In this document: positions 1 to 64,000 of the stretch, piece by piece
Layout: each line of letters begins with the position of its first letter
How positions within the stretch are numbered: the first letter of the stretch is position 1
Assembly: GCF_017086445.1 (NCBI RefSeq)
Contig: NZ_CP070968.1
Location: forward strand, 2,604,001-2,668,000
DNA from: Brevundimonas fontaquae
Lineage (GTDB): Bacteria > Pseudomonadota > Alphaproteobacteria > Caulobacterales > Caulobacteraceae
Reading direction: 5' to 3'
Length of the DNA: 64,000 bases
The notes under the pieces: model-generated
The model's database searches: none
What the model was told of the DNA's origin: nothing
What the model saw: the letters and a program-made list of their open reading frames with translations, nothing else
Translations under genes and position numbers: made by a program

Positions 1-146
1 ACTATGGCCTGACGCCCCAGGTCACGGCCCGCGTCGAGGTCGATAACCTGTTTGACGAGCGTTACGCCGCCAGCTCCTACAGCGCCCTGTGGATCTACCC
101 CGGCGCCCCGCGCAGCGTCCGCGCCTCGCTCAGGATCGCCCTGTGA
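1..146 (+). CDS. TonB-dependent receptor, C-terminal end (partial)
   Basis: Only the last 47 or so codons lie in the window, read in the frame that starts at base 3. The translation includes NLFDERYAASSYS and WIYPGAPRSVRASLRIAL before the stop at 144-146. The 'NLFD..Y' turn and the 'YPGAPR' strand are typical of the last beta strands of ferric-siderophore-type TonB-dependent outer membrane receptors. These import iron chelates or other ligands with energy from TonB-ExbBD. The protein ends in Leu rather than the more usual Phe. The ligand cannot be judged from this fragment. Confidence 0.8.
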   Translation, partial: YGLTPQVTARVEVDNLFDERYAASSYSALWIYPGAPRSVRASLRIAL

Positions 147-155
147 AGCGCCGGG

Positions 156-983
156 TCAGATGACGAAGTCGTACACCACATCGGCCAGGGTGTGATCCAT
201 GGTGCGGGCCGGTTCGGCGTTGGTCGGGCAGTTGACCAGCCGGGCCGGCACCCCCGCCACGGTACAGCCGGACGGCACAGCCTTCAGCACCACCGAGCCG
301 GACGCCACCTTGGCGTAGTCGCCGACATGGATATTGCCCAGCACCTTTGCCCCGGCGCCCAGCAGGACGCCCTTGCCGATCTTGGGATGGCGGTCGCCGC
401 GCTCGGCGCCCGTCCCGCCCAGGGTCACCCCGTGCAGCATCGACACGTCGTCGCCGACCACCGCCGTCTCGCCGATCACGATGCCCGTGCCGTGATCCAG
501 AAACAGCCCCTTGCCCATCTGCGCGGCCGGATGGATGTCCAGCTGGAACAGTTCGGAAATCCGGCTCTGGAAGTGGAAGGCCAGCGTTTCGCGCCCCTGT
601 CCCCACAGCCAGTGCGCCACGCGCCAGCCCTGTAGGGCCTGGAAGCCTTTGAAATACAGGAAGGGTTGCAACAGGTTGCGGATCGCCGGGTCGCGTTCGG
701 CCACAGCCTGCAGATCGGCCTCCGCCGCCTCGACCATCGACGGATCGGCCTTGAACGCCGACAGGCAGACCTCGCGCACCGACATGGCGCTCATCTCGCC
801 GTCCGCCAGCTTGCGCGCGATCTGGAAGCTCAGCGCGCCCGCCAGGTCGTCGTGCGACAGGATCACCGCATTCATCTGCGAGCCCAGTTGCGGCTCCTCG
901 CGCGACGCCGCTTCGGCCGAGGCGCGCAGCTGACGCCACACGCTGTCCATTTTGAGTTCTGCGACGACTTCCAGCTTGGCCAT
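156..983 (-). CDS. cysE: Serine O-acetyltransferase
   Basis: Makes O-acetylserine from serine and acetyl-CoA, the first step of cysteine synthesis in the cytoplasm. The 275-residue protein has the family's helical N-terminal domain followed by a left-handed beta helix, visible from FLDHGTGIVIGETAVVGDD to GNIHVGDYAKVASGSVVLK. The HPAAQMGKGLFLDHG and HGVTLGGTG motifs carry the conserved catalytic and substrate residues. I chose the ATG at 983 because GGAG at 990-993 sits six bases upstream. An earlier ATG pair at 1004-1007 overlaps the stop of the upstream Nudix gene and has no better ribosome site. It is probably co-transcribed with that Nudix gene, 20 bases away. The reverse transsulfuration genes further along also feed cysteine. 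Confidence 0.95.
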   Translation of the reverse strand: MAKLEVVAELKMDSVWRQLRASAEAASREEPQLGSQMNAVILSHDDLAGALSFQIARKLADGEMSAMSVREVCLSAFKADPSMVEAAEADLQAVAERDPAIRNLLQPFLYFKGFQALQGWRVAHWLWGQGRETLAFHFQSRISELFQLDIHPAAQMGKGLFLDHGTGIVIGETAVVGDDVSMLHGVTLGGTGAERGDRHPKIGKGVLLGAGAKVLGNIHVGDYAKVASGSVVLKAVPSGCTVAGVPARLVNCPTNAEPARTMDHTLADVVYDFVI

Positions 984-1003
984 GACCGGCTCCTTCGGCG
1001 ACA

Positions 1004-1630
1004 TCATACGCGCCCCAGCAAGGCGCGCGCCAGCGCCTCGGGCAGTTCGCCGTTCATCGCCATATGATAGGCCTTGTAGGCCGTCGCCACCGTCAGGCTG
1101 TCGCGCACCGTTCCCCGCCCGATCTCGTCCAGCAGATCCAGGAACGGCACGCGCACCACGGCGATGATCTCGGTGGGATCGGGATCGGTCGGCGCGGGCG
1201 ACAGGCCCCACGCGATCCAGGTCATGCCGATCTCGTCGGTGATGGAGTTCGACATCTCGACCTTCAGCGCCGGCAGCCAGTGTTCAGCCTGCAATCCCGC
1301 CTCCTCGGCCAGTTCGCGCCGGATGCCGTCGAACGGATCCTCGTCCAGCGGCGCGCCGCCTTCGGGCATTTCCCAGCTGTAGTTGGCGTGGGCGAACCGC
1401 TGCTGGCCCACCAGTGTCACCGTCCCGTCCTCGTGAACAGGCAGGACGCCGGTCCCGACGTTCTTGAACCGCACGACGGCATAGTCGGCCTTCATCCCGG
1501 TCGGGGCCGTCGCCGGATGCCGGGTCAGGGCCATCCACGGGCTGTCGAAAACCGTCTCGGTTCCGTCGCTGCGCCAGGCCGGCGGCTTCACCAGCCCCTC
1601 GGCCCATTTCGGTTCGTCGGATTTGCGCAT
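1004..1630 (-). CDS. Nudix hydrolase (ADP-ribose pyrophosphatase-like)
   Basis: A 208-residue protein with a textbook Nudix box, GGAPLDEDPFDGIRRELAEEAGL, matching G-x5-E-x7-RE-U-xEE-x-G-U near the middle. All metal-binding acidic residues are present. The size, and a box followed by acidic segments such as DEIGMTWIAW, resemble ADP-sugar pyrophosphatases of the NudF/ADPRase group, but the substrate is a guess. It lies upstream of cysE on the same strand with almost no gap, so the two are likely one transcript. The nitroreductase gene starts 45 bases away on the other strand, so this short gap must hold both promoters. Confidence 0.85.
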   Translation of the reverse strand: MRKSDEPKWAEGLVKPPAWRSDGTETVFDSPWMALTRHPATAPTGMKADYAVVRFKNVGTGVLPVHEDGTVTLVGQQRFAHANYSWEMPEGGAPLDEDPFDGIRRELAEEAGLQAEHWLPALKVEMSNSITDEIGMTWIAWGLSPAPTDPDPTEIIAVVRVPFLDLLDEIGRGTVRDSLTVATAYKAYHMAMNGELPEALARALLGRV

Positions 1631-1675
1631 GAGCCACCTATGGCGAAGACGCGGATGAAAGCCTAGCTAGACGGC

Positions 1676-2269
1676 ATGGTCGCGCTCAACGAACCCTTGC
1701 CCCCACCCGTTCCGTCCAAAGATTTTCGCGACCGCCTGGCCCAGCGGCGCTCCGCCCCGGCCCAGGCCCTGGTCGCGCCCGGCCCGTCCGAGGCCGAACT
1801 GGACGAGATCCTGACCCTGGGCGCCCGCACGCCCGACCACGGCAAGCTGTTCCCGTGGCGGTTCGTCGTCCTGGGTCCGCAATCGCGCGCCGAGATCGCC
1901 GCACGCCTCGCCGTGTTGGTCGAACGCCGCAACGGTCCGGCCAAGGATCAGGCGGTGCTGGCCAAGCTGACCGCCGCGCCCGTCACCATTCTGGTCGTCT
2001 CGACGCCGGTCGAAGGGTCCAAGCCGATCTGGGAGCAACAGCTGTCGGCCGGCGCCGTCTGCATGAACCTGGAACACGCGGCTTCCGGCTTCGGCTATTC
2101 GTCCAGCTGGATCACCGACTGGTATAGCTATGACCCGCAAGGCGTCGCCCTGTTCGGCCTGACCGAGGGCGAGAGCGTCGCCGGCTTCATCCACATCGGC
2201 ACGCTGAACGAACCCGCGCTGGAACGCCCGCGTCCCGACATGGCCGCCAAGGTCACACGCCTGCCGTAA
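1676..2269 (+). CDS. Nitroreductase family protein (YdjA-like)
   Basis: A 197-residue single-domain FMN-dependent nitroreductase. The N-terminal FRDRLAQRRSAP motif (the family's R-R-S phosphate-binding start) and PDHGKLFPWRFVVLG fit the short YdjA-like subgroup. So does the GAVCMNLEHAASGFGYSSSW stretch that lines the flavin site. Such enzymes reduce nitro groups or quinones with NAD(P)H, and the physiological substrate is rarely known. It is monocistronic as far as I can see and divergent from the Nudix-cysE pair. The ATG at 1676 is the first in frame and leaves a normal N-terminus. Confidence 0.85.
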   Translation: MVALNEPLPPPVPSKDFRDRLAQRRSAPAQALVAPGPSEAELDEILTLGARTPDHGKLFPWRFVVLGPQSRAEIAARLAVLVERRNGPAKDQAVLAKLTAAPVTILVVSTPVEGSKPIWEQQLSAGAVCMNLEHAASGFGYSSSWITDWYSYDPQGVALFGLTEGESVAGFIHIGTLNEPALERPRPDMAAKVTRLP

Positions 2270-2341
2270 GCGGGTGACATAAGGTCGCCCTACGTCGGTT
2301 TGACCTCGACCGACCCCGCCTTCCTCCCCCAAGGCCTTCGT

Positions 2342-3004
2342 ATGGATTCCCTGTTGCAAGCCGTGGGCGATTTCGTCGCCCGCAACCATATGTGGGCCGG
2401 CGTCATGCTGGGCCTGGTCGTGTTCGTCGAGTCGCTGGCGGTCGTCGGCGCCTTCGTGCCCGCCACCGGCCTGCTGGTCGCGGCGGGCGGTCTGATCGCG
2501 GCCGGCGTGCTGGACCCCGTCAATGTCATCGTCGGTTGCGTCATCGGCGCGGTGATCGGCGACGCCATCTCCTACTGGGCCGGACGTCGACTGGGCGTGC
2601 GCTTCCTCCAGCGCCCGATGTTCAAGGCGCACCGCCGCCGCATCGCCTGGACGCGCCTGTACTGCCGTCGCTACGGCGTCATGTCGATCTTCGTCGGCCG
2701 CTTCTTCGGCCCCTTGCGCGCCTTCGTGCCGCTGACGCTGGGCATGCTCAGGATGCGTCAGCGCGCCTTCCAGTTCGGCAATGTCACATCCGGGATCGTC
2801 TGGGTGCTGGCCATGCTGGCGCCGGGCTATCTCGCCGCCCAAGGCCTGGCGAAGATGGAAGTTCTCAGCGAGGCCCACGGCCCCACCCTGCTGATCGGCG
2901 GCCTCGCCGTCACCATCCTGGTCGTCGCAGTCGTCTATCGACTGGTGAAGGCCCGCATGAGCCGCAAGTCCGCCATCATGCGCGGGGCGCTACAGGGACG
3001 CTGA
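2342..3004 (+). CDS. DedA/SNARE-associated (VTT domain) membrane protein
   Basis: A 220-residue integral inner membrane protein of the DedA family. It shows the typical pattern: an N-terminal hydrophobic segment with a conserved E (VVFVESLAVVGAFVPA), then GDAISYWAGRRLG, then FVGRFFGPLRAFVPLTLGM. These match the DedA signatures E-x3-PxP-type, G-D-x4-YxxGR and F-x-R-F-x-GP-R. Bacterial members are now linked to flipping of undecaprenyl phosphate or other lipids. I start at the ATG at 2342, with AAGG upstream. A TTG at 2300 would only add a non-conserved 14-residue leader. The next gene begins 200 bases downstream, and that gap holds no recognisable gene. Confidence 0.88.
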   Translation: MDSLLQAVGDFVARNHMWAGVMLGLVVFVESLAVVGAFVPATGLLVAAGGLIAAGVLDPVNVIVGCVIGAVIGDAISYWAGRRLGVRFLQRPMFKAHRRRIAWTRLYCRRYGVMSIFVGRFFGPLRAFVPLTLGMLRMRQRAFQFGNVTSGIVWVLAMLAPGYLAAQGLAKMEVLSEAHGPTLLIGGLAVTILVVAVVYRLVKARMSRKSAIMRGALQGR

Positions 3005-3202
3005 CCTCCTCTTCCGGTCGGTGCACCAACGAGACCCACACCACCGCGCTTCAGCCCGAACCACAGGAACTCATAGGCATGACGCCGCGCCGCGACAGGT
3101 GCGGCGACGAATGCAGCCTAATGTCCGAAACTGACATTTCCCCTTGGATATCAGTTCTTAATCTCTCCCAGGGCAAGCTTCGCCGAACATTTGGAGAATA
3201 AG

Positions 3203-3970
3203 ATGTCGTGCGTTGGCTGTAAGGATGGGGCGGGGTTTGACCTGCCGATCACCATGGCGTTCCAGCCGATCGTCGATGTGACGACCCAGACGGTCTTCGC
3301 CTACGAGGCCCTGGTGCGGGGCAAGGACGGCCGAGGCGCGGGCCAGGTTCTGTCGCATATCTCCCACGACAACCGCTATGCCTTCGATCAGCTGTGCCGC
3401 ACGACCGCCATCGATCTCGCCGCCGGTCTGGATATGACGGCGGGCGGCGCCAGCCTGTCGATCAACTTCCTGCCCAACGCCGTCTATGAGCCGCGCGCCT
3501 GCATTCGCGCCACCCTGGCGGCGGCGATGCGCACCAACTTCCCGGTGGATCGGATCATCTTCGAATTCACCGAGAGCGAGGTGATGGACACCGACCACAT
3601 CCTCAACATCCTGCGCTCCTATCGCGCCATGGGCTTCAAGACCGCCATCGACGACTTCGGCGCCGGCTATGCAGGGTTGGGTCTGCTCAGCGTATTCCAG
3701 CCCGACATCGTCAAACTGGACATGGCCCTGGTTCGCGACATCGACACCAACACGGTCAAGCGCACAATCGTGCGCCACACGCTGAACATGCTGCGGGATC
3801 TGGGCATCCAGCCGGTCTGCGAGGGCATCGAAACCTTGGACGAACACGATGCCCTGCGCGATCTCGGCGTCGATCTGATGCAGGGATATCTGCTGGCGAA
3901 GCCGGCGTTGGAAGCCTTGTCGCCTGTCGCCTGGCCTAGCCAGGCTGCGCCTGTGGCCCTCAGCGCCTGA
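3203..3970 (+). CDS. Stand-alone EAL domain c-di-GMP phosphodiesterase with N-terminal CxxC
   Basis: A 255-residue protein that is nearly all EAL domain. All the catalytic landmarks are visible: EALVRG at residues 35-40, NFLP, EFTES, DDFGAGYAGL, KLDM, CEGIET and QGYLLAKP. An active phosphodiesterase that linearises cyclic di-GMP is therefore expected. There is no transmembrane or GGDEF part. The protein opens with MSCVGCKDGAG, a Cys-x2-Cys pair that could bind metal or sense redox state. The ATG at 3203 has GGAG six bases upstream; a TTG at 3191 inside that ribosome site is rejected. It converges with queF. Confidence 0.9.
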   Translation: MSCVGCKDGAGFDLPITMAFQPIVDVTTQTVFAYEALVRGKDGRGAGQVLSHISHDNRYAFDQLCRTTAIDLAAGLDMTAGGASLSINFLPNAVYEPRACIRATLAAAMRTNFPVDRIIFEFTESEVMDTDHILNILRSYRAMGFKTAIDDFGAGYAGLGLLSVFQPDIVKLDMALVRDIDTNTVKRTIVRHTLNMLRDLGIQPVCEGIETLDEHDALRDLGVDLMQGYLLAKPALEALSPVAWPSQAAPVALSA

Positions 3971-4013
3971 TCGACACGCGCCCGCCGCTGAACAGCGGAC
4001 GCGCGACCTCTGA

Positions 4014-4484
4014 CTATCCCCGCCCGCGATAGGTCGGCACGCCCTGGTCCGGCAGCCACAGCCCCTCGGGCGGCGCACCGGTCTGCCAGAAGACGTCGAT
4101 CGGGATGCCGCCGCGCGGATACCAGTATCCGCCGATCCTCAGCCACTTGGGTTCAAGCAGGTCGGCCAGCTTGCGGCCGATGGCGACGGTGCAGTCCTCG
4201 TGGAAGGCGCCGTGATTGCGGAAGCTGGTCAGATACAGCTTCAGGCTCTTGGACTCGACCAGCCAGTTGCCCGGCGCATAGTCGATGACGATGTGGGCGA
4301 AATCCGGCTGGCCCGTCACCGGGCACAGGCTGGTGAACTCCGGCGCCGTGAACCGGGCCAGATACAGCGTGTCCGCATGCGGGTTCGGCACCCGCTCCAA
4401 CACCGCCGTCTCGGGACTGGTCGGTGCGGCGGTCTGGACGCCGAGCTGGCTGAGGTTGTCGGTGTAGTGGGTCATGCCGGGCAT
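4014..4484 (-). CDS. queF: NADPH-dependent 7-cyano-7-deazaguanine reductase QueF (short type)
   Basis: Reduces preQ0 to preQ1, the last step before the modified base enters tRNA on the way to queuosine. The 156-residue length fits the unimodular type I enzyme. Visible motifs are the nucleophile region [15 protein letters not shown] (Cys54, Asp61) and ESKSLKLYL with the QueF-specific E and K/R pattern. NHGAFHE follows, where His and Glu bind the substrate. ATG codons at 4484 and 4475 are both possible and no strong ribosome site separates them. The gene is divergent from the DUF559 gene, and the left copy of the inverted repeat lies just upstream of its start. Confidence 0.94.
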
Positions 4485-4509
4485 TTAGGCGCTTGCGGCC
4501 GGCTTGAAA

Positions 4510-4555
4510 ATCCTCCCCCATCGGGGGAGGGGGACCGCGAAGCGGTGGAGGGGGC
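4510..4555. repeat. Left copy of a 46-base inverted repeat flanking the DUF559 gene
   Basis: This 46-base element contains two hairpins: CCTCCCCC/GGGGGAGG, and a small one with arms CCGC and GCGG. It is the reverse complement of 4942-4987 with one mismatch by my count. It sits between the start of queF and the start of the DUF559 gene, within about ten bases of the latter. The shape resembles repetitive extragenic palindromes. See the first finding. Confidence 0.85.
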
Positions 4556-4564
4556 CGGCCGCGT

Positions 4565-4990
4565 ATGCGGTCCATGACGGCAATGACCTATGCACCCAAG
4601 CGAACCGTCGCCCGCGCCCGCGCCCGCGACCTGCGCCGCGCAATGACCCTGCCGGAAGTTCTGCTCTGGCAGCAGATCAGAAGCCGCCGGCTCGACGGCA
4701 TTCGCTTTCGGCGCCAGCACCCCATCGGTCCGTACATTCTGGACTTCTATTGCGAGGACGCCCGCCTCGCGGTCGAGGTGGACGGCGAAAGCCATTCCTT
4801 AGCAGAGGCCGTCGCGCATGATCGACAGCGGACCGAGTGGCTCAATACGCGCGGCATTTCGGTCCTGCGTATTCCGGCGCGCGATGTTTTGAGCGAACTG
4901 GCTGCCGTGGTGGACCAAATTCATCGGCAGGTGCGTGATCAGCCCCCTCCACCGCTTCGCGGTCCCCCTCCCCCGGTGGGGGAGGATTGA
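4565..4990 (+). CDS. DUF559 (Vsr/restriction-endonuclease-fold) protein inside inverted repeats
   Basis: A 141-residue DUF559 protein. Members have a very-short-patch-repair-like PD-(D/E)XK nuclease fold. The motif is visible as RFRRQHPIGPYILDFYCED followed by AVEVDGESH, giving D...ExD. The basic N-terminus (KRTVARARARDLRR) and LPEVLLWQQIRSRRLDG are typical of the family. The last 16 or so residues, PPPPLRGPPPPVGED, and the stop codon are encoded by the right inverted repeat. Several ATGs (4565, 4574, 4583) could start it; the conserved part begins near 4583. No biochemical role is established. It stands alone and is bounded tightly by the repeats, suggesting a transposable or repeat-linked unit. 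Confidence 0.85.
   Translation: MRSMTAMTYAPKRTVARARARDLRRAMTLPEVLLWQQIRSRRLDGIRFRRQHPIGPYILDFYCEDARLAVEVDGESHSLAEAVAHDRQRTEWLNTRGISVLRIPARDVLSELAAVVDQIHRQVRDQPPPPLRGPPPPVGED
4942..4987. repeat. Right copy of the 46-base inverted repeat, encoding the DUF559 C-terminus
   Basis: Reverse complement of 4510-4555 except one base (GGT here against GAT in the complementary reading). It contains ACCGC-TTC-GCGGT and CCTCCCCC-GGT-GGGGGAGG hairpins. The coding frame of the DUF559 gene runs through it and stops three bases past its end. The 270 bases from 4991 to the next gene hold no gene that I can recognise. Confidence 0.85.
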
Positions 4991-5260
4991 GACGGGCCAG
5001 CCATCCCAATCCCGGACCGCTTCCCTCGCCCTTTCAACGCCTTCGCGGCGACCAGCGTCAATCGACCGACCCTACGCCCGAACCGTCGTATGATGGCCGG
5101 TTTTCACCCGCCGTCGCCGCCTGCCCGCTTTCACCCCGCCTCCGACCCGAGATTAGACGAATTAGACTCATTTTTTCGCGCCACCGTCTGAAATCCCCCC
5201 GATTGCCTTCCCCGGCGACAGCCCGCTAAGCGTAGCGAAAGAAAACCAAAGGAGACGTCC

Positions 5261-6193
5261 GTGGCCATTCCCGCTTCGCTGCAAAAAGGTCTGATCCTGC
5301 CGATCATTTCGGCGCCCATGTTCCTGGTGTCCGGACCAGACCTGGTGGTCGAGGCCTGCAATGCGGGCGTGATCGGCACCTTCCCGTCGCTGAACCAGCG
5401 CACGACCGAGGGCTATCGCGAGTGGATTCATGAGATCAAAAGCCGGCTGAAGCCCGAGGCCGCGGCTTTCGGCGTCAACCACATCGTTCATCCGACCAAC
5501 CCCCGGCTGATGGCCGATATGATGGTGTCGGTGGAGGAGAAGGTGCCGCTGATCATCACCTCCCTGGGCGCCGTGCGCGACGTGGTCGACGCGGTCCATG
5601 GCTACGGCGGTCAGGTCTTCCATGACATCGCCAACATTCGCCATGCGCGAAAGGCGGCCGAGGCGGGCGTCGATGGTCTGATCCTGGTCGCCAACGGCGC
5701 GGGCGGCCATGCGGGCATCATCAACCCCTTCGCCCTGGTCAATGAGGTTCGCAGCTTCTTCAAGGGGACCATCATCCTGTCGGGCGCGCTCTCGACGGGT
5801 CAGGATGTAGCGGCCGCCCTGATGCTGGGCGCCGACTTCGCCTATATGGGCACGCGCTTCATCAACACGACCGAGGCCATGGCCGCCGACGCCTACAAGC
5901 AGATGGTCATCGACAGCGGCGCGACCGACATCGTCCACACGCCCGCCGTGTCCGGCATCCCTGCCAACTTCATGAGCAAGTCGCTGATCGAGAACGGCAT
6001 CGACCCTAAGACCTTGCCAGAGCACAAGCTGGACATGGGCGACGAGGCCAAGGCCTGGAAGACCGTCTGGTCCGCCGGCCAGGGCGCGGGCGCCATCCAC
6101 GACGTCCTGCCGACCGCCGAACTGGTCGCGCGCCTGCGACAAGAGTTCGCTCAGGCCACGGAGGAATTCGCCATCAAGGCCGGAGCACGCTAA
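5261..6193 (+). CDS. Nitronate monooxygenase / 2-nitropropane dioxygenase family
   Basis: A 310-residue FMN-dependent TIM-barrel enzyme that oxidises alkyl nitronates. Visible motifs are PIISAPMFLVSGPDLVVEACNAGVIGTFPSLN at the N-terminus, the flavin-phosphate region DGLILVANGAGGHAG, and LSGALSTGQDVAAALMLGADFAYMGTRF. The His of GAGGHAG is the proposed catalytic base of class I enzymes. The start is GTG at 5261 with a strong AAAGGAG nine bases upstream. The porin-like gene follows 38 bases later on the same strand. The role may be detoxification of 3-nitropropionate-type compounds, which is inferred from family members. Confidence 0.9.
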   Translation: MAIPASLQKGLILPIISAPMFLVSGPDLVVEACNAGVIGTFPSLNQRTTEGYREWIHEIKSRLKPEAAAFGVNHIVHPTNPRLMADMMVSVEEKVPLIITSLGAVRDVVDAVHGYGGQVFHDIANIRHARKAAEAGVDGLILVANGAGGHAGIINPFALVNEVRSFFKGTIILSGALSTGQDVAAALMLGADFAYMGTRFINTTEAMAADAYKQMVIDSGATDIVHTPAVSGIPANFMSKSLIENGIDPKTLPEHKLDMGDEAKAWKTVWSAGQGAGAIHDVLPTAELVARLRQEFAQATEEFAIKAGAR

Positions 6194-6231
6194 AGGCGGC
6201 GCAAATCCGCACCTCGCGCGTTGGAGCCGCC

Positions 6232-6933
6232 ATGATCCGCACGACCATCCTCGCCGCCCTGTCCGTTTCCGCGCTCGCCGTCGCCTTGCCGGCCGCCGCC
6301 CAGTCGGCGCCTGCCGCACGCGACGCCTGGTCCTTCGAACTGGGCGCGGGCACGGACAACCGCTCCAAGGATGCATCCAAGTCCGGCAACGACGGCTACG
6401 CCTTCGGCTCGGCGACCTGGGAAAGCGCGGACGGCCTGTTCTACGTCGGCCCCGGCTTCCAGACGATCCAGGCCGGCGGCTCCAACGTCGAGGCCGAGTT
6501 CGTGGTCGGCTATCAGCCCGAGGCCTTCGGTTATCGGTTCGACTTCAACGTCGCCTACAAGAACCGCCTCGACGCCGAAGCCGGCTATGATCAGGACGCC
6601 TGGGAGATCACCGGCAACGCCAGCCGCTCGATCGGCCCGGCCAGCGCGCGGCTGCAGGTCCAGTATTCGCCCGACGCCGCCGGCTCGACCGACAGCTTCA
6701 CCTGGGTCGAGGGCCGCCTGGGCTGGGACTTCACGCCCCAGCTGAACGGCACGGTCGCCGTCGGTCGTCGCGAACAGAACGGCGCGCCCGATTACACCGG
6801 CTGGAACGCCGGCGTGACCTACGCCCTCACCGACGACCTGGAGCTGGACCTGCGCTACTACGACACCGACGCCCACACCTTCGGCGAACAGTATGAGGAC
6901 GCCCTGGTCGCCAAGGTCGCCTACGCCTTCTGA
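6232..6933 (+). CDS. TorF-family putative porin (outer membrane beta barrel)
   Basis: A 233-residue exported protein. Residues 1-23 form a clear signal peptide ending ALPAAAQS. The rest alternates short amphipathic strands ([67 protein letters not shown]) and ends with a terminal Phe (VAKVAYAF), the signal for BAM-mediated insertion. The organisation matches the TIGR02001-like 'TorF' putative porins common in alphaproteobacteria. The solute is unknown. GGAG precedes the ATG by five bases. It may share a transcript with the nitronate monooxygenase. Confidence 0.75.
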
Positions 6934-7109
6934 TCGCCAGCCCCTTGCGTAACGGTTGTCGGGCGCCCATCTACGTCTGGTCGATCTCTCTGCGTAACGC
7001 CGCTGCTCCCTTTGCATCACGCACCGAGGTCCAAAAGCCGATCCCATTCAGACCCGACAGGCCGACCAGGGATCCCTCCCTGCGGTCAACGCCAGACGGA
7101 GGTCTCCAA

Positions 7110-7322
7110 ATGGCTACCGGCACTGTAAAATGGTACAACCCCACCAAAGGCTACGGCTTCATCGCGCCTGATGACGGCGGCAAGGACGTCTTCGTCCACG
7201 CCTCGGCTGTCGAAACCTCGAGCGTCGGCTCGCTGAACGAAGGCCAGAAGATTTCCTACGAAATCGAGCGCGATTCGCGCTCCGGCAAAGAGTCCGCCGG
7301 TCGCCTTACGGCGGCGGAGTAG
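7110..7322 (+). CDS. Cold-shock protein, CspA family
   Basis: A 70-residue single cold-shock domain that binds single-stranded RNA and DNA. RNP1 appears as KGYGFI and RNP2 as VFVHASA, after the usual [12 protein letters not shown] start. GGAGG lies seven bases before the ATG at 7110. The 176-base leader from 6934 contains no other convincing gene and may be the long 5' leader often seen on csp mRNAs. The stop is TAG at 7320-7322. The next 17 codons and then the IF-1-like gene continue in exactly the same frame (see findings). Confidence 0.95.
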
Positions 7323-7351
7323 GACACGCTCCACGCGTCCAACACGAACGA

Positions 7352-7373
7352 GCCGGCCCCGACCAGGGCCGGC
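7352..7373 (+). promoter_or_regulatory. GC-rich hairpin before the IF-1-like gene start
   Basis: GCCGGCCC (7352-7359) pairs perfectly with GGGCCGGC (7366-7373) around a six-base loop. The stem ends immediately before the GTG at 7374 and includes the only AGGG that could act as its ribosome site. No U-run follows, so it does not look like a terminator. It may mask the start codon region of the downstream gene. This is an inference from sequence. Confidence 0.5.
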
Positions 7374-7568
7374 GTGATCGCCTTCGACGGCGAGGTCATC
7401 AAACTGATGCCGCTCGGCGGCCGTCGCGTTCGCCTGGACAACGGCCACCTGATCACAGTCCTGCCCTCGCTGGGCGCCCAGACGGGCGTCTCGCTGCTGG
7501 GCGACCGCGTGACGGTGGAAATCGCCTTCAATCAGCTGAAGGGCTGGCGCCTCTCGCGCCGGCCCTGA
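7374..7568 (+). CDS. IF-1-like S1/OB-fold small protein
   Basis: A 64-residue protein resembling translation initiation factor IF-1. DGEVIKLMPLGGRRVRLDNGH and GDRVTVEIAFNQLKGWRLSRR follow the IF-1 order 'G.V...LP...F.V.L.NGH' and 'GD.V.VE.....L..GRI..R'. The canonical infA would be expected elsewhere, so this is probably a paralogue or accessory RNA-binding protein. It starts at GTG directly behind a hairpin, 51 bases after the cold-shock stop and in the same frame as that gene. Coupled translation, amber readthrough, or an old split of one gene are all possible. Recognition rests on eye alignment only. Confidence 0.6.
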   Translation: MIAFDGEVIKLMPLGGRRVRLDNGHLITVLPSLGAQTGVSLLGDRVTVEIAFNQLKGWRLSRRP

Positions 7569-7591
7569 GGCTTCTGCATACGGATGCCGAC

Positions 7592-7849
7592 ATGACCCCG
7601 CTCGCCGACATGATCCCCGCGATGACCGACGCCGACCTGACGACGCTGCGCGCCAACGCCGCCCGCCTGGTCGAACACGGCGCCTCGACTCAGGTCATGG
7701 CCGCCAGCGACATCATCCCGGTCATCGACACCGAAATGGCCCGCCGCGCGGCCCTGCCCAAGCCCGCAAAGGCCCCGGTCAAGCGCGCCGCCCCCAAGAA
7801 GAAGCTGCCGCCGGTCACCGGCCACCAGACAGCCCTTCCCTCCAGCTGA
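7592..7849 (+). CDS. Small conserved hypothetical protein
   Basis: An 85-residue protein that I do not recognise. The N-terminal half is predicted helical (MTDADLTTLRANAARLVEHGASTQVMAASDIIPVIDTEMARRA). The tail is basic and proline/alanine rich with a KRAAPKKK cluster, suggesting nucleic acid contact or disorder. It lies 23 bases after the IF-1-like gene on the same strand, so it may be the third gene of a cold-shock transcript. It is convergent with the cystathionine lyase gene, with two bases between the stops. ATGs at 7592 or 7610 could start it; neither has a strong ribosome site. Confidence 0.55.
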   Translation: MTPLADMIPAMTDADLTTLRANAARLVEHGASTQVMAASDIIPVIDTEMARRAALPKPAKAPVKRAAPKKKLPPVTGHQTALPSS

Positions 7850-7851
7850 GA

Positions 7852-9015
7852 TCAGCCCAGAGCCTGATCCAGATCCGCGATCAGGTCCTCGACATTCTCG
7901 ACCCCGACCGACAGCCGGATCAGGTTGTCGGTCACGCCGCCCGCCTCGCGAACCTCTTTGGGCACGCTGGCGTGGGTCATGATGGCCGGGTGGTTCACCA
8001 GGCTTTCAACCCCGCCTAGCGATTCCGCCAGGGTGAAGACCTGAACCCGCTCCAGCACGCGCTTGGTGCGCTCCAGATCGCCCTCCAGGATCACCGTCAC
8101 CATCCCCCCAAAGCCGCCGTGCATCTGGCGCGCGGCCAGCTCATGCTGAGGGTGGGCGATCAGGCCGGGATAGATCACCTTGGCGATCCCCGCGCGCGTC
8201 TCCAGCCAGCGCGCGATGGTCAGCGCGTTCTCGCAGTGCGCCTTCATCCGCAGCGCCAGGGTCTTCAAGCCCCGGTTGGCCAGGAAGGCGTCGAACGGCC
8301 CCATGATGCCGCCGACCGAGTTTTGCAGGAACTTGATCCGCGTCGCCAGCTCGGCGTCGGCCGTCACCAGCACCCCGCCGATAATGTCCGAATGGCCGTT
8401 CAGGTATTTGGTCGCCGAGTGCATCACCACGTCCGCCCCCAGGCTCAGCGGCTGCTGGCAGAAGGGGGTGGCAAAGGTGTTGTCCACGACCAGCAGCAGC
8501 CCATGCGCCTTGGCCACCTTCGACAGGGCGGCGATGTCGGCCAGCTTCATCAGGGGATTGGTGGGCGTCTCGACCCACAGCATCTTGGTCTTGGGCGTGA
8601 TCGCCGCCTCGACCGCCGCGATGTCGCTCAGGTCCACATAGGCGAAGTCCAGCCCCATGGTTCGCCGACGCACCCGCTCGAACAGTCGCCACGAGCCGCC
8701 GTACAGGTCGTCGCCCGTGACGATGTGATCGCCCGCATCCAGCAACTCCAACGCCGTCGAGGTCGCCGCCATGCCCGAGCCGAAGCCGAACCCGTGCGTG
8801 CCGCCCTCCAGGTCGGCGATACAGGCCTCGAACGCCTCGCGCGTCGGGTTCTTGCCCCGCGCATACTCATAACCCTTGTTCACGCCTGGGCTTTCCTGGG
8901 CGTAGGTCGAGGTGGCGTAGATCGGCGTCATCACCGCGCCCGTCGTCGGGTCAGGATGTTGGCCCGAATGGATGGCGCGGGTCGAAAAGCCCTGGCTGTT
9001 CTTCTTGTCGCTCAT
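7852..9015 (-). CDS. Cystathionine gamma-lyase / gamma-synthase (PLP, Cys/Met metabolism)
   Basis: A 387-residue PLP enzyme of the Cys/Met metabolism family. SATKYLNGHSD holds the Schiff-base lysine. YARGKNPTREAFE, GFGFGSGMAATST and VDNTFATP are the usual cofactor-site motifs. It sits four bases downstream of a cystathionine beta-synthase gene on the same strand. That pairing argues for the lyase direction, the second step of reverse transsulfuration that turns cystathionine into cysteine, 2-oxobutyrate and ammonia. A gamma-synthase (MetB) reading cannot be excluded by sequence alone. Confidence 0.9.
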   Translation of the reverse strand: MSDKKNSQGFSTRAIHSGQHPDPTTGAVMTPIYATSTYAQESPGVNKGYEYARGKNPTREAFEACIADLEGGTHGFGFGSGMAATSTALELLDAGDHIVTGDDLYGGSWRLFERVRRRTMGLDFAYVDLSDIAAVEAAITPKTKMLWVETPTNPLMKLADIAALSKVAKAHGLLLVVDNTFATPFCQQPLSLGADVVMHSATKYLNGHSDIIGGVLVTADAELATRIKFLQNSVGGIMGPFDAFLANRGLKTLALRMKAHCENALTIARWLETRAGIAKVIYPGLIAHPQHELAARQMHGGFGGMVTVILEGDLERTKRVLERVQVFTLAESLGGVESLVNHPAIMTHASVPKEVREAGGVTDNLIRLSVGVENVEDLIADLDQALG

Positions 9016-9019
9016 GGAC

Positions 9020-10420
9020 TTACCGGTTCAGGCTGAGGTGGTTGATCAGGTCGGTGCGGGTGATCAGGCCGACGAACCGCTCGCCGTCCAGCACGATGGC
9101 CACGCGGTCGCGGTCGAAGACAGGGATCAGGGCGTCCAGCGGTTCATTGACCTGAAGCGTGTCCAGATCGCGCGTCATGGCCGAGGCCACCGGCTTGGCG
9201 AACCGTTCTTTCCGCGTGATCTCGTCAGTGTTCATGATGCGGATCAGGTCGCTTTCGTCCAGAATCCCGACCAGCCGGCCGTCTTCGATGATCGGCAGTT
9301 GCGATACGTCGGCGCCCTTCATCCGCTTGAAGGCGGTGTCCAGGGTATCGCCCGGCCCGGCGACGACGACGTCGCCCTTCTCGTATTTGCGGTTGATCAG
9401 GTCCGACAGGTCGCCGTGCAGCTCGCGCTCTCCCAAGCCCTGATCCGCCAGCCAGGCGTCGTTATAGACTTTGGACAGATATTTGGCCCCAGTGTCGCAG
9501 ACGAAGGTCACGCAGGTCTTGGGCTCGGTCTGCTCGCGGCACCAGCGCAGGGCCGAGGCGATCAGGGTGCCGGACGACGAGCCGGCCAGGATGCCTTCCT
9601 TCAGCAGCAGTTCGCGCGCCGTGGCGATCGCCTCGGCGTCGGGGATCGAATAGGCCTTGTCGATCAGGCTCATGTCCGCCGTATCGGGCACGAAGTTCTG
9701 GCCGATTCCCTCGACGGTGTAGCTGCCTTCCGGCCCCGGCACGCCGTCGTTGACGATGCCGGCGAGGGTCGAGCCGACCGGATCCGCCAGGATGATCTGG
9801 GCCTTCGAGCCAACGCTCTTCAGAAACTGCGCCGTGCCGGTGATGGTGCCGCCCGAGCCGATGCCGGCGACGAAGGCGTCGATGTCGCCGCCCGTCTGCT
9901 CCCAGATTTCGGGGCCCGTCGTCTTCACATGGGCCTCGGCGTTGGCGGCGTTGGCGAACTGGTTGACGTAGAAGCCGCCGGGAATGCCCTGGGCCAGACG
10001 CTCGGCCATGTCGGTGTAATATTCCGGATGGCCATGCGGGACGTCCGAACGCGTCAGACGAACATCGGCGCCCATCGCCCTGAGATGCTGGATCTTTTCC
10101 TTGGACATCTTGTCCGGGATGACCAGAAGCACCTTATATCCCCTGGCCCGACCGACCAGCGTCAGCGCCAGGCCGGTGTTTCCCGCCGTCGCCTCCACGA
10201 TGGTGCCGCCCTCCTTAAGGAAGCCTTCGCGCTCGGCGGCGTCCAGCATCGAGATGGCGATCCTGTCCTTGATCGAACCGCCGGGATTCTGGGACTCCAG
10301 CTTCAGCAGCAGGCGGCACGGGCCGGTGTCGATCTTCGTCACCTCCACCATCGGCGTCTTGCCGATCAGATCCAGCGGCGACGAGACGGTCGCGCTCAGG
10401 GCGGGGGCGGTCAGGGACAT
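9020..10420 (-). CDS. Cystathionine beta-synthase with C-terminal CBS pair
   Basis: A 466-residue enzyme condensing serine and homocysteine to cystathionine. The N-terminal 330 or so residues are the fold-type II PLP domain: NPGGSIKDRIA with the lysine, EATAGNTGLAL, and GIGSGGTITGTAQFLKS. The rest is a Bateman pair of CBS domains (VVVAGPGDTLDTAFKRM onward and VASAMTRDLDTLQV onward) that usually bind adenosyl ligands such as SAM. No N-terminal heme domain is present, unlike the animal enzyme. I start at the ATG at 10420, because the ATG at 10432 overlaps the GGAG ribosome site of the later one. It heads an operon with the lyase and is divergent from rnr. Confidence 0.92.
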   Translation of the reverse strand: MSLTAPALSATVSSPLDLIGKTPMVEVTKIDTGPCRLLLKLESQNPGGSIKDRIAISMLDAAEREGFLKEGGTIVEATAGNTGLALTLVGRARGYKVLLVIPDKMSKEKIQHLRAMGADVRLTRSDVPHGHPEYYTDMAERLAQGIPGGFYVNQFANAANAEAHVKTTGPEIWEQTGGDIDAFVAGIGSGGTITGTAQFLKSVGSKAQIILADPVGSTLAGIVNDGVPGPEGSYTVEGIGQNFVPDTADMSLIDKAYSIPDAEAIATARELLLKEGILAGSSSGTLIASALRWCREQTEPKTCVTFVCDTGAKYLSKVYNDAWLADQGLGERELHGDLSDLINRKYEKGDVVVAGPGDTLDTAFKRMKGADVSQLPIIEDGRLVGILDESDLIRIMNTDEITRKERFAKPVASAMTRDLDTLQVNEPLDALIPVFDRDRVAIVLDGERFVGLITRTDLINHLSLNR

Positions 10421-10538
10421 CGAAAACTCCATTCGGGGCGGGCGGAAGCTGAAGCCCCGCCTTCACGTGGTCAACTCACGCAAGATTTGACCCCTCAAGA
10501 TTTACTCAAGGGCGCGGTTCCGCGCTACGAAAGACATA

Positions 10539-12848
10539 ATGACCAAATCATCCAAGAGGCCGCCCGCCGGTCTCCCCGACAAAGACACCCTCGTCGCCTT
10601 CCTGCGCGAAGCCGGATCGGCCGAGAAGACCGACATCGCGCGCCATTTCGGACTGAAAGGCGGCGACCGCCGGGCCCTGCGCGAAATGATCCGCGAGCTG
10701 GAAGCCGAAGGGCGCCTGGGCAAACGCGGTCGCAAGGGCTTTTCCGAAGCCGGCGCCCTGCCCCCCGTCGGCGTCTCGGATGTGATCGAACGCGACGGGG
10801 ATGGCGAACTGTATGTGCGCCTGGTCGAGGCCAGTCCCGACGCCCCGCGCGCCATTCTGATGCCTGACAAGTCCAAGGCCGCACCTGGCCTGGGCGACCG
10901 CGTGCTGGTGAAATTTCAGCGCGGCGACGAGGGTTGGGAAGCCCGGCTGATCAAGAAGCTGGACGTGGGGACCAATCGCGTCTTGGGCGTGATCCGCAAG
11001 TCAGCGCGCGAAACTCGCGTCGAGCCGGTCGATCGCCGCTCCAAGGACGTACTGCTGGTGCCTCAGGCCCAGTCCGGCGACCTGCGTGACGGCGACCTGG
11101 TTCTGGCCGCGATTGAGAAAGGCGACCAACGCTATGGTCCCAAGCGCGGCAAGATCCTCGAGCACATCGGCAAGGAGGATGATCCCCGCGCCGCCTCCCT
11201 GATCGCCATCCATGCCCACGGCGTCCCGACCGGCTTCTCCGAAGCGGTCGAACGCGAGGCCGAGGATCAGGCCCTGCCGACTCTGAAGGGGCGCGAGGAC
11301 CTGCGCGAGGTTCCCTTCATCACCATCGACCCCGCCGATGCGCGCGACCACGACGACGCCGTCTATGCGGCGCGCGACGAGGATCCGAAGAATGAGGGCG
11401 GGTGGATCGTCTGGGTCGCCATCGCCGACGTCGCCGCCTATGTCCGCCCCGGCAGCCAGTTGGACCGCGAGGCGCGCGACAAAGGCAACTCGACCTATTT
11501 CCCCGATCGCGTCGAGCCGATGCTGCCGGAGGTGTTGTCGAACGGTCTGTGCAGCCTGAAGGAGGGTGAGAACCGCGCCTGTCTCGCCGTGCGGATGGTC
11601 TTCGACAAGGACGGCCGAAAGACCGGACATCGGTTCGTGCGCGGTTTAATGCGGTCGCACGCCAAGCTCAGCTACGAGCAGGCGCAGGCCGCCATTGATG
11701 GGCAAACTGACGACACGACCGGCCCGATCATGGAGGCCATCCTCTATCCGCTGTGGAACGCCTATCACGCCATGCTGAAGGGCCGGCTCAAGCGCAGCCC
11801 GCTGCAGATCGAATCGGCCGAACGCCGCATCCGCATGGCGCCCGATGGCGGCATCGCCTCCATCGAAAAGCGCGCTTCGCTGGAGGCGCACCGGCTGATC
11901 GAAGAGATGATGATCCAGGCCAACGTCTGCGCCGCCGAAACGCTGGAGCAGAAGAAGACGCCGCTGATCTATCGCGTCCACGATGCGCCCAGTCAGGAGA
12001 AGATCTTCAACCTGGCGGACTTCCTGTCGACCATCGGCAAGCCCTGGAACAAGGGTGAGCCCGGCACGACCAAGCGGTTCAACAAGCTGCTGGACGAGAC
12101 CCGAGACACCGAACACGCCGATGTCGTCAACGAGGTGGTCCTGCGCAGCCAGATGCAGGCGATCTACAGCCCCGAGAACATCGGCCACTTCGGCCTGAAC
12201 CTGGATCGCTACGCCCACTTCACCTCGCCGATCCGGCGTTACTCCGACCTGATCGTCCACCGCGGCCTTATCCGGGCGCTGAATCTGGGCAAGGACGGGC
12301 TGACCGACCGCGAGATCGCCGAACTGCCGGCCATCGCCGAAGGCGTGACCATGACCGAGCGCCGGTCGATGGCCGCCGAGCGCGATGCCATGGACCGCTA
12401 TATCGCCGCCTATCTGGAAGACCACGTCGGCGCGACGTTCGCCGGGCGGATCACCGGCGTGACGCGGTTCGGCCTGTTCATTCGTCTGGAGGACACGGGC
12501 GCGGACGGCCTGGTGCCCGTCTCCACGCTCGGCAGCGAATACTTCACCCACGACGACCGCGCCCACGCCCTGGTCGGCGAACGCACGGGTAAACGCTTCA
12601 CCCTGGGCCGGATGGTCGAGGTTAAGCTGCGCGAGGCCACGCCCGTTACCGGCGGCCTGGTGTTCGAAATGCTCAGCGAGCCCGAACCCCGCGATCCCAA
12701 CGCCCCGGCCCCACGCTACGGCATTCGCGGACGCGGCGGTGACGGCCCGCCGATACGTAGCAAAAACCGCCCCGGCGGCCCCAAGCCCCGCAACGGCTCC
12801 AAACCCTCCGGCGGCCTGAAGGGCGTGAGGAAGGGCAAGCGCAAGTGA
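10539..12848 (+). CDS. rnr: Ribonuclease R
   Basis: A 769-residue 3'-5' exoribonuclease that degrades structured RNA. The N-terminus is a winged-helix-like domain (DIARHFGLKGGDRRALREMIRELEAEGRLGKRGRKGF). Cold-shock-like domains follow, then the RNB catalytic domain with DPADARDHDDAVYA around residues 265-278, whose aspartates bind Mg2+. HFTSPIRRYSDLIVHR is the conserved RNB end. An S1 domain starts near FAGRITGVTRFGLFIRL. The tail is glycine, lysine and arginine rich, as in other RNase R proteins. Its last codons overlap the start of the next Nudix gene at GTGA. Confidence 0.96.
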   Translation: MTKSSKRPPAGLPDKDTLVAFLREAGSAEKTDIARHFGLKGGDRRALREMIRELEAEGRLGKRGRKGFSEAGALPPVGVSDVIERDGDGELYVRLVEASPDAPRAILMPDKSKAAPGLGDRVLVKFQRGDEGWEARLIKKLDVGTNRVLGVIRKSARETRVEPVDRRSKDVLLVPQAQSGDLRDGDLVLAAIEKGDQRYGPKRGKILEHIGKEDDPRAASLIAIHAHGVPTGFSEAVEREAEDQALPTLKGREDLREVPFITIDPADARDHDDAVYAARDEDPKNEGGWIVWVAIADVAAYVRPGSQLDREARDKGNSTYFPDRVEPMLPEVLSNGLCSLKEGENRACLAVRMVFDKDGRKTGHRFVRGLMRSHAKLSYEQAQAAIDGQTDDTTGPIMEAILYPLWNAYHAMLKGRLKRSPLQIESAERRIRMAPDGGIASIEKRASLEAHRLIEEMMIQANVCAAETLEQKKTPLIYRVHDAPSQEKIFNLADFLSTIGKPWNKGEPGTTKRFNKLLDETRDTEHADVVNEVVLRSQMQAIYSPENIGHFGLNLDRYAHFTSPIRRYSDLIVHRGLIRALNLGKDGLTDREIAELPAIAEGVTMTERRSMAAERDAMDRYIAAYLEDHVGATFAGRITGVTRFGLFIRLEDTGADGLVPVSTLGSEYFTHDDRAHALVGERTGKRFTLGRMVEVKLREATPVTGGLVFEMLSEPEPRDPNAPAPRYGIRGRGGDGPPIRSKNRPGGPKPRNGSKPSGGLKGVRKGKRK

Positions 12849-13546
12849 CCCCTTTCGACGCCGCTCAGGATCTGGCCGACGCCCCGCGTGTCGGCGGGGC
12901 TCAGCGGCCGAAGGATGCGGCGACGCTGATCCTGACGCGCGGCCGCGATCGGCCAGAGGTGCTGATGGGGCGTCGCGCGCCGGGCCATGTGTTCATGGCG
13001 TCGAAATGGGTGTTTCCGGGTGGGCGGATCGATCGCAGCGACTTCACCGCCGCCGCCATGGGTGAGTTGCTGGGCGAGGTTGCGCGGCGGCTGGAAGGCG
13101 AACTGCCCGCTCGGCGTGCGCGCGCCCTGGCCCTGACGGCGGTGCGTGAGACGTTCGAGGAGACAGGGCTGATTCTGGGGCGGCCGGCGCCCCGCGCCTC
13201 CGTCGCCGGCCCGTGGCGCGAGTATCGCCAAGCGGGCGCCCTGCCCGATCTGTCGGTTCTGTCCTATATCGCGCGGGCCATTACGCCGCCGGGCCGGACC
13301 CGCCGGTTCGACGCCCGGTTCTTCATGGCCCCAGCTGAGGCCTTGCTGAGCCCGGAGCCGACCGCAGGGTCGGGCGAACTGGACGAGATCGCCTGGCTGC
13401 CCTTGGACGAGGCGCGCGCGCTGGACCTGCCGGCCATCACCCGTTTCGTGCTGGGGGAGTTGGCCGAGCGGTTGGAACACCCGAACCGCCCCCTGCCCTT
13501 CGTGCGGATGGTGCGGGGTCGGCACACGGTCGAACACAGGGACTGA
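12845..13546 (+). CDS. Nudix hydrolase with expanded Nudix box (NUDT19-like)
   Basis: A 233-residue Nudix protein. WVFPGGRIDRSD opens the Nudix box, but about 40 residues separate it from TAVRETFEETGLIL, so the G-to-E spacing is much longer than the classic 23-residue box. This expanded arrangement is typical of NUDT19/CoA-pyrophosphatase-like enzymes. SYIARAITPPGRTRRFDARFFM and ELDEIAWLPLDEA fit those too. The substrate is not known here. The start is GTG at 12845, which overlaps the rnr stop (GTGA), so translation is probably coupled to RNase R. The DUF5990 gene follows one base after the stop. Confidence 0.85.
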   Translation: MTPFDAAQDLADAPRVGGAQRPKDAATLILTRGRDRPEVLMGRRAPGHVFMASKWVFPGGRIDRSDFTAAAMGELLGEVARRLEGELPARRARALALTAVRETFEETGLILGRPAPRASVAGPWREYRQAGALPDLSVLSYIARAITPPGRTRRFDARFFMAPAEALLSPEPTAGSGELDEIAWLPLDEARALDLPAITRFVLGELAERLEHPNRPLPFVRMVRGRHTVEHRD

Positions 13547-13547
13547 A

Positions 13548-13961
13548 ATGGCCGGAACGACGATCACCCTGCGCCTGACGATCGCCGATCCGGTCGATGG
13601 CGTCGCCTACAGCCTGCAGGACAAGGCGAACATGCCGGTTGAGCCGCGCATCGCCAGCGCCGACCCGATCAGCTTCGACGCGCCCGTCACCCTGTCCGAG
13701 GATGACCGCCTGACCGGCCCCTTCGTGCGGCGCAAGGGCGCAACGCGGCGGTTCGTCTATATCGCGATCGGCACGTCGGCAGGCCAGCACGCCAGCGAAT
13801 GGAGCCGACGCGCCAAGATCGACGTCCACGACATTCCCGCCGATCTGCTGGCCCAGGCACGCCAAGGCGAGGTGCTGGAAGTCGTCCTGCCCGGCCGCGC
13901 CAAGGACGGCGGTCCCGCCTGCGCCACCGTGCGACCGATCCGGACCTGGCGCGCAGTCTGA
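13548..13961 (+). CDS. DUF5990 family protein
   Basis: A 137-residue cytoplasmic protein that appears to belong to DUF5990. It is all-beta looking, with a core RLTIADPVDGVAYSLQDK, FVRRKGATRRFVYIAIGTSAGQ and RRAKIDVHDIPADLL. No catalytic motif is visible and the function is unknown. Members are widespread in bacteria. It is the last gene of an rnr-Nudix-DUF5990 transcript (one-base gap) and is convergent with the exported protein gene at 13964. Confidence 0.65.
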   Translation: MAGTTITLRLTIADPVDGVAYSLQDKANMPVEPRIASADPISFDAPVTLSEDDRLTGPFVRRKGATRRFVYIAIGTSAGQHASEWSRRAKIDVHDIPADLLAQARQGEVLEVVLPGRAKDGGPACATVRPIRTWRAV

Positions 13962-13963
13962 CC

Positions 13964-14530
13964 CTAGCCAGCCATCGGCTTGGTCAGGTCGAACTCGACG
14001 CGGAAATGCCGGTTGGGACGACGCAGTTCGTAGGCGAACACCCAGTCGGGATGAACCTCCATCGCCCAGACATTGGTCGTCGAGACGGCCGCGTCGTTTT
14101 CGTTGAACAGGACGATCGATTCGGCGTCGACCGGGAATTCCTGACGCTCGGCCGTGCCGGCGTTGACCGTATCGCCGCCATACCAATGCAGCACGTCGGT
14201 CGTGCCGTCCGCATGTCGGTGATCGTGCTTCAGCCGAAGGCCCGTGTCGGTCTTGGTCACGACCCAGGTGCGCGAACGATCCGACCCCACGGCGAAGGGA
14301 ATACGCACCTCGTCCGGCGAACAGTCGCGGACCTGCATGACCAGCCGCTCGCTGGCGAACCTGGCGTCGGCGGCGTCGGTGGTGACGACACGGCCTTCGA
14401 ATCGTTGGCCGCACAGGGCGTTCAAGCGCGCCAGGAAATCGTCCTGGGACTGAGCCGGATCGGCCGTTGCAACGCCGACGCATGACAAGGCCATCAGGGC
14501 CGCAGCGGCCAGCAGGGATGCGATTTTCAT
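13964..14530 (-). CDS. Exported conserved hypothetical protein
   Basis: A 188-residue protein with a signal peptide (MKIASLLAAAALMALSCVGVATA). The mature part contains two cysteines (LNALCGQRFEGRV, VRDCSPDEV) that could form a disulfide. It also has a lipocalin-like run of strands: RTWVVTKTDTGLRLKHDHRHADG, DVLHWYGGDTV and AMEVHPDWVFAYELRRPNRHFRVEFDL. I do not recognise a named family with certainty. Similar secreted proteins of unknown role occur in proteobacteria. Its divergent neighbour is rpmG, about 125 bases away. Confidence 0.65.
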   Translation of the reverse strand: MKIASLLAAAALMALSCVGVATADPAQSQDDFLARLNALCGQRFEGRVVTTDAADARFASERLVMQVRDCSPDEVRIPFAVGSDRSRTWVVTKTDTGLRLKHDHRHADGTTDVLHWYGGDTVNAGTAERQEFPVDAESIVLFNENDAAVSTTNVWAMEVHPDWVFAYELRRPNRHFRVEFDLTKPMAG

Positions 14531-14580
14531 GCGGTCAGACTATATGTGCGTTCCGCCTCATCAACGTGGCATCGCGCCCG

Positions 14581-14608
14581 TTGACTTTGGGTCGATCCTG
14601 AGTATGTT
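14581..14608 (+). promoter_or_regulatory. Candidate sigma-70 promoter of rpmG
   Basis: TTGACT at 14581-14586 and TATGTT at 14603-14608 are separated by 16 bases, about 50 bases upstream of the rpmG ATG. This is a good housekeeping-type match and is the only promoter candidate in the gap. It is an inference from sequence. Confidence 0.5.
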
Positions 14609-14656
14609 CCGCGCCTCTTATTTTAAGCGGCTTTCGCCGTCGCAGAGGTAATTCCG

Positions 14657-14824
14657 ATGGCCAAACCGGCTTCCATCAAGATCCGCCTGAACTCCACGGC
14701 CGACACCGGCTTCTTCTATGTCACCAAGAAGAACGCCCGCACCATGACCGAGAAAATGGTCGTCAAGAAGTACGACCCGGTCGTGCGCAAGCACGTCGAG
14801 TTCAAGGAAGGCAAGATCAAGTAA
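14657..14824 (+). CDS. rpmG: 50S ribosomal protein L33
   Basis: A 55-residue ribosomal protein beginning [20 protein letters not shown] and ending EFKEGKIK. It fits the cysteine-free L33 form (no CxxC pairs), in which [24 protein letters not shown] is the conserved body. The ATG at 14657 is preceded by AGAGG. A candidate promoter lies upstream and a strong intrinsic terminator directly downstream, so it is probably a single-gene transcript. Confidence 0.97.
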
Positions 14825-14848
14825 GTCCTTGATCCGCTGAGAATTGAA

Positions 14849-14880
14849 AACGCCCGGCTGGTCTCCAGCCGGGCGTTTTT
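14849..14880 (+). terminator. Intrinsic terminator after rpmG
   Basis: AACGCCCGGCTGG and CCAGCCGGGCGTT form a perfect 13-base stem around TCT, followed by a run of Ts to 14880. It lies 25 bases after the rpmG stop and just before the end of the convergent pleD gene, so it may serve both strands. Confidence 0.92.
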
Positions 14881-14898
14881 CGTTGTCTGGACACTGGC

Positions 14899-16256
<1,358 letters not shown>

Positions 16257-16260
<4 letters not shown>

Positions 16261-16622
16261 CCGAGGTGCTGCCGGATGGTTTCAAGGAAATGCATGACCG
16301 AGATCGGCTTGGAGATATAGGCCTCGCAGCCGCCCTGACGGATCCGCTCCTCGTCGCCCTTCATGGCGAATGCGGTGACGGCGATGACGGGGATGTGGTT
16401 CAGCTCCTCGTCGTCCTTCAGCCATTTGGTGACCTCCAGGCCCGAGATTTCAGGCAACTGGATATCCATCAGGATCAGGTCGGGATGGTGGGCGCGCGCC
16501 AGGGCGAGCGCCTGCAAGCCCTCGCGGGTCTGCAGGGTCTCATAGCCCTGGGAATCGAGCAGATCATGAAAAAGCTTCATGTTCAGCTCGTTATCCTCGA
16601 CGATGAGGACTTTCTTGGACAT
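16257..16622 (-). CDS. divK: Single-domain cell-cycle response regulator DivK
   Basis: A 121-residue receiver domain that is nearly identical by eye to Caulobacter Div[21 protein letters not shown] at the start, phosphoacceptor Asp53 in [13 protein letters not shown], and [19 protein letters not shown] with the conserved lysine. DivK is phosphorylated by DivJ and dephosphorylated by PleC, and acts through DivL to restrain CtrA. ATGs at 16622 and 16625 are adjacent; I use 16622, with AGG a few bases upstream. It is co-transcribed with pleD. No full CtrA site (TTAA-N7-TTAA) was found in the gap to dinB. Confidence 0.97.
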
Positions 16623-16728
16623 CATCACCTGACCTGCGCGCCCCTCGAACGCGGGACGCCTCGTTGGTCGCATTCGTAGGCGCCCAGTCTTAAGTTGGGG
16701 TGAAGCCAACCTTACGGAGACCTTAAGC

Positions 16729-17997
16729 GTGGCCATCAAGGCCATCTGCCGCGACTGCCTGTGGACCGGCGAAGATCCCGCCGGGCCGCGCGAGAACCGC
16801 TGTCCGGCGTGCGGATCGCGGCGCGTGGTCGCGGACGCCGAACTGGACCAGTTGTCGATCGCCCACATGGACTGCGACGCCTTCTACGCCTCGGTGGAGA
16901 AGCGTGACCGGCCCGAACTGCGCGACAAGCCGGTGATCGTCGGCGGCGGAAAGCGCGGCGTGGTCTCCACCGCCTGCTACGTCGCGCGCCAGTATGGCGT
17001 CGGCTCGGCCATGCCGATGTTCAAGGCGCTGAAGGCCTGTCCCGAGGCCGTTGTGATCAGGCCGGACTTCACCAAATACGTCTTCGAATCGCAGCGCATT
17101 CTGGGGGCGTTGGGGCAGCTGACGCCCTTGATCCAGCCCTTGTCGCTGGATGAGGCCTGGGTCGATCTGTCGGGCACAGAGCGGCTGAACGGCGGACCGC
17201 CCGCGCTACAGCTGATCCGGTTCCAAAAGCAAATCGAGGAGGAAACCGGCCTGACCGTCTCCATCGGCCTGGCGCCCAACCGTTTCCTGGCCAAGATGGC
17301 GTCGGAAATGGACAAGCCGCGCGGCTTCTCCGTGGTCGGCGCCGCCAATGCGCAGGGCCTGCTGGCGCCGCGCCCCGTCACCGCCCTGCCCGGCGTCGGG
17401 CCTGTGTTCGGCAAGGCATTGCGCAGCGACGGCTATTCGACCATCGGTGATCTGGCGCGGGCCGACTTGCGCGACTTGGTCAAACGCTACGGCGAATCCG
17501 GTCTGCGCCTGCACGATTTGGCCCACGCCCGCGACGCGCGCGCCGTGAACCCCGAGCGCGACCGCAAGGGAATGAGCGCCGAAACCACCTTCAACGAAGA
17601 CCTGACGTCGGCCGAGGCGCTGGAGGCCGAGCTATGGCCCCTGTGCGAGAAGCTGGCGGCCAAGGCTCGGCGCGACGGGGTCGCTAGCCGGGTGCTGGTG
17701 CTTAAGCTGCGCCGCACCGACTTCAAGATCGTGACCCGACGCGTCACCCTGCCCGATCCGGTGCAGACCGCGCGCGCCCTGTTCGCCGCGGGGCGCGATC
17801 TGCTGAAGCCCGAGCTGGGCCGCCCCTATCGCCTGATCGGCATCGGCATGGCGGACGTGCAGGACGCGGAGGACGCACCCGCCGGCCTTTTCCAGACCAC
17901 CGAGACCCGGGCATTGAAGACAGAGCGCGCCATCGATGTGCTGCGCGAGAAGTTCGGCAAGGACGCGGTGGTGGCGGGCCGTGCGCTGAAGCCGTAG
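16729..17997 (+). CDS. dinB: DNA polymerase IV with N-terminal zinc ribbon
   Basis: A 422-residue Y-family translesion polymerase. Palm motifs [12 protein letters not shown] (metal-binding Asp48 and Asp50) and [12 protein letters not shown] are intact, followed by the helix-hairpin-helix region [15 protein letters not shown] and the little-finger domain. An extra 40-residue N-terminus contains C7-x2-C10 and C25-x2-C28, a likely zinc ribbon absent from E. coli DinB. No C-terminal QLxLF-type clamp motif is obvious. The start is GTG at 16729 with GGAG nine bases upstream. I saw no LexA box in the upstream gap, so SOS control is not supported here. Confidence 0.93.
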
Positions 17998-18005
17998 GAC
18001 AGGGC

Positions 18006-19301
18006 ATGGATCTCGCCAAACGCGCCTATGACCACGGCTTCCGCCTGGACCCGATCGTCCGCAGCCTGCTGGACACGGACTTCTACAAGCTGCTGATGCT
18101 GCAGATGATCTGGCGCGAGCATCGCGACGTTCCGGTCGTCTTCCAGGTCATCAACCGCACCAAGGCTGTGCGTCTGGCCGACGAGATCGATATCGACGCG
18201 CTGCGCGAACAGCTGGATCACGCCCGCACCTTGCGGTTCACCAACAAGGAACTGGTCTGGCTGGCGGGCAACAGCTTTTATGGCGTGAAGCAGATCTTCT
18301 CGCCCGACTTCATCGCCTGGCTGACTGATTATCGCCTGCCGGACTATGACCTTTCGGTTCAGGACGGGCAGTATGTGCTGACCTTCTCGGGCGCCTGGGC
18401 CGAGGTGACGCTGTGGGAAATCCCGGCGCTGGCGATCCTGAACGAGCTGCGCTGCAGGGTCGGGATGCGACGGCTGGGCCGGTTCGAGCTGGACATCCTG
18501 TATTCGCGCGCCAAGACGCGGCTGTGGTCCAAGGTCGAGCGGCTGCGGCTCTTGCCCGACCTCGCCCTGTCCGACTTCGGCACGCGGCGGCGGCATGGCT
18601 TCCTGTGGCAACGCTGGTGCATTCAGGCGTTGAAGGAAGGGCTGGGCAAATCCTTCATCGGCACGTCCAACGTCCTGCACGCCATGGAGAACGACCTGGA
18701 GGCCATCGGCACCAACGGCCACGAACTGCCCATGGTTGTGGCGGCCCTGGCGCCCGACGACGCGGCGCTGGCCCAGGTTCCCTATGCGGTGCTGGACGAA
18801 TGGCGCAGGCACTATGCGGGCAATCTGCTGATCGTCTTGCCTGACGCCTTCGGCACGGAGGCGTTTCTGGACCAGGCGCCCGACTGGGTGGCGGACTGGA
18901 CCGGGTTCCGTCCCGACTCGGCCCCGCCCATCCCGGCCGGCGACCGCCTGATCGACTGGTGGCGCGCGCATGGGCGCGATCCGAAGGAAAAGCTGCTGAT
19001 CTTCTCGGACGGGATGGACATCGACGGGATCGAGGCGACCCACGCCCATTTCCACAGTCGCGCGCGTCTCAGCTTCGGCTGGGGCACCAATCTGACCAAT
19101 GATTTCCGCGACTGTTCGCCCGCCTTCGCGCCGGAACTGGAGCCGATCTCGCTCGTCTGCAAGGTGGTCGATGCCGGCGGTCGCCCCGCCGTCAAACTGT
19201 CGGACAATCCGGCGAAAGCGGTCGGCGATCCCGGCGAGATCGAGCGCTATCGCCGTGTGTTCGGCGTGCGCGGTCTGACGGCCCACCCCGTCACGGTCTG
19301 A
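18006..19301 (+). CDS. pncB: Nicotinate phosphoribosyltransferase
   Basis: A 431-residue NAD salvage enzyme that makes nicotinate mononucleotide from nicotinate, PRPP and ATP. Family signatures include the N-terminal [20 protein letters not shown] and [39 protein letters not shown], the phosphate-site stretch [16 protein letters not shown] and [12 protein letters not shown] follow. The length is normal for the bacterial type. It starts eight bases after the dinB stop and is probably co-transcribed, although the functions are unrelated. Confidence 0.96.
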
Positions 19302-19337
19302 AACCCGGCCTTAAGCCCATCGTGCGACAAGGCGGGC

Positions 19338-20078
19338 ATGAGCGTCATTCTCGACAAGATGCGTCGCCGCGCCGGCCGCTATCTCGATGTCCGTCCTGCC
19401 GACGTGCGGCCCGCGCGCGGCGTCCTCAGCCTGTCGTTCGACGACATCCCGGCTTCGGCCTGGACCGAGGCCGGACCGATCCTGGCCCAGCACGGGGTCA
19501 AGGCGACCTATTATGTCTGCGGCGACCTGTCGGGGGGTCGCAATCTGGACCTGCCCCAGTTTGAGGTGGAGCACCTGCAAGCCCTCCATGAGGCCGGGCA
19601 CGAAGTCGGATGCCACACCTATGAGCATGTCTCGACCCTGACCCTGTCGCCGACCGAACTGGACGCCAGCTTGGCCCGAAACGCCGCCTGGGTGGCCGAG
19701 CGGCTGGATGGCTATCAGATGCAGACCTTCGCCTATCCCTTCGGCGATTGCGCCCTCGGATCGAAAGCCGTGATCGACAAACGTTTCCTGTGCGGGCGCG
19801 GCGTACGCGACGGGATCAACGCCGGGCGTTCGGATCGCAATCTGCTGCAAGCCATCGGCCTGGAAAGCCGTCGACTGCCCGGCTACGACCTGGAGGCGCT
19901 AGTGGCGGAGACGGCTTCATCCAAAGGATGGCTGATCGCCTATGGCCACGACGTCAGCGACACGCCGACGCCTTACGGCTGTCGTCCCGAAGACATCGAT
20001 AGATTGATCCGACTGGCCAATGCGGCCGACTTGGACATCCAGCCGGTCGCGGCGGCGTGGCGGATGGCGACACATTAA
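19338..20078 (+). CDS. Polysaccharide deacetylase family protein (NodB fold)
   Basis: A 246-residue cytoplasmic-looking protein without a signal peptide. It shows NodB motif 1 as LSLSFDDIPASAW, where the usual TFDDG becomes SFDDI, and motif 2 as GCHTYEHVSTL (the H-x3-H metal site). A later WLIAYGHDVSDTPTPYG supplies the catalytic His region. The family removes acetyl or formyl groups from carbohydrates with a divalent metal, and the substrate here is unknown. It lies 36 bases after pncB. The downstream gap holds two palindromic repeats. Confidence 0.82.
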   Translation: MSVILDKMRRRAGRYLDVRPADVRPARGVLSLSFDDIPASAWTEAGPILAQHGVKATYYVCGDLSGGRNLDLPQFEVEHLQALHEAGHEVGCHTYEHVSTLTLSPTELDASLARNAAWVAERLDGYQMQTFAYPFGDCALGSKAVIDKRFLCGRGVRDGINAGRSDRNLLQAIGLESRRLPGYDLEALVAETASSKGWLIAYGHDVSDTPTPYGCRPEDIDRLIRLANAADLDIQPVAAAWRMATH

Positions 20079-20084
20079 AACACG

Positions 20085-20113
20085 TCACCCTCGGGCTTGA
20101 CCCGAGGGCCGGA
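20085..20113. repeat. REP-like palindrome, copy 1
   Basis: CCTCGGGCTTGACCCGAGG at 20089-20107 is a near-perfect palindrome of a type scattered through many alphaproteobacterial genomes. It lies between two convergent genes and could form a transcript-ending or stabilising hairpin. The extended element is related to the one at 20161-20190. Confidence 0.7.
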
Positions 20114-20160
20114 GGTTACGCCGCAGTCTTTCAAAAGCGACGCACAACCTGATCCGCATC

Positions 20161-20190
20161 CGATCCTCGGGTCGAGCCCGAGGATGACGA
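20161..20190. repeat. REP-like palindrome, copy 2
   Basis: The 23-base element at 20163-20185 has arms ATCCTCGGG and CCCGAGGAT around TCGAG, followed by GACGA. It is a variant of copy 1 in the same convergent gap, about 70 bases away. Confidence 0.7.
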
Positions 20191-20197
20191 CGGTGAG

Positions 20198-21097
20198 CTA
20201 AGCGGCGGCCTTGCGCCGGTCCGCCCAGGCGATCAGCTCCTTGCGGGGCCAGATCATCAGCCATGACCGGGCAGTGTATTCCCCGCTGTCGATCAGCGCC
20301 TTGCGCGACGCCGACGCCGTCGCCGCCCGTTCGGTGTGGATCTCGCCCGGTCCTTGGTGGACCATGAAGGCGCCGCCCTTCAGCGGGTTGAGCCGCAGGT
20401 GCGCAAGTCGAGGGCTGATCTCGGTCAGGGGCGGGTCGTAGAACCAGCTGGAGCCGATCATGCCGGCCAGTTCGGGCCGCGCGCGGCACAGTTCCGCCGC
20501 TGTCGCCCAGGCCTCGTTCCAGCCATCCTCGTTGAAGCCGCGCAGCCAGCGGCTCTCGGTGTGAACCTCCAGCCAAGGCTCGCGCTTGGCGCCCGCCGCC
20601 AGATAGCGGAACAGTGGTTTGAGGCCCCAGCCGTCGCGGACGTGTTTGACGATCTGCCCCGGTCCGACCGGCGACGACAGGTCTATGACCTGACTCTTGG
20701 CGCCCGGCACGCTGAGCGCCAGGGTGAAGCGCACGTCCTTGGACCAGTGATCGAAAACGTAGTCGCCCTCGGCCTTGTCCAGAAACCCCGCCAACTGTTC
20801 GATCCAGTAGGGATAGAGGGCCATGACCTCGGCCGGCAGGCTCATCGCCGCCGCACGGTCGGGCAGTTGCAGCGCCCAGGCGGCGACCAGGCCCCGACGC
20901 ACATCGTCCGATGCATCAGCGCCCAACAGCGCGTCCACCGCCTTGGCCGGCATTTCGAAGTCCCAATGCGGCGCGGCCTCGGCGGCCTTTTGCGCGGCCG
21001 GGATTGCGGCGGCGTCCACGCGCGCGCGGTCGTCGGGGGACAACCGCGCCAGCACGGCATGGAAGGCGGCGACGTCGGGGGTCAGGTGCATATCCAT
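20198..21097 (-). CDS. Conserved hypothetical protein, unrecognised
   Basis: A 299-residue soluble protein that I cannot place in a family. It has an alpha-helical N-terminal half (LARLSPDDRARVDAAAIPAAQKAAEAAPHWDFEMPAKAVDALLG). The C-terminal half is rich in Trp and Tyr: GDYVFDHWSKDVRFTLALSVPGAK, ESRWLRGFNEDGWNEAWATAAELC, MIGSSWFYDPPLTEISPRLAHLRLNPL. That half also contains the striking GAFMVHQGPGEIHTERAATAS. No signal peptide or membrane segment is visible. The open frame continues upstream to 21817 across the RidA gene, but that part is non-coding shadow, so I start at the ATG at 21097. It is divergent from the ridA-like gene. Confidence 0.7.
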   Translation of the reverse strand: MDMHLTPDVAAFHAVLARLSPDDRARVDAAAIPAAQKAAEAAPHWDFEMPAKAVDALLGADASDDVRRGLVAAWALQLPDRAAAMSLPAEVMALYPYWIEQLAGFLDKAEGDYVFDHWSKDVRFTLALSVPGAKSQVIDLSSPVGPGQIVKHVRDGWGLKPLFRYLAAGAKREPWLEVHTESRWLRGFNEDGWNEAWATAAELCRARPELAGMIGSSWFYDPPLTEISPRLAHLRLNPLKGGAFMVHQGPGEIHTERAATASASRKALIDSGEYTARSWLMIWPRKELIAWADRRKAAA

Positions 21098-21202
21098 GAT
21101 CGCACCATGACACGGCGCGGTTGGCGAACCTTTAAAGCGCGCCGAACGGGTGACGCCGGCCTTGCCCCGCGCTAAACCGCGCCCAGATAAACAGGAGTCC
21201 CC

Positions 21203-21661
21203 ATGAGCATCGAAGCCCGCATCGCCGAACTCGGCCTCACCCTGCCGGAACCCGCCAAGCCGGTGGCCAGCTATGTCTCCTATGTCCAATCGGGCGACCA
21301 GGTCACCATCTCGGGCCAGCTGTCGAACGACGCGAACGGCGGGATCAAGGGCACGGTCGGCGTGGACGTGACGCCGGAGCAGGCGTTGGAAGCCGCGCGC
21401 CTGTGCGGTCTGAACCTGATCGCCCAGATCAAGGCCGCCTGCGATGGCGATCTGGACCGGGTGGTCCGCATCGTGAAGCTGGGCGGCTTCGTTCAGGCCG
21501 GTCCCGACTTCACCGCCATTCCCGCCGTCATCAACGGCTGCTCGGACATGATGGTCGAGGTGTTCGGCGACGCAGGCAAGCACGCCCGCTCGGCCGTCGG
21601 CGTGTACAAGCTGCCGCTCGGCTTCGCCGTCGAGATCGATGCGATCGTGGAGATCCGCTGA
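21203..21661 (+). CDS. RidA/YjgF-family protein
   Basis: A 152-residue RidA-superfamily protein. RidA proteins hydrolyse reactive enamine/imine intermediates of PLP enzymes, although several subfamilies lack that activity. VSYVQSGDQVTISGQLS, ALEAARLCGLNLIAQIKAACDGDLDRVVRIVKLGGFV and ARSAVGVYKLPLGFAVEIDAIVEI cover the whole fold. The usual catalytic Arg of 'RxAV' lies in HARSAVG. An AGGAG ribosome site precedes the ATG at 21203. Its stop overlaps the proposed CTG start of the acyltransferase gene. Confidence 0.92.
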   Translation: MSIEARIAELGLTLPEPAKPVASYVSYVQSGDQVTISGQLSNDANGGIKGTVGVDVTPEQALEAARLCGLNLIAQIKAACDGDLDRVVRIVKLGGFVQAGPDFTAIPAVINGCSDMMVEVFGDAGKHARSAVGVYKLPLGFAVEIDAIVEIR

Positions 21662-22803
21662 TCTTTCAGATCTCGGTTCACGAAGGGATCGCCGACATCG
21701 GCCGAGAGGCCTGGGACGCGTGCGCGCTGCCCACCGGCGATCCCTTTGTCTCCTATGATTTTCTGCACGCGTGCGAGGCCTCGGGCAGCGCAGCGCCGCG
21801 CCAGGGCTGGGCCCCACGCCACCTGGCTCTGAGGGGTGAAGACAACGCGGTATTGGGCGTCATACCCCTCTATCTGAAGGGCAACAGCCAGGGCGAATAT
21901 GTCTTCGACCACAGCTGGGCCGACGCTTACGAACGGGCCGGCGGCCGGTATTATCCCAAGCTGCTGGGCGCCGTGCCCTTTACGCCCGCGACCGGGCCGC
22001 GCTTCCTGAACCATCCCGAGACCGACGCCGCGACGGTGCGTCAGGCCCTGATCCAGGGGGCGGTGACCTTGGTCGAACGGCTGGGCGTCTCCTCTCTGCA
22101 CGTCAACTTCCCGACCGAGCCGGAATGGTCGGCCATGATCGAGGCGGACCTGCTGCCGCGCCAGGACATCCAGTTCATCTGGCGCAATAACGGCTACCGG
22201 ACCTTCGACGATTTCCTGGCCGCCCTGTCGGCCAACCGCCGCAAAACCATCAAGCGCGAGCGCCGCGACGCCCAGGCCGATCTGGATATCCGCGTCCTGA
22301 CCGGCGCCGACATCACCGAAGCCCACTGGGACGCCTTTTTCGCCTTCTACATGGACACAGGCTCGCGCAAATGGGGTCGGCCCTATCTGACGCGCGACTT
22401 CTTCAGCCGCGTCGGGGCCACCTTGGCCGACCGGATCGCCCTGGTCATGGCGTTTCGGGATGAGACGCCCATCGCCGGCGCCCTGAATTTCATCGGCCGC
22501 GACGCGCTTTACGGACGTCAGTGGGGCACGCTCGAAGACGTGCCCTTCCTGCACTTCGAGCTTTGCTACTATCAGGCTATCGAATTCGCCATTTCGCGTG
22601 GCCTGTCCCGCGTCGAAGCCGGGGCCCAAGGCGACCACAAGATCGCGCGCGGCTACCTGCCCTCCCCCGTCTATTCCGCCCATTTCATCGCCGACCCCGC
22701 CCTGCGCGATCCCGTCGCCCGCTATCTTGACGGCGAACGCCCGGCTGTCGCAGCGCAGATGCGGGCGATGACGGAAGACCTGTCGCCCTACAAGCAGGTA
22801 TGA
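21658..22803 (+). CDS. GNAT-fold N-acyltransferase (COG3146 / peptidogalycan biosynthesis protein family), probable CTG start
   Basis: A 381-residue cytoplasmic protein of the COG3146 family, an uncharacterised tandem-GNAT group related to FemAB-like acyltransferases. Conserved stretches are EGIADIGREAWDAC, GDPFVSYDFLHACEASG, DHSWADAYERAGGRYYPKL, FTPATGPRFL, KRERRDAQADL and FYMDTGSRKWGRPYLTRDFF. VEAGAQGDHKIARGYLPSPVYSAH follows near the end. The conserved N-terminus begins at or before codon 21661, but no ATG, GTG or TTG lies in frame there. CTG at 21658, with GGAG five bases upstream and overlapping the RidA stop as CTGA, is the best start. Translation is probably coupled to the RidA gene. 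Confidence 0.85.
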   Translation: MIFQISVHEGIADIGREAWDACALPTGDPFVSYDFLHACEASGSAAPRQGWAPRHLALRGEDNAVLGVIPLYLKGNSQGEYVFDHSWADAYERAGGRYYPKLLGAVPFTPATGPRFLNHPETDAATVRQALIQGAVTLVERLGVSSLHVNFPTEPEWSAMIEADLLPRQDIQFIWRNNGYRTFDDFLAALSANRRKTIKRERRDAQADLDIRVLTGADITEAHWDAFFAFYMDTGSRKWGRPYLTRDFFSRVGATLADRIALVMAFRDETPIAGALNFIGRDALYGRQWGTLEDVPFLHFELCYYQAIEFAISRGLSRVEAGAQGDHKIARGYLPSPVYSAHFIADPALRDPVARYLDGERPAVAAQMRAMTEDLSPYKQV

Positions 22804-22806
22804 AAG

Positions 22807-23613
22807 TCAGCTTATCCAACTGGTTTCGCAACGGTACTTACGCCAGCCGCCGAATGTTCGTGAGTAAAAGCAGGTCTGGCCGCCGCCGCCCAGCATCATC
22901 CACTCTTGACCGACCGACAGCGCCGCCATCGTTTTGAAAAGCGAATAGGTCGGAGGCTCGACCGAAAACCACGGACGAAATTCACCAATCGGATCACTCT
23001 GATGACGGCCCGGCTCAGGCAGGCCTAGCGCTCGCCAATCGCATTTCGCTCCCGTCTCAAGGCGCATTCCTCCCGCGACGCCCTCTGGAGAAAACTCCTT
23101 CAACGCCTGCGCCATCAATGCGCAGTCTGCTGGCGTGACGGCCTGCGCTGTCACTATTGGAACAGCGAAAGCCCCCCATAGCGAACCGAGCATGGCCACA
23201 CCCGCCAGCCCTGCCGCCATGGGTTTCACCCACTTGTCGGACGTGTCGAGCCTGCCACGTAACAGCAGATCAAAGGCCACCCACGCGACGGTCGTCACTA
23301 TTCCGAAACCGGTCATCCAGGGATAGATTGAAGCTCGATTATCGAAGCTCAGGCGAACCATCAGTTCTGCAAGAACAAAAGTACAGATCATAAATACAGA
23401 TGCTGCTGACGAATAGGCGGCGAGCCGGCTACGCGATTTTTTTGAAAGCCAATCGTAGGTGAGATCCGCGGCTAGTAGGCAGATCGCGAATAACGCCACG
23501 AAGATACCGACGCTTGCGAAATGAAAACCTTGAAAGTGAATGCAAAAAGCCACGACCAGCACACACAACGCCGCAGCACCTACTAGCAGCGCTCTTAAAA
23601 TACCCAACATCAT
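22807..23613 (-). CDS. Multi-pass membrane protein of unknown function, atypical composition
   Basis: A 268-residue protein that I do not recognise. The first 155 residues hold four or so hydrophobic segments: LGILRALLVGAAALCVLVVAFCI, VGIFVALFAICLLAA, ASVFMICTFVLAELMV and TGFGIVTTVAWVAFDLLL, plus AAGLAGVAMLGSLWGAFAVPIV. A soluble C-terminal part follows with four cysteines (PADCAL, AKCDWR, QTCFYS, YRCETS). Base composition and codon use are visibly less GC-biased than in the neighbours, a sign of acquisition. GGAGG lies five bases before the ATG at 23613. It ends three bases from the acyltransferase stop. Confidence 0.65.
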   Translation of the reverse strand: MMLGILRALLVGAAALCVLVVAFCIHFQGFHFASVGIFVALFAICLLAADLTYDWLSKKSRSRLAAYSSAASVFMICTFVLAELMVRLSFDNRASIYPWMTGFGIVTTVAWVAFDLLLRGRLDTSDKWVKPMAAGLAGVAMLGSLWGAFAVPIVTAQAVTPADCALMAQALKEFSPEGVAGGMRLETGAKCDWRALGLPEPGRHQSDPIGEFRPWFSVEPPTYSLFKTMAALSVGQEWMMLGGGGQTCFYSRTFGGWRKYRCETSWIS

Positions 23614-23651
23614 GATGCCCTCCACTGCCTAGTTCGCCAGCGACTTGAGAC

Positions 23652-23686
23652 ACTAAAAAGGCCCGGCTGCTGCCAGCCGGGCCTTT
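23652..23686 (-). terminator. Intrinsic terminator after clpA
   Basis: A 13-base stem AAAGGCCCGGCTG / CAGCCGGGCCTTT (23657-23686) lies 20 bases past the clpA stop on the minus strand. It is followed in that direction by a run of Ts. It separates clpA from the membrane protein gene. Confidence 0.88.
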
Positions 23687-23706
23687 CGCCATCACCTTTT
23701 TGAGGA

Positions 23707-26007
23707 TCAGGCCGTCTCTTCTTCCTCGGCCTTCGCGGGCGCGCTGGCGCTCGTGATGTCGAAGTCGATCTTGCCGTCCTTCAGCTGGACCCTGACGTGT
23801 CCGCCGCGCGTCAGGCGGCCGAACAGGATGTCGTCGGCCAGCGGCTTCTTGATCGAGTCCTGGATGACCCGCGCCAGCGGACGCGCGCCATACAGTTCGT
23901 CGAAGCCGTTCTTGGCCAGCCAGTCGGCGGCTTCGTCTGTCAGTTCGATGGTGATGTTGCGGTCCGCCAGCTGGGCTTCCAGCTGAAGAATGAACTTAGT
24001 CACCACCGAGCGGATCGTGTCGGCCTGCAACGGCTTGAAGGCCACGATGGCGTCCAGGCGATTGCGGAACTCCGGCGCGAACAGGCGCTGGATGGCCTTG
24101 TCATCCTCGCCCTCGACCTTGCCCCGGCCGAAGCCGATGGAGGCGCGGGCGTTGTCAGCGGCGCCGGCATTGGTGGTCATGATCAGGATGACGTTCCTGA
24201 AATCGACCTTTTTGCCGACCGCATCGGTCAGCATGCCGTTGTCCATCACCTGCAGCAGGATGTTGTAGACATCCGGGTGCGCCTTCTCGATCTCGTCCAG
24301 CAGCACGACGGCGTGCGGGTGCTGATCGACGGCGTCGGTCAGAAGCCCGCCCTGGTCATGGCCGACGTAGCCGGGAGGCGCGCCGATCAGACGGCTGACC
24401 GTGTGGCGCTCCATATATTCCGACATGTCGAAGCGCTGCATCTCGATGCCCAGGGTGGCGGCGAGCTGCTTGGCGACTTCGGTCTTGCCGACGCCAGTCG
24501 GGCCGCTGAACAGGAAGCTGCCGATCGGCTTGTTCGGATCGCGCAGACCCGCCCGCGCCAGCTTCATGGCCGCCGACACCTGTTCGATGGCCTGTTCCTG
24601 ACCGAACACGGCGCGCTTCAGGTCGGTTTCCAGTTCCCGCAGGCTTTCGGTGTCGGACTTGGACACCGACTTGGCCGGTATGCGGGCCATCTTGGCGATG
24701 ACAGCTTCGACCTCCTTCTGACCGATGACCTTCTTCCTCTTGGATTCGGTCAGCAGCATCTGCGACGCCCCGGCCTCGTCGATCACGTCGATCGCCTTGT
24801 CCGGCAGCTTGCGGTCGGTCATGTAGCGCGCAGACAGTTCCACCGCCGTGCGCACGGCGCTGTCGGTGTAGCGGACCTTGTGGTGCTGCTCGTAGTAGGT
24901 CTTCAGGCCCTTCAGGATCTTCACCGTATCCTCGACCGTCGGCTCGTTGACGTCGATCTTCTGGAAGCGACGCACCAGGGCGCGGTCCTTCTCGAAGTGC
25001 TGGCGATATTCCTTGTAGGTCGTTGATCCCATGCAGCGCAGCGTGCCGGACGCCAGGGCCGGTTTCAGCAGATTCGACGCATCCATCGCCCCGCCCGAAG
25101 TCGCGCCCGCGCCGATCACCGTGTGGATCTCGTCGATGAAGAGCACGGCGTTGTCGTGGTTCTCCAGTTCCTTGACCACCTGCTTCAGGCGTTCCTCGAA
25201 GTCGCCGCGATAGCGAGTGCCAGCCAGCAAGGCGCCCATATCGAGCGAATAGATGGTGGCGTCTTTCAGGACGTCGGGGACTTCACCGTTGACGATCTTG
25301 CGGGCCAGACCTTCGGCGATGGCGGTCTTGCCGACGCCGGGGTCGCCCACCAGAAGCGGGTTGTTCTTGGTCCGACGGCACAGGATCTGGATCGAGCGAT
25401 CCACCTCGGCCTGCCGACCGATCAGGGGATCGACCTTGCCCTGGCGCGACTTCTCGTTGAGGTCGACGCAATAGGCTTCCAGCGCCTCGCCGCCCTGTTT
25501 GACGGCGGAAGCATCTTCGGCCTCTTCGGGCGAAGCGCCCTTGGCCGGACGGGCCTCGTTGGCGCCCGCCTTTTTGGCGATGCCGTGGGCGATGAAGTTG
25601 ACCGCATCGTAGCGCGTCATGTCCTGCTCTTGCAGGAAATAGGCGGCGTGGCTCTCGCGCTCGGAGAAGATGGCGACCAGCACGTTGGCGCCGGACACTT
25701 CCTCGCGGCCGGACGACTGGACGTGGATCACAGCGCGCTGGATCACGCGCTGGAAGCCGGCGGTCGGCTTGGCGTCCTCGCCGTCGCTGGTGGCCAGGGC
25801 GGCCAGGTCGTTGTCGACATAGAGAGTCAGCGCCGCTTTCAACGCCGACAGATCGACGTTGCAGGCCTGCATGACGCCGGTCGCATCGGGATCGTCGATC
25901 AGCGCGAGCAGCAGGTGCTCAAGCGTCGCATACTCGTGCCTGCGCGCATTGGCGTATCCCACCGCGCGGTGCAGGGTTTCTTCGAGAGGACGGGAAAATG
26001 AAGGCAT
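23707..26007 (-). CDS. clpA: ATP-dependent Clp protease ATP-binding subunit ClpA
   Basis: A 766-residue AAA+ unfoldase that feeds substrates to ClpP. The N-terminal Clp repeat domain occupies residues 1-145. AAA module 1 has Walker A GDPGVGKT at 221-228 and Walker B VLFIDEIH. Module 2 has Walker A GPTGVGKT at 502-509 and [14 protein letters not shown]. No middle coiled-coil of ClpB type is present. The ATG at 26007 has GGAG seven bases upstream. The frame is open further upstream, but that part runs antisense through clpS coding DNA and is not expected to be translated. It lies directly behind clpS, the usual pairing. Confidence 0.97.
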
Positions 26008-26020
26008 AGGGAGGCTCCTC

Positions 26021-26350
26021 TCAGTCCTTTTCCATCGTGCATTGCAAAGGGTGCTGGTGGCGGCGCGCCGTCTCGATGACCTGCGCGACCTTGGTCTCGG
26101 CGACCTCGTAGGTGAAGACGCCGCAGACGCCGACGCCATGCTGATGCACATGCAGCATGATGCGGGTGGCCTCTTCCCGGCTCTTCTGGAAGAACCGCTC
26201 CAGCACATAGACGACGAATTCCATCGGCGAATAATCGTCGTTCAGAATCAGCACTCGATACAGCGAGGGCTTTTGCAGCTTCGGCTTTGTTTCGGTGACG
26301 ACGGCGGTTCCTTGACCGCCGCCGGTCTCACCGGGCCTTTGTATGGGCAT
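26021..26350 (-). CDS. clpS: ClpA adaptor ClpS
   Basis: A 109-residue adaptor that delivers N-degron substrates to ClpAP. The core is complete: [26 protein letters not shown] holds the NDD and the Met gate residue, and [23 protein letters not shown] follows with the family's H-x-H-G pattern. The first 25 residues are a flexible arm. The stop is 13 bases from the clpA ATG, so the genes form one operon. Alphaproteobacteria can carry a second clpS, which is not in this window. Confidence 0.97.
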
Positions 26351-26521
26351 TCGTGTTCCGTAATCGGGGAGTCGTCTAGGCTCTCAGATAGGGAATGATG
26401 GCCTGAATTGAAGCGGCGTCCAGTCACGGCTTTCGTGAAGGGCGTCTGACAAAGATTTCACGTGATCACAGGCGGTCAACGGCTCAGGTTGAGCGCCTCA
26501 GTTGAACAGCCCCCGATCGCC

Positions 26522-26995
26522 ATGCCCGCCGCCCTCGTCGCCGCCCTTTCGCTCGCCGCCTTCGCCCAGCCCACGCCGCTGGAAACCGCCGTCTTGGCGG
26601 CGGACGTAAAACTGTTCGCTGTCTTTTTCGAAGGCTGCGATCCGGCCGGACTTCGGGCCATGCTGACCGATGATTTCGAGTTTTTCGACGACCGCGGAGG
26701 GCGTGTGGCGACCGACGCCGACAGCTTCGTGGCGCAATACGCCTCGCGTTGTCAGGACCGCAGCGCGCCCGACGCCTGGCGGACCCGACGCGAGGCTCTG
26801 CGGGACGGTCTGGCCGTCTATCCCATCAACAACTACGGCGCGGTCGAAACGGGCGAGCACGTCTTCTACGAACGCCAGGGCGACGGACCCGAGACCCGCG
26901 TAGGACGCGCCCGCTTCACGCAGATGTGGAAACAGGAGGGGGCCGAGTGGAAGCTGGCGCGGGTCTTCAGCTACGACCATTCCGCCCTGCCCTGA
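26522..26995 (+). CDS. Exported SnoaL/NTF2-like (DUF4440-type) protein
   Basis: A 157-residue protein with a short signal peptide (MPAALVAALSLAAFAQPTP) and a SnoaL/NTF2-like fold: VFFEGCDPAGLRAMLTDDFEFFDDRGGRVATDADSFVAQYASRC, AVYPINNYGAVETGEHVFY and RARFTQMWKQEGAEWKLARVFSYDH. Such domains often bind small ligands or act as a stand-alone scaffold, and no activity can be assigned. The two Cys may pair in the periplasm. I start at the ATG at 26522 so that the signal peptide is N-terminal; a GTG at 26462 would place 20 residues before it. A terminator hairpin follows. Confidence 0.7.
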   Translation: MPAALVAALSLAAFAQPTPLETAVLAADVKLFAVFFEGCDPAGLRAMLTDDFEFFDDRGGRVATDADSFVAQYASRCQDRSAPDAWRTRREALRDGLAVYPINNYGAVETGEHVFYERQGDGPETRVGRARFTQMWKQEGAEWKLARVFSYDHSALP

Positions 26996-27000
26996 CAGCA

Positions 27001-27031
27001 AAAAGGCCCCGGAGCGAACTCCGGGGCCTTC
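27001..27031. terminator. Terminator hairpin between convergent genes
   Basis: GGCCCCGGAG / CTCCGGGGCC with a four-base CGAA loop lies between the NTF2-like gene and the phasin gene. The minus strand reads into a five-T run, so it best ends phasin transcription. The plus-strand side has only a weak pyrimidine tail. Confidence 0.85.
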
Positions 27032-27056
27032 TCGATTCTTCAGGCGGTTCGCGGGA

Positions 27057-27548
27057 TTAGCGAGCGGCCTGGAAGGTTTCGACCGAGGCGGTGACGCGCT
27101 CGTTGATCGGCTTGATGCTGTCCTTGACCGTGGCGGTGACGATCTCGTTCGTCTTGGTCAGCTCGGCGACATAGCGTTCCATCGACTTCTTGGCCCAGGC
27201 GGTCTGGAGCTCGAAGAACTCCTGCACCGAACGGGCGGTGGACAGTTCCTTGGAGGCGGCGACGCCGTCTTCCCACGAGGACTTGGCGAAGCCGAGCGCC
27301 TGTTGCGACAGGGCCTCGGCGCCCTTCTGAGCGACGGTGACCGACTCGACCATGGCTTCCAGGGTCTTCTTGCTGTGCGCGTTCAGCTCGGCCATCGAGG
27401 CCGTCGACTTGTCGATGCCTTCACGGAAGGCCTGCGTGCCAGCCGCCTGCATGGTTTCGGCTTGCGCCTTGACCTTGGCGGCGGCCGAAGTTGCGGCGGC
27501 GGTGGCTTGGTCGGCGGTTTTCTTCACGGTTTCAGCGGCGTCGGCCAT
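27057..27548 (-). CDS. Phasin family protein
   Basis: A 163-residue helical protein of the phasin family, which coats polyhydroxyalkanoate granules. The Ala/Lys-rich N-terminus (ADAAETVKKTADQATAAATSAAAKVKAQAETMQAAG) resembles a histone-like helix. The phasin_2 core follows: NAHSKKTLEAMVESVTVAQKGAEALSQQALGFAKSSWEDGVAASKELS, then SVQEFFELQTAWAKKSMERYV. The ATG at 27548 has GGAG eight bases upstream, and 42 more in-frame codons upstream lack homology. A 15-base perfect palindrome of PhaR-operator type lies about 115 bases upstream (27662-27676). Both suggest a PHB-linked role. Confidence 0.9.
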   Translation of the reverse strand: MADAAETVKKTADQATAAATSAAAKVKAQAETMQAAGTQAFREGIDKSTASMAELNAHSKKTLEAMVESVTVAQKGAEALSQQALGFAKSSWEDGVAASKELSTARSVQEFFELQTAWAKKSMERYVAELTKTNEIVTATVKDSIKPINERVTASVETFQAAR

Positions 27549-27661
27549 GATCGTCTCTCCGGTAGAAGGCCCTTGGGGACGGACCTGAGGGCGGAAATAA
27601 TGATGCGAGAGGATCTCGCAGACCCACAATATGCTGCAAGTGCGAAGGTTTTTCAAGCGTT

Positions 27662-27676
27662 TTGTGCAATGCACAA
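27662..27676. promoter_or_regulatory. Palindrome TTGTGCAATGCACAA, possible PhaR operator
   Basis: A perfect 7-1-7 palindrome in the phasin upstream region. Its centre reads TGC-N3-GCA, the core reported for the PHB-responsive repressor PhaR in alphaproteobacteria. A second imperfect TGC-rich stretch lies about 35 bases closer to the gene. The rest of the 275-base gap shows no gene. Confidence 0.45.
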
Positions 27677-27823
27677 TATGATCGACGATAACCTTGATCG
27701 GCCGGTCAAATTTGCGTTGACGCGCGGTTAACCATCACGAAACCCGCGCTTCCTATGCTAGCTGTTTGTTCGTGACGGCCGGGGGGCCTGTCGCACCCTG
27801 CTCACCGAGGGGTTGTCCCGCCC

Positions 27824-29314
27824 ATGATCGCTTTTCTCCGCCGTGGCCTGTTCGCCGTCCTCGCGCTTTCGCTGGTTCTGGGCGCGAACGTCAGGCCGAT
27901 CGAGGCCCAGACCGCCTACTCGGCCCAGGAGAACAGCCGCTACGCCGCCATCGTGATCGACGCCGCCACTGGCGAGGTCCTGTTCGCGCGCAACGCCGAC
28001 AGCCGCCGCTATCCAGCGTCGCTGACCAAGATGATGACGCTGTATCTGACGTTCGAGGCGCTGTCTCAGGGCAAGGCCAACGTGAACGATGTGCTGACGA
28101 TCTCGCCGCGCGCCGCGTCCCAGCCGCCGTCAAAACTGGGCCTGGCCGCCGGTCAGACCATCACCCTGGACAACGCCATGCGCGCCACCGCCGTGCGGTC
28201 CGCAAACGACATGGCCCTGGCCATCGGCGAGCACATCGGCGGATCGGAAGCCCGCTTTACCAACATGATGACGCAAAAGGCCGCGCAGCTCGGCATGACC
28301 CAGACGCGCTACTACACCGCAAACGGCCTGCCGGACGCACGTCAGGTGACCTCCGCACGCGACCAGGCCATTCTGGCGCGCGCGATCATGCGCGACTTCC
28401 CTCAGTACTACAGTTATTTCGGCCTTCACGACTGGGCCTACAACGGCCGCAACTATCGCAACACCAACGGCCTGCTGCCGACCGGGCGCGGCTATGACGG
28501 GATGAAGACCGGCTACACCAACGCCTCGGGCTACAACCTCGCCGCCTCGGCCGTGCGTGACGGACGACGCCTGATCACCGTCGTTCTGGGCGGCCGCTCG
28601 ACTGCCAGTCGCAACGCCCACGTCGCCGAACTGATGGACACCGGCTTCGAGGTCGAGCGCCGCCGCGCCCAGGGTGAGCGGATCCAGGTGGCCCAGACCT
28701 TCTTCGAGCAGCGTGGTTTCGGCGTTGGGTCGGCGATCGCAGACGCCCCGATCGCCTATGCTTCGGTCAATGACGACGAGGACGGCGCCGGCGCGGAATC
28801 CACCGCCGTCGCCTATACGGCAGCGCCCGCGCCCGCCACCCTGCCAACGCGTGTCGCCCCAGCCCCGTCGGAGCGCGCGACCAGCCAGCGTGCCGCCGCA
28901 GCTCTGCCGCCCATCGGTCAGGCGCCGCCCGCTTCCGCCGCTCCCCGTGCGCCTCGCAATGTCACCGCTTCGCTGAACGGCGCCCCAGCCAATGCCGCTG
29001 TCGCGCCATCCACCACGCCCCGTCGCTCGACGTCGTCCGCAACGCGTGAACCGGCCCGCACCGCGCCTCGCACGCCGGCCGGTCGCTGGGCGGTGCAGGT
29101 CGGGGCCTTCCGCGAAGAGAAGGTGGCGACCGACTGGCTGACCGAAGTCAACCGCCGCTTCCGCGATCAGTTCGCCACCGCCGAACGCAATGTCCAGACC
29201 GTCGGCGACTGGTATCGCTCGCGCTTTGTCGGCTTGACCGAAACCGGGGCAAAGTCCGCCTGCGAGGCGCTGGCCGCGCGTCGCGTGACCTGCATGGTCA
29301 TCGGCCCCGACTGA
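27824..29314 (+). CDS. D-alanyl-D-alanine carboxypeptidase (PBP5 family) with C-terminal SPOR domain
   Basis: A 496-residue penicillin-binding protein that trims the last D-Ala from peptidoglycan stem peptides in the periplasm. A signal peptide (residues 1-28) ends at IEAQ. The active-site triad is SLTK (Ser66, Lys69), SAN (126-128) and KTG (228-230), all in the standard spacing of peptidase S11. A long Ala/Pro-rich linker (about 320-420) leads to a SPOR domain (RWAVQVGAFREEKVATDWL to the end), which binds denuded glycan at the septum. The fusion is typical of alphaproteobacteria. Confidence 0.94.
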   Translation: MIAFLRRGLFAVLALSLVLGANVRPIEAQTAYSAQENSRYAAIVIDAATGEVLFARNADSRRYPASLTKMMTLYLTFEALSQGKANVNDVLTISPRAASQPPSKLGLAAGQTITLDNAMRATAVRSANDMALAIGEHIGGSEARFTNMMTQKAAQLGMTQTRYYTANGLPDARQVTSARDQAILARAIMRDFPQYYSYFGLHDWAYNGRNYRNTNGLLPTGRGYDGMKTGYTNASGYNLAASAVRDGRRLITVVLGGRSTASRNAHVAELMDTGFEVERRRAQGERIQVAQTFFEQRGFGVGSAIADAPIAYASVNDDEDGAGAESTAVAYTAAPAPATLPTRVAPAPSERATSQRAAAALPPIGQAPPASAAPRAPRNVTASLNGAPANAAVAPSTTPRRSTSSATREPARTAPRTPAGRWAVQVGAFREEKVATDWLTEVNRRFRDQFATAERNVQTVGDWYRSRFVGLTETGAKSACEALAARRVTCMVIGPD

Positions 29315-29336
29315 GACCAAAGCCGCGAGAACAAAT

Positions 29337-29351
29337 GTTCTTGCTTTGTTC
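29337..29351. promoter_or_regulatory. LexA (SOS) box upstream of the radical SAM gene
   Basis: GTTC at 29337-29340, seven bases, GTTC at 29348-29351: the exact alphaproteobacterial LexA operator GTTC-N7-GTTC. It lies 25 bases before the ATG of the PA0069-family radical SAM gene. An overlapping GAAC-N4-GTTC also occurs but is the Gram-positive type. Confidence 0.65.
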
Positions 29352-29376
29352 TTGCTGATGTCGCATCGTCCTTCCC

Positions 29377-30441
29377 ATGGAAACCGCCAAGGGAAGAGGC
29401 GCGCGTTCGAATGCCAGCGGCCGCTACGAGCCTGAGCAGCATCAGTCGTTCGATGACGGCTGGACGCAAGACGACGCCGAGGCCGCGCCGCTGCGCACAA
29501 CCCTCACCCCTGAACACGCCCGCACCATCATCGCCCGGAACGACAGTCCGGACATCGGCTTCGACCGCTCCATCAACCCGTACAAAGGTTGCGAACATGG
29601 CTGCATCTACTGCTACGCCCGTCCGTCCCATGCCTGGATGGGCCTATCCCCGGGCTTGGATTTCGAGAGCCGGATCTTCTTCAAGCCCCAGGCCGCAAGT
29701 CTGCTGGAACAGGCGTTCCTCGCACCCCGATACCGATGCAAGCGCATCCACATAGGCGGCAATACAGACCCCTATCAGCCGGTCGAACGTGATCTGAAGT
29801 CGACGCGCTCGATCCTGAAGGTCATGCAAAGATTCAGGCATCCGTTCAGCATCATCACCAAGTCGGTGTTGATCGCGCGCGACGCGGACATTCTGGGGCC
29901 GATGGGCAAGGCGGGGCTGGCCTCGGCCTTCGTTTCCATCACCACCCTGGACCGTGGGCTGGCGCGGGCGATGGAGCCGCGCGCCTCGACCCCCGCCAAG
30001 CGGCTGGAGGCGATCAGCCGCCTAGCCGACGCCGGTTGTCCGGTGGGGGTCGGTTTCGCCCCCGTCATTCCCGGTCTGAACGACCACGAACTGGAAGCGA
30101 TTCTGGAGGCCGCTGCCAAGGCCGGCGCCACGCGTGCCATGTATGTCACCCTGCGTCTGCCGCTTGAGATCAAGGATCTGTTTCGGGAATGGCTGGCCGA
30201 CGCCCGCCCGGATCGCGCCGCGCGCGTCATGTCCCTGATCCGCCAGACACGTGGGGGCAAGGATTATGACGCCGACTGGTCCCAGCGCATGAAGGGGACC
30301 GGCCCTGTCGCCGAACTGATCGGAACGCGGTTCAAGGCCGCCGTCAAACGCTACGGTCTCGACACGCCGCACCGCTTGCTGGACGAAACCCAGTTCCGCG
30401 TGCCGGCAGATGCCCGGCCGCAGTTGGAGTTGTTCGGCTAG
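29377..30441 (+). CDS. PA0069-family radical SAM protein (SplB-like)
   Basis: A 354-residue radical SAM enzyme. The cluster motif C72-x3-C76-x2-C79 lies in YKGCEHGCIYCYARPSH. It is followed by GGNTDPYQPVERDLKSTRSILKVM and SIITKSVLIARDADILGPM, features shared with spore photoproduct lyase and the PA0069/COG1533 group. The function of PA0069 proteins is unproven. The SplB kinship and the LexA box 25 bases upstream suggest a DNA repair role (inference). The stop overlaps the end of the convergent gene by a few bases. Confidence 0.88.
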   Translation: METAKGRGARSNASGRYEPEQHQSFDDGWTQDDAEAAPLRTTLTPEHARTIIARNDSPDIGFDRSINPYKGCEHGCIYCYARPSHAWMGLSPGLDFESRIFFKPQAASLLEQAFLAPRYRCKRIHIGGNTDPYQPVERDLKSTRSILKVMQRFRHPFSIITKSVLIARDADILGPMGKAGLASAFVSITTLDRGLARAMEPRASTPAKRLEAISRLADAGCPVGVGFAPVIPGLNDHELEAILEAAAKAGATRAMYVTLRLPLEIKDLFREWLADARPDRAARVMSLIRQTRGGKDYDADWSQRMKGTGPVAELIGTRFKAAVKRYGLDTPHRLLDETQFRVPADARPQLELFG

Positions 30442-30839
30442 TCGTCCGCCGCCGATGAATCGATGGCGCGCGTGACCAGATCGCGCCAGGTCGGATCGGT
30501 GTCATCGACCAGATCGACGTCCTCCATCAGGGCCACCGCGCCTTCCCCGTCCGGCAAGATCAGACCCAGGATTTCCATCTCCTCGCCATCGGCGCCGAGA
30601 TGGCTTTCGGCCTGGACGGCCACCGCCGCCTGTTCGCCGTCCTCTTCCCACCAGATGACCGGCTGGGGCAGGTCCATGACGATGGGAAGCGGATCGTCGG
30701 TTTCGCCCAAGGCGAACACCGCACGTCTCGCTTGAACGTCGTCTAGCGTCGCCACGGCGCCCGTGAACGGCTTCAGCCGCGTCCAGTCGTCGGCGTCGAA
30801 ACCGCCGCCGTCCTCCTCGCTCGTGTCGTCCAAGGTCAT
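30438..30839 (-). CDS. Acidic conserved hypothetical protein
   Basis: A 133-residue, strongly acidic cytoplasmic protein that I do not recognise. It begins MTLDDTSEEDGGGFDADDWTRLK and contains a beta-rich core (RRAVFALGETDDPLPIVMDLPQPVIWW, EMEILGLILPDGEGAVALMEDVDLVDDTDP). Its ATG overlaps the stop of the upstream RNA methyltransferase gene (ATGA), so translation is likely coupled. An earlier open frame to 31064 is antisense-like shadow of the methyltransferase and is not used. Confidence 0.65.
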   Translation of the reverse strand: MTLDDTSEEDGGGFDADDWTRLKPFTGAVATLDDVQARRAVFALGETDDPLPIVMDLPQPVIWWEEDGEQAAVAVQAESHLGADGEEMEILGLILPDGEGAVALMEDVDLVDDTDPTWRDLVTRAIDSSAADD

Positions 30840-32080
30840 CGTTTGAAAACCCCCACCAGTTCGACGTGCGAGGACCACAGGAACTGATCCACCGGCGTCA
30901 CCGTCTCCAGGCGGAAACCGGCGTCGATCAGAACCCGGGCGTCGCGCGCAAAGGTCTGAGGATTGCATGACACGCCCACAACGACGCCGGCCTTGGTGTC
31001 CGCGATCTGAGCCGTCTGGTCGATCGCGCCGGCCCGCGGCGGGTCGAACACGATGCCGTCGCATCCCTTCAGGTCATAAGGATTCATCGGCCGACGAAAC
31101 AGATCGCGCGCCTCGGCCGTGATGGCCTTCATCCCTTTGGCCGAACCGACGGCGGCCTTCAGCGCATCGATGCCCGGCTTGGACGCGTCCGCTGCGATCA
31201 CCGGCGCGACCGTGGCCAGCGGGAAGGTGAAGGTCCCCGCGCCGCAGAACAGATCGGCGATCTTCTTGGCGCCCTTCACTGCCGTCAGCGCGCGAGAGAC
31301 CATCGCCGCCTCGGCCTGAGGGACGGCCTGCAGGAAGCCGCCCGCCGGCAGGGCCACGGTGGCTGGGCCAAACGCCACCTTGGGCTGGCGCGCCATCACC
31401 AGGGTGTCGCCCGCCAGGCTGAGGCGCGCCAGATCGGCCCGGTGCGCGGCCTGAATGGCCTGCATCTGGGCGTCTGCCGACAGGCCCCCGCCCGAACGCC
31501 TTTCGACCCCGGTCACATCGACGTCCAGCCCCGACAGGGTCCAGGTGACGTGCAGGGTCGGGGCCGATTTCGGATGCTCGAAAAAAGCGGCGGCGACCTG
31601 GGTCAGCGCCGGAATGGCCGCTACGATCCGGGGATCGGCGACCGGACAGGTCTTCACCTCGACCAGCCGCCAGGAGCGGCGTGCCTTGAAACCCAGCACC
31701 ACCCGTCCATCCTGGGTGCGACGGGCATGAAGAGCCAGGCGGCGACGGCTGGCCGGCGGGGTCGCCACCGTCGCCTCGATCTCGGTCTCGATCCGCTCGC
31801 GCGCCAAGGCCAGACGCACCTGTTCTCGTTTCCATTCCAGATACGGCCCCTCGGACCAATGCTGAAGCGAGCAGCCGCCACAGTCGCCATACTGGGGCGA
31901 GACCGGTGCGATGCGGTCAGGGCTGGGCGTGATGATCTCGACCTCTTCCAGCCGACCGTCCACGACGACGCCGCGCACCGTTTCGCCGGGCAAGGTCAGG
32001 CCGGCGAACACCGGGCCGGACGGCGTCTGGGCGACGCCGTCGCCCTGGCCGCCGACGCGGTCGATGGTGAAGATGTCCAT
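30836..32080 (-). CDS. RlmD/TrmA-type RNA (uracil-C5) methyltransferase
   Basis: A 414-residue SAM-dependent RNA m5U methyltransferase of the RumA/RlmD group. An N-terminal TRAM-like domain (residues 1-55) is followed by the iron-sulfur segment GDCGGCSLQHW with Cys67 and Cys70, and a later Cys in EVKTCPVADP. SAM motif IADLFCGAGTFTFPL and catalytic VGVSCNPQTFARDA follow. The first of the four usual cluster ligands (C-x5-C) is Ser61 here. Whether it modifies 23S rRNA or tRNA cannot be told. It lies upstream of, and overlaps, the acidic protein gene. Confidence 0.9.
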   Translation of the reverse strand: MDIFTIDRVGGQGDGVAQTPSGPVFAGLTLPGETVRGVVVDGRLEEVEIITPSPDRIAPVSPQYGDCGGCSLQHWSEGPYLEWKREQVRLALARERIETEIEATVATPPASRRRLALHARRTQDGRVVLGFKARRSWRLVEVKTCPVADPRIVAAIPALTQVAAAFFEHPKSAPTLHVTWTLSGLDVDVTGVERRSGGGLSADAQMQAIQAAHRADLARLSLAGDTLVMARQPKVAFGPATVALPAGGFLQAVPQAEAAMVSRALTAVKGAKKIADLFCGAGTFTFPLATVAPVIAADASKPGIDALKAAVGSAKGMKAITAEARDLFRRPMNPYDLKGCDGIVFDPPRAGAIDQTAQIADTKAGVVVGVSCNPQTFARDARVLIDAGFRLETVTPVDQFLWSSHVELVGVFKR

Positions 32081-32274
32081 CGGCGGGCTTCTAGCCGGGC
32101 GTCCCCTTTCGCTCAAGCCACGGGGCCGTAGCGAGGACCGGATGAACATGAACGAAGATGAACGAACCGATCAATCGCCGTTCAGCTTCGCCGTCATAAA
32201 TCTTGGTGCAACGAGACACGAGGCTTTGCCGTTAACGTTTGACGGAAACCGTTCGGTCCTCAGAGGGTTGGAAA

Positions 32275-32937
32275 ATGCGTCTCACGAAAACATCGATCGC
32301 CGCCGTCGCCGCTCTGGCGTTCGGCGTCACGGCCGCCCCGCTTACGGCGTCGGCACAAAACTATTACGGCAGCGGCTATAGCCAGAACTACGGCACCGGC
32401 GCCTACAGCCGTTCCTACGATTACAACAGCGGCCGCTACTACGACCCTTGCGCGCGTGAGCGCCAAGGTCGTACCGGCGCCGGCGCGGTGATCGGCGGCG
32501 GCGCGGGTGCCGTCATCGGCTCGCAACTGGCCGCACGCGGCCGTCGCACCGAAGGCAGCATCCTGGGCGGCGTGCTCGGCGCTGTCGTCGGGTCGCAGGT
32601 CGGTCGGTCCAGCTCGGACGCCTGCCGCAGCTATCAGAGCAGCTATGGCTCGAACGGCTATTACGCTCAGGGCTACAGCCAACCGAGCTACGGCTATTAC
32701 GACGATCGTTACACCGGCGACCAAGGCTATCGCTACGACGACTATGATCGTCGCGATGACTATGCCTACAGCCGTGGCGGCTATTACGATGACCGCTCAC
32801 GCCCGGTCGAATCCTATCAGAATTCAGACGGATGCCGTCTGGCCGAAAGCCAGATCCGTCTGCCGGATGGTCGCACGGACACCCGCTACGTCCGCACCTG
32901 CCCCGACCAGTACGGCCGCTATCGCGTCGTCGATTAA
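32275..32937 (+). CDS. Exported glycine-zipper, tyrosine-rich surface protein
   Basis: A 220-residue exported protein. The signal peptide ends near LTASAQ. Two glycine-zipper segments, TGAGAVIGGGAGAVIGSQLA and SILGGVLGAVVGSQVG, form the Rick17kDa/2TM glycine-zipper domain found in outer membrane proteins. The flanks are extremely rich in Tyr, Ser, Gly and Asp (DYDRRDDYAYSRGGYYDDRSRP). The C-terminus has a small domain with two cysteines (DGCRLAES, VRTCPDQYGRYRVVD). The ATG at 32275 follows GAGGG. The function is unknown, possibly envelope integrity. A terminator lies directly downstream. Confidence 0.8.
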   Translation: MRLTKTSIAAVAALAFGVTAAPLTASAQNYYGSGYSQNYGTGAYSRSYDYNSGRYYDPCARERQGRTGAGAVIGGGAGAVIGSQLAARGRRTEGSILGGVLGAVVGSQVGRSSSDACRSYQSSYGSNGYYAQGYSQPSYGYYDDRYTGDQGYRYDDYDRRDDYAYSRGGYYDDRSRPVESYQNSDGCRLAESQIRLPDGRTDTRYVRTCPDQYGRYRVVD

Positions 32938-32972
32938 TTTTCAGCCCCCCTGTCGATCGACGACGTGACGGA

Positions 32973-33006
32973 GCCGCCGGAGGACCAATCCTCCGGCGGT
33001 TTCTCT
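32973..33006 (+). terminator. Intrinsic terminator after the glycine-zipper gene
   Basis: GCCGCCGGAGG (32973-32983) pairs with CCTCCGGCGGT (32990-33000), allowing one G-T pair, around ACCAAT. The T-rich tail TTCTCTTT follows. It lies 35 bases past the stop codon. Confidence 0.85.
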
Positions 33007-33074
33007 TTGCTTGGGGTCTACCGGCCTTTGGCCTGCTTGAGCCCTAGGTGTATCGCCCCGAGATTTGTGGGTTG

Positions 33075-33806
33075 TCAGCCAGGCTTCTTCGCCCAGAGCA
33101 GAAACTCGACATTGCCGTCGCCGCCGGTGATCGGGCTTTCGGTTGTCGCCTGCACCGCCCAGCCCAGCGCTTCCAGCCAGTCGCGTACGCGCTCCACGGC
33201 GGCCGCATGCGCCGTCGCATCCTTGATCACGCCCTTCTTGCCGCCGCCCGGGCCATCGGCCTCGAACTGCGGCTTGACCAGGGTGACCAGATCCGCGCCA
33301 GGCGTCGCCAGATCCAGCGCGACCGGAAGCACTTTGATCAGGCTGATGAAGCTGGCGTCGCAGACCACCAGCGAAGGCGGCTGCGGGATCATTTCGGGAG
33401 TCAGGTCGCGCGCATCGGTGCGCTCCAGATTGACCACGCGGGGATCGGACAACACCCGTGCGTGCATCTGGCCGAAGCCGACGTCGACGGCGAACACCTT
33501 GGCCGCGCCGCGGGTCAGCAAAACCTCGGTAAAGCCGCCGGTCGATGCCCCGACATCCAGCGCCACCCTGCCCTCCACGAGGACTGGCCACAGGGTCAGG
33601 GCGTGGTCCAGCTTCAGCGCGCCACGCCCGACCCAAGGGTGGGCGGGTTGGGCCTCCAGCGCGATGTCGTCCGCGAACTGTTCGGACGCCTTCCCCACGA
33701 TCACGCCGTCGGCCAAAACCAGCCCCGCCTCGATCGCGGCGCGCGCCTGCGAGCGGCTGTCGAACAGGCCGCGTGCGACCAGAAGCTGATCAATCCGCGT
33801 CTTCAC
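33075..33806 (-). CDS. tlyA: TlyA-family rRNA methyltransferase (S4 + FtsJ domains)
   Basis: A 243-residue protein with an N-terminal S4 RNA-binding domain (MKTRIDQLLVARGLFDSRSQARAAIEAGLV) and an FtsJ/RrmJ-like methyltransferase (VALDVGASTGGFTEVLL, VVCDASFI, VKPQFEADGPGGGKKGVIKD). TlyA proteins 2'-O-methylate rRNA (capreomycin sensitivity) and some also lyse red cells. The start is GTG at 33806. It lies 21 bases after valS on the same strand. In this lineage it follows popZ and valS. Confidence 0.9.
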   Translation of the reverse strand: MKTRIDQLLVARGLFDSRSQARAAIEAGLVLADGVIVGKASEQFADDIALEAQPAHPWVGRGALKLDHALTLWPVLVEGRVALDVGASTGGFTEVLLTRGAAKVFAVDVGFGQMHARVLSDPRVVNLERTDARDLTPEMIPQPPSLVVCDASFISLIKVLPVALDLATPGADLVTLVKPQFEADGPGGGKKGVIKDATAHAAAVERVRDWLEALGWAVQATTESPITGGDGNVEFLLWAKKPG

Positions 33807-33827
33807 GGCCTTGCTTTCATCAGGGCG

Positions 33828-36554
33828 TCAGAGCGACGCCAGACGCGCCAGCGCCGCCTGTAGCTTGACCTTGCCTGCCTCGGCCTCGGCCAGCTTGGCG
33901 CGCTGTTCGTCGACGACTTCCGGCGCGGCGCGAGACACGAAGTTAGGATTGCCCAGCTTTTTGTTCACATGGCCGATGTCGCTCTCGAAGGCGGCGATTT
34001 CCTTCTCCAGACGGGCCCGTTCGGCGGTCAGATCGATGATGCCCGCCAAGGACAAGGCGATGGTCGAGCCGCCGGATACGAAGGTCACAGCCCCTGTCGG
34101 CGCCGCGTCAGCCGAGCCGACCTCGGACACCCGGCCCAGGGTCAGGATCAGATCGCGATGGCGGGCGATCCGCTCGGCTGTCACGGCGTCGGGTGCGACA
34201 AAGGCCAACGGCGGCTTGGCCGACGGCGGCACGTTCATTTCGGCGCGCAGCCCGCGAATCTCACCGACCAGATCGACCAGCCAGCCGATCTCGGCTTCGG
34301 CCGAGGCGTCGATGAAGGCGTCCGGCAGAACCGGCCACTCGGCCCCGATCAGCAAGCCGTCGCGCGCCGGCCCTTCCTTGCCCAGTTCGGCCCATAGTTC
34401 CTCTGTGATGAAGGGCATGACCGGATGCAGCAGCTTGAGCGTCTGGTCCAACGTCCATGCGGTCATCGCCCGCGTCTCGGACTTTGCGGCTTCATCGGCG
34501 CCCTGGAACACCGGCTTGGCCAGTTCCAGATACCAGTCGCAGAAGACGTTCCAGACGAAGCGATATAGAGCGCCCGCTGCATCGTCGAAGCGTCCGCCTT
34601 CGATGGCTTCGGAGACGCCGCGTTCGGCCTTGGTCAGCTCGCCGCGGATCCAGCGGTTGATCGTCTGGTCGACGGTGGCGGGATCGAAGCCTTCGACCCG
34701 GCGCGCCTCGTTCATCTGGCTGAAGCGCGCGGCGTTCCACAGCTTGGTGCCGAAGTTGCGATAGCCCTCGATCCGCTGCTTCGACAGTTTGATGTCCCGC
34801 GTGCCGGACAGGATGGCCATGGTGAAGCGCAACGGATCGGCGCCCAGCTCGTCGATGATGCCCAGGGGGTCGATGACGTTCCCCTTGGACTTGCTCATCT
34901 TCTGGCCCTTCTCGTCGCGGACGAGGCCATTGATGATGACGCGTTTGAACGGGACCTCGCCCATGAAATGCTGGCCCATCATCATCATCCGGGCGACCCA
35001 GAAAAAGATGATGTCCGCCGCCGTGACCAGGTCGCTGGTCGGATAGAACCGCTCCAGATCCTCGGTCTTCTCGGGCCAGCCCATGGTCGAGAAGGGCCAC
35101 AGGGCCGAGGAGAACCAGGTGTCCAGAACGTCCTCGTCCTGGGTCAGGGCGACCTCGGAATCATAGTCCGCCATTGCCTGTTCGCGGGCGTCCTCTTCCG
35201 TTTCGGCGACATAGATTTCGCCGTTCGGGCCATACCAGGCCGGGATGCGGTGCCCCCACCAGAGCTGGCGCGAGATGCACCAGGGTTCGATGTTGCGCAG
35301 CCATTCGAAATAGATCTTCTCGTATGACTTGGGCTCGAACACCGTATCGCCCTGCTCCACCGCCTTCAGCGCGGGCTGGGCCAGGACCTTGGCGTCGACG
35401 TACCACTGGTCCGTCAGCCATGGCTCGATGACCACGCCGGAGCGGTCGCCGTGCGGCACGACGTGTTTGGTCTTCTCGATCTCGCGCAGCCAGCCCTCTT
35501 CCTCGGCGCGGGCGACGATAGCCTTGCGCGCGGCGAAGCGGTCTTGACCGACGTAGTCCGCAGGCACGTCGGGCGTGTCGACGTCCGTGATGCGTCCGAA
35601 AGCGTCGAGGATATTCAGCGACGGCAGGCCCGCCCGCTTGCCCACGCCGAAGTCGTTGAAATCATGGGCCGGCGTGATCTTCACCGCGCCCGAACCCTTG
35701 GTCGGATCGGCATAGTCGTCGGCGACGATGGGGATGCGACGGCCGGTGATCGGCAGGGTCACGAACTTGCCGACCAGGCCGGCATAGCGTTCGTCATCCG
35801 GATGCACCGCCACGCCGGTGTCGCCCAGCATGGTCTCGGGCCGGGTCGTGGCGACGACGATGAAGTTACGCGTCTCGAACTCCGTCGCATTGCCGTCTTC
35901 GTCCAAGGCGACGGGGTGTTCGTAGGTCACGCCGTCGGCGAGCGGATAGGCGAAATGCCAGTAGGCGCCATCCACCTCGCGCTGCTCGACCTCCAGGTCC
36001 GAGATGGCGGTCTGGAAATGCGGGTCCCAGTTCACCAGCCGCTTGTCGCGATAAATCAGGCCTTCCTTATGCAGTTGCACGAAGACCTTGCGGACGGCGG
36101 CGTTCAGCCCCTCGTCCAGGGTGAACCGCTCTCGCGACCAGTCGCACGAGGCGCCGAGGCGGCGCAGTTGACGCACGATTGTCCCGCCGCTTTCGGCCTT
36201 CCATTCCCAGATCTTCTCGATGAAGGCGTCGCGGCCCATGTCGCGACGACCGACATTGCCGGCGGCCGCCAGCTGACGCTCGACCACCATCTGGGTGGCG
36301 ATGCCGGCGTGGTCCGTGCCAGGCAGCCACAGCACCGCCTTGCCCTTCATCCGGTGATAGCGGGCCACGATGTCCTGCAGCGTGTTGTTCAGGGCATGCC
36401 CGATGTGCAGGCTGCCCGTCACATTGGGCGGCGGAATGACGATCGAATAGGCCTCGGCAGCGCCGTCGGTGCGGGGCGCGAACAGGCCGCTCTCTTCCCA
36501 CTGGGCGTAAAGGCGGGGCTCGGCGGTTTGGGGTTCGAAGGTCTTCTCAAGCAT
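33828..36554 (-). CDS. valS: Valyl-tRNA synthetase
   Basis: A 908-residue class I synthetase attaching valine to tRNA-Val. The HIGH motif is LHIGHALN at residues 49-56 after PPPNVTGS, and KMSKS is [12 protein letters not shown] near residue 560. The connective peptide 1 editing domain shows [20 protein letters not shown]. The C-terminal tail from [23 protein letters not shown] is the usual coiled-coil arm. All are in the standard positions for the bacterial enzyme. It lies between popZ and tlyA, as in Caulobacter. Confidence 0.98.
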
Positions 36555-36635
36555 CGGAATAGGTCTTTTGCAAAATGCAGAAAGGCGGCCCCTTCAGGAG
36601 CCGCCCCTCGGATTAGTCTGGGCTGAAGCGAAGGG

Positions 36636-37241
36636 CTAGGCGCTGCGCGCGATGCGTTCGACTTCCTTTTGTACCGCCGCCTGGACAATGCCGGGCAGAT
36701 TGTTGTCCAGCCAGTCCTTCAGCAGCGGGCGCAGCATCTCGGCGACCATGGCCTCGACCGTGTTGCCGCTGACGAAGGGCAGGTCTCCCGAGGCCGACGG
36801 AGCCGGCTCAGGCTTCTTGAAGCTGGCGGCCAGGCCCGCAAAGGCCGAGGCCGCGCTGGCGGCGGCGCTGTCGCCGACCAGAGTGTCATAGGCCGGGGCC
36901 GGCTCGGGAGCCGATTCGTAAGCCGGCGCGGGTTCAGGCTCGGGCTGATAGGGCGGGGGCGAATGCTCGACCACGTCCAGATCGCCGATGGTCTCGGCCG
37001 GCGCTTCATAGCGGTCGGTCAGTTCCAGCACGTCGTCTTCGACGGCGGCGGGTTCCGGCGTCGGCTCGACCGGGGCGGCGAAGATGGTTTCGGCCGCGAT
37101 CGGCTCGGGAACCGGCTCAGGCGTGGCTTCCGGCATCGCGGCCGCCGGCGTCTCGGCCGGCGCCTCGTCTTCAGAGATGATCCGGCGAATCGACGCCAGA
37201 ATCTCTTCCATGGTCGGTTCCTGGGCGGACTGATCGGTCAT
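36636..37241 (-). CDS. popZ: Polar organising protein PopZ (DUF2497)
   Basis: A 201-residue protein that self-assembles into a polar matrix and anchors the ParB/parS centromere and cell-cycle regulators. The N-terminal interaction helix EPTMEEILASIRRIISEDEA is essentially the Caulobacter sequence. A long Pro/Glu/Ala spacer (about residues 27-130) follows. The C-terminal oligomerisation helices are EAMVAEMLRPLLKDWLDNNLPGIVQAAVQKEVERIARSA. The spacer is longer than in the 177-residue Caulobacter protein. It sits between tolC and valS in conserved order. Confidence 0.96.
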   Translation of the reverse strand: MTDQSAQEPTMEEILASIRRIISEDEAPAETPAAAMPEATPEPVPEPIAAETIFAAPVEPTPEPAAVEDDVLELTDRYEAPAETIGDLDVVEHSPPPYQPEPEPAPAYESAPEPAPAYDTLVGDSAAASAASAFAGLAASFKKPEPAPSASGDLPFVSGNTVEAMVAEMLRPLLKDWLDNNLPGIVQAAVQKEVERIARSA

Positions 37242-37371
37242 GGCGCAACCTTGGGCGAGGCCTGGGTAGAAGGGGTGGGCGCCGAACGATGGATCGCTCG
37301 AAACCTGTGCCTTGTCGTCGCATCTTCGCCCGTCGGAATCAACGGGCGGTTTCCGTCCGTATTCGACGCGG

Positions 37372-38907
37372 TCAGTTCTGCGGCGCCGTGCGCACGACCT
37401 CGCCCTTGAGCTGAGCGTCGATCGGCGCGTCGGCGGTGTCCGGCGTGGTCACGATCGGCGGCGAGGCCACGCGGTCCAGCGTCTCGATCACGCCGTCCCA
37501 CGGCAGGCCGCCGCGTCCCTTGACCTGGTCGTAGTTCGCAGCCGGATCATAGGCCTCGATCGTCGGGTTCAGCGCCGGGCCTTCCAGCTGGCCCATGGCG
37601 GCCAACAGCGAGGCGCGAGCGACGTATTCGGCGGCGCGGGCGCTGGCGACCGAAGTCTGGGCGTTGCGTAAGGCTAGTTCCTGGTTGAGCACGTCCAGCG
37701 TGGTGCGCAGACCGACTTGGGCTTCCTGGCGCACGCCTTCGGCCGCGACCGATGCTGCGCGAACGGCTTCGGTGCCGGCCGCGACCGTGGCGCGGGTCGA
37801 CAGCACCTGGGCGTAGGCCGAGCTGACGTTCTGCAGCACGGTGCGGCGCTCGCCCTCGATGCCGATCTGGGCCGCGTTGGCGCGCTCCAAAGCCTGGGCG
37901 ACGCGCGAGCGGTTCAGGCCGCCGGTGAACAGCGGCACGGACAGGGTGGCGCCGGCCGTGAAGCTGCGGCGATCGGCCAGTTCACCGAGGTCGCCCAGAT
38001 CGTTGGTCGATCCGCCATAGGAGGCGGTAGCGCGCACCGACGGCAGATATTCCGAACGGGCGGCCGCAACGGCGGCCTCGGCGCTTTGCAGTTGATAGGT
38101 CGCGGCGAGCACAGCCGGATTGCGCTGCAACGCGGTCTCGATGGCGACGTCGAAGTCGCTGGGCACTTCCGGCAGGACCGGCGCGGCTTCCAGATCGGCC
38201 GGCGATTGGCCGACGACGGCGGCATAGGCGGCGCGCGACGTGGACAACTGGGCCTGGGCGTTCGCCAGATCGGCTTCAGACTGCGCCTGCGAAGCCTCGG
38301 CCTGGGCCACGTCGGTGCGGGTGATCTCGCCGACCTCGAAACGGGCGCTGGTTTCTTCCAGCTGGCGTTGCAGCACCGTCAGGTTCTCCTGGCGGATACG
38401 CAGGATTTCCATGTCGCGGGTGACGTTCACATAGGCCTGGATCACCGACAGCATGACCGATTGTTCGATCTCTCGCAGGTTCTCACGGCCGGCCAGGACG
38501 CTGGCGCGGGCCTGATCAATGGCGCGCGAGGTGCGACCGGCGGTCCAGACATTCTGGCTGATGCTCACGCCGACATTGGCGCCTTCGGTTTCGGACGATG
38601 AGGTCGTGACCTGGGTATCAGGTATGCCGTCGCCATTCGTATCGACGAACTGGGTCACGGCGGGGAAGTCGCTGCGGGTGTAGTCCACGCCGGCCGAGGC
38701 GCCGATGGTCGGACGCAGGCCCGACCGCGCCTGGACCACCGTCTCGTCCAGCGCACGCTGGTTGGCGCGTTGGGCCAGCAGGTTAGGATTGGTCCGATAG
38801 GCCAGGGCGATGGCGTCCTGCAGCGTCTCGGCCCAGGCCGGCGCGCCCAGACCGGTCATCACGGCGACCACAGCGGCCGAAGCCAGCACACGCGAGCGTT
38901 TCAACAT
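37372..38907 (-). CDS. tolC: TolC-family outer membrane efflux protein
   Basis: A 511-residue outer membrane factor. The signal peptide ends LGAPAWA. Two OEP repeats follow (ETLQDAIALAYRTNPNLLAQRANQRALDET and DFDVAIETALQRNPAVLAATYQLQSAEAAVAAARSEYLPSV). The coiled-coil heptads and ISQNVWTAGRTSRAI, LSVPLFTGGLNRSR and GLRTTLDVLNQELALRNAQ motifs are typical of type I secretion and RND exit ducts. In Caulobacter the syntenic gene near popZ is rsaF. I start at the ATG at 38907 with AAGGA eight bases upstream. It follows pcm by 140 bases. Confidence 0.9.
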   Translation of the reverse strand: MLKRSRVLASAAVVAVMTGLGAPAWAETLQDAIALAYRTNPNLLAQRANQRALDETVVQARSGLRPTIGASAGVDYTRSDFPAVTQFVDTNGDGIPDTQVTTSSSETEGANVGVSISQNVWTAGRTSRAIDQARASVLAGRENLREIEQSVMLSVIQAYVNVTRDMEILRIRQENLTVLQRQLEETSARFEVGEITRTDVAQAEASQAQSEADLANAQAQLSTSRAAYAAVVGQSPADLEAAPVLPEVPSDFDVAIETALQRNPAVLAATYQLQSAEAAVAAARSEYLPSVRATASYGGSTNDLGDLGELADRRSFTAGATLSVPLFTGGLNRSRVAQALERANAAQIGIEGERRTVLQNVSSAYAQVLSTRATVAAGTEAVRAASVAAEGVRQEAQVGLRTTLDVLNQELALRNAQTSVASARAAEYVARASLLAAMGQLEGPALNPTIEAYDPAANYDQVKGRGGLPWDGVIETLDRVASPPIVTTPDTADAPIDAQLKGEVVRTAPQN

Positions 38908-39047
38908 TGTCCGTCCTTGCCCGACGCCCCGAAGAACGCCCGAATGTTTTCTCAAGCGTAACTGCGGCCTGACCGAACCACACGCCAGTTAAGTTTTCTT
39001 CACGGTTGCGAACGGGATTTCCGTCGCAACCGCGCGTCTCTTTGATC

Positions 39048-39677
39048 TTACAGCGCGAAAGTGGGGGCCGGCGTCAGCTCGGCAAGGACCGCAGGCGACG
39101 AATCAAACAGTTCGCGGCGCGACAGGCCTTCGCGCGTCTGAACATACAGGGCCGCCTTGCCGATGGCGCCGCGGCGTTCGACCACGACGATCCGGCCGCC
39201 GGGACGCAGGGCCGCGCCCCACGATTCGGGCAGGCTCTCGGCGCCGCCTTCGGAAATGATCAGATCCCATCCTTCGCCGGTCGGCTGAGCCAAGGGCGCG
39301 ACGACCGTGGTCACGCCCGCTTCGGACAGGGCCTCGCCGACCACGGCGAACACAGCGTCGTCCGATTCCTGAGCCGTGACACTGGCGCCCATACGGGCCA
39401 GCAGGGCGGCGGCGTAGGGCGCGGCGATGGCCAGGGCCTTTTCGCCTTCGCGTGCATCGGCCGCTTGCAGCAGCTTGGCGACGTCACGCGCCGGCATCAG
39501 GCGGCGTTCGCCCGCGATCACCACCGATTCTTCGGAATAGGCGGCGAAGGCGCGATCAGGCGCGCAGAACTTTTCACGCGGCACGGCCATCATGGCCAGG
39601 TGAATCGCGCGATCCGTCACGTCGTTCACTCGCACCTGCGAGTCGACCATGGCCTTGCGCTCTGCGGTGAAATCCAT
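39048..39677 (-). CDS. Protein-L-isoaspartate O-methyltransferase-like protein
   Basis: A 209-residue protein with the pcm-family N-terminus (RKAMVDSQVRVNDVTDRAIHLAMMAVPREKFCAPDRAFAAYSEESVVI) and the usual C-terminal strand (GRIVVVERRGAIGKAALYVQTREG). The SAM-binding motif I, normally V-L-D/E-I-G-x-G-x-G-Y, reads ALAIAAPYAAALLARMG here and lacks the glycine pattern. Activity as a protein repair methyltransferase is therefore uncertain. The gene is the first of a minus-strand run pcm-tolC-popZ-valS-tlyA. Alphaproteobacterial relatives in this position are usually annotated pcm. Confidence 0.72.
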   Translation of the reverse strand: MDFTAERKAMVDSQVRVNDVTDRAIHLAMMAVPREKFCAPDRAFAAYSEESVVIAGERRLMPARDVAKLLQAADAREGEKALAIAAPYAAALLARMGASVTAQESDDAVFAVVGEALSEAGVTTVVAPLAQPTGEGWDLIISEGGAESLPESWGAALRPGGRIVVVERRGAIGKAALYVQTREGLSRRELFDSSPAVLAELTPAPTFAL

Positions 39678-39811
39678 CTTTAGGCAGCCTTCAACGATAA
39701 TCCGGGAGGAAAACTCGCGCGCTTATAGGTCCGTGCGTTGCAGCGGACAATCCGATCTGATAGCGAACGCCCCTCGCGATGACCGCCCCCGAGAAATCGG
39801 GGACAAAAAGC

Positions 39812-39885
39812 GGCCTGATGGCGGAGTGGTGACGCAGAGGACTGCAAATCCTTGCACCCGGGTTCGATTCCCGGTCAGGCCTCCA
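39812..39885 (+). tRNA. tRNA-Cys (anticodon GCA)
   Basis: The acceptor stem GGCCTGA/TCAGGCC spans 39812-39818 and 39875-39881. A GCA anticodon lies in ACTGCAAAT, the T loop GGTTCGATTC is present, and CCA is encoded at 39883-39885. All arms pair by eye. A terminator hairpin follows at 39901. Confidence 0.96.
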
Positions 39886-39900
39886 TCGCGATGATACGGA

Positions 39901-39932
39901 CGAAGGCCGCCCCTCGGGGCGGCCTTCGCGTT
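39901..39932 (+). terminator. Intrinsic terminator after tRNA-Cys
   Basis: CGAAGGCCGCCC pairs with GGGCGGCCTTCG around CTCG, followed by CG and a short T run. It lies 15 bases past the tRNA 3' end and just before the end of the convergent methyltransferase gene. Confidence 0.85.
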
Positions 39933-39933
39933 T

Positions 39934-40767
39934 TCAGCTTCCAGCAAGCGCCGTCGTCGTCAGATGATGAAGCGCAACAGCACTCGTCGCCGCGACATTC
40001 AGCGAATCGAAACCGCCCGCCATAGCGATGCCGATCGGCCGGCAACGGTCGATCAAATCCTTGGGCAGCCCCGGACCTTCGGACCCCAGCATCAGAGCGA
40101 CCGGTCCGGCGCGCCTGTAGTCCGAAAGCCGCTCGGTCGACGAAGGCGTCAGCGCCAACACCTCGACGCCGGCCCGCTGCAGGGCCTCGATAATGTCTGT
40201 CGCGCCGGCGACGACGAACGGCGTACGCAGCACCGCGCCGACCGAAACGCGAATCGCCTTGCGGTAAAAGGGGTCACAGCAGGTCGGATCAAGCAGCACC
40301 GCCCTGGCGCCGAACGCGGCGGCGTTCCTGAACAGGCCGCCGACATTGTCGTGGTTGCCGATCCCGCTGGCCAAGACGAACACGTCCTGCGGCCCGATAT
40401 CCGCCAGCACTTTGTCCAGCGACAGGGGCTCGGGCTTTTGGCCCAAGGCCAGAATGCCCCGGTGCAGTTCGAATCCCGCGATCCGGTCCAGCACGGCCTG
40501 GCCTGCGACATAGACGGGCGTTGCGGGCGGCAGAGACGTGATGACGTCGCCCAAGGCCGCGACGCGCTTTTCAGCCAGCAGCAGCGACAGGGGCCGACAG
40601 CGCGAAGCCGTCGACGCCAGTCCACGCACCACCACCTCCCCTTCCGCAATGAACAGCCCCTGACGACCCGTCAGATCGCGCTCGCGGATATCGCGATAGG
40701 CCGCAACACGCGGGTCGTCGGGATCGTCGATAAATATCGTTTCGATTGGCTCGTTTTCCCATTGCAA
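39934..40767 (-). CDS. TrmH/SpoU-family RNA 2'-O-methyltransferase
   Basis: A 277-residue protein with the SPOUT knot motifs: ASGIGNHDNVGGLFRNAAAFGARAVLLD, GPVALMLGSEGPGLP and PIGIAMAGGFDSLNVAATSAVALHH. These correspond to motifs 1-3 of TrmH/SpoU enzymes that 2'-O-methylate tRNA or rRNA. The first residues of homologous proteins begin near DDPDDPRVAAYRDIRERD. The nearest in-frame start upstream is TTG at 40767, whose ribosome site is weak. Extending further reads antisense through tRNA-Asn and gives the well-known artefact protein, so that part is rejected. Confidence 0.88.
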   Translation of the reverse strand: MQWENEPIETIFIDDPDDPRVAAYRDIRERDLTGRQGLFIAEGEVVVRGLASTASRCRPLSLLLAEKRVAALGDVITSLPPATPVYVAGQAVLDRIAGFELHRGILALGQKPEPLSLDKVLADIGPQDVFVLASGIGNHDNVGGLFRNAAAFGARAVLLDPTCCDPFYRKAIRVSVGAVLRTPFVVAGATDIIEALQRAGVEVLALTPSSTERLSDYRRAGPVALMLGSEGPGLPKDLIDRCRPIGIAMAGGFDSLNVAATSAVALHHLTTTALAGS

Positions 40768-40811
40768 GATCGGAACGGCCGCTGCTATACGCCCGCCTCC
40801 CGAGCAGATGT

Positions 40812-40886
40812 TCCGCAGTAGCTCAGTGGTAGAGCAGCCGACTGTTAATCGGCTGGTCGTAGGTTCGAATCCTACCTGCGGAGCCA
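40812..40886 (+). tRNA. tRNA-Asn (anticodon GTT)
   Basis: The acceptor TCCGCAG pairs with CTGCGGA. The D arm is GCTCAGTGGTAGAGC, anticodon GTT lies in ACTGTTAATC, the T loop is GGTTCGAATC and CCA is encoded at 40884-40886. The gene is divergent from the TrmH-family methyltransferase. The 215 bases to the next gene show no further gene. Confidence 0.97.
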
Positions 40887-41101
40887 CTCGGGGTAAAGAC
40901 TGAGGCCAGACAAGGCGTTAGGTCGAAAACTTTCCATAAGACCTGATCCTTTCGCACGATGACCAAGCTGCTGGGCGCGGGCATGCCGCGCTCTGGTCGC
41001 TTTGACGCACCCCGCCCCTGCCCGTAGATCGTGGCGAACTTTGCCCAACCTTGAGCGTTGGCAAAGCTACCCCCACGATCCAGGAGAGACGCCCCGCCTC
41101 G

Positions 41102-44020
41102 ATGTCCATCAGCTTCCTTCTCGTCGTCATCCTGGTCCTGCCGTTCCTTGGCGCCATCGTCGCGTCCGGCTTGCCGCGTCATGCACGCACCTCGGCCGCC
41201 ATCCTGTCCTGGGTCGTGGCCTTGGTCAGCCTGGGGTGTCTGGCAGCGCTATGGCCGATGTTCCAGGACGGGGAGACGCTGCGCTACGAAATCTCGTGGC
41301 TGCCGTCGCTTGGCGTCAATCTGGTGCTTCGACTGGACGGACTGTCGTGGCTGTTCAGCGCCCTGATTCTGGGGATCGGCGCCTTGGTGGTGCTGTATGC
41401 CCGCTACTACATGTCGCCGAAGGATCCGGTGCCGCGGTTCTTTTCCTTCCTGCTGGCCTTCATGGGCGCGATGCAAGGCGTGGTGCTGTCGGGCAATCTG
41501 ATCCAGCTGGTCGTCTTCTGGGAGCTGACCAGCCTCTTTTCCTTCCTGCTGATCGGCTACTGGCACCAGAACCCCGCCGCGCGCGAAGGGTCGCGCATGG
41601 CGCTGACGGTGACGGCCATGGGCGGCATCGCTCTGCTGGTCGGGATGATCCTGATCGGGCGGATCGTCGGCAGCTACGACCTCGATGTCGTCTTGACGTC
41701 GCGAGAGGCGATCCAGACCAGTCCCCTGTATTTGCCCGCGCTGATCCTGCTGCTGCTCGGCGCGATGACCAAGAGCGCGCAGTTTCCGTTCCACTTCTGG
41801 CTGCCCCGCGCCATGGCCGCGCCGACTCCGGTCAGCGCCTATCTGCACTCCGCGACCATGGTGAAGGCGGGCATCTTCCTGCTCATCCGCTTCTGGCCCG
41901 TCCTGGCGGGGTCGGAGAGCTGGTATATGATCGTCGGCGGCATGGGTCTGGCGACGCTGCTGCTCGGCGCCTGGTGCGCCATCTTTCAGCATGATCTCAA
42001 AGGCCTGCTGGCCTATTCGACGATCAGCCATCTGGGCCTGATCGTACTGCTGCTGGGATTGGGCAGTCCGCTGGCCTGTATTGCGGCCATCTTCCACACG
42101 GTGAACCACGCCACTTTCAAGGCGTCGCTCTTCATGGCTGCAGGCATCATCGACCACGAGGCCGGCACGCGGGACATGCGCAAGCTCAGCGGTCTGTTCC
42201 GGTTCATGCCCTTTACGGCGACCCTGGCCATGGTGGCCGCAGCCGCGATGGCGGGCGTGCCCCTGTTGAACGGCTTCCTGTCCAAGGAAATGTTCCTGGC
42301 CGAGGCGGTGGCCAGCGCCCATACGCACGGCCTGAACATGCTGCTGCCCGCCCTGGCCACCTTGGCCAGCGCCTTCAGCGTTCTGTATTCCCTGCGTTTC
42401 ATCCACGCGACCTTCTTCGGCCCGCCTCCGACCGAGCTGGATCGCATCCCGCACGAGCCGCCCGCCTGGATGCGTCGCCCCGTCGAGGTGCTTGTCGCGC
42501 TGTGCCTGGTCGTCGGCATCTTCCCGGCTGTAACGGTGGGGCCGTTCCTGAAGAGCGCCGCCGTTTCGGTGCTGGGCTTTGACCTGCCCTATTATAGCCT
42601 GGCCCTGTGGCACGGATTCAACGTGCCGCTGGTGCTGAGCCTTATCGCGCTCGCGGGCGGCGTGGGTCTCTATGTCGTCTTTGGCAAACGCATCAACGCC
42701 AACCCGCGCGGCGGACCGTGGGGCTGGAAGCGTCTGAACGGCGGCTGGTTGTTCGAGCGAACCATGACCGGCCTGTTCAAAGGGTCGGAAGCGATGGTTC
42801 GCCTGTTGGGGGCGACACGACAACAGGCACAGCTGAGGGCCATCGTCTTGGTCGCCCTGCTGGCAGGCGGGCTGGCGGCGATCGGCGCCGGATTGGTGAT
42901 CCGCCCGATCATGCCGACATTGACACTGTCCAACTGGGCCTTCGCCGGTCTTTGGCTGGTCGGCGCCAGCTGTGCGGTCGCGGCGGCTTGGCAGGCGAAA
43001 TATCACCGGCTGGCCGCCGTTGTTCTGATGGGCGGCGCAGGTCTGGCGAGCTGCCTGTCCTTCGTCTGGCTGTCGGCGCCAGATCTGGCCGTGACCCAGC
43101 TGCTGGTCGAGGTCGTGACCACCGTCCTGCTGCTGCTGGGCCTACGCTGGCTGCCGAAACGGCTGGAGACCATTCGCCTGCCACAGGCCATGGAGATGCG
43201 ATCTCGTCGCCGCCGCCGTATCGACCTGATCATCGCCGCCGCCGTCGGCGCGTCCTTGGCGGCCATTTCCTACGCCGTCATGACGCGTCCATCGATCGAG
43301 GGGATTTCGCGCTTCTTCGTCGAACACGCCTACAAGGACGCGGGCGGGCGCAATATCGTCAACGTCATCCTGGTCGACTTCCGCGCCTTCGACACCTTCG
43401 GAGAGATCACGGTTCTGGGCATTGTCGGTCTGACGATCTTCGCCCTGCTGCGCCGCTTCCGTCCCGCCGACGACACCCTGTCCAATCCCAGCCAGCAGAG
43501 CGTGCAGGATGCCTCAGACCGCGATCATGAGACGCGATCGGAGGGCGACACGCTGAAGGAGACCATGCTGATCCCCCGCGTGGTGATGCGCTGGATCTTC
43601 CCCTTCATCATCCTGCTCGCCGTTCACCTGTTCCTGCGCGGGCATGACCTGCCGGGCGGCGGTTTCGCGGCGGGTGTGGCCCTGTCGATCGCCTTCATCC
43701 TGCAATATATGGCCTCGGGCGCCCGCTGGGTCGAAGAGCGGCTGGCGATCCGGCCCATCTTCTGGATCGGGGCCGGCCTGGTGATCGCCGCCCTCAGCGG
43801 GATTGGATCGTGGCTGTTCGGCTATCCCTTCCTGACTTCCTGGTTCCAGTATGCCGACCTGCCGATCCTGGGCCGCGTGCCCTTGGCCAGCGCCGTGCTG
43901 TTCGACTTGGGCGTGGTCGTTCTGGTCGTGGGTGCCACGGTCCTGACCCTCGTCGCCCTGGCGCACCAGTCGCTGCGCAAGCCCAAGCAAAGAGACGCCG
44001 AAGAAGGAGAGCTGTCATGA
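41102..44020 (+). CDS. mrpA: Mrp/Pha cation antiporter subunit A (fused with MrpB-like domain)
   Basis: A 972-residue membrane protein, the largest subunit of the multi-subunit Na+(K+)/H+ antiporter. The NuoL-like core appears at residues 1-500, with HFWLPRAMAAPTPVSAYLHSATMVKAGIFL and HDLKGLLAYSTISHLGL. A MrpA-specific middle part follows. The C-terminus is a fused MrpB domain starting near ETMLIPRVVMRWIFPFIILLAVHLFLRGHDLPGGGF, the arrangement of the proteobacterial Pha type. The ATG at 41102 has AGGAG 15 bases upstream, which is unusually far. The other subunits follow with ATGA overlaps. Confidence 0.95.
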   Translation: MSISFLLVVILVLPFLGAIVASGLPRHARTSAAILSWVVALVSLGCLAALWPMFQDGETLRYEISWLPSLGVNLVLRLDGLSWLFSALILGIGALVVLYARYYMSPKDPVPRFFSFLLAFMGAMQGVVLSGNLIQLVVFWELTSLFSFLLIGYWHQNPAAREGSRMALTVTAMGGIALLVGMILIGRIVGSYDLDVVLTSREAIQTSPLYLPALILLLLGAMTKSAQFPFHFWLPRAMAAPTPVSAYLHSATMVKAGIFLLIRFWPVLAGSESWYMIVGGMGLATLLLGAWCAIFQHDLKGLLAYSTISHLGLIVLLLGLGSPLACIAAIFHTVNHATFKASLFMAAGIIDHEAGTRDMRKLSGLFRFMPFTATLAMVAAAAMAGVPLLNGFLSKEMFLAEAVASAHTHGLNMLLPALATLASAFSVLYSLRFIHATFFGPPPTELDRIPHEPPAWMRRPVEVLVALCLVVGIFPAVTVGPFLKSAAVSVLGFDLPYYSLALWHGFNVPLVLSLIALAGGVGLYVVFGKRINANPRGGPWGWKRLNGGWLFERTMTGLFKGSEAMVRLLGATRQQAQLRAIVLVALLAGGLAAIGAGLVIRPIMPTLTLSNWAFAGLWLVGASCAVAAAWQAKYHRLAAVVLMGGAGLASCLSFVWLSAPDLAVTQLLVEVVTTVLLLLGLRWLPKRLETIRLPQAMEMRSRRRRRIDLIIAAAVGASLAAISYAVMTRPSIEGISRFFVEHAYKDAGGRNIVNVILVDFRAFDTFGEITVLGIVGLTIFALLRRFRPADDTLSNPSQQSVQDASDRDHETRSEGDTLKETMLIPRVVMRWIFPFIILLAVHLFLRGHDLPGGGFAAGVALSIAFILQYMASGARWVEERLAIRPIFWIGAGLVIAALSGIGSWLFGYPFLTSWFQYADLPILGRVPLASAVLFDLGVVVLVVGATVLTLVALAHQSLRKPKQRDAEEGELS

Positions 44021-44361
44021 TGGAGCTGGTTCTCGCCCTCGCCATCGGCGTGCTGTCGGCCTCGGGTGTCTGGCTGCTGCTGCGCCCGCGCACCTTCCAG
44101 GTGATCATGGGGCTGTCGCTGCTGTCCTATGCGGTCAATATCTTCATCTACGCCATGGGACGGCTGAGGTCGGGCGCGCCGCCGGTGCTGGCGGGCGAGG
44201 TCTCCGACCCCACGCGCTACACCGACCCGACACCGCAGGCGCTGGTCCTGACCGCGATCGTCATCAGCTTCGCCCTGACGGCGCTGTTCCTGGTCGTCAT
44301 TCTGGCCGCCCGCGGCATCACCGGCAGCGACCATGTCGATGGCAAGGAGCCGGACGCATGA
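44017..44361 (+). CDS. mrpC: Mrp antiporter subunit C
   Basis: A 114-residue, three-helix NuoK-like subunit: LALAIGVLSASGVWLLLRPRTFQVIMGLSLLSYAVNIFIYAMGR then PQALVLTAIVISFALTALFLVVILAARG. The conserved Gly- and Asn-containing second helix fits MnhC/PhaC. It starts at the ATG at 44017, which overlaps the mrpA stop; GGAG lies eight bases upstream. It joins mrpD through another ATGA overlap. Confidence 0.95.
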   Translation: MMELVLALAIGVLSASGVWLLLRPRTFQVIMGLSLLSYAVNIFIYAMGRLRSGAPPVLAGEVSDPTRYTDPTPQALVLTAIVISFALTALFLVVILAARGITGSDHVDGKEPDA

Positions 44362-45953
44362 TCGACTGGAACGCCCATCTGATCATCGGCCCCATCGTCC
44401 TGCCGATGATCATCGCCTCCGCCATGCTGCTGCTGGACGAGCGTCGCCGAACGCTGAAGGCGGCGCTCAGCTTGAGCGCTATGGCCGCCATTCTGATCAT
44501 GGCCTTGGTTCTGCTGCACGAAAGCGCAAACGGCGCCGTGGGCGGCGGCGATACTGCGCGGGTCTATCGCCTCGGATCGTGGGCTGCGCCCTACGGCATC
44601 GTCCTGGTGGCCGACCGTCTGTCGACGATGATGGTCGCGCTGACCAGCGTTTTGGGCGGATGCGCCCTGATCTTCGCCCTGGCGCGATGGGACCGGGCGG
44701 GGCCGCGCTTCCACGCCCTGTTCCTGCTTCTCATCATGGGGGTGAACGGCGCCCTGCTGACCGGCGACCTGTTCAACCTGTTCGTCTTTTTCGAAATCAT
44801 GCTCGCCGCCTCGTACGGACTGGCCCTGCATGGGTCGGGCGAGGCGCGTGTGCGGGCAGGCGTGATCTATATCGCCGTGAATCTGACCGCGTCCTTGCTG
44901 TTCCTGATCGGCGTCAGCCTGATCTACGGGGTGATCGGCACGCTGAACATGGCGGATGTTGCAACGCGGGTTGCGACCATCTCAGTGGATGACCTGGGAC
45001 TGTTTCATATCGGCGCGGCGGTGCTGGGTACGGCCTTTCTGATCAAGTGCGCCATGTGGCCCTTGGGGTTCTGGCTGACCCCGACCTATTCGGCAGCCAG
45101 CGCGCCGGCGGCGGCAGTCTTCGCCATCCTGTCCAAGGTCGGGGTCTACGTGGTCATCCGCCTCAGTCTGCTGCTGTTCGGCGCCGACGCGGGCGCCTCC
45201 GCCGGATTTGGCCTGACCTGGCTGTTTGTCGGCGGACTGGCGACCATAGCGTTCGGCACGTTCGGCCTGATCGCCTCTCGTGATCTGTCGCGCGCCGCCG
45301 GGTTCGGTGTGATGATTTCTTCCGGCACCGTTCTGGCCAGCCTGGGCGTCGGCGATGCGGCGACCCTCAGCGGCGCGCTCTTTTACCTGATCGGCTCCAC
45401 CCTGGCTTGCGCCGCCCTGTTTCTACTGGCCGAGATTCTCCAGCGAGGGCGAGAATCCGATGTCGGCGAGGCGCGCGCCGTGTTCGATGACGAGTATCGT
45501 GATCCGTTCGACGACGAAGAGCGCAACGAGCCCGGCCTGGTCATCCCGGCGGCCGTCGCGGCCCTGGGCGGGGCCTTTCTGATCTGCACCCTGATGGTCG
45601 CCGGCCTACCGCCTTTGGCCGGCTTCGTCGGAAAACTGTCTATGATCAGCGCCTTGGTCGGCGTTGGCGATGCGGCGGCCTGGACGCTGGCAGCCGTGCT
45701 TTCCGTGTCCAGCCTCGGCGCCTTGATCGGCCTGACGCGCCTGGGCGTCGGCGCGATCTGGACGCGCGACGAGGATGCGCCGGCATTCGTGGTGGGTGCG
45801 GCCGAGCTGACGGCGGTCGCCGCCCTGCTCGGGGCCTGCGTGTTCCTGGCCATCTTCGCTGGCTATGGCCTGATCTACACCGACCACACGGCGGCCTGGC
45901 TGGCTGACCCGCAAGGCTATATCCACGCGGTGCTGGGCGGGGGCGGGCGATGA
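44358..45953 (+). CDS. mrpD: Mrp antiporter subunit D
   Basis: A 531-residue NuoN/NuoM-like subunit with about 14 membrane segments and the family's proton-path residues: FNLFVFFEIMLAASYGLALHG with Glu, and IKCAMWPLGFWLTPTYSAASAPAAAVFAILSKVGVYVVIR with Lys. An acidic cytoplasmic loop (EYRDPFDDEERNEPG, about residues 375-395) is extra. With MrpA it forms the transport core. Its ATG overlaps the mrpC stop and its stop overlaps the mrpE start. Confidence 0.96.
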   Translation: MIDWNAHLIIGPIVLPMIIASAMLLLDERRRTLKAALSLSAMAAILIMALVLLHESANGAVGGGDTARVYRLGSWAAPYGIVLVADRLSTMMVALTSVLGGCALIFALARWDRAGPRFHALFLLLIMGVNGALLTGDLFNLFVFFEIMLAASYGLALHGSGEARVRAGVIYIAVNLTASLLFLIGVSLIYGVIGTLNMADVATRVATISVDDLGLFHIGAAVLGTAFLIKCAMWPLGFWLTPTYSAASAPAAAVFAILSKVGVYVVIRLSLLLFGADAGASAGFGLTWLFVGGLATIAFGTFGLIASRDLSRAAGFGVMISSGTVLASLGVGDAATLSGALFYLIGSTLACAALFLLAEILQRGRESDVGEARAVFDDEYRDPFDDEERNEPGLVIPAAVAALGGAFLICTLMVAGLPPLAGFVGKLSMISALVGVGDAAAWTLAAVLSVSSLGALIGLTRLGVGAIWTRDEDAPAFVVGAAELTAVAALLGACVFLAIFAGYGLIYTDHTAAWLADPQGYIHAVLGGGGR

Positions 45954-46438
45954 GACGCGTCCTCCCCTACCCCATCCTTTCACTCGGCCTGTTCGTCGCC
46001 TCGATCCTGCTCAGCGCCTCGGTCGCTCCGCCGTCTCTGGCGCTCGCGGTGCTGCTGGCCCTGCTGGCGCCCATCATCATGCTGGCGCTGGGCGTGGATC
46101 GCGTGCGGGTGAAGGCGCCGATGGCCATAGTGCGTCTCGCCATAGACGTCATTGGCGACATCGTGCGGTCCAACTGGGCGGTGTCACATATCATTCTGGG
46201 GCGGCGACGGCATAAGCGCACATCCGGCTTCATCCACATCCCGCTGGACCTGCGCGACCGATATGGTCTGGCGGTCCTGGCCATCATCATCACCTCGACG
46301 CCCGGCACCTTGTGGGTCGAGTATGAGTCCGCCACCGGCCGTCTGCTGCTGCACGTGCTGGATCTCGTGGATGAAGAGACCTGGGTGCGGCTGATCAAGG
46401 ATCGCTATGAGCGCCGGCTGATGGAGATTTTTGAATGA
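45950..46438 (+). CDS. mrpE: Mrp antiporter subunit E
   Basis: A 162-residue protein with two or three N-terminal hydrophobic helices (YPILSLGLFVASILLSASVAPPSLALAVLLALLAPIIML). The MnhE cytoplasmic domain follows: HIPLDLRDRYGLAVLAIIITSTPGTLWVEYESATGRLLLHVLDLVDEETWVRLIKDRYERRLMEIFE. The 'TPGT' motif is the family hallmark. ATGA overlaps occur at both ends. Confidence 0.95.
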   Translation: MRRVLPYPILSLGLFVASILLSASVAPPSLALAVLLALLAPIIMLALGVDRVRVKAPMAIVRLAIDVIGDIVRSNWAVSHIILGRRRHKRTSGFIHIPLDLRDRYGLAVLAIIITSTPGTLWVEYESATGRLLLHVLDLVDEETWVRLIKDRYERRLMEIFE

Positions 46439-46716
46439 CGGCGGCGGTGCTGACCTGGGGCCTGGGTCTGGCCCAACTGATGCTGATCTGCGCCATCGGC
46501 CTGGCGGCATGGCGGATCATTCACGGTCCGCGCGCCCAGGATCGCGTCCTGGGCATGGACACCCTTTATCTGAACGGCATGCTGCTGGTCGTGGTGTTCG
46601 GCATCCGCACCAACAGCCAGCTCTATTTCGAGGCCGCCCTGGTGATCGGCATGTTGGGCTTCGCCGCCACCGTGGCCCTGGCCAAGTTTCTGATGCGCGG
46701 CGAGGTGATTGAATGA
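46435..46716 (+). CDS. mrpF: Mrp antiporter subunit F
   Basis: A 93-residue, three-helix membrane protein. The conserved GPRAQDRVLGMDTLYLNGMLLVVVFGIRT stretch contains the Arg-Asp pair essential in MrpF, and it ends in FAATVALAKFLMRGEVIE. It overlaps mrpE and mrpG by four bases at each end. Confidence 0.95.
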   Translation: MTAAVLTWGLGLAQLMLICAIGLAAWRIIHGPRAQDRVLGMDTLYLNGMLLVVVFGIRTNSQLYFEAALVIGMLGFAATVALAKFLMRGEVIE

Positions 46717-47054
46717 CCGAGGCTGACGTTCCCGCATGGGCCGCCATCGCCGTCGTCGCCCTGGCCGTCGTCGGTTCAGCCCTTTCGCTACTGGGCGCGA
46801 TTGGGCTGGTTCGGCTGAAGACATTTTATGAGCGCGTCCACGCTCCGACGCTTGGGGCCACGCTGGGCATGGCGCTGGTCCTGCTGGCGTCGATCATCTG
46901 GTTCACGACCGTCGAGCGGCGTTTCATGCCGCGCGAAATCCTGATCGGCCTGTTCCTGACGGTCACGACGCCGGTCACCCTGATCCTGCTCGCCCGCGCC
47001 GCCCTGTTCCGTGATCGCACCGACAGGGTCAAAGACACGCCGAGGAAGGGCTGA
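46713..47054 (+). CDS. mrpG: Mrp antiporter subunit G
   Basis: A 113-residue membrane protein of the MnhG/PhaG family: LSLLGAIGLVRLKTFYERVHAPTLGATLGMALVLLASIIWF with the family's 'GLVRL.D.Y.R.HA.T...TLG' pattern, then EILIGLFLTVTTPVTLILLARAA. It is the last gene of the operon. The complete set A(B)-C-D-E-F-G is present, so a functional antiporter for Na+ and pH homeostasis is expected. Confidence 0.95.
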   Translation: MTEADVPAWAAIAVVALAVVGSALSLLGAIGLVRLKTFYERVHAPTLGATLGMALVLLASIIWFTTVERRFMPREILIGLFLTVTTPVTLILLARAALFRDRTDRVKDTPRKG

Positions 47055-47063
47055 TCGACCGGC

Positions 47064-47094
47064 AAAAAAAGAAGCCCGGCGGGGGCGCCGGGCT
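47064..47094 (-). terminator. Intrinsic terminator of the lipoprotein gene
   Basis: AGCCCGGCG (47073-47081) pairs with CGCCGGGCT (47086-47094). On the minus strand the hairpin is followed by a long T run (complement of the A run at 47064-47070). It ends the minus-strand lipoprotein transcript and may also stop the Mrp transcript. Confidence 0.85.
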
Positions 47095-47171
47095 GCAAGC
47101 AGGTTCGGTGATGGTGTCCCTGAGGACGGCCCATTCCTTAACCGAAATGGTTTCCAGATCGTTAAGCGCCT

Positions 47172-47894
47172 TCAGTCCGGCAGCCAGGCCGTCTGACGCC
47201 CAGATGGCTCGACAGGCCAAGTGATCCGCCAACCCGCCCCCGCCCGCTCGACGACGAAGCCCGCAGTCGCCCCCGCGCCCGGATAGTCGAAGCGCTTTCC
47301 GTTCACCGTGATCGTCGCCGGACCCGACTGTCCGATGACGGCCCGCCAGCGGCCGCGTCCGATCGCCGTCGGCGCCATATCCGCGCCGTTGATATTGACC
47401 GAGGGAGCCGCCCCATTCGTCCGGCCTGAAGCCATCAGAGTCGCACCGTCCGAATCCACCGCATCCAGCCCTTCGGCGCCATCGAGGCGAACAGTCGGTT
47501 GGCCAGCGGCAATCAAGGCGACGGGACCGGCCCCTGCTTGGGTCACCACCAGGGTCTCGGGCGAGACGGCGGCGTCCTCGCCCACCTGCACCTCGGGCGT
47601 AAAGCGTACATCGCCGCTCAGAGGCGGCAGTCGCAGTTCGAAACGCCCCGCGCCGTCCGCCGTCGTCGCCACGGCCGCAGTATCCGGCGCACGCAGCACG
47701 ACGCGTGCATTGGGCCCCGCCCCGCCGCGCAGCACCAGGACGCCGCCGTCGCGCGTCACGCCGTCGATCTGAGGCGGGCGAACCCAAGGCGAGGCCTCGT
47801 CGGCGCCCGTCGGCCCCGCCACGCCGCCCTGCTGATCGGAACAGGCTGCGGCAGCCAGGACCGCGACACACGCGACCATCATCCGACGTTTCAT
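47172..47894 (-). CDS. Putative lipoprotein, unknown function
   Basis: A 240-residue envelope protein. Its N-terminus has a lipobox LAAAAC with Cys18 (MKRRMMVACVAVLAAAACSDQ). The mature part resembles two small immunoglobulin-like beta domains: PPQIDGVTRDGGVLVLRGGAGPNARVVLRAPD with GRFELRLPPLSG, and a second GPVALIAAGQPTVRLDGAEG to RRAGAGWRITWPV. I do not recognise the family. It is convergent with the Mrp operon and divergent from the LOG-family gene. Confidence 0.7.
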   Translation of the reverse strand: MKRRMMVACVAVLAAAACSDQQGGVAGPTGADEASPWVRPPQIDGVTRDGGVLVLRGGAGPNARVVLRAPDTAAVATTADGAGRFELRLPPLSGDVRFTPEVQVGEDAAVSPETLVVTQAGAGPVALIAAGQPTVRLDGAEGLDAVDSDGATLMASGRTNGAAPSVNINGADMAPTAIGRGRWRAVIGQSGPATITVNGKRFDYPGAGATAGFVVERAGAGWRITWPVEPSGRQTAWLPD

Positions 47895-48005
47895 CCTGCG
47901 CCTCTACGATATAGGACTGGCGACCCAGCGGCTTGAGCCTGTGTTAGCTTGAGCGCCGTCGGTTTGGCCATGGCCAGGCCGCCTATTCGTTTTCTTCGAG
48001 GCTCC

Positions 48006-48611
48006 ATGTCCCTGCCCCCCGTTTCGTTCCTGCCGTTCGACGGCTCTTCCGTCTGCCTGTTCTGCGGCGCTTCCGAGACCGCCGATCCCTCCTATACCGA
48101 GGCGGCCTACGCGTTCGGCAAGGCGGCGGCCGAGGCCGGCTGGCGGCTGGTCTATGGTGGCGGCGGCGTCGGTCTGATGGGAGCCTCCGCGCGTGGCGCG
48201 CACGAAGCGGGCGGCCGGGTCGTCGGCATCATGCCGGCCTTCCTGCGCAGCCGCGAACGCCTGTTCGACGAGGTCGAAACCGTCGTCGTCACCTCGATGC
48301 ACGAGCGTAAGCAACTGATGTATGACCAATCCGACGCCTTCGTGGTGGCGCCCGGCGGCATCGGCACCCTGGAAGAGGTTGTGGAGCTGCTGTCCTGGAA
48401 GCGGCTGGACCTGCACCACAAGCCGGTCGTCTTCCTGAATCTGAACGGCTTCTGGAACGGCTTCTTCGAGCTGATGAAGCACAGCGTCGCGGAAGGAATG
48501 ACGCCGCCGTCGTTCCTTGACGCCTGGACCGTCGCCGAAACCGTCGAAGAGGCGATCGCGCAGGTCCAGGCCGGGGGCGATGCGCCGCAATTGAAACATG
48601 ATCATCGATAA
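48006..48611 (+). CDS. LOG-family (lysine decarboxylase-like) nucleotide hydrolase, TIGR00730
   Basis: A 201-residue Rossmann-fold protein. VCLFCGASETADPSYTEAA and VYGGGGVGLMG lead to the catalytic motif PGGIGTLEEVVELLSWKRL, the PGGxGTxxE signature of LOG cytokinin-activating phosphoribohydrolases. MHERKQLMYDQSDAFV carries a conserved Arg. Bacterial members usually hydrolyse nucleoside monophosphates or act in cytokinin-like metabolism; some are mislabelled lysine decarboxylases. The ATG at 48006 has GAGG five bases upstream. Confidence 0.92.
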   Translation: MSLPPVSFLPFDGSSVCLFCGASETADPSYTEAAYAFGKAAAEAGWRLVYGGGGVGLMGASARGAHEAGGRVVGIMPAFLRSRERLFDEVETVVVTSMHERKQLMYDQSDAFVVAPGGIGTLEEVVELLSWKRLDLHHKPVVFLNLNGFWNGFFELMKHSVAEGMTPPSFLDAWTVAETVEEAIAQVQAGGDAPQLKHDHR

Positions 48612-48647
48612 GTGATCATCGCTCATGATCCGCTGCGCGCGCCTTGA

Positions 48648-48666
48648 CAGTTTTTATCGAAAACTG
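48648..48666. promoter_or_regulatory. Inverted repeat CAGTTTT-N5-AAAACTG upstream of small exported protein
   Basis: Perfect 7-base arms flank TATCG, overlapping a TTGACA (48644-48649) that could be a -35 element 68 bases before the next start codon. A nearby direct repeat of TGATCATCG occurs around 48598-48620. The repeat could be an operator or a weak hairpin. Confidence 0.35.
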
Positions 48667-48716
48667 ACATGGGGGTGCAGCGGCATGACGCCGTTCTTCA
48701 TTTCGGAGAGTTTTCA

Positions 48717-49010
48717 ATGCGCGCTCTGCTGATCGCCGCCGCCCTGTTCGCCGCCGCCCCTGCGGTCGCCCAAGCCCCCGCCGCCACCAGCCTGACGCTG
48801 GCCGACGCCGCCAAGGCGCCTGCACGCGCCACCATCATCGACGGCGCTCGTTGGTCCTGCGAAGGCGCGACCTGCACCGCCGCAGGCGGCACGGAACAGC
48901 CCGCGACGCGCGCCTGCCGCCGCGTGGTTCAGAAGTTCGGTCCGGTGACCGCCTTCTCCTACAAGGGTGTCGCCCTGAGCGCCGACGAACTGGCCGTGTG
49001 CAACACTTGA
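48717..49010 (+). CDS. Small exported cysteine-containing protein
   Basis: A 97-residue secreted protein. The signal peptide is MRALLIAAALFAAAPAVAQAPA. The mature part carries four Cys (WSCEGATCTA, RACRRVV, LAVCNT), so two disulfides are likely. It resembles a family of small conserved Caulobacteraceae exported proteins of unknown function (possibly the CC_3452 group; I am not certain). The ATG at 48717 has GGAG nine bases upstream. It is convergent with gltX. Confidence 0.7.
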   Translation: MRALLIAAALFAAAPAVAQAPAATSLTLADAAKAPARATIIDGARWSCEGATCTAAGGTEQPATRACRRVVQKFGPVTAFSYKGVALSADELAVCNT

Positions 49011-49026
49011 TCTGGATTGAGGCGGC

Positions 49027-50361
49027 TTAGGCCGCCTCGCCTCTCAGACGCCGCTGGATGGTTTCGCGACCGATCAGCGGCGCCATGGCCGCCATGTCCG
49101 GCCCGTGCTGCTGCCCCGTCAGCGCCAGACGCAGCGGCATGAACAGCGCCTTTCCCTTCGCGCCCGTTTCGGCCTTGACGGCCGAGGTCCACGTCGACCA
49201 AGCGTTCTCGTCGATCACTTCCGGCAGCAGACGCAGCGCCGTTTCGATGAAGGTCGCATCTTCGATCACCGGTTGGGCCGGGCCGCGAACGATCTGCGCC
49301 ATGTCCGCGACGTCGGCGAACTTCGTCAGATTGCCCCGAACCGTATTCCAGAAGATTTCACCCAGATCGGCGCCGAGAGCCTGAAGACGCGGCTGCGCCG
49401 TCGCATAGTCCATGACGTGCAGCGCCTGGGCGTTTAGCCGGTCCAAATCCGCCGTATCGTAACGCGCCGGCGAACGGCCCATCTTGGAGAAGGCGAAGCT
49501 CTGACCCAGAGCCTCGACCGAGGCGCCGACTTCCAGCGGATCAGAGGTCCCGATTCGGCCAAGGTGGCTGGTGATCGCGATCGGCTCATAGCCTTGGTCG
49601 CGCATGTCGTTGATCGACAGCGACCCCAGACGCTTGGACAGGGCCGCGCCGTCGGCGCCGACCAGCAGCGGCATGTGGGCGAAACCCGGAACCGTCGCGC
49701 CCAGCGCCTCGAAGATTTCGATCTGCGCCCCGGTGTTGGTGACGTGATCCTCGCCCCGGATGATGTGCGTGATGGCCATGTCGATGTCATCGACCACCGA
49801 CGGCAGGGTGTAGAGAAACAGGCCGTCCTCCCGGATCAGCACCGGGTCCGACATCGAGGCGGTGTCCACCTCCGCATGACCGCGCGCCAGGTCTTCCCAG
49901 GCGACGCGCTTGCCGTCCAGCTTGAAGCGCCAATGTGGGCGGCGCCCTTCGCCTTCGTAAGCGGCCTTCTGCTCTTCGGTCAGTTCCAGCGCCGCGCGGT
50001 CATAGATAGGCGGCAGGCCGCGTGACAGCTGCACCTTGCGGCGACGGTCCAGCTCGTCGGCTGTCTCATAGGCGGGATAAAGCCGCCCCGACGCCTTCAG
50101 CCTGGCGGCCGCTTCTTCGTAGCGATCGAACCGCTTGGACTGATTGTAGCGCTCGTCCCACGGCATCCCCAGCCAGGTCAGGTCGTCTTCGATTCCCTGT
50201 TCGAACTCGGGCGTGGAGCGCGCCAGGTCGGTATCGTCGATGCGCAGCACAAAGGACCCGCCCTGCCCCTTGGCGAACATCCAGTTCACCAAGGCGGTGC
50301 GGACATTGCCGACGTGCAGCTTACCCGTGGGCGACGGGGCGAAACGAACCTTGACGGACAT
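49027..50361 (-). CDS. gltX: Glutamyl-tRNA synthetase
   Basis: A 444-residue class Ib synthetase. The HIGH motif is APSPTGKLHVGNVRTALVNW and the KMSKS motif is GAALSKRLGSLSI. FVLRIDDTDLARS is the glutamate-site loop and LPSVVDDIDMAITHIIRGEDHVTNT is standard. The C-terminal anticodon domain (TADLDRLNAQALHVMDY onward) is present. Alphaproteobacteria often have two gltX genes with different tRNA preferences, so it may charge tRNA-Glu or also tRNA-Gln for later amidation. Confidence 0.96.
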   Translation of the reverse strand: MSVKVRFAPSPTGKLHVGNVRTALVNWMFAKGQGGSFVLRIDDTDLARSTPEFEQGIEDDLTWLGMPWDERYNQSKRFDRYEEAAARLKASGRLYPAYETADELDRRRKVQLSRGLPPIYDRAALELTEEQKAAYEGEGRRPHWRFKLDGKRVAWEDLARGHAEVDTASMSDPVLIREDGLFLYTLPSVVDDIDMAITHIIRGEDHVTNTGAQIEIFEALGATVPGFAHMPLLVGADGAALSKRLGSLSINDMRDQGYEPIAITSHLGRIGTSDPLEVGASVEALGQSFAFSKMGRSPARYDTADLDRLNAQALHVMDYATAQPRLQALGADLGEIFWNTVRGNLTKFADVADMAQIVRGPAQPVIEDATFIETALRLLPEVIDENAWSTWTSAVKAETGAKGKALFMPLRLALTGQQHGPDMAAMAPLIGRETIQRRLRGEAA

Positions 50362-50437
50362 GGATAGACGACCTCGAAAGCGAGGCGGCTAGGTCGCCCC
50401 GCAACCCGGCGAAGTCAAGGCGCGGAAGGCTTAAACC

Positions 50438-50872
50438 TCAGTCGTCGCGGTGAACGCGTTCGCGGCGTTCGTGGCGTTCCTGGGCTTCGACCGACAGGGT
50501 CGCCGTCGGACGGGCTTCCAGACGACCCAGGCTGATGGGTTCGCCCGTATCCTCGCAGTAGCCGTAGGAACCATCCTCGATCCGGCGCAGCGCGTCGTCG
50601 ATCTTGGAGATCAACTTGCGTTGACGGTCGCGGGTTCGCAACTCCAGCGCGCGATCGGATTCCGAAGACGCCCGGTCCACCAGATCGGGGTGGTTTTCGG
50701 TCTCGGCCTTAAGGTTGACGACCGTGCCCTTGGACTCACGAAGGATCTCATCCTTCCAGGCCAGCAGCTTCTTCTTGAAATAGGCTTGCTGCCGTTCGTT
50801 CATGAACGGCTCGCTGTCAGACGGCCGATACGGGCCGGTTTCGTCGGACACAACGGACGCCAAGGCGCTCAT
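50438..50872 (-). CDS. dksA: RNA polymerase-binding transcription factor DksA (zinc cysteines mostly lost)
   Basis: A 144-residue DksA. The coiled-coil (QQAYFKKKLLAWKDEILRESKGTVVNLKAETENHPDLVDRASSESDRALELRTRDRQRKLISKIDDALRRIEDG) holds the conserved DxxDxA-like tip as DLVDRAS. The zinc-finger part GYCEDTGEPISLGRLEARPTATLSVEAQERH keeps one of the four E. coli cysteines (C-x2-T and S-x2-A in place of C-x2-C twice). This is the usual alphaproteobacterial form. It probably works with ppGpp on RNA polymerase. The ATG at 50872 is used; fliX lies 180 bases further on the same strand. Confidence 0.93.
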   Translation of the reverse strand: MSALASVVSDETGPYRPSDSEPFMNERQQAYFKKKLLAWKDEILRESKGTVVNLKAETENHPDLVDRASSESDRALELRTRDRQRKLISKIDDALRRIEDGSYGYCEDTGEPISLGRLEARPTATLSVEAQERHERRERVHRDD

Positions 50873-51051
50873 CGATCTCACGCTCTCTAACACGCCCCCC
50901 TGTGGCGTAGATGGCCGTATAGTCAGCCCGTCGAGTCGCGGCAACGCGGTTCTCGATTCCGTGATGGAAATAGGGCGACTCACCGCCTGACAGTGGCAAA
51001 AGTCACTCACTACCGAAGCTTAGCCGCCTGATGTCAGACGATTATTTCATA

Positions 51052-51477
51052 TCAGGGGCGGTTGCGGCGCATTTCGGCCTTCGCCAGTTCGACTGAAGCG
51101 CGCAGGTCGATCTGATCCAGCAGGGCGCCCAGGTCCTTGTCGTCGTCGGCGGCGCGCTCCTCGCGCAGGCTCCGCGCCAGTCGATCCAGAGCGCCCTCGT
51201 CGGCGTCGCCGTTCAGCAGGGCCAGCTTGATTTCGTCGAGGCGATCCAGAAGACCGCTGCCGCGCCGGATCGCACGACGGCGCTTCTCCAGCGGCCCCTC
51301 GACCCCTTGAAGGGCCATCAGGGCCGAGACGTCAGAAACCCCGCCCGTTGCTGCGCTGGCGGTCGTTGCAGCAGGTGCGGATGCAGCCGCGGCCTGCCCC
51401 AGCGAGAAGCCGCTGGCGGATCGCGTCGAACGTGTGCTGGCAGGCGTGCTGACGCCGTTGGGGCCGACAACCTTCAT
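51052..51477 (-). CDS. fliX: Flagellar assembly regulator FliX
   Basis: A 141-residue protein with the FliX layout: a Ser/Ala/Thr-rich N-terminus (MKVVGPNGVSTPASTRSTRSASGFSLG), then GGVSDVSALMALQGVE, then a helical C-terminus (EKRRRAIRRGSGLLDRLDEIKLALLNGDADEGALDRLARSLREERA). In Caulobacter FliX links completion of the basal body to FlbD-driven sigma-54 transcription. It is divergent from flgI, as in Caulobacter, so the two share the gap with the sigma-54 promoter. Confidence 0.93.
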   Translation of the reverse strand: MKVVGPNGVSTPASTRSTRSASGFSLGQAAAASAPAATTASAATGGVSDVSALMALQGVEGPLEKRRRAIRRGSGLLDRLDEIKLALLNGDADEGALDRLARSLREERAADDDKDLGALLDQIDLRASVELAKAEMRRNRP

Positions 51478-51607
51478 GTGCAGGTGCTCCGCGTCATGAA
51501 ACCATGGATGACGGGCGGCGATGACTGTTTGGTTAACGCCCCGGCAAATCCTGCCGCTTCTCTGCCCGCCAGAGCTCGACTAACATTGAATTCACTTCTT
51601 TAATTCT

Positions 51608-51624
51608 CCGGCACGATCCTCGCA
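51608..51624 (+). promoter_or_regulatory. Sigma-54 promoter of flgI
   Basis: CGGCACGATCCTCGCA matches TGGCAC-N5-TTGC, with GG at 51610-51611 and GC at 51622-51623 exactly ten bases apart. It lies about 35 bases before the flgI ATG. Class III flagellar genes of Caulobacter use such promoters under FlbD control, so this is well supported by context. Confidence 0.75.
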
Positions 51625-51660
51625 TAGATGGCGGCGTAACGTTGCGTGGACGCCTGACCG

Positions 51661-52782
51661 ATGCAAAATCTGCTTGCCCGCCTGATCGCCTCCGTCGCCG
51701 CGACGCTCGTCGTCGCTGGCGGCGCGACCTCGGCGCTGGCCCAGTCGCAGTCGCGCATCAAGGACATCGCCGCCGTCGAGGGCGTGCGCGGCAACCAGCT
51801 TGTCGGCTACGGCATGGTCATGGGGCTGAACGGCACGGGCGACTCCTTACGCAACTGCCCCTTCACCCGCCAATCGCTGGAAGGCATGACCGAGCGGCTG
51901 GGCGTCAACATTCGCGGGGCCAACGCCAACACCAAGAATATGGCCGCCGTCATGGTCACGGCCGACCTGCCCGCATTCGCCACGCCCGGCTCGCGCATCG
52001 ACGTGTCGGTCGCCTCCATGTGCGACGCCAAGAGCTTGCTGGGCGGTTCGCTGGTGGTTACCAGCCTGCAAGGCGCGGACGGTCAGGTCTATGCGGTGGC
52101 GCAGGGCTCGGTCCAGACCGGCGCCGTCTCGGCGTCGGGAGGGTCGGGGTCGTCGGTGACGCGCGGCGTGCCGACCGCGGGCCGCATCGCCTCGGGCGCC
52201 CTGGTCGAGCGCGAGACGGGCTTCCAGATGGCCAATATGAACGAGGTGCGCCTGAATCTGCGCAACCCCGACTTCACCACCGCCCAGCGCGTCGCCGCCG
52301 TCGTCAACGCCGCCTATCCGGGGTCGGCCCTGGCCGAGAACGGCACGGTCGTCGCCCTGCGCGCGCCCGGTGAACTGGGCATGGCGGGCTTTATCAGCCG
52401 AATCGAAAACCTGGCCGTCAGCGTCGACACGCCCGCCAAGGTCATCATCGACGAGGTCAACGGCGTCATCGTCATGGGCGACGCCGTCCGCATCTCTCGC
52501 GTCGCCATCGCCCAAGGCAATCTGACCATATCGGTGGACGAACAGCCGCAGGTCAGTCAGCCGGCGCCCTTCAGCCGGGGCCAGACCGCTGTCGTTCCCT
52601 CGACGCAGGTGAACGTCGAAGAGGATCTGGGCACCCAGATGCGGCTGGTCGGCGGCGGGGCCAACCTGTCCACCCTGGTCAACGGCCTGAACGCCCTGGG
52701 CGTCAGCCCGCGCGACATGATCAGCATCCTGCAGGCCATCAAGGCCGCCGGTGCCCTGCAGGCCGACATCGAGGTGATGTGA
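51661..52782 (+). CDS. flgI: Flagellar P-ring protein FlgI
   Basis: A 373-residue periplasmic protein forming the P ring around the flagellar rod. The signal peptide (MQNLLARLIASVAATLVVAGGATSALAQ) is followed by SRIKDIAAVEGVRGNQLVGYGMVMGLNGTGDS. Later blocks are TKNMAAVMVTADLPAFATPGSRIDVSVASM, GGSLVVTSLQGADGQVYAVAQG and LRNPDFTTAQRVAAVVN. The ending is STLVNGLNALGVSPRDMISILQAIKAAGALQADIEVM, as in all FlgI. The start is the ATG after the sigma-54 promoter. The rod-binding gene follows at once. Confidence 0.97.
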   Translation: MQNLLARLIASVAATLVVAGGATSALAQSQSRIKDIAAVEGVRGNQLVGYGMVMGLNGTGDSLRNCPFTRQSLEGMTERLGVNIRGANANTKNMAAVMVTADLPAFATPGSRIDVSVASMCDAKSLLGGSLVVTSLQGADGQVYAVAQGSVQTGAVSASGGSGSSVTRGVPTAGRIASGALVERETGFQMANMNEVRLNLRNPDFTTAQRVAAVVNAAYPGSALAENGTVVALRAPGELGMAGFISRIENLAVSVDTPAKVIIDEVNGVIVMGDAVRISRVAIAQGNLTISVDEQPQVSQPAPFSRGQTAVVPSTQVNVEEDLGTQMRLVGGGANLSTLVNGLNALGVSPRDMISILQAIKAAGALQADIEVM

Positions 52783-52784
52783 GC

Positions 52785-53087
52785 ATGACCGACCTGACTG
52801 TCTCCGCCGACCTGTTGCGCCCCGCCGCGGCCGCGCCCAGGGCCGTGAACCGCGACAAGATCGCGGAAACCGCCAAGGCCTTCGAGGCCACCTTCATTTC
52901 CCAGATGCTGAAGCCGATGTTCGAAGGCCTGTCGACCGACCGCATGTTCGGCGGCGGCCAGGGCGAGGCGACATGGCGCAGCTTCATGCTGGACGAAATG
53001 GCCAAGTCCACGGTCAAGGCGGGCGGCATCGGCCTGAGCAACACCATCATGGCCGAAATGCTGAAGATGCAGGAGGGCCGGCAATGA
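52785..53087 (+). CDS. flgJ: Rod-binding protein (FlgJ N-terminal domain)
   Basis: A 100-residue protein with only the rod-binding half of FlgJ: KIAETAKAFEATFISQMLKPMFEGLSTDRMFGGGQGEATWRSFMLDEMAKSTVKAGGIGLSNTIMAEML. There is no muramidase domain, as expected in alphaproteobacteria where a separate lytic enzyme (SagA/MltG-like) does that job. The ATG at 52785 has GAGGTG upstream; the flgI stop is three bases before it. It overlaps the next gene by ATGA. Confidence 0.9.
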   Translation: MTDLTVSADLLRPAAAAPRAVNRDKIAETAKAFEATFISQMLKPMFEGLSTDRMFGGGQGEATWRSFMLDEMAKSTVKAGGIGLSNTIMAEMLKMQEGRQ

Positions 53088-53521
53088 GCGACACCGAACT
53101 GGCCCAGGCGCGGGTTCGTCAGTTGACGACCTTGACCTTGCGTCTGACCGAGCGATTGAAGGGCGAAACAGCCGCCTTCGCCGATGGCCGTCCTCAGGAT
53201 GTGGCCGCCGGTCTGTCGGAAACCCAGGAGATGGCCAATCTCTACCGTCGCGATTCCGCCCATGTGAAGGCCAATCCGGCGCTGCTAAGCGGCGCTCCAC
53301 TCGAAGACCGCAGGACGTTGGTCGACGCCACGCGTGAGTTCGACGCCGTCCTGACTCGCCACAGCCGCGCCGTCGACGCCGCGCGTCAGATTTCCGAGGG
53401 ACTGGTCCGCGCCATCGCGGCGGAAGTCACCGCTGCTCGCACACCCGCCTCCGCCTATGCCGCCGATGGCCGCGCCTCGCTGGGCGACGGACGCGCTGTC
53501 GCTCTGAACCGCATGGCCTGA
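53084..53521 (+). CDS. flbY: FlbY/FlgN-like flagellar protein
   Basis: A 145-residue, mostly helical protein (LAQARVRQLTTLTLRLTERLKGETAAFADG, EDRRTLVDATREFDAVLTRHSRAVDAARQISEGLVRAIAAEV) at the position of flbY behind flgI in Caulobacter. The pattern resembles FlgN-type export chaperones for hook-associated proteins, but homology is weak by eye. The ATG overlaps the flgJ stop, so it belongs to the flgI operon. The symbol rests on synteny more than on sequence. Confidence 0.65.
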   Translation: MSDTELAQARVRQLTTLTLRLTERLKGETAAFADGRPQDVAAGLSETQEMANLYRRDSAHVKANPALLSGAPLEDRRTLVDATREFDAVLTRHSRAVDAARQISEGLVRAIAAEVTAARTPASAYAADGRASLGDGRAVALNRMA

Positions 53522-53611
53522 ACGGGCTAGCCCTTCGCCGTTCCCAGATCACGGTTCGCGTCCTAAGGGTCATTGCCTATTTTTTAAGCGACGGCGTGCC
53601 AGCATCGCCTC

Positions 53612-55189
53612 ATGACGCTGACCACACGTCTCCTAGGCTTGGCCTTCGCTTCCGCCGACACTCTGGTGGAGGTGGATCCGAAGGGCGTGGTCGCCTTTGC
53701 GATCGGCGCGGGCGCCGTGGCCGGCGAAGACGCCGGCGCGACCTGGACGGGGCGTCCCCTGCTCGATCTGTTGCACGACGGCGCCTCTACCCTGACCGCC
53801 CTGCACAGCATGAAGCCCGGCGTGCGTATTCCGGCGACGTCGATCCTTGTGGCGGCCGGTCCCGACCGTGTGCGGCGCGCATCTTTCCGCGCCTTCGTGC
53901 TGCCGCAGACAGCTCCGGCCATCTCTTGCGCCATCTCGTACGAGGGCCCGGCCTTTGCGCTGGAGGATCTGGAGACCCGACCGCTTCTGGAACCGGAGGA
54001 TTTCCTGGCCGACGCCGGGCGTGTGTTGGAGTCCAACCCCGACCTGGCCCTGTCCTTCCTCGACATCACGGGGCTCGAGAACGTCACCGGCGACGCCGCC
54101 GACCGTCTCAACCGCCGCATCGAGGCAACACTGCAATCCGCCGCTGTCGAGGGATCAAGCGCGTCGCAGGTCACCGGCGTCCGCTATGCCCTGTTGCGCC
54201 CCGCCAACGATCGCCGCGACATCGCCGCCGAGATCGTTGAAGTGGGGCGCGCCGAAGGTCTCGCTCTCGAAGCCGAAGCCGTCAGCTCGCCTGTCCCGCC
54301 GGGCTCAGACACCCTATGCGTGCTTCGCGCCATGCGGTTCGCCATTGAGGGCTGCCTAAGGGGCGACGGTCTCGCCAATCCGCAGATCGCCTTCGCGGAC
54401 TCCCTGAAGCGCACATTCCGCGACGCCGAGACCTTCCGCAGCGTGGTCAAATCGCGTGAATTCCAGGTCCACTATCAGCCCATCGTCCATTTGGATTCTC
54501 GCGCCGTCCATCATTTCGAGGCCCTGACCCGCTTCAACGGAAACAGTGGTCCCGCCGACGCCATCCGCATGGCGGAGGAGCTGGACATGATCGAGTCGTT
54601 CGATCTCGCCGTGGCGGAGAAGGTCTTGAAGCGCATGCGCCAGCCCGGCGCGGGTCTGCTGAAGATGGCGATCAACGTCTCGGGCGCTTCGCTCGGCGAC
54701 GACAACTATGTGGAACAACTGCTGCGCATGACCGCCACCGCGCCCGATGAACGGCGCCGCCTGATGGTCGAGGTGACTGAAACCTCCGCCGTCTCCGACA
54801 TCGAGGCCGCAGATCGCCGTCTGGCCGCATTGCGCGAAGCGGGCATCAAGGTGTGCATCGACGACTTTGGCGCAGGCGCCGCCGCTCTTGATTATTTGCG
54901 TCGACTATCCGTGGACTCGGTCAAGATCGACGGAGCCATCGTGCGCGACATCCAGACCGATCAGCGATCCAAGGCCATGCTGCACAGCATCGTCGAGATG
55001 TGCCGCTCCATAAAGCTGGAAACCATCGCCGAAATGATCGAGACCGACGGCGTTGCGACCGAACTCAAGGCGGCAGGCGTTGATTATGGTCAAGGTTGGC
55101 TGTTCGGCCGTGCCGAGGCCGAACCGCGCACGCAGCTGACCAATCCCTCGCTCGTCCGCCGCAAGGGGGCCGTCGAGGCGTGGGGGTGA
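53612..55189 (+). CDS. EAL-domain protein with PAS-like and degenerate GGDEF-like N-terminus
   Basis: A 525-residue, soluble-looking protein. Residues 15-120 resemble a PAS-like sensor (ADTLVEVDPKGVVAFAIGAGAVAGED). Residues 145-260 have the fold order of a GGDEF domain without its motif (LALSFLDITGLENVTGD). Residues 285-510 are an EAL domain: FEALTR at 302-307, INVSGASL, EVTETS, DDFGAG, VKIDGAIV, ETIAEMIET and QGWLFGRAE. The key glutamates and the Asp pair are present, so hydrolysis of c-di-GMP is likely. It sits next to flagellar genes, which hints at motility control (inference). Confidence 0.85.
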   Translation: MTLTTRLLGLAFASADTLVEVDPKGVVAFAIGAGAVAGEDAGATWTGRPLLDLLHDGASTLTALHSMKPGVRIPATSILVAAGPDRVRRASFRAFVLPQTAPAISCAISYEGPAFALEDLETRPLLEPEDFLADAGRVLESNPDLALSFLDITGLENVTGDAADRLNRRIEATLQSAAVEGSSASQVTGVRYALLRPANDRRDIAAEIVEVGRAEGLALEAEAVSSPVPPGSDTLCVLRAMRFAIEGCLRGDGLANPQIAFADSLKRTFRDAETFRSVVKSREFQVHYQPIVHLDSRAVHHFEALTRFNGNSGPADAIRMAEELDMIESFDLAVAEKVLKRMRQPGAGLLKMAINVSGASLGDDNYVEQLLRMTATAPDERRRLMVEVTETSAVSDIEAADRRLAALREAGIKVCIDDFGAGAAALDYLRRLSVDSVKIDGAIVRDIQTDQRSKAMLHSIVEMCRSIKLETIAEMIETDGVATELKAAGVDYGQGWLFGRAEAEPRTQLTNPSLVRRKGAVEAWG

Positions 55190-55195
55190 CCGACC

Positions 55196-56806
55196 TCAGA
55201 GCTTGACCGTGCGCGCAATCTTCACCGCCGCCAGGAAATCCACGTCGTGGCTCACCACGATCAACGCGCCGTCATAGGCGTTCAGCGCCTCTTCGATCGC
55301 CGCGATGGCGTCCAGGTCGAGATGGTTGGTCGGCTCATCCAACACCAGCAACTGCGGCGGCGTCGCGCCCGTCATGACGCAGGCCAGACCCGCCCTCAGC
55401 CGCTCCCCGCCTGACAGGTCGCCGACCCGGCGCTGCGCCGCCGTGTTGCGAAACAGGAACCGCGCCAGCGCCGCCTGGGCGTCATTGACCGACCCTTGCG
55501 GGTTCAGCCGTCGCCACGCCTCCACCAGGGTTTCGTCCGGGTGGAGGATCTTGACCTCTTGGTCCAGCAGCACCGCACGCGCAGGCCGATCGACGGTCCC
55601 CATCGTCGGGTGCAGATCGCCAGTGATCAGCCGCAACAGGGTCGTCTTGCCCGCGCCGTTCGGTCCTGTGATCGCAACCCGTTCCGGCCCGACCAGCTTC
55701 AAATCAATCGGCCCGACGATCGTACGCCCCTCGGCTGTCGTCCAGCCCGCCTGGTCCAACGTCAGCACCGTCCGTCCCGTCGGCAGGCCGGTCGTCGGCA
55801 TCGGGATCGCCAGCGTCCGCGTTCGCTCCACGCGCGCTTGGGCTGAGGCCAAGGCGTCCTGCGCGGCCGCGGCCTGACGTTCGGCCAGCAAGCCGCCGCG
55901 CCCGCCCGTGTTTTCAGCGCGCTCGGCCCGGGCGCCCAGCAGAATTTTCGGCATGTCGCCCTTGGCGGCCTTGCGACGGCCGGCGGCGTCGCGGCGCGAC
56001 TGGGCCTCCATGCGCTGCTGAGCCTCGACGCCGACACGCGCCAGGTCGCGTTGAGCTTCGGCCAGATTCCGCGTCGCCGCCTCGCGCTCCAGCGCTGTTC
56101 GCTCGACATAGGCGTCATAGCCGCCGCCGTAGCTGGCGACGCCCAGGCTCGACACCTCAAGGATTCGGTCCATGCGGCGCAACAGGTTGCGATCATGGCT
56201 GACCACCACGACACCGCCGTCCCAACGCTCGATGACATCGGCGACCAGCGCCCGCGCCTGCGCATCCAGATGATTGGTCGGCTCGTCCAGCAGGATCAGA
56301 TCGGGCCGGGCCAGCCTCAAACCTGCCAGCCGCAACCGCGTCTGCTCGCCCCCGCTGAGACTGGATGTCAGGAGTTCACAATCCAGTTCCGGCAGCCCGA
56401 CGTCTCTTAAGGCCTCGTCCAGACGCGTCTCCAGCGTCCAGTCCGCCTCGGCCAGATCGTCAGCCGTTCCCTGCCCCGCCAAAACCCGCGCCACAACAGC
56501 CAGAGCCGCTCCAACGCCCAGGGTTTGAGCGACGGTCTCACCGGGGTTTGGCTCATAGCGCTGATCCAGTACGCTGATCGTTCCGGCTCGCGCGACAGCC
56601 CCCTCAGCCGGCGCAGCTTCGCCCGAAATCAGACGCAACAGCGTGCTCTTGCCCGCGCCATTGCGACCGACGACGCCGGTGCGCTCAGGCCCGAACGTCA
56701 GGCTCAGATTGTCGAAAAGGGTGGCGCCGTCCGGCGTCCTAGCGGCGACCTTGTCGAGTGTCGCGAGTGCGGACGGGGACGCGTTTCGGCTTGGGCTGAT
56801 TGGCAT
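55196..56806 (-). CDS. ABC-F family ATPase (ribosome-associated type)
   Basis: A 536-residue, soluble tandem ATPase. NBD1 has Walker A VGRNGAGKST, signature SLSGGEQTRLRLA and Walker B LILLDEPTNHLD. NBD2 has GPNGAGKTT, DLSGGERLRAGLA and LLVLDEPTNHLD. The long linker (EREAATRNLAEAQRDLARVGVEAQQRMEAQSRRDAAGRRKAAKGDMPK) is the P-site tRNA-interaction motif of ABC-F proteins. No membrane domain is present. Such proteins act on stalled ribosomes, and some protect from antibiotics. The ATG at 56806 overlaps a possible small gene upstream. Confidence 0.92.
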   Translation of the reverse strand: MPISPSRNASPSALATLDKVAARTPDGATLFDNLSLTFGPERTGVVGRNGAGKSTLLRLISGEAAPAEGAVARAGTISVLDQRYEPNPGETVAQTLGVGAALAVVARVLAGQGTADDLAEADWTLETRLDEALRDVGLPELDCELLTSSLSGGEQTRLRLAGLRLARPDLILLDEPTNHLDAQARALVADVIERWDGGVVVVSHDRNLLRRMDRILEVSSLGVASYGGGYDAYVERTALEREAATRNLAEAQRDLARVGVEAQQRMEAQSRRDAAGRRKAAKGDMPKILLGARAERAENTGGRGGLLAERQAAAAQDALASAQARVERTRTLAIPMPTTGLPTGRTVLTLDQAGWTTAEGRTIVGPIDLKLVGPERVAITGPNGAGKTTLLRLITGDLHPTMGTVDRPARAVLLDQEVKILHPDETLVEAWRRLNPQGSVNDAQAALARFLFRNTAAQRRVGDLSGGERLRAGLACVMTGATPPQLLVLDEPTNHLDLDAIAAIEEALNAYDGALIVVSHDVDFLAAVKIARTVKL

Positions 56807-56864
56807 TGAGGATCACGAGCAGCATGGCGGACAGGGCGGAACCGGTGGCCAATGCGATGATCAT
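56739..56864 (-). CDS. Possible 41-residue membrane protein overlapping the ABC-F start
   Basis: An ATG at 56864 opens a 41-residue frame, MIIALATGSALSAMLLVILNA then a basic tail (NQPKPKRVPVRTRDTRQGRR): one hydrophobic helix with a positive cytoplasmic end. AAGG lies about nine bases upstream. It overlaps the first 68 bases of the ABC-F gene in another frame. It could be a real small protein or leader, or chance. Nothing else supports it. Confidence 0.25.
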   Translation of the reverse strand: MIIALATGSALSAMLLVILNANQPKPKRVPVRTRDTRQGRR

Positions 56865-56981
56865 GATCGTCAAACCTTCTGCAAAACGCGTCAGAATGAG
56901 GAGGATGGGTCGTAATCCCGCAATGCGCAAGTCTGGCGTCGAACACGGCCGCGTGAGAAGCTTGGCGTTGAGGAGATAACC

Positions 56982-57416
56982 ATGAAGACCGTCATTACCC
57001 TCGCCATCGTCTCCACATTGGCTTGCGCCGCATGCGCGACTGCGCCGGACCGGCCGCCGTCAGCCCCGGATTACAGCGCCGTTCCGACCCAGGCGCCGAC
57101 GCCCAACGCGCGGCTCTATGCCGCCTGCCTGGAGCAGGCCGCCGCAGCCGACGCCTATCGCCGCGCGGACAACAGGGACGGCGCGGAATATATCCTGTTT
57201 ACCTGCACGGGTGCGCCGGCCGCCGCCTTCGCAACAGCCTTGATCCCTTGGAGCGAGAAGATCGGATCGACATTCCAGCGTGACGGGCGCACGTTCCGCT
57301 CGACCGCAAAGGTCGAGGCCGACCTGTTCGGAGTCGATTCCTGCTCGACCGATGCGATGGGCGGAGACACTGTCTGCATCCTGTCATTCAACGCCGGCGA
57401 CTTCCTCGACCAATAG
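56982..57416 (+). CDS. Putative lipoprotein, unknown function
   Basis: A 144-residue envelope protein. The signal is MKTVITLAIVSTLACAACAT with a lipobox-like CAAC at Cys18, followed by a Pro-rich spacer. The mature part has five Cys (YAACLEQAAAADAYRRAD, FTCTGA, DSCSTDA, TVCILSF) and an N-terminal helix, AAADAYRRADNRDGAEYILFTC. I do not recognise the family. The truncated haemoglobin gene follows 25 bases downstream on the same strand. Confidence 0.65.
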   Translation: MKTVITLAIVSTLACAACATAPDRPPSAPDYSAVPTQAPTPNARLYAACLEQAAAADAYRRADNRDGAEYILFTCTGAPAAAFATALIPWSEKIGSTFQRDGRTFRSTAKVEADLFGVDSCSTDAMGGDTVCILSFNAGDFLDQ

Positions 57417-57441
57417 GATGGCGACGGCTAGACCAGCCGTC

Positions 57442-57936
57442 ATGCAAACCCGTTTCCGCATCGAAGACCCCGCCGACGCCGCCGCGCGGCGCGAAGCCGC
57501 CGTCCAGCGCCTGCGGGACGAGACAGGCATAGACGAGGCCATGATCGACGCCCTGGTCGAAGGCTTCTACGCCCGCATCCGCGACGACGCCCTGATCGGC
57601 CCGATCTTCGCGGACCGGATCACCGACTGGGCGCCACACCTGGCGCAGATGAAGCTGTTCTGGTCGTCCGTCGCCCTGTCTACCGGCGTCTATCAGGGCC
57701 GGCCGATGCCGAAACACCTGCCCCTTCCCATCGATGCGCGGCATTTCGATCGCTGGCTGGCGCTATTCGCCGATACCGCGCGCACCCTGTGCCCGCCCAT
57801 CGCCGCCGACCACTTCATCGAACGCGCCCGCCGCATCGCCGAAAGCCTGGAACTGGGTGTCGCAAACGCCAGCGGTGCGCTTCTGGCCAAGGGCGAGCGT
57901 TTCGTGCGGCCCACGCAGGCGTCGACGCCGGATTGA
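57442..57936 (+). CDS. Group III truncated haemoglobin
   Basis: A 164-residue, single-domain globin of the 2/2 group III type. Helix B/C region MIDALVEGFYARIRDDALIGPIFADRI and ITDWAPHLAQMKLFWSSVALSTGVYQGRPMPKHLPLPIDARHFDRWLALFADT match. The latter stretch contains the F-helix proximal His and the Trp of the group III signature. It should bind heme and diatomic ligands such as O2 and NO. The role may be NO detoxification or sensing. It is 110 bases upstream of uvrA, with a LexA box in between. Confidence 0.92.
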   Translation: MQTRFRIEDPADAAARREAAVQRLRDETGIDEAMIDALVEGFYARIRDDALIGPIFADRITDWAPHLAQMKLFWSSVALSTGVYQGRPMPKHLPLPIDARHFDRWLALFADTARTLCPPIAADHFIERARRIAESLELGVANASGALLAKGERFVRPTQASTPD

Positions 57937-57951
57937 TGCACCGGCCGCAAT

Positions 57952-57966
57952 GTTCCTACATTGTTC
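57952..57966. promoter_or_regulatory. uvrA: LexA (SOS) box of uvrA
   Basis: GTTC at 57952-57955, seven bases, GTTC at 57963-57966: the alphaproteobacterial LexA operator, about 80 bases upstream of the uvrA ATG. uvrA is an established LexA target in the class. Confidence 0.85.
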
Positions 57967-58046
57967 TTGCTTCAATCACGCGATTCGTCCCCATATAGCG
58001 ATGTCGCGCCGGACCCGCCGGCCCACCTCCGCGTTCTCCGGACAGC

Positions 58047-60992
58047 ATGACCGAAAAGCACAACTTTATCCGCGTTCGCGGCGCCCGCGAGCACAATCTC
58101 AAGGGCGTGGATCTCGACATTCCGCGTGAACAGCTGGTGGTGATGACCGGCCTGTCGGGGTCGGGCAAATCCTCGCTGGCGTTCGACACCATCTATGCCG
58201 AGGGCCAGCGCCGCTATGTCGAGAGCCTGTCGGCCTATGCCCGTCAATTTCTGGAGTTGATGGGCAAGCCGGACGTGGACCTGATCGAAGGCCTGTCCCC
58301 GGCCATCTCCATCGAACAGAAGACGACGTCCAAGAACCCGCGCTCGACCGTAGGCACGGTGACGGAAATCCATGACTATATGCGCCTGCTGTGGGCGCGG
58401 GTCGGGGTGCCCTATTCGCCGGCGACCGGCCTGCCCATCGAGAGCCAGACCGTCAGCCAGATGGTCGACAAGCTGGTAGCCTTGCCGGACGGCGAGCGCA
58501 TCCTGCTGCTCGCCCCCGTCGTTCGCGGCCGCAAGGGCGAGTACAAGAAGGAAATCGCCGAGTGGCAGCGCCAGGGCTTCCAGCGCCTGAAGATCGACGG
58601 CCAGTTCTATCCGGTCGACGAAGCGCCCACGCTGGACAAGAAGTTCAAGCACGACATCGACATCGTCGTGGACCGGATCGTCACCAAACCGGATCAGGAA
58701 GCGCGCTACGCCGACAGCCTGCAGACGGCGCTGGGTCTGGCCGACGGCATCGCCAACGCCGAATGGGCCTCGACCGCCGAGGGTGAGACGGCGCCCCGCT
58801 CCATTCTGTTTTCTGAACGGTTCGCCTGCCCAGTTTCGGGTTTTACGATCAGCGAGATCGAGCCGCGCCTGTTCTCATTCAACAACCCCTTCGGCGCCTG
58901 CCCGGTCTGCGACGGCCTGGGGGTCAAGCTGGCCTTTGATGCCGATCTGGTGATCCCGGACCGCGACAAGACCCTGCACAAGGGCGCCGTTGCGCCATGG
59001 GCGCGTGGGCCGTCGCCGCTCTACACCCAGACCCTGCAGTCGCTCAGCCTCCACTACGGCTTCTCGATGGACAAGCCGTGGCGCGACCTGCCCGCCCAGG
59101 CGCACAAGGCCATCCTGCACGGCACGGGGTCCGAGAAGATCAAGTTCGTCTACGACGACAACGCCCGCAAATACGAGGTCTCCAAGCCGTTCGAGGGCGT
59201 GCTGCCGAACCTGGAACGGCGCTGGCGCGAGACCGATAGCGCCTGGGTGCGCGAGGAACTGGCGCGCTATCAGTCCGAGACGCCCTGCGACGCCTGCCAC
59301 GGCAAGCGGCTGAAGCCCGAGGCCCTGGCGGTCAAGGTCGGCGGCGAGGACATCGCCGACATCTCCACCCTGTCGATCTCCAAGGCCTATTTGTGGTTCT
59401 CGACACTGGAAGAAAACCTGACCGAAAAGCAGATGGAAATCGCCCGGCGAATCCTGAAGGAAATCTGCGACCGGCTGCGCTTCCTGAACAACGTCGGCCT
59501 GGACTATCTGAACCTGTCCCGATCCTCAGGCACCCTATCGGGCGGCGAGAGCCAGCGCATCCGCCTGGCGTCGCAGATCGGCTCGGGCCTCACCGGCGTC
59601 CTCTATGTGCTGGACGAGCCGTCCATCGGCCTGCACCAACGCGACAATACCCGCCTGCTGGAAAGCCTGAAGGGGCTGCGCGATCTCGGCAACTCGGTCC
59701 TCGTGGTCGAGCATGACGAAGAAGCCATCCTGACCGCGGACTACGTCATCGACATGGGCCCGGCCGCCGGTGTTCATGGCGGCCAGGTCTGCGCCGAGGG
59801 CACGCCGGCCCAGGTCATGGCCAACCCCAAGTCCCTGACCGGCAAATACCTGACCGGTGAGCGCGAGATCGAAATCCCCGCCGAGGGTCGCCGCCCCATC
59901 AACCGCAAGCGGATGCTGAAGATCAGCGGCGCGAGCGGCAACAATCTGAAGAGCGTCACGGGCGAAATCCCGGTCGGCGTCTTCACCTGCATCACCGGCG
60001 TCTCGGGCGGCGGCAAGTCCACCTTCACCATCGAGACCCTGTACAAGGCCGCCGCGCGCCGCCTGAACAATGCATCGGAGGCCCCTGCCCCCTTCGATCG
60101 GATCGAAGGGCTGGAGCATTTCGACAAGGTCATCGACATCGACCAGTCGCCCATCGGCCGCACCCCGCGCTCGAACCCCGCGACCTACACGGGCGCCTTT
60201 GGCCCCATTCGCGACTGGTACGCCGGCCTGCCGGAATCCAAGGCGCGCGGCTATGGCCCCGGCCGGTTCAGCTTCAACGTCAAGGGCGGGCGCTGCGAGG
60301 CCTGCCAGGGCGACGGCGTCATCAAGATCGAGATGCACTTCCTGCCGGACGTCTATGTCACTTGCGACGTCTGCAAGGGCAAACGCTACAACCGCGAGAC
60401 GCTGGAGATCGTGTTCAAGGGCAAGTCCATTTCGGACGTGCTGGACATGACGGTCGAGGAGGCGGCGACCTTTTTCAAGGCTGTGCCGCCGATCCGCGAC
60501 AAGATGCTGACGCTGGAACGAGTCGGCCTGGGCTACGTCAAGGTCGGCCAGCCAGCGACCACCCTGTCGGGCGGCGAGGCCCAGCGGGTCAAACTGTCCA
60601 AGGAGTTGTCCAAGCGCGCCACCGGCCGCACCCTGTACATCCTCGACGAGCCGACCACCGGCCTGCACTTCGAGGATACGCGCAAGCTGCTTGAGGTGCT
60701 GCAGGAACTGGTCGAGGCCGGGAACACCATCGTGGTGATCGAACACAACCTCGATGTCATCAAGGTCGCCGACTATCTGCTCGACTTCGGCCCCGAGGGC
60801 GGCGATGGCGGCGGCGAGATCGTCGCGGTCGGCACGCCCGAACAGGTCGCGGACAACAAGGCCAGCTGGACCGGCAAATACCTCAAGGAGGTGCTGGATC
60901 GGCACGAGGACCGCCGCAAGGCGCGCGTGGCGGCCTTGAGCGGTTCCGTCGATGCTCCGGCTAAGAAGAAAAGGGTGAAGGCGTCGGTCTGA
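58047..60992 (+). CDS. uvrA: Excinuclease ABC subunit A
   Basis: A 981-residue nucleotide excision repair ATPase that recognises bulky DNA lesions with UvrB. The first ATPase has Walker [11 protein letters not shown] (34-43), zinc-finger region [28 protein letters not shown], and signature [19 protein letters not shown]. The second has Walker [11 protein letters not shown] near 655 and zinc finger [29 protein letters not shown]. Its signature is [18 protein letters not shown] and its Walker B is [19 protein letters not shown]. The start is the ATG at 58047. A LexA box lies upstream. Confidence 0.98.
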
Positions 60993-60995
60993 TCG

Positions 60996-61898
60996 TTAGG
61001 AAAAGACGTCGGTCGACTGACCGCCTCGAAGCCCATTCCAGGCCGCTGCGAACGGGGCATACAGCACCGCGAGTTGCAGCGCGGCGAGGAAGGCGTTGAC
61101 GATCGACGACACCAGGATCGCCGGCCAGGCCTGCATCAGGATCTGACCCAATCCCTCGCCGTCGAAGCGCGCCAGCGTCTGGATGCCGCCGGTGGCGAGG
61201 TCTGCCGCTGCGCCGATGATCATGCCCAGGATGCTGACGATCAAGGACATGATGATGGCGATCACGGCCATGCCCAGCAGCGACCAGAAATGTCCTTTTG
61301 TGGCGGCGAACGATTCCACGATGGTGATCTTGCGGCGATCGATCGTCATCGGCACCGCAAGGCTGAACTTGATCGCCAGCCAGACGATCAAGGCGAAGAC
61401 GGCGAAGATCAGGAGCACGCCGGCCAAAATCAGCAGCGCCTGACCCGACGCGGCGCCGAAACCGATGGCCGCGCCGACCACCATCATGCCGACACCCGAC
61501 GCTAGACCGACAGCCAAGCTAATCACCAGACTGACCGCCAGAACACGGGCCTCATCCATACCGAGCCGCAGATAGCCCCACGACGACTCGTCCGGCCGCA
61601 AGACCGAGCGCGCCACCGCGGCGCTCAGTACCGCGCCGACCAATAGAACGATGGGCGCGGCCCAGATCACGGCGCCGGCATAGGTCTGAACCAAGGCCTG
61701 AAACTCGGCTATCGAGGGACTAGCCGACTGTTCCAGCGCCTTGCTGGCCGCCACAAAACTCGCCAGCTTGTCTGCGCCCAGGCCGAACATGGCGACATAG
61801 ACGGCCAGATAGACCAGGCCCCAGGCGACCGCGACGATCGGATGCCGACGAACGACTCGGAAGCCTTCGAAGGCCGCGTCGGTGGCGGAAAAACTCAT
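60996..61898 (-). CDS. Multi-pass membrane protein, unknown function
   Basis: A 300-residue inner membrane protein with about six hydrophobic helices: IVAVAWGLVYLAVYVAMFGLG, AVIWAAPIVLLVGAVLSAAVA, VLAVSLVISLAVGLASGVGMMVVG, ILAGVLLIFAVFALIVWLAIKF, LLGMAVIAIIMSLIVSILGMII and ILVSSIVNAFLAALQLAVLYAPF. It resembles the 'glycerophosphoryl diester phosphodiesterase membrane domain'-like hypothetical proteins common in alphaproteobacteria, which have no assigned role. The ATG at 61898 has GGAG seven bases upstream. It is convergent with uvrA and lies downstream of the lipid-transport operon, perhaps unlinked. Confidence 0.75.
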   Translation of the reverse strand: MSFSATDAAFEGFRVVRRHPIVAVAWGLVYLAVYVAMFGLGADKLASFVAASKALEQSASPSIAEFQALVQTYAGAVIWAAPIVLLVGAVLSAAVARSVLRPDESSWGYLRLGMDEARVLAVSLVISLAVGLASGVGMMVVGAAIGFGAASGQALLILAGVLLIFAVFALIVWLAIKFSLAVPMTIDRRKITIVESFAATKGHFWSLLGMAVIAIIMSLIVSILGMIIGAAADLATGGIQTLARFDGEGLGQILMQAWPAILVSSIVNAFLAALQLAVLYAPFAAAWNGLRGGQSTDVFS

Positions 61899-61992
61899 GA
61901 CAACTCCGGGAGCAGATTCGCAGCGCACCCTAGCGCATACGCAAGCCTACGTCCCGCACCGCCGCCGTCACGGCGTCATGCGTTCGATCGCC

Positions 61993-62643
61993 TCAGTTCG
62001 CGGAGGCGATCGTCCAGTCCGCGATCTGGGTGTTGATGTCGCGCGTCGCCGTGTCGAAGGCTGCAACGATGGCGGACACGCGGTTGTCGCCGGCGGGCTG
62101 GGTCACGGTGAACACCCGCTCGACCGAGCGGCCTTCCTCGGGACGAATGGTCCCGCCGCCAGCGCGCCGTTCCGGGGTGGAGCGCAGCTGCGCCCGTGCG
62201 GTCACGACGACATCCGGCACGGCGCCCGGCGCGGCGTATCGCGCCTCGAACGTCGTGACCGTGACCTGCAGGATCAGCGGCGGCGTCCCCGGCTCGCGGC
62301 GACCCAGCACGCGAATGCGGTCGGCGCGGTTGGCGAAGGCCGCCTTCAGGCTGTCGTCAAACAGGGTCGAGGCCGGCGACACCCAGCGTGCGCCGCCGAT
62401 ATAGGCCGTCTCTAGACCCGTGACGCCCAGGATCTTGTCGTCGCCGGTCGCCTGCGGAAACTCGATGCGGCGGATCGAGACCGTGAGAGGCGCAGGGGTG
62501 TCGCCCACTGCCGACGGCGCGGCCATCGGCAGACCGAACCGATAGTTCTGCACCGGGTCCGGCGACGACAGCAGGGCGCATCCGCTCAGCGCGGTCAGGA
62601 CAGCGGCGGACGCCGCCAGACGAAGGACAGGACGAGGGATCAC
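61993..62643 (-). CDS. ABC transport auxiliary lipoprotein (PqiC/MlaC-associated, DUF330-type)
   Basis: A 216-residue outer-membrane-type lipoprotein. Its lipobox is LSGC at Cys22 (MIPRPVLRLAASAAVLTALSGCALL). The domain is the ABC_trans_aux family (LTVSIRRIEFPQATGDDKILGVTGLETAYIGGARWVSPASTLFDDSLKAAFAN, ILQVTVTTFEARYA). It partners MCE proteins, as PqiC does PqiB. It overlaps mlaD by four bases (ATGA), giving the order ATPase-MlaD-lipoprotein on the minus strand. Confidence 0.88.
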   Translation of the reverse strand: MIPRPVLRLAASAAVLTALSGCALLSSPDPVQNYRFGLPMAAPSAVGDTPAPLTVSIRRIEFPQATGDDKILGVTGLETAYIGGARWVSPASTLFDDSLKAAFANRADRIRVLGRREPGTPPLILQVTVTTFEARYAAPGAVPDVVVTARAQLRSTPERRAGGGTIRPEEGRSVERVFTVTQPAGDNRVSAIVAAFDTATRDINTQIADWTIASAN

Positions 62644-63578
62644 GGCTGCACCTCCAGCTCTTTGGATTTCGGACGACCGATAAAGTCGCGCGGGCTGGCG
62701 CGGACGTCGTCGATCAGGGATTGCAGAGACCGGGTGGCGTCTTGCAGTTCTTCGATCGTGCCGGTCAGTTGCGGCAGGCTGGTCGTCGCAAAGTCACCCA
62801 GCGGACGCTCCAGACCCGTAATCGAACGGTTGGCAGAGGCGATCGCCGTGCGGGCCTCCGCCGTCGCCGAGTTGATATTAGCGATGGCTTGGCGACCGTC
62901 CGTATTGATGATCTGACGCGTGTCGACGGCTAGGGCCTGATATTCCTTCACCGCCGCGTTGGCGTTGGTCACGGCCTCTTCCAACTGCTGGAAGATGGCC
63001 TTGCGGGCTTCCAGTTCGGTCGTCAGGGCCTCGACGTTCTTCACACTGGTGGAGAAGCTGCGGATATTGTCATCGGACATGACGCGGTTGATCCGGTTCA
63101 GCGCATCCACGGTCTGGGCCAGAACCGTGCCCGAACCACTCAACAGTTCAGCGATCGGCGACGGCTGGCTTTGCAGCACGGGCACGACATTATCCGGATA
63201 CTGCTCTTTCAGCAGGGCGCTGTTGGGCGAACCGGCAGTGATCTGGATGTAGTTCAGGCCGGTGATCCCTTGCGGCTCCAGCTGCGCGCGCGAGGTGACG
63301 CGCACCGGCGTCGTGCCGTCCACGCGGACACGGGCGATGACCTGGTCGCCGCGCTTGGTGTCGATGTTCAGGTCGGTGACCTCGCCGACGCGGATGCCGT
63401 TGAAATGCACCTCGCCGCCTTCGGACAGGCCGTTCACCGGCCCATAGAAGACGATATCGTACATGTCGTAGTCGCTGTTGAACTGCAGCCGGGCCAGCCA
63501 GATGGTGAACACCGCCAGGGCCGCCAGAAGGGCGACGGTGGCGATGCCGACGGCCGCGTAATGTGCGTCTCTTTCCAT
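62640..63578 (-). CDS. MCE-family substrate-binding protein (MlaD-like)
   Basis: A 312-residue periplasmic protein anchored by one N-terminal helix (YAAVGIATVALLAALAVFTIWLARLQF). The MCE domain (YDIVFYGPVNGLSEGGEVHFNGIRVGEVTDLNIDTKRGDQVIARVRVDGTTPVRVTSRAQLEPQGITGLNYIQITAGS) binds lipid as a hexamer. A long helical tail follows (NVEALTTELEARKAIFQQLEEAVTNANAAVKEYQAL). It belongs to retrograde phospholipid or other lipid transport. The ABC ATPase precedes it and the lipoprotein follows. Confidence 0.92.
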   Translation of the reverse strand: MERDAHYAAVGIATVALLAALAVFTIWLARLQFNSDYDMYDIVFYGPVNGLSEGGEVHFNGIRVGEVTDLNIDTKRGDQVIARVRVDGTTPVRVTSRAQLEPQGITGLNYIQITAGSPNSALLKEQYPDNVVPVLQSQPSPIAELLSGSGTVLAQTVDALNRINRVMSDDNIRSFSTSVKNVEALTTELEARKAIFQQLEEAVTNANAAVKEYQALAVDTRQIINTDGRQAIANINSATAEARTAIASANRSITGLERPLGDFATTSLPQLTGTIEELQDATRSLQSLIDDVRASPRDFIGRPKSKELEVQP

Positions 63579-63590
63579 GATCCGCTCTCC

Positions 63591-64000
63591 TCAGGCGGCA
63601 GACTTGGTGGCTGCGCGTCCGCGCGGCCCCAGGAAATATTCTTTGATCCACGGATGGTCGGAGCCTTCCAGCTCCCGCACCGTGGCCTTTTCCACGACCC
63701 GCTTGTCCGCCAGCACCGCCACCTTGTCACAGATGGCGTAGAGCGTATCGAGGTCGTGGGTGATCATGAAGACGGACAAACCCAGGTCGTCCGCCAGTTG
63801 CCGGATCAGATCGTCGAAGGCGGCGGCGCCGATGGGATCAAGGCCCGCCGTCGGCTCGTCCAGAAACACCAGTTCCGGGTCCAGCGCCAGCGCACGCGCC
63901 AGGCCGGCGCGCTTCTTCATGCCGCCCGACAGTTCGGCGGGCTTCAGGTGGTGGTGTTCGGGCTTGAGGCCCACCATGGCGATCTTGAGTTCGGCCAGTT
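63591..64000 (-). CDS. MlaF-like ABC transporter ATP-binding protein (partial, runs off the window)
   Basis: The visible 136 residues are the C-terminal half of an MlaF-type ATPase: the signature ELSGGMKKRAGLARALALDPELVFLDEPTAGLDP (signature motif and Walker B), and the H-loop region FMITHDLDTLYAICDKVAVLADKRVV. The 'SGGMKKR' form is typical of Mla/Mce ATPases. The start lies beyond base 64000, so an apparent ATG at 63977 is internal. A permease (MlaE) should lie further upstream. Confidence 0.9.
   Translation of the reverse strand, partial: LAELKIAMVGLKPEHHHLKPAELSGGMKKRAGLARALALDPELVFLDEPTAGLDPIGAAAFDDLIRQLADDLGLSVFMITHDLDTLYAICDKVAVLADKRVVEKATVRELEGSDHPWIKEYFLGPRGRAATKSAA

Follow-up and report, generated by a model that had tools for sequence, protein, structure and literature searches.

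What links a small nuclease gene to the near-perfect inverted repeat that encloses it? The question is raised by a locus in a 64-kb stretch of DNA (here called the window, G000:C1:2604001-2668000) from a genome of 3.30 Mb. The original prediction held that this locus may be a REP-like mobile unit in which a DUF559 nuclease takes the place of a Y1 transposase.

Structure of the repeat arms and the nuclease gene

An inverted-repeat scan, motif scoring and folding place the left arm at positions 4509-4555 (forward strand) and the right arm, located by the same scan, the ORF and folding, at 4942-4988 (reverse strand), 386 nt away. Each arm is 47 nt long and the two are 98% complementary, the sole mismatch lying at 4521 inside a hairpin loop. 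Both contain two hairpins, with predicted energies of -13.6 and -13.3 kcal/mol as single-stranded DNA (z = -2.7 and -2.4). The repeat had first been described as 46 bases with one mismatch and two hairpins per copy, a description that holds with one further A/T pair. The left arm, read on the forward strand, consists of an outermost hairpin (CCTCCCCC-ATC-GGGGGAGG, 4512-4530; pattern search, motif scoring and folding), a small inner hairpin between the second and third strands (ACCGCGAAGCGGT, 4534-4546; folding and sequence) and, toward the gene, a third strand (GGAGGGGG, 4547-4554; motif scoring) that is an exact mirror of GGGGGAGG. On the reverse strand, the right arm has its third strand (GGAGGGGG) at 4943-4950 by motif scoring and its outer hairpin at 4967-4985 by pattern search and motif scoring. 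Mirror third strand and purine strand correspond at 8/8 positions in both arms. An RNA family was considered and rejected, since Rfam returned for positions 4300-5200 two chance-level matches only (E 0.74 and 0.95, under the cut-off).

The DUF559 gene (4565-4990, forward strand, 141 aa) was defined by its ORF, a profile match, conservation and a structure model. Its ATG (4565) lies 10 bases inward of the left arm. The Pro-rich tail PPPPLRGPPPPVGED is encoded by the right arm, whose final base is overlapped by the stop codon (TGA, 4988-4990); the gene boundaries and the repeat-encoded tail are as originally predicted. The 3' arm encodes the protein C-terminus in 38/65 DUF559 genes that have an oriented 3' arm, and many Pro-rich DUF559 tails are thereby explained as translated repeat. 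The neighbours, assigned from the ORF list and relatives' loci and used as synteny anchors, are an upstream gene at 4014-4484 on the reverse strand, which we take to be queF, and a downstream gene at 5261-6193 on the forward strand, presumably nitronate monooxygenase-like.

The protein matches PF04480 at E 8.4e-34 (116.2 bits against a cut-off of 20.6), and no Y1 transposase domain was matched in it. Its AlphaFold2 model (pLDDT 89.7, pTM 0.78) matches 3hrl, I-Bth0305I and Vsr, and TnsA less well; mitoribosome parts and other proteins are also among the structural matches. Residues E31, D60, E71, D73, H77 and D86 are invariant across 34 DUF559 sequences, and we presume that they have catalytic roles. 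The model matches and the conserved acidic and His residues bear out the Vsr-like fold expected from the outset, and the protein is predicted to be a Vsr/EDxHD-like PD-(D/E)XK nuclease with its active site intact. Vsr is a mismatch-repair nuclease. The window's protein shares fold and acidic/His residues with both Vsr and the EDxHD homing endonuclease I-Bth0305I, but its gene is bounded by repeats, and no intron or intein host was seen for it. Caulobacter VsrA also belongs to DUF559, and a DNA-damage phenotype is described for it, although it was studied as a mismatch-repair nuclease and the main text of that report makes no mention of palindromes (PMC12907096).

The arm design is a hairpin whose purine strand precedes its own mirror image. 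Among 159 distinct elements from the loci analyzed, collected with a search pattern that does not favor a match, stem and third strand were concordant at two variable positions in 154/159 (p = 4e-39) and 153/159 (p = 5e-20), p-values that are inexact because the elements are partly related. This threefold covariation is evidence, of an evolutionary kind, that the third strand is of importance in the cell. With their mirror third strand, which is absent from the original description, the arms belong with the boxC/PIT/TM (intrastrand-triplex) motifs and not with the RAYT-type REPs; a physical triplex, reported for the E. coli motif (PMC4666352), may form in this subtype too. The window's repeats and the boxC/PIT/TM repeats alike combine a pyrimidine strand, a purine strand and a mirror third strand and occur as inverted pairs at unstable loci (PMC4666352). 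The second loop of the window arms is longer than that of boxC/PIT/TM and holds its own hairpin. Unlike the window unit, the repeats of that account are linked to no enzyme, and Holder 2015 states that mobility functions were never found around them (PMC4666352). One DUF559 gene (L120) has 101-nt arms of 99% identity, with hairpins that lack the mirror third strand.

The CGTC REPs (Di Nocera 2013, PMC3733652) resemble the window's repeat as alphaproteobacterial repeats without a known transposase but differ from it in sequence. A pattern built from their description in PMC3733652 (a terminal tag, CGTC or TGTC/CCTC, preceding a stem that begins with AT) had no match at the window's unit. It likewise had no match within 300 bp of DUF559 at 191 loci (0/191) and so lent no support to CGTC REPs as the gene's partner, a weak test given that only four such REPs occur in all those loci.

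Dispersal of the repeat and turnover of its sites

Within the 64-kb window, neither the 29-nt core of the arm, with 3 mismatches allowed, nor the outer hairpin has a further copy (shuffles, 0). Across the genome, the core CGGTCCCCCTCCCCC (up to 1 mismatch) has 41 matches versus 2 for a reversed control, and a longer arm pattern has 40 (22 forward, 18 reverse) versus 0. The idea of a private palindrome is ruled out, as the repeat is dispersed through the genome in some 40 arms. Possible kin are the RIME and CIR repeats known from Rhizobium and Caulobacter.

Thirty of the 41 core matches were examined: 11 lie in geneless divergent pairs with cores 80-119 nt apart, 2 are the window's unit (437 nt apart) and 17 are partnerless by that pattern, 15 of these having stems CCTCCCCA or similar and being single arms. 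On a check that the original prediction called for, geneless copies outnumber gene-bearing ones. The fifteen single arms (L014-L021, L024-L030) have CCTCCCCA/G-type stems, and CCTCCCCC-type stems occur paired; DUF559 genes bounded by CCTCCCCA-type arms were found in relatives (L065, L082). Eight geneless pairs in G000 have 28-66 nt between their arms. No common ancestor of these eight spacers was found, and they are unrelated in sequence, which indicates that whole pairs were not copied intact.

G000 holds two DUF559 genes besides that of the window. The reading frame of the gene at 3046026 is broken; an arm lies on the 5' side of this gene and, directly 3', a geneless pair of which one arm is degraded. 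The gene at 1006482 abuts with its 3' end a 3.9-copy tandem array of another subtype with a period of 199. This array (L083:8970-9752; G000:C1 about 1005669-1006451) contains about four repeat pairs, like a BIME cluster.

Orthologous loci with and without the unit exist, as the original prediction supposed, both at the window's site and at eight further sites of the same genome. The window's site was compared in 29 relatives, 3 of which gave no junction. Three relatives (L143-L145; anchor 97-98% identity) have a geneless pair of another subtype, L147 and L149 have two arms that share the window's subtype but are arranged the opposite way, L160 and L166 have a pair of a third subtype, L151 and L152 have a short solo hairpin, and others (e.g., L153, L154, L158 and L161) have no such element. 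The solo hairpins resemble the palindrome effect described for E. coli (PMC4666352). L165 and L171 carry inverted pairs of an unrelated repeat (CCGCTCATCCCCGCGGAGGCGGGGACCCAG) in the same intergenic spot, which is therefore a hot spot for several repeat families. When the eight further sites were compared with 30 relative loci from five genomes, at least one relative lacked the two-armed unit at each. One site has a DUF559 unit in G028 and G020 and a geneless pair in G000, G039 and G048. The second DUF559 unit of G000 is missing in G039 (96% flank) and G028 but aligns through in G056. No clean target-site duplication, the mark of a MITE or insertion sequence, was found at the sites compared, where empty sites differ by unrelated sequence too.

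Association of DUF559 genes with the repeats

DUF559 genes are associated with these repeats in flanking, fixed arm orientation, genome-level co-occurrence, subtype match and presence or absence of the unit. All flanking counts refer to DUF559 loci that are best-scoring matches or hand-picked, from related genomes that are non-independent. Short or contig-edge loci were left out, so that 27/30 genus, 27/30 class, 27/27 new phylum, 76/80 named, 28/30 window-clade and 28/30 ParE loci were used; control ORFs were called by a greedy longest-ORF rule that sometimes took the wrong strand.

In twenty 20-kb regions on long contigs, hand-picked from the ranked genus list and the window's own genome, an inverted-repeat score of at least 30 bits was found for 10/21 DUF559 genes versus 2/296 other ORFs (1/254 non-adjacent ones). 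A score of at least 35 bits was reached at 26/54 class and phylum DUF559 loci. Triplex motifs on both sides, with the third strand facing the gene, are present at 16/27 best genus loci, 11/22 loci of the 20-kb genus set, 8/27 class loci and 7/27 phylum loci, against 1/291 control ORFs and 0/247 non-adjacent ones. At least one side carries a motif at 27/27, 16/22, 19/27 and 24/27 of these loci, respectively, compared with 7/247 non-adjacent ORFs and 29/291 ORFs when neighbors of DUF559 are included. Among named genomes, 27/76 DUF559 loci have motifs on both sides, 56/76 on at least one and 20/76 on none; the corresponding controls are 0/116 and 9/116 for non-adjacent ORFs and 2/237 and 78/237 for all ORFs (both sides and at least one side). 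The both-sided named cases include Chloroflexota, Planctomycetota, Thermodesulfobacteriota and one Kapabacteria genome. In the window's own DUF559 clade, the window included, a cognate arm lies on both sides of 11/28 genes and on at least one side of 20/28 (9/28 and 18/28 by triplex scoring). With both-sided arms at 11/28 clade loci and no motif at 20/76 named loci, the supposition that DUF559 genes are always flanked by an inverted pair does not stand. Many DUF559 genes of relatives nonetheless lie between matching inverted arms, and they do so in many non-syntenic places. With the repeat also dispersed in the genome, the original prediction withstood the refuting conditions that it had set itself. 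ParE toxin genes of the same genus were flanked at 0/28 loci on any measure, a control on which passive placement beside accessory genes was rejected.

The association extends to whole genomes. In per-genome counts compiled by hand for 249 genomes of the phylum, at least 10 hairpins occur in 59/76 genomes with DUF559 (E < 1e-10) versus 12/173 without (odds ratio 47, p = 2e-29), and 11/76 genomes with DUF559 have fewer than 5. Thirteen families hold both kinds of genome, of which 11 agree with the co-occurrence, 1 ties and 1 disagrees. The RAYT domain, with every match at E 0.001 counted, shows no such link in the same genomes (at least 10 hairpins in 31/130 with it versus 40/119 without). This result, together with 0 matches of PF01797 (Y1_Tnp) in G000, rules out a RAYT as the repeat's enzyme. 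Dosage is weaker within the genus, where the median number of arms is 18.5 in the 54 genomes that hold the window's DUF559 clade (E 1e-28 or better) and 8 in the 27 that lack it (p = 0.004). Four genus genomes have no DUF559 match; G013, G025 and G041 keep 8, 11 and 18 arms, respectively, G013 and G025 being incomplete assemblies, and the fourth has none.

The two arms of one gene have the same stem class in 44/51 cases (13.7 expected). A tree was built from 65 DUF559 domains, with each synteny cluster represented once; 48 of the domains are labelled, and 32/62 inner branches are open. The repeat class changes 12 times on this tree, whereas shuffling gave 23.7 changes on average and never fewer than 18 (0/300). 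The genus-only part has 5 changes versus 6.8 shuffled (1/300 as low), and the non-genus part has 7 versus 10.2 (0/300). Repeat subtype tracks the DUF559 tree. Several DUF559 genes per genome occur with arms of different subtypes.

E. coli YcjD (NC_000913 1351407-1351760) is a DUF559 protein. Inspection of MG1655 by eye (L141:6200-6430) shows two elements: one is boxC-like, has an imperfect stem and begins about 165 bp past the ycjD 3' end, and the other is degraded and overlaps the end of the gene. The exact hairpin pattern had no match near ycjD. At least 80% of the fabI-ycjD-sapF stretch is present in 3333/5426 E. coli genomes, whereas in the other 2093/5426 no single place covers that much; in three of the latter that were inspected, other genes adjoin fabI. 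In E. coli 2017-01-4CC (L285), about 106 bp near the ycjD 3' end are absent relative to MG1655, and ycjD is annotated without its C-terminus. A separate palindrome with 16-base arms, seen by eye at L141:6759-6801, lies over the ycjD start codon region and is perhaps an operator.

Possible roles of the nuclease

We consider it probable that the unit represents a dispersed triplex-type repeat system in its gene-carrying form, in which an unrelated DUF559 PD-(D/E)XK nuclease fills a REP/RAYT-like role. The nuclease would recognize the folded arm (hairpin plus third strand) when it is exposed single-stranded at replication and would nick or cut there. Replication or break repair might then copy, convert or delete arms, which would account for the spread and turnover of the repeats. 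Such a role would resemble that proposed for RAYT transposases with REPINs, played by an unrelated enzyme. Dispersal, flanking and site turnover favor the predicted REP-like mobile unit with DUF559 instead of a Y1 transposase; the part that does not stand is the repeat class, which is boxC/PIT/TM and not RAYT-type REP. As in REPIN/RAYT (TnpA-REP) systems, one small gene is bounded by inverted dispersed palindromic repeats, geneless copies are in excess and repeat type tracks enzyme clade. The differences are that the enzyme is a PD-(D/E)XK nuclease and not a Y1/HUH transposase, that the repeats are triplex-type motifs and that the G000 pairs share no spacer.

We infer that the nuclease drives the spread of the repeats. 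Several observations speak against this: no clean target-site duplication was seen at the empty sites, the pair spacers in G000 are unrelated, many DUF559 genes lack an arm on at least one side and 11/76 phylum genomes with DUF559 have fewer than 5 hairpins. Repeats also persist without the gene, in three genus genomes and in the 12/173 phylum genomes with at least 10 hairpins, and genus genomes without the window's clade still carry the subtype at a median of 8 arms. A close rival, which we regard as unlikely, is homing into existing pairs: DUF559 would cut geneless pairs and the gene unit would be copied in by break repair on arm homology, without spreading the geneless repeats. In its favor, I-Bth0305I is among the closest solved relatives, a DUF559 gene has been placed in the EDxHD homing family (PMC9403480) and one orthologous site is a geneless pair in some genomes and a DUF559 unit in others. 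The arm subtype, however, differs between the two states of that site, just as G000 differs in arm subtype from its nearest relatives at the site of the window's unit, and homing leaves the rarity of hairpins in genomes without DUF559 unexplained. Homing and nuclease-driven spread could act together.

The Vsr fold, the instability of boxC/TM loci in E. coli (Holder 2015, PMC4666352) and the genome-level co-occurrence would also suit a nuclease that trims or resolves hairpin or triplex obstacles, retained by repeat-rich genomes and regulated by the repeats beside its gene. We think this rather improbable, as it predicts neither inverted arms bounding the gene nor subtype matching, nor the presence in one genome of several DUF559 genes whose arms differ in subtype. 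It is very unlikely, in our estimation, that the arms are ordinary terminators or insertion-prone intergenic DNA and DUF559 just a small accessory gene of variable regions. In its favor, a hairpin of the same sequence was read as presumably a terminator in the Enterobacter sp. 638 genome paper (PMC2869309), the 3' arm frequently lies at the stop codon and the window's intergenic site carries other repeat families in other species. Against it stand the ParE genes (0/28 with any flanking element), the non-adjacent ORFs (0/247 and 0/116) and the constraint on orientation and subtype.

Because the gene-repeat pairing recurs in many bacteria, the DUF559 nuclease is a candidate for the missing enzyme behind widespread small bacterial repeats. 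To our knowledge, no enzyme is known for boxC/PIT/TM repeats, and no paper whose title, abstract or consulted passages link DUF559 to these repeats was found among open-licence PMC papers, the field of our search, which had subscription journals and bioRxiv outside it. Nuclease-driven spread by DUF559 raises a broader possibility, which we advance tentatively as slightly short of an even prospect: that DUF559 proteins are a second, independently evolved REP-mobilizing class, Vsr-like nucleases that recognize triplex-folded repeats and have spread boxC/PIT/TM elements over many phyla, including boxC of E. coli K-12 via YcjD. If this is true, it would be a transposon-like system with a homing-type nuclease as its sole protein and with DNA triplexes for ends. 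Linking DUF559, a widespread domain, with boxC/PIT/TM repeats makes the questions about both testable in standard laboratory strains, and it suggests that the arrangement of REP and dedicated enzyme evolved more than once.
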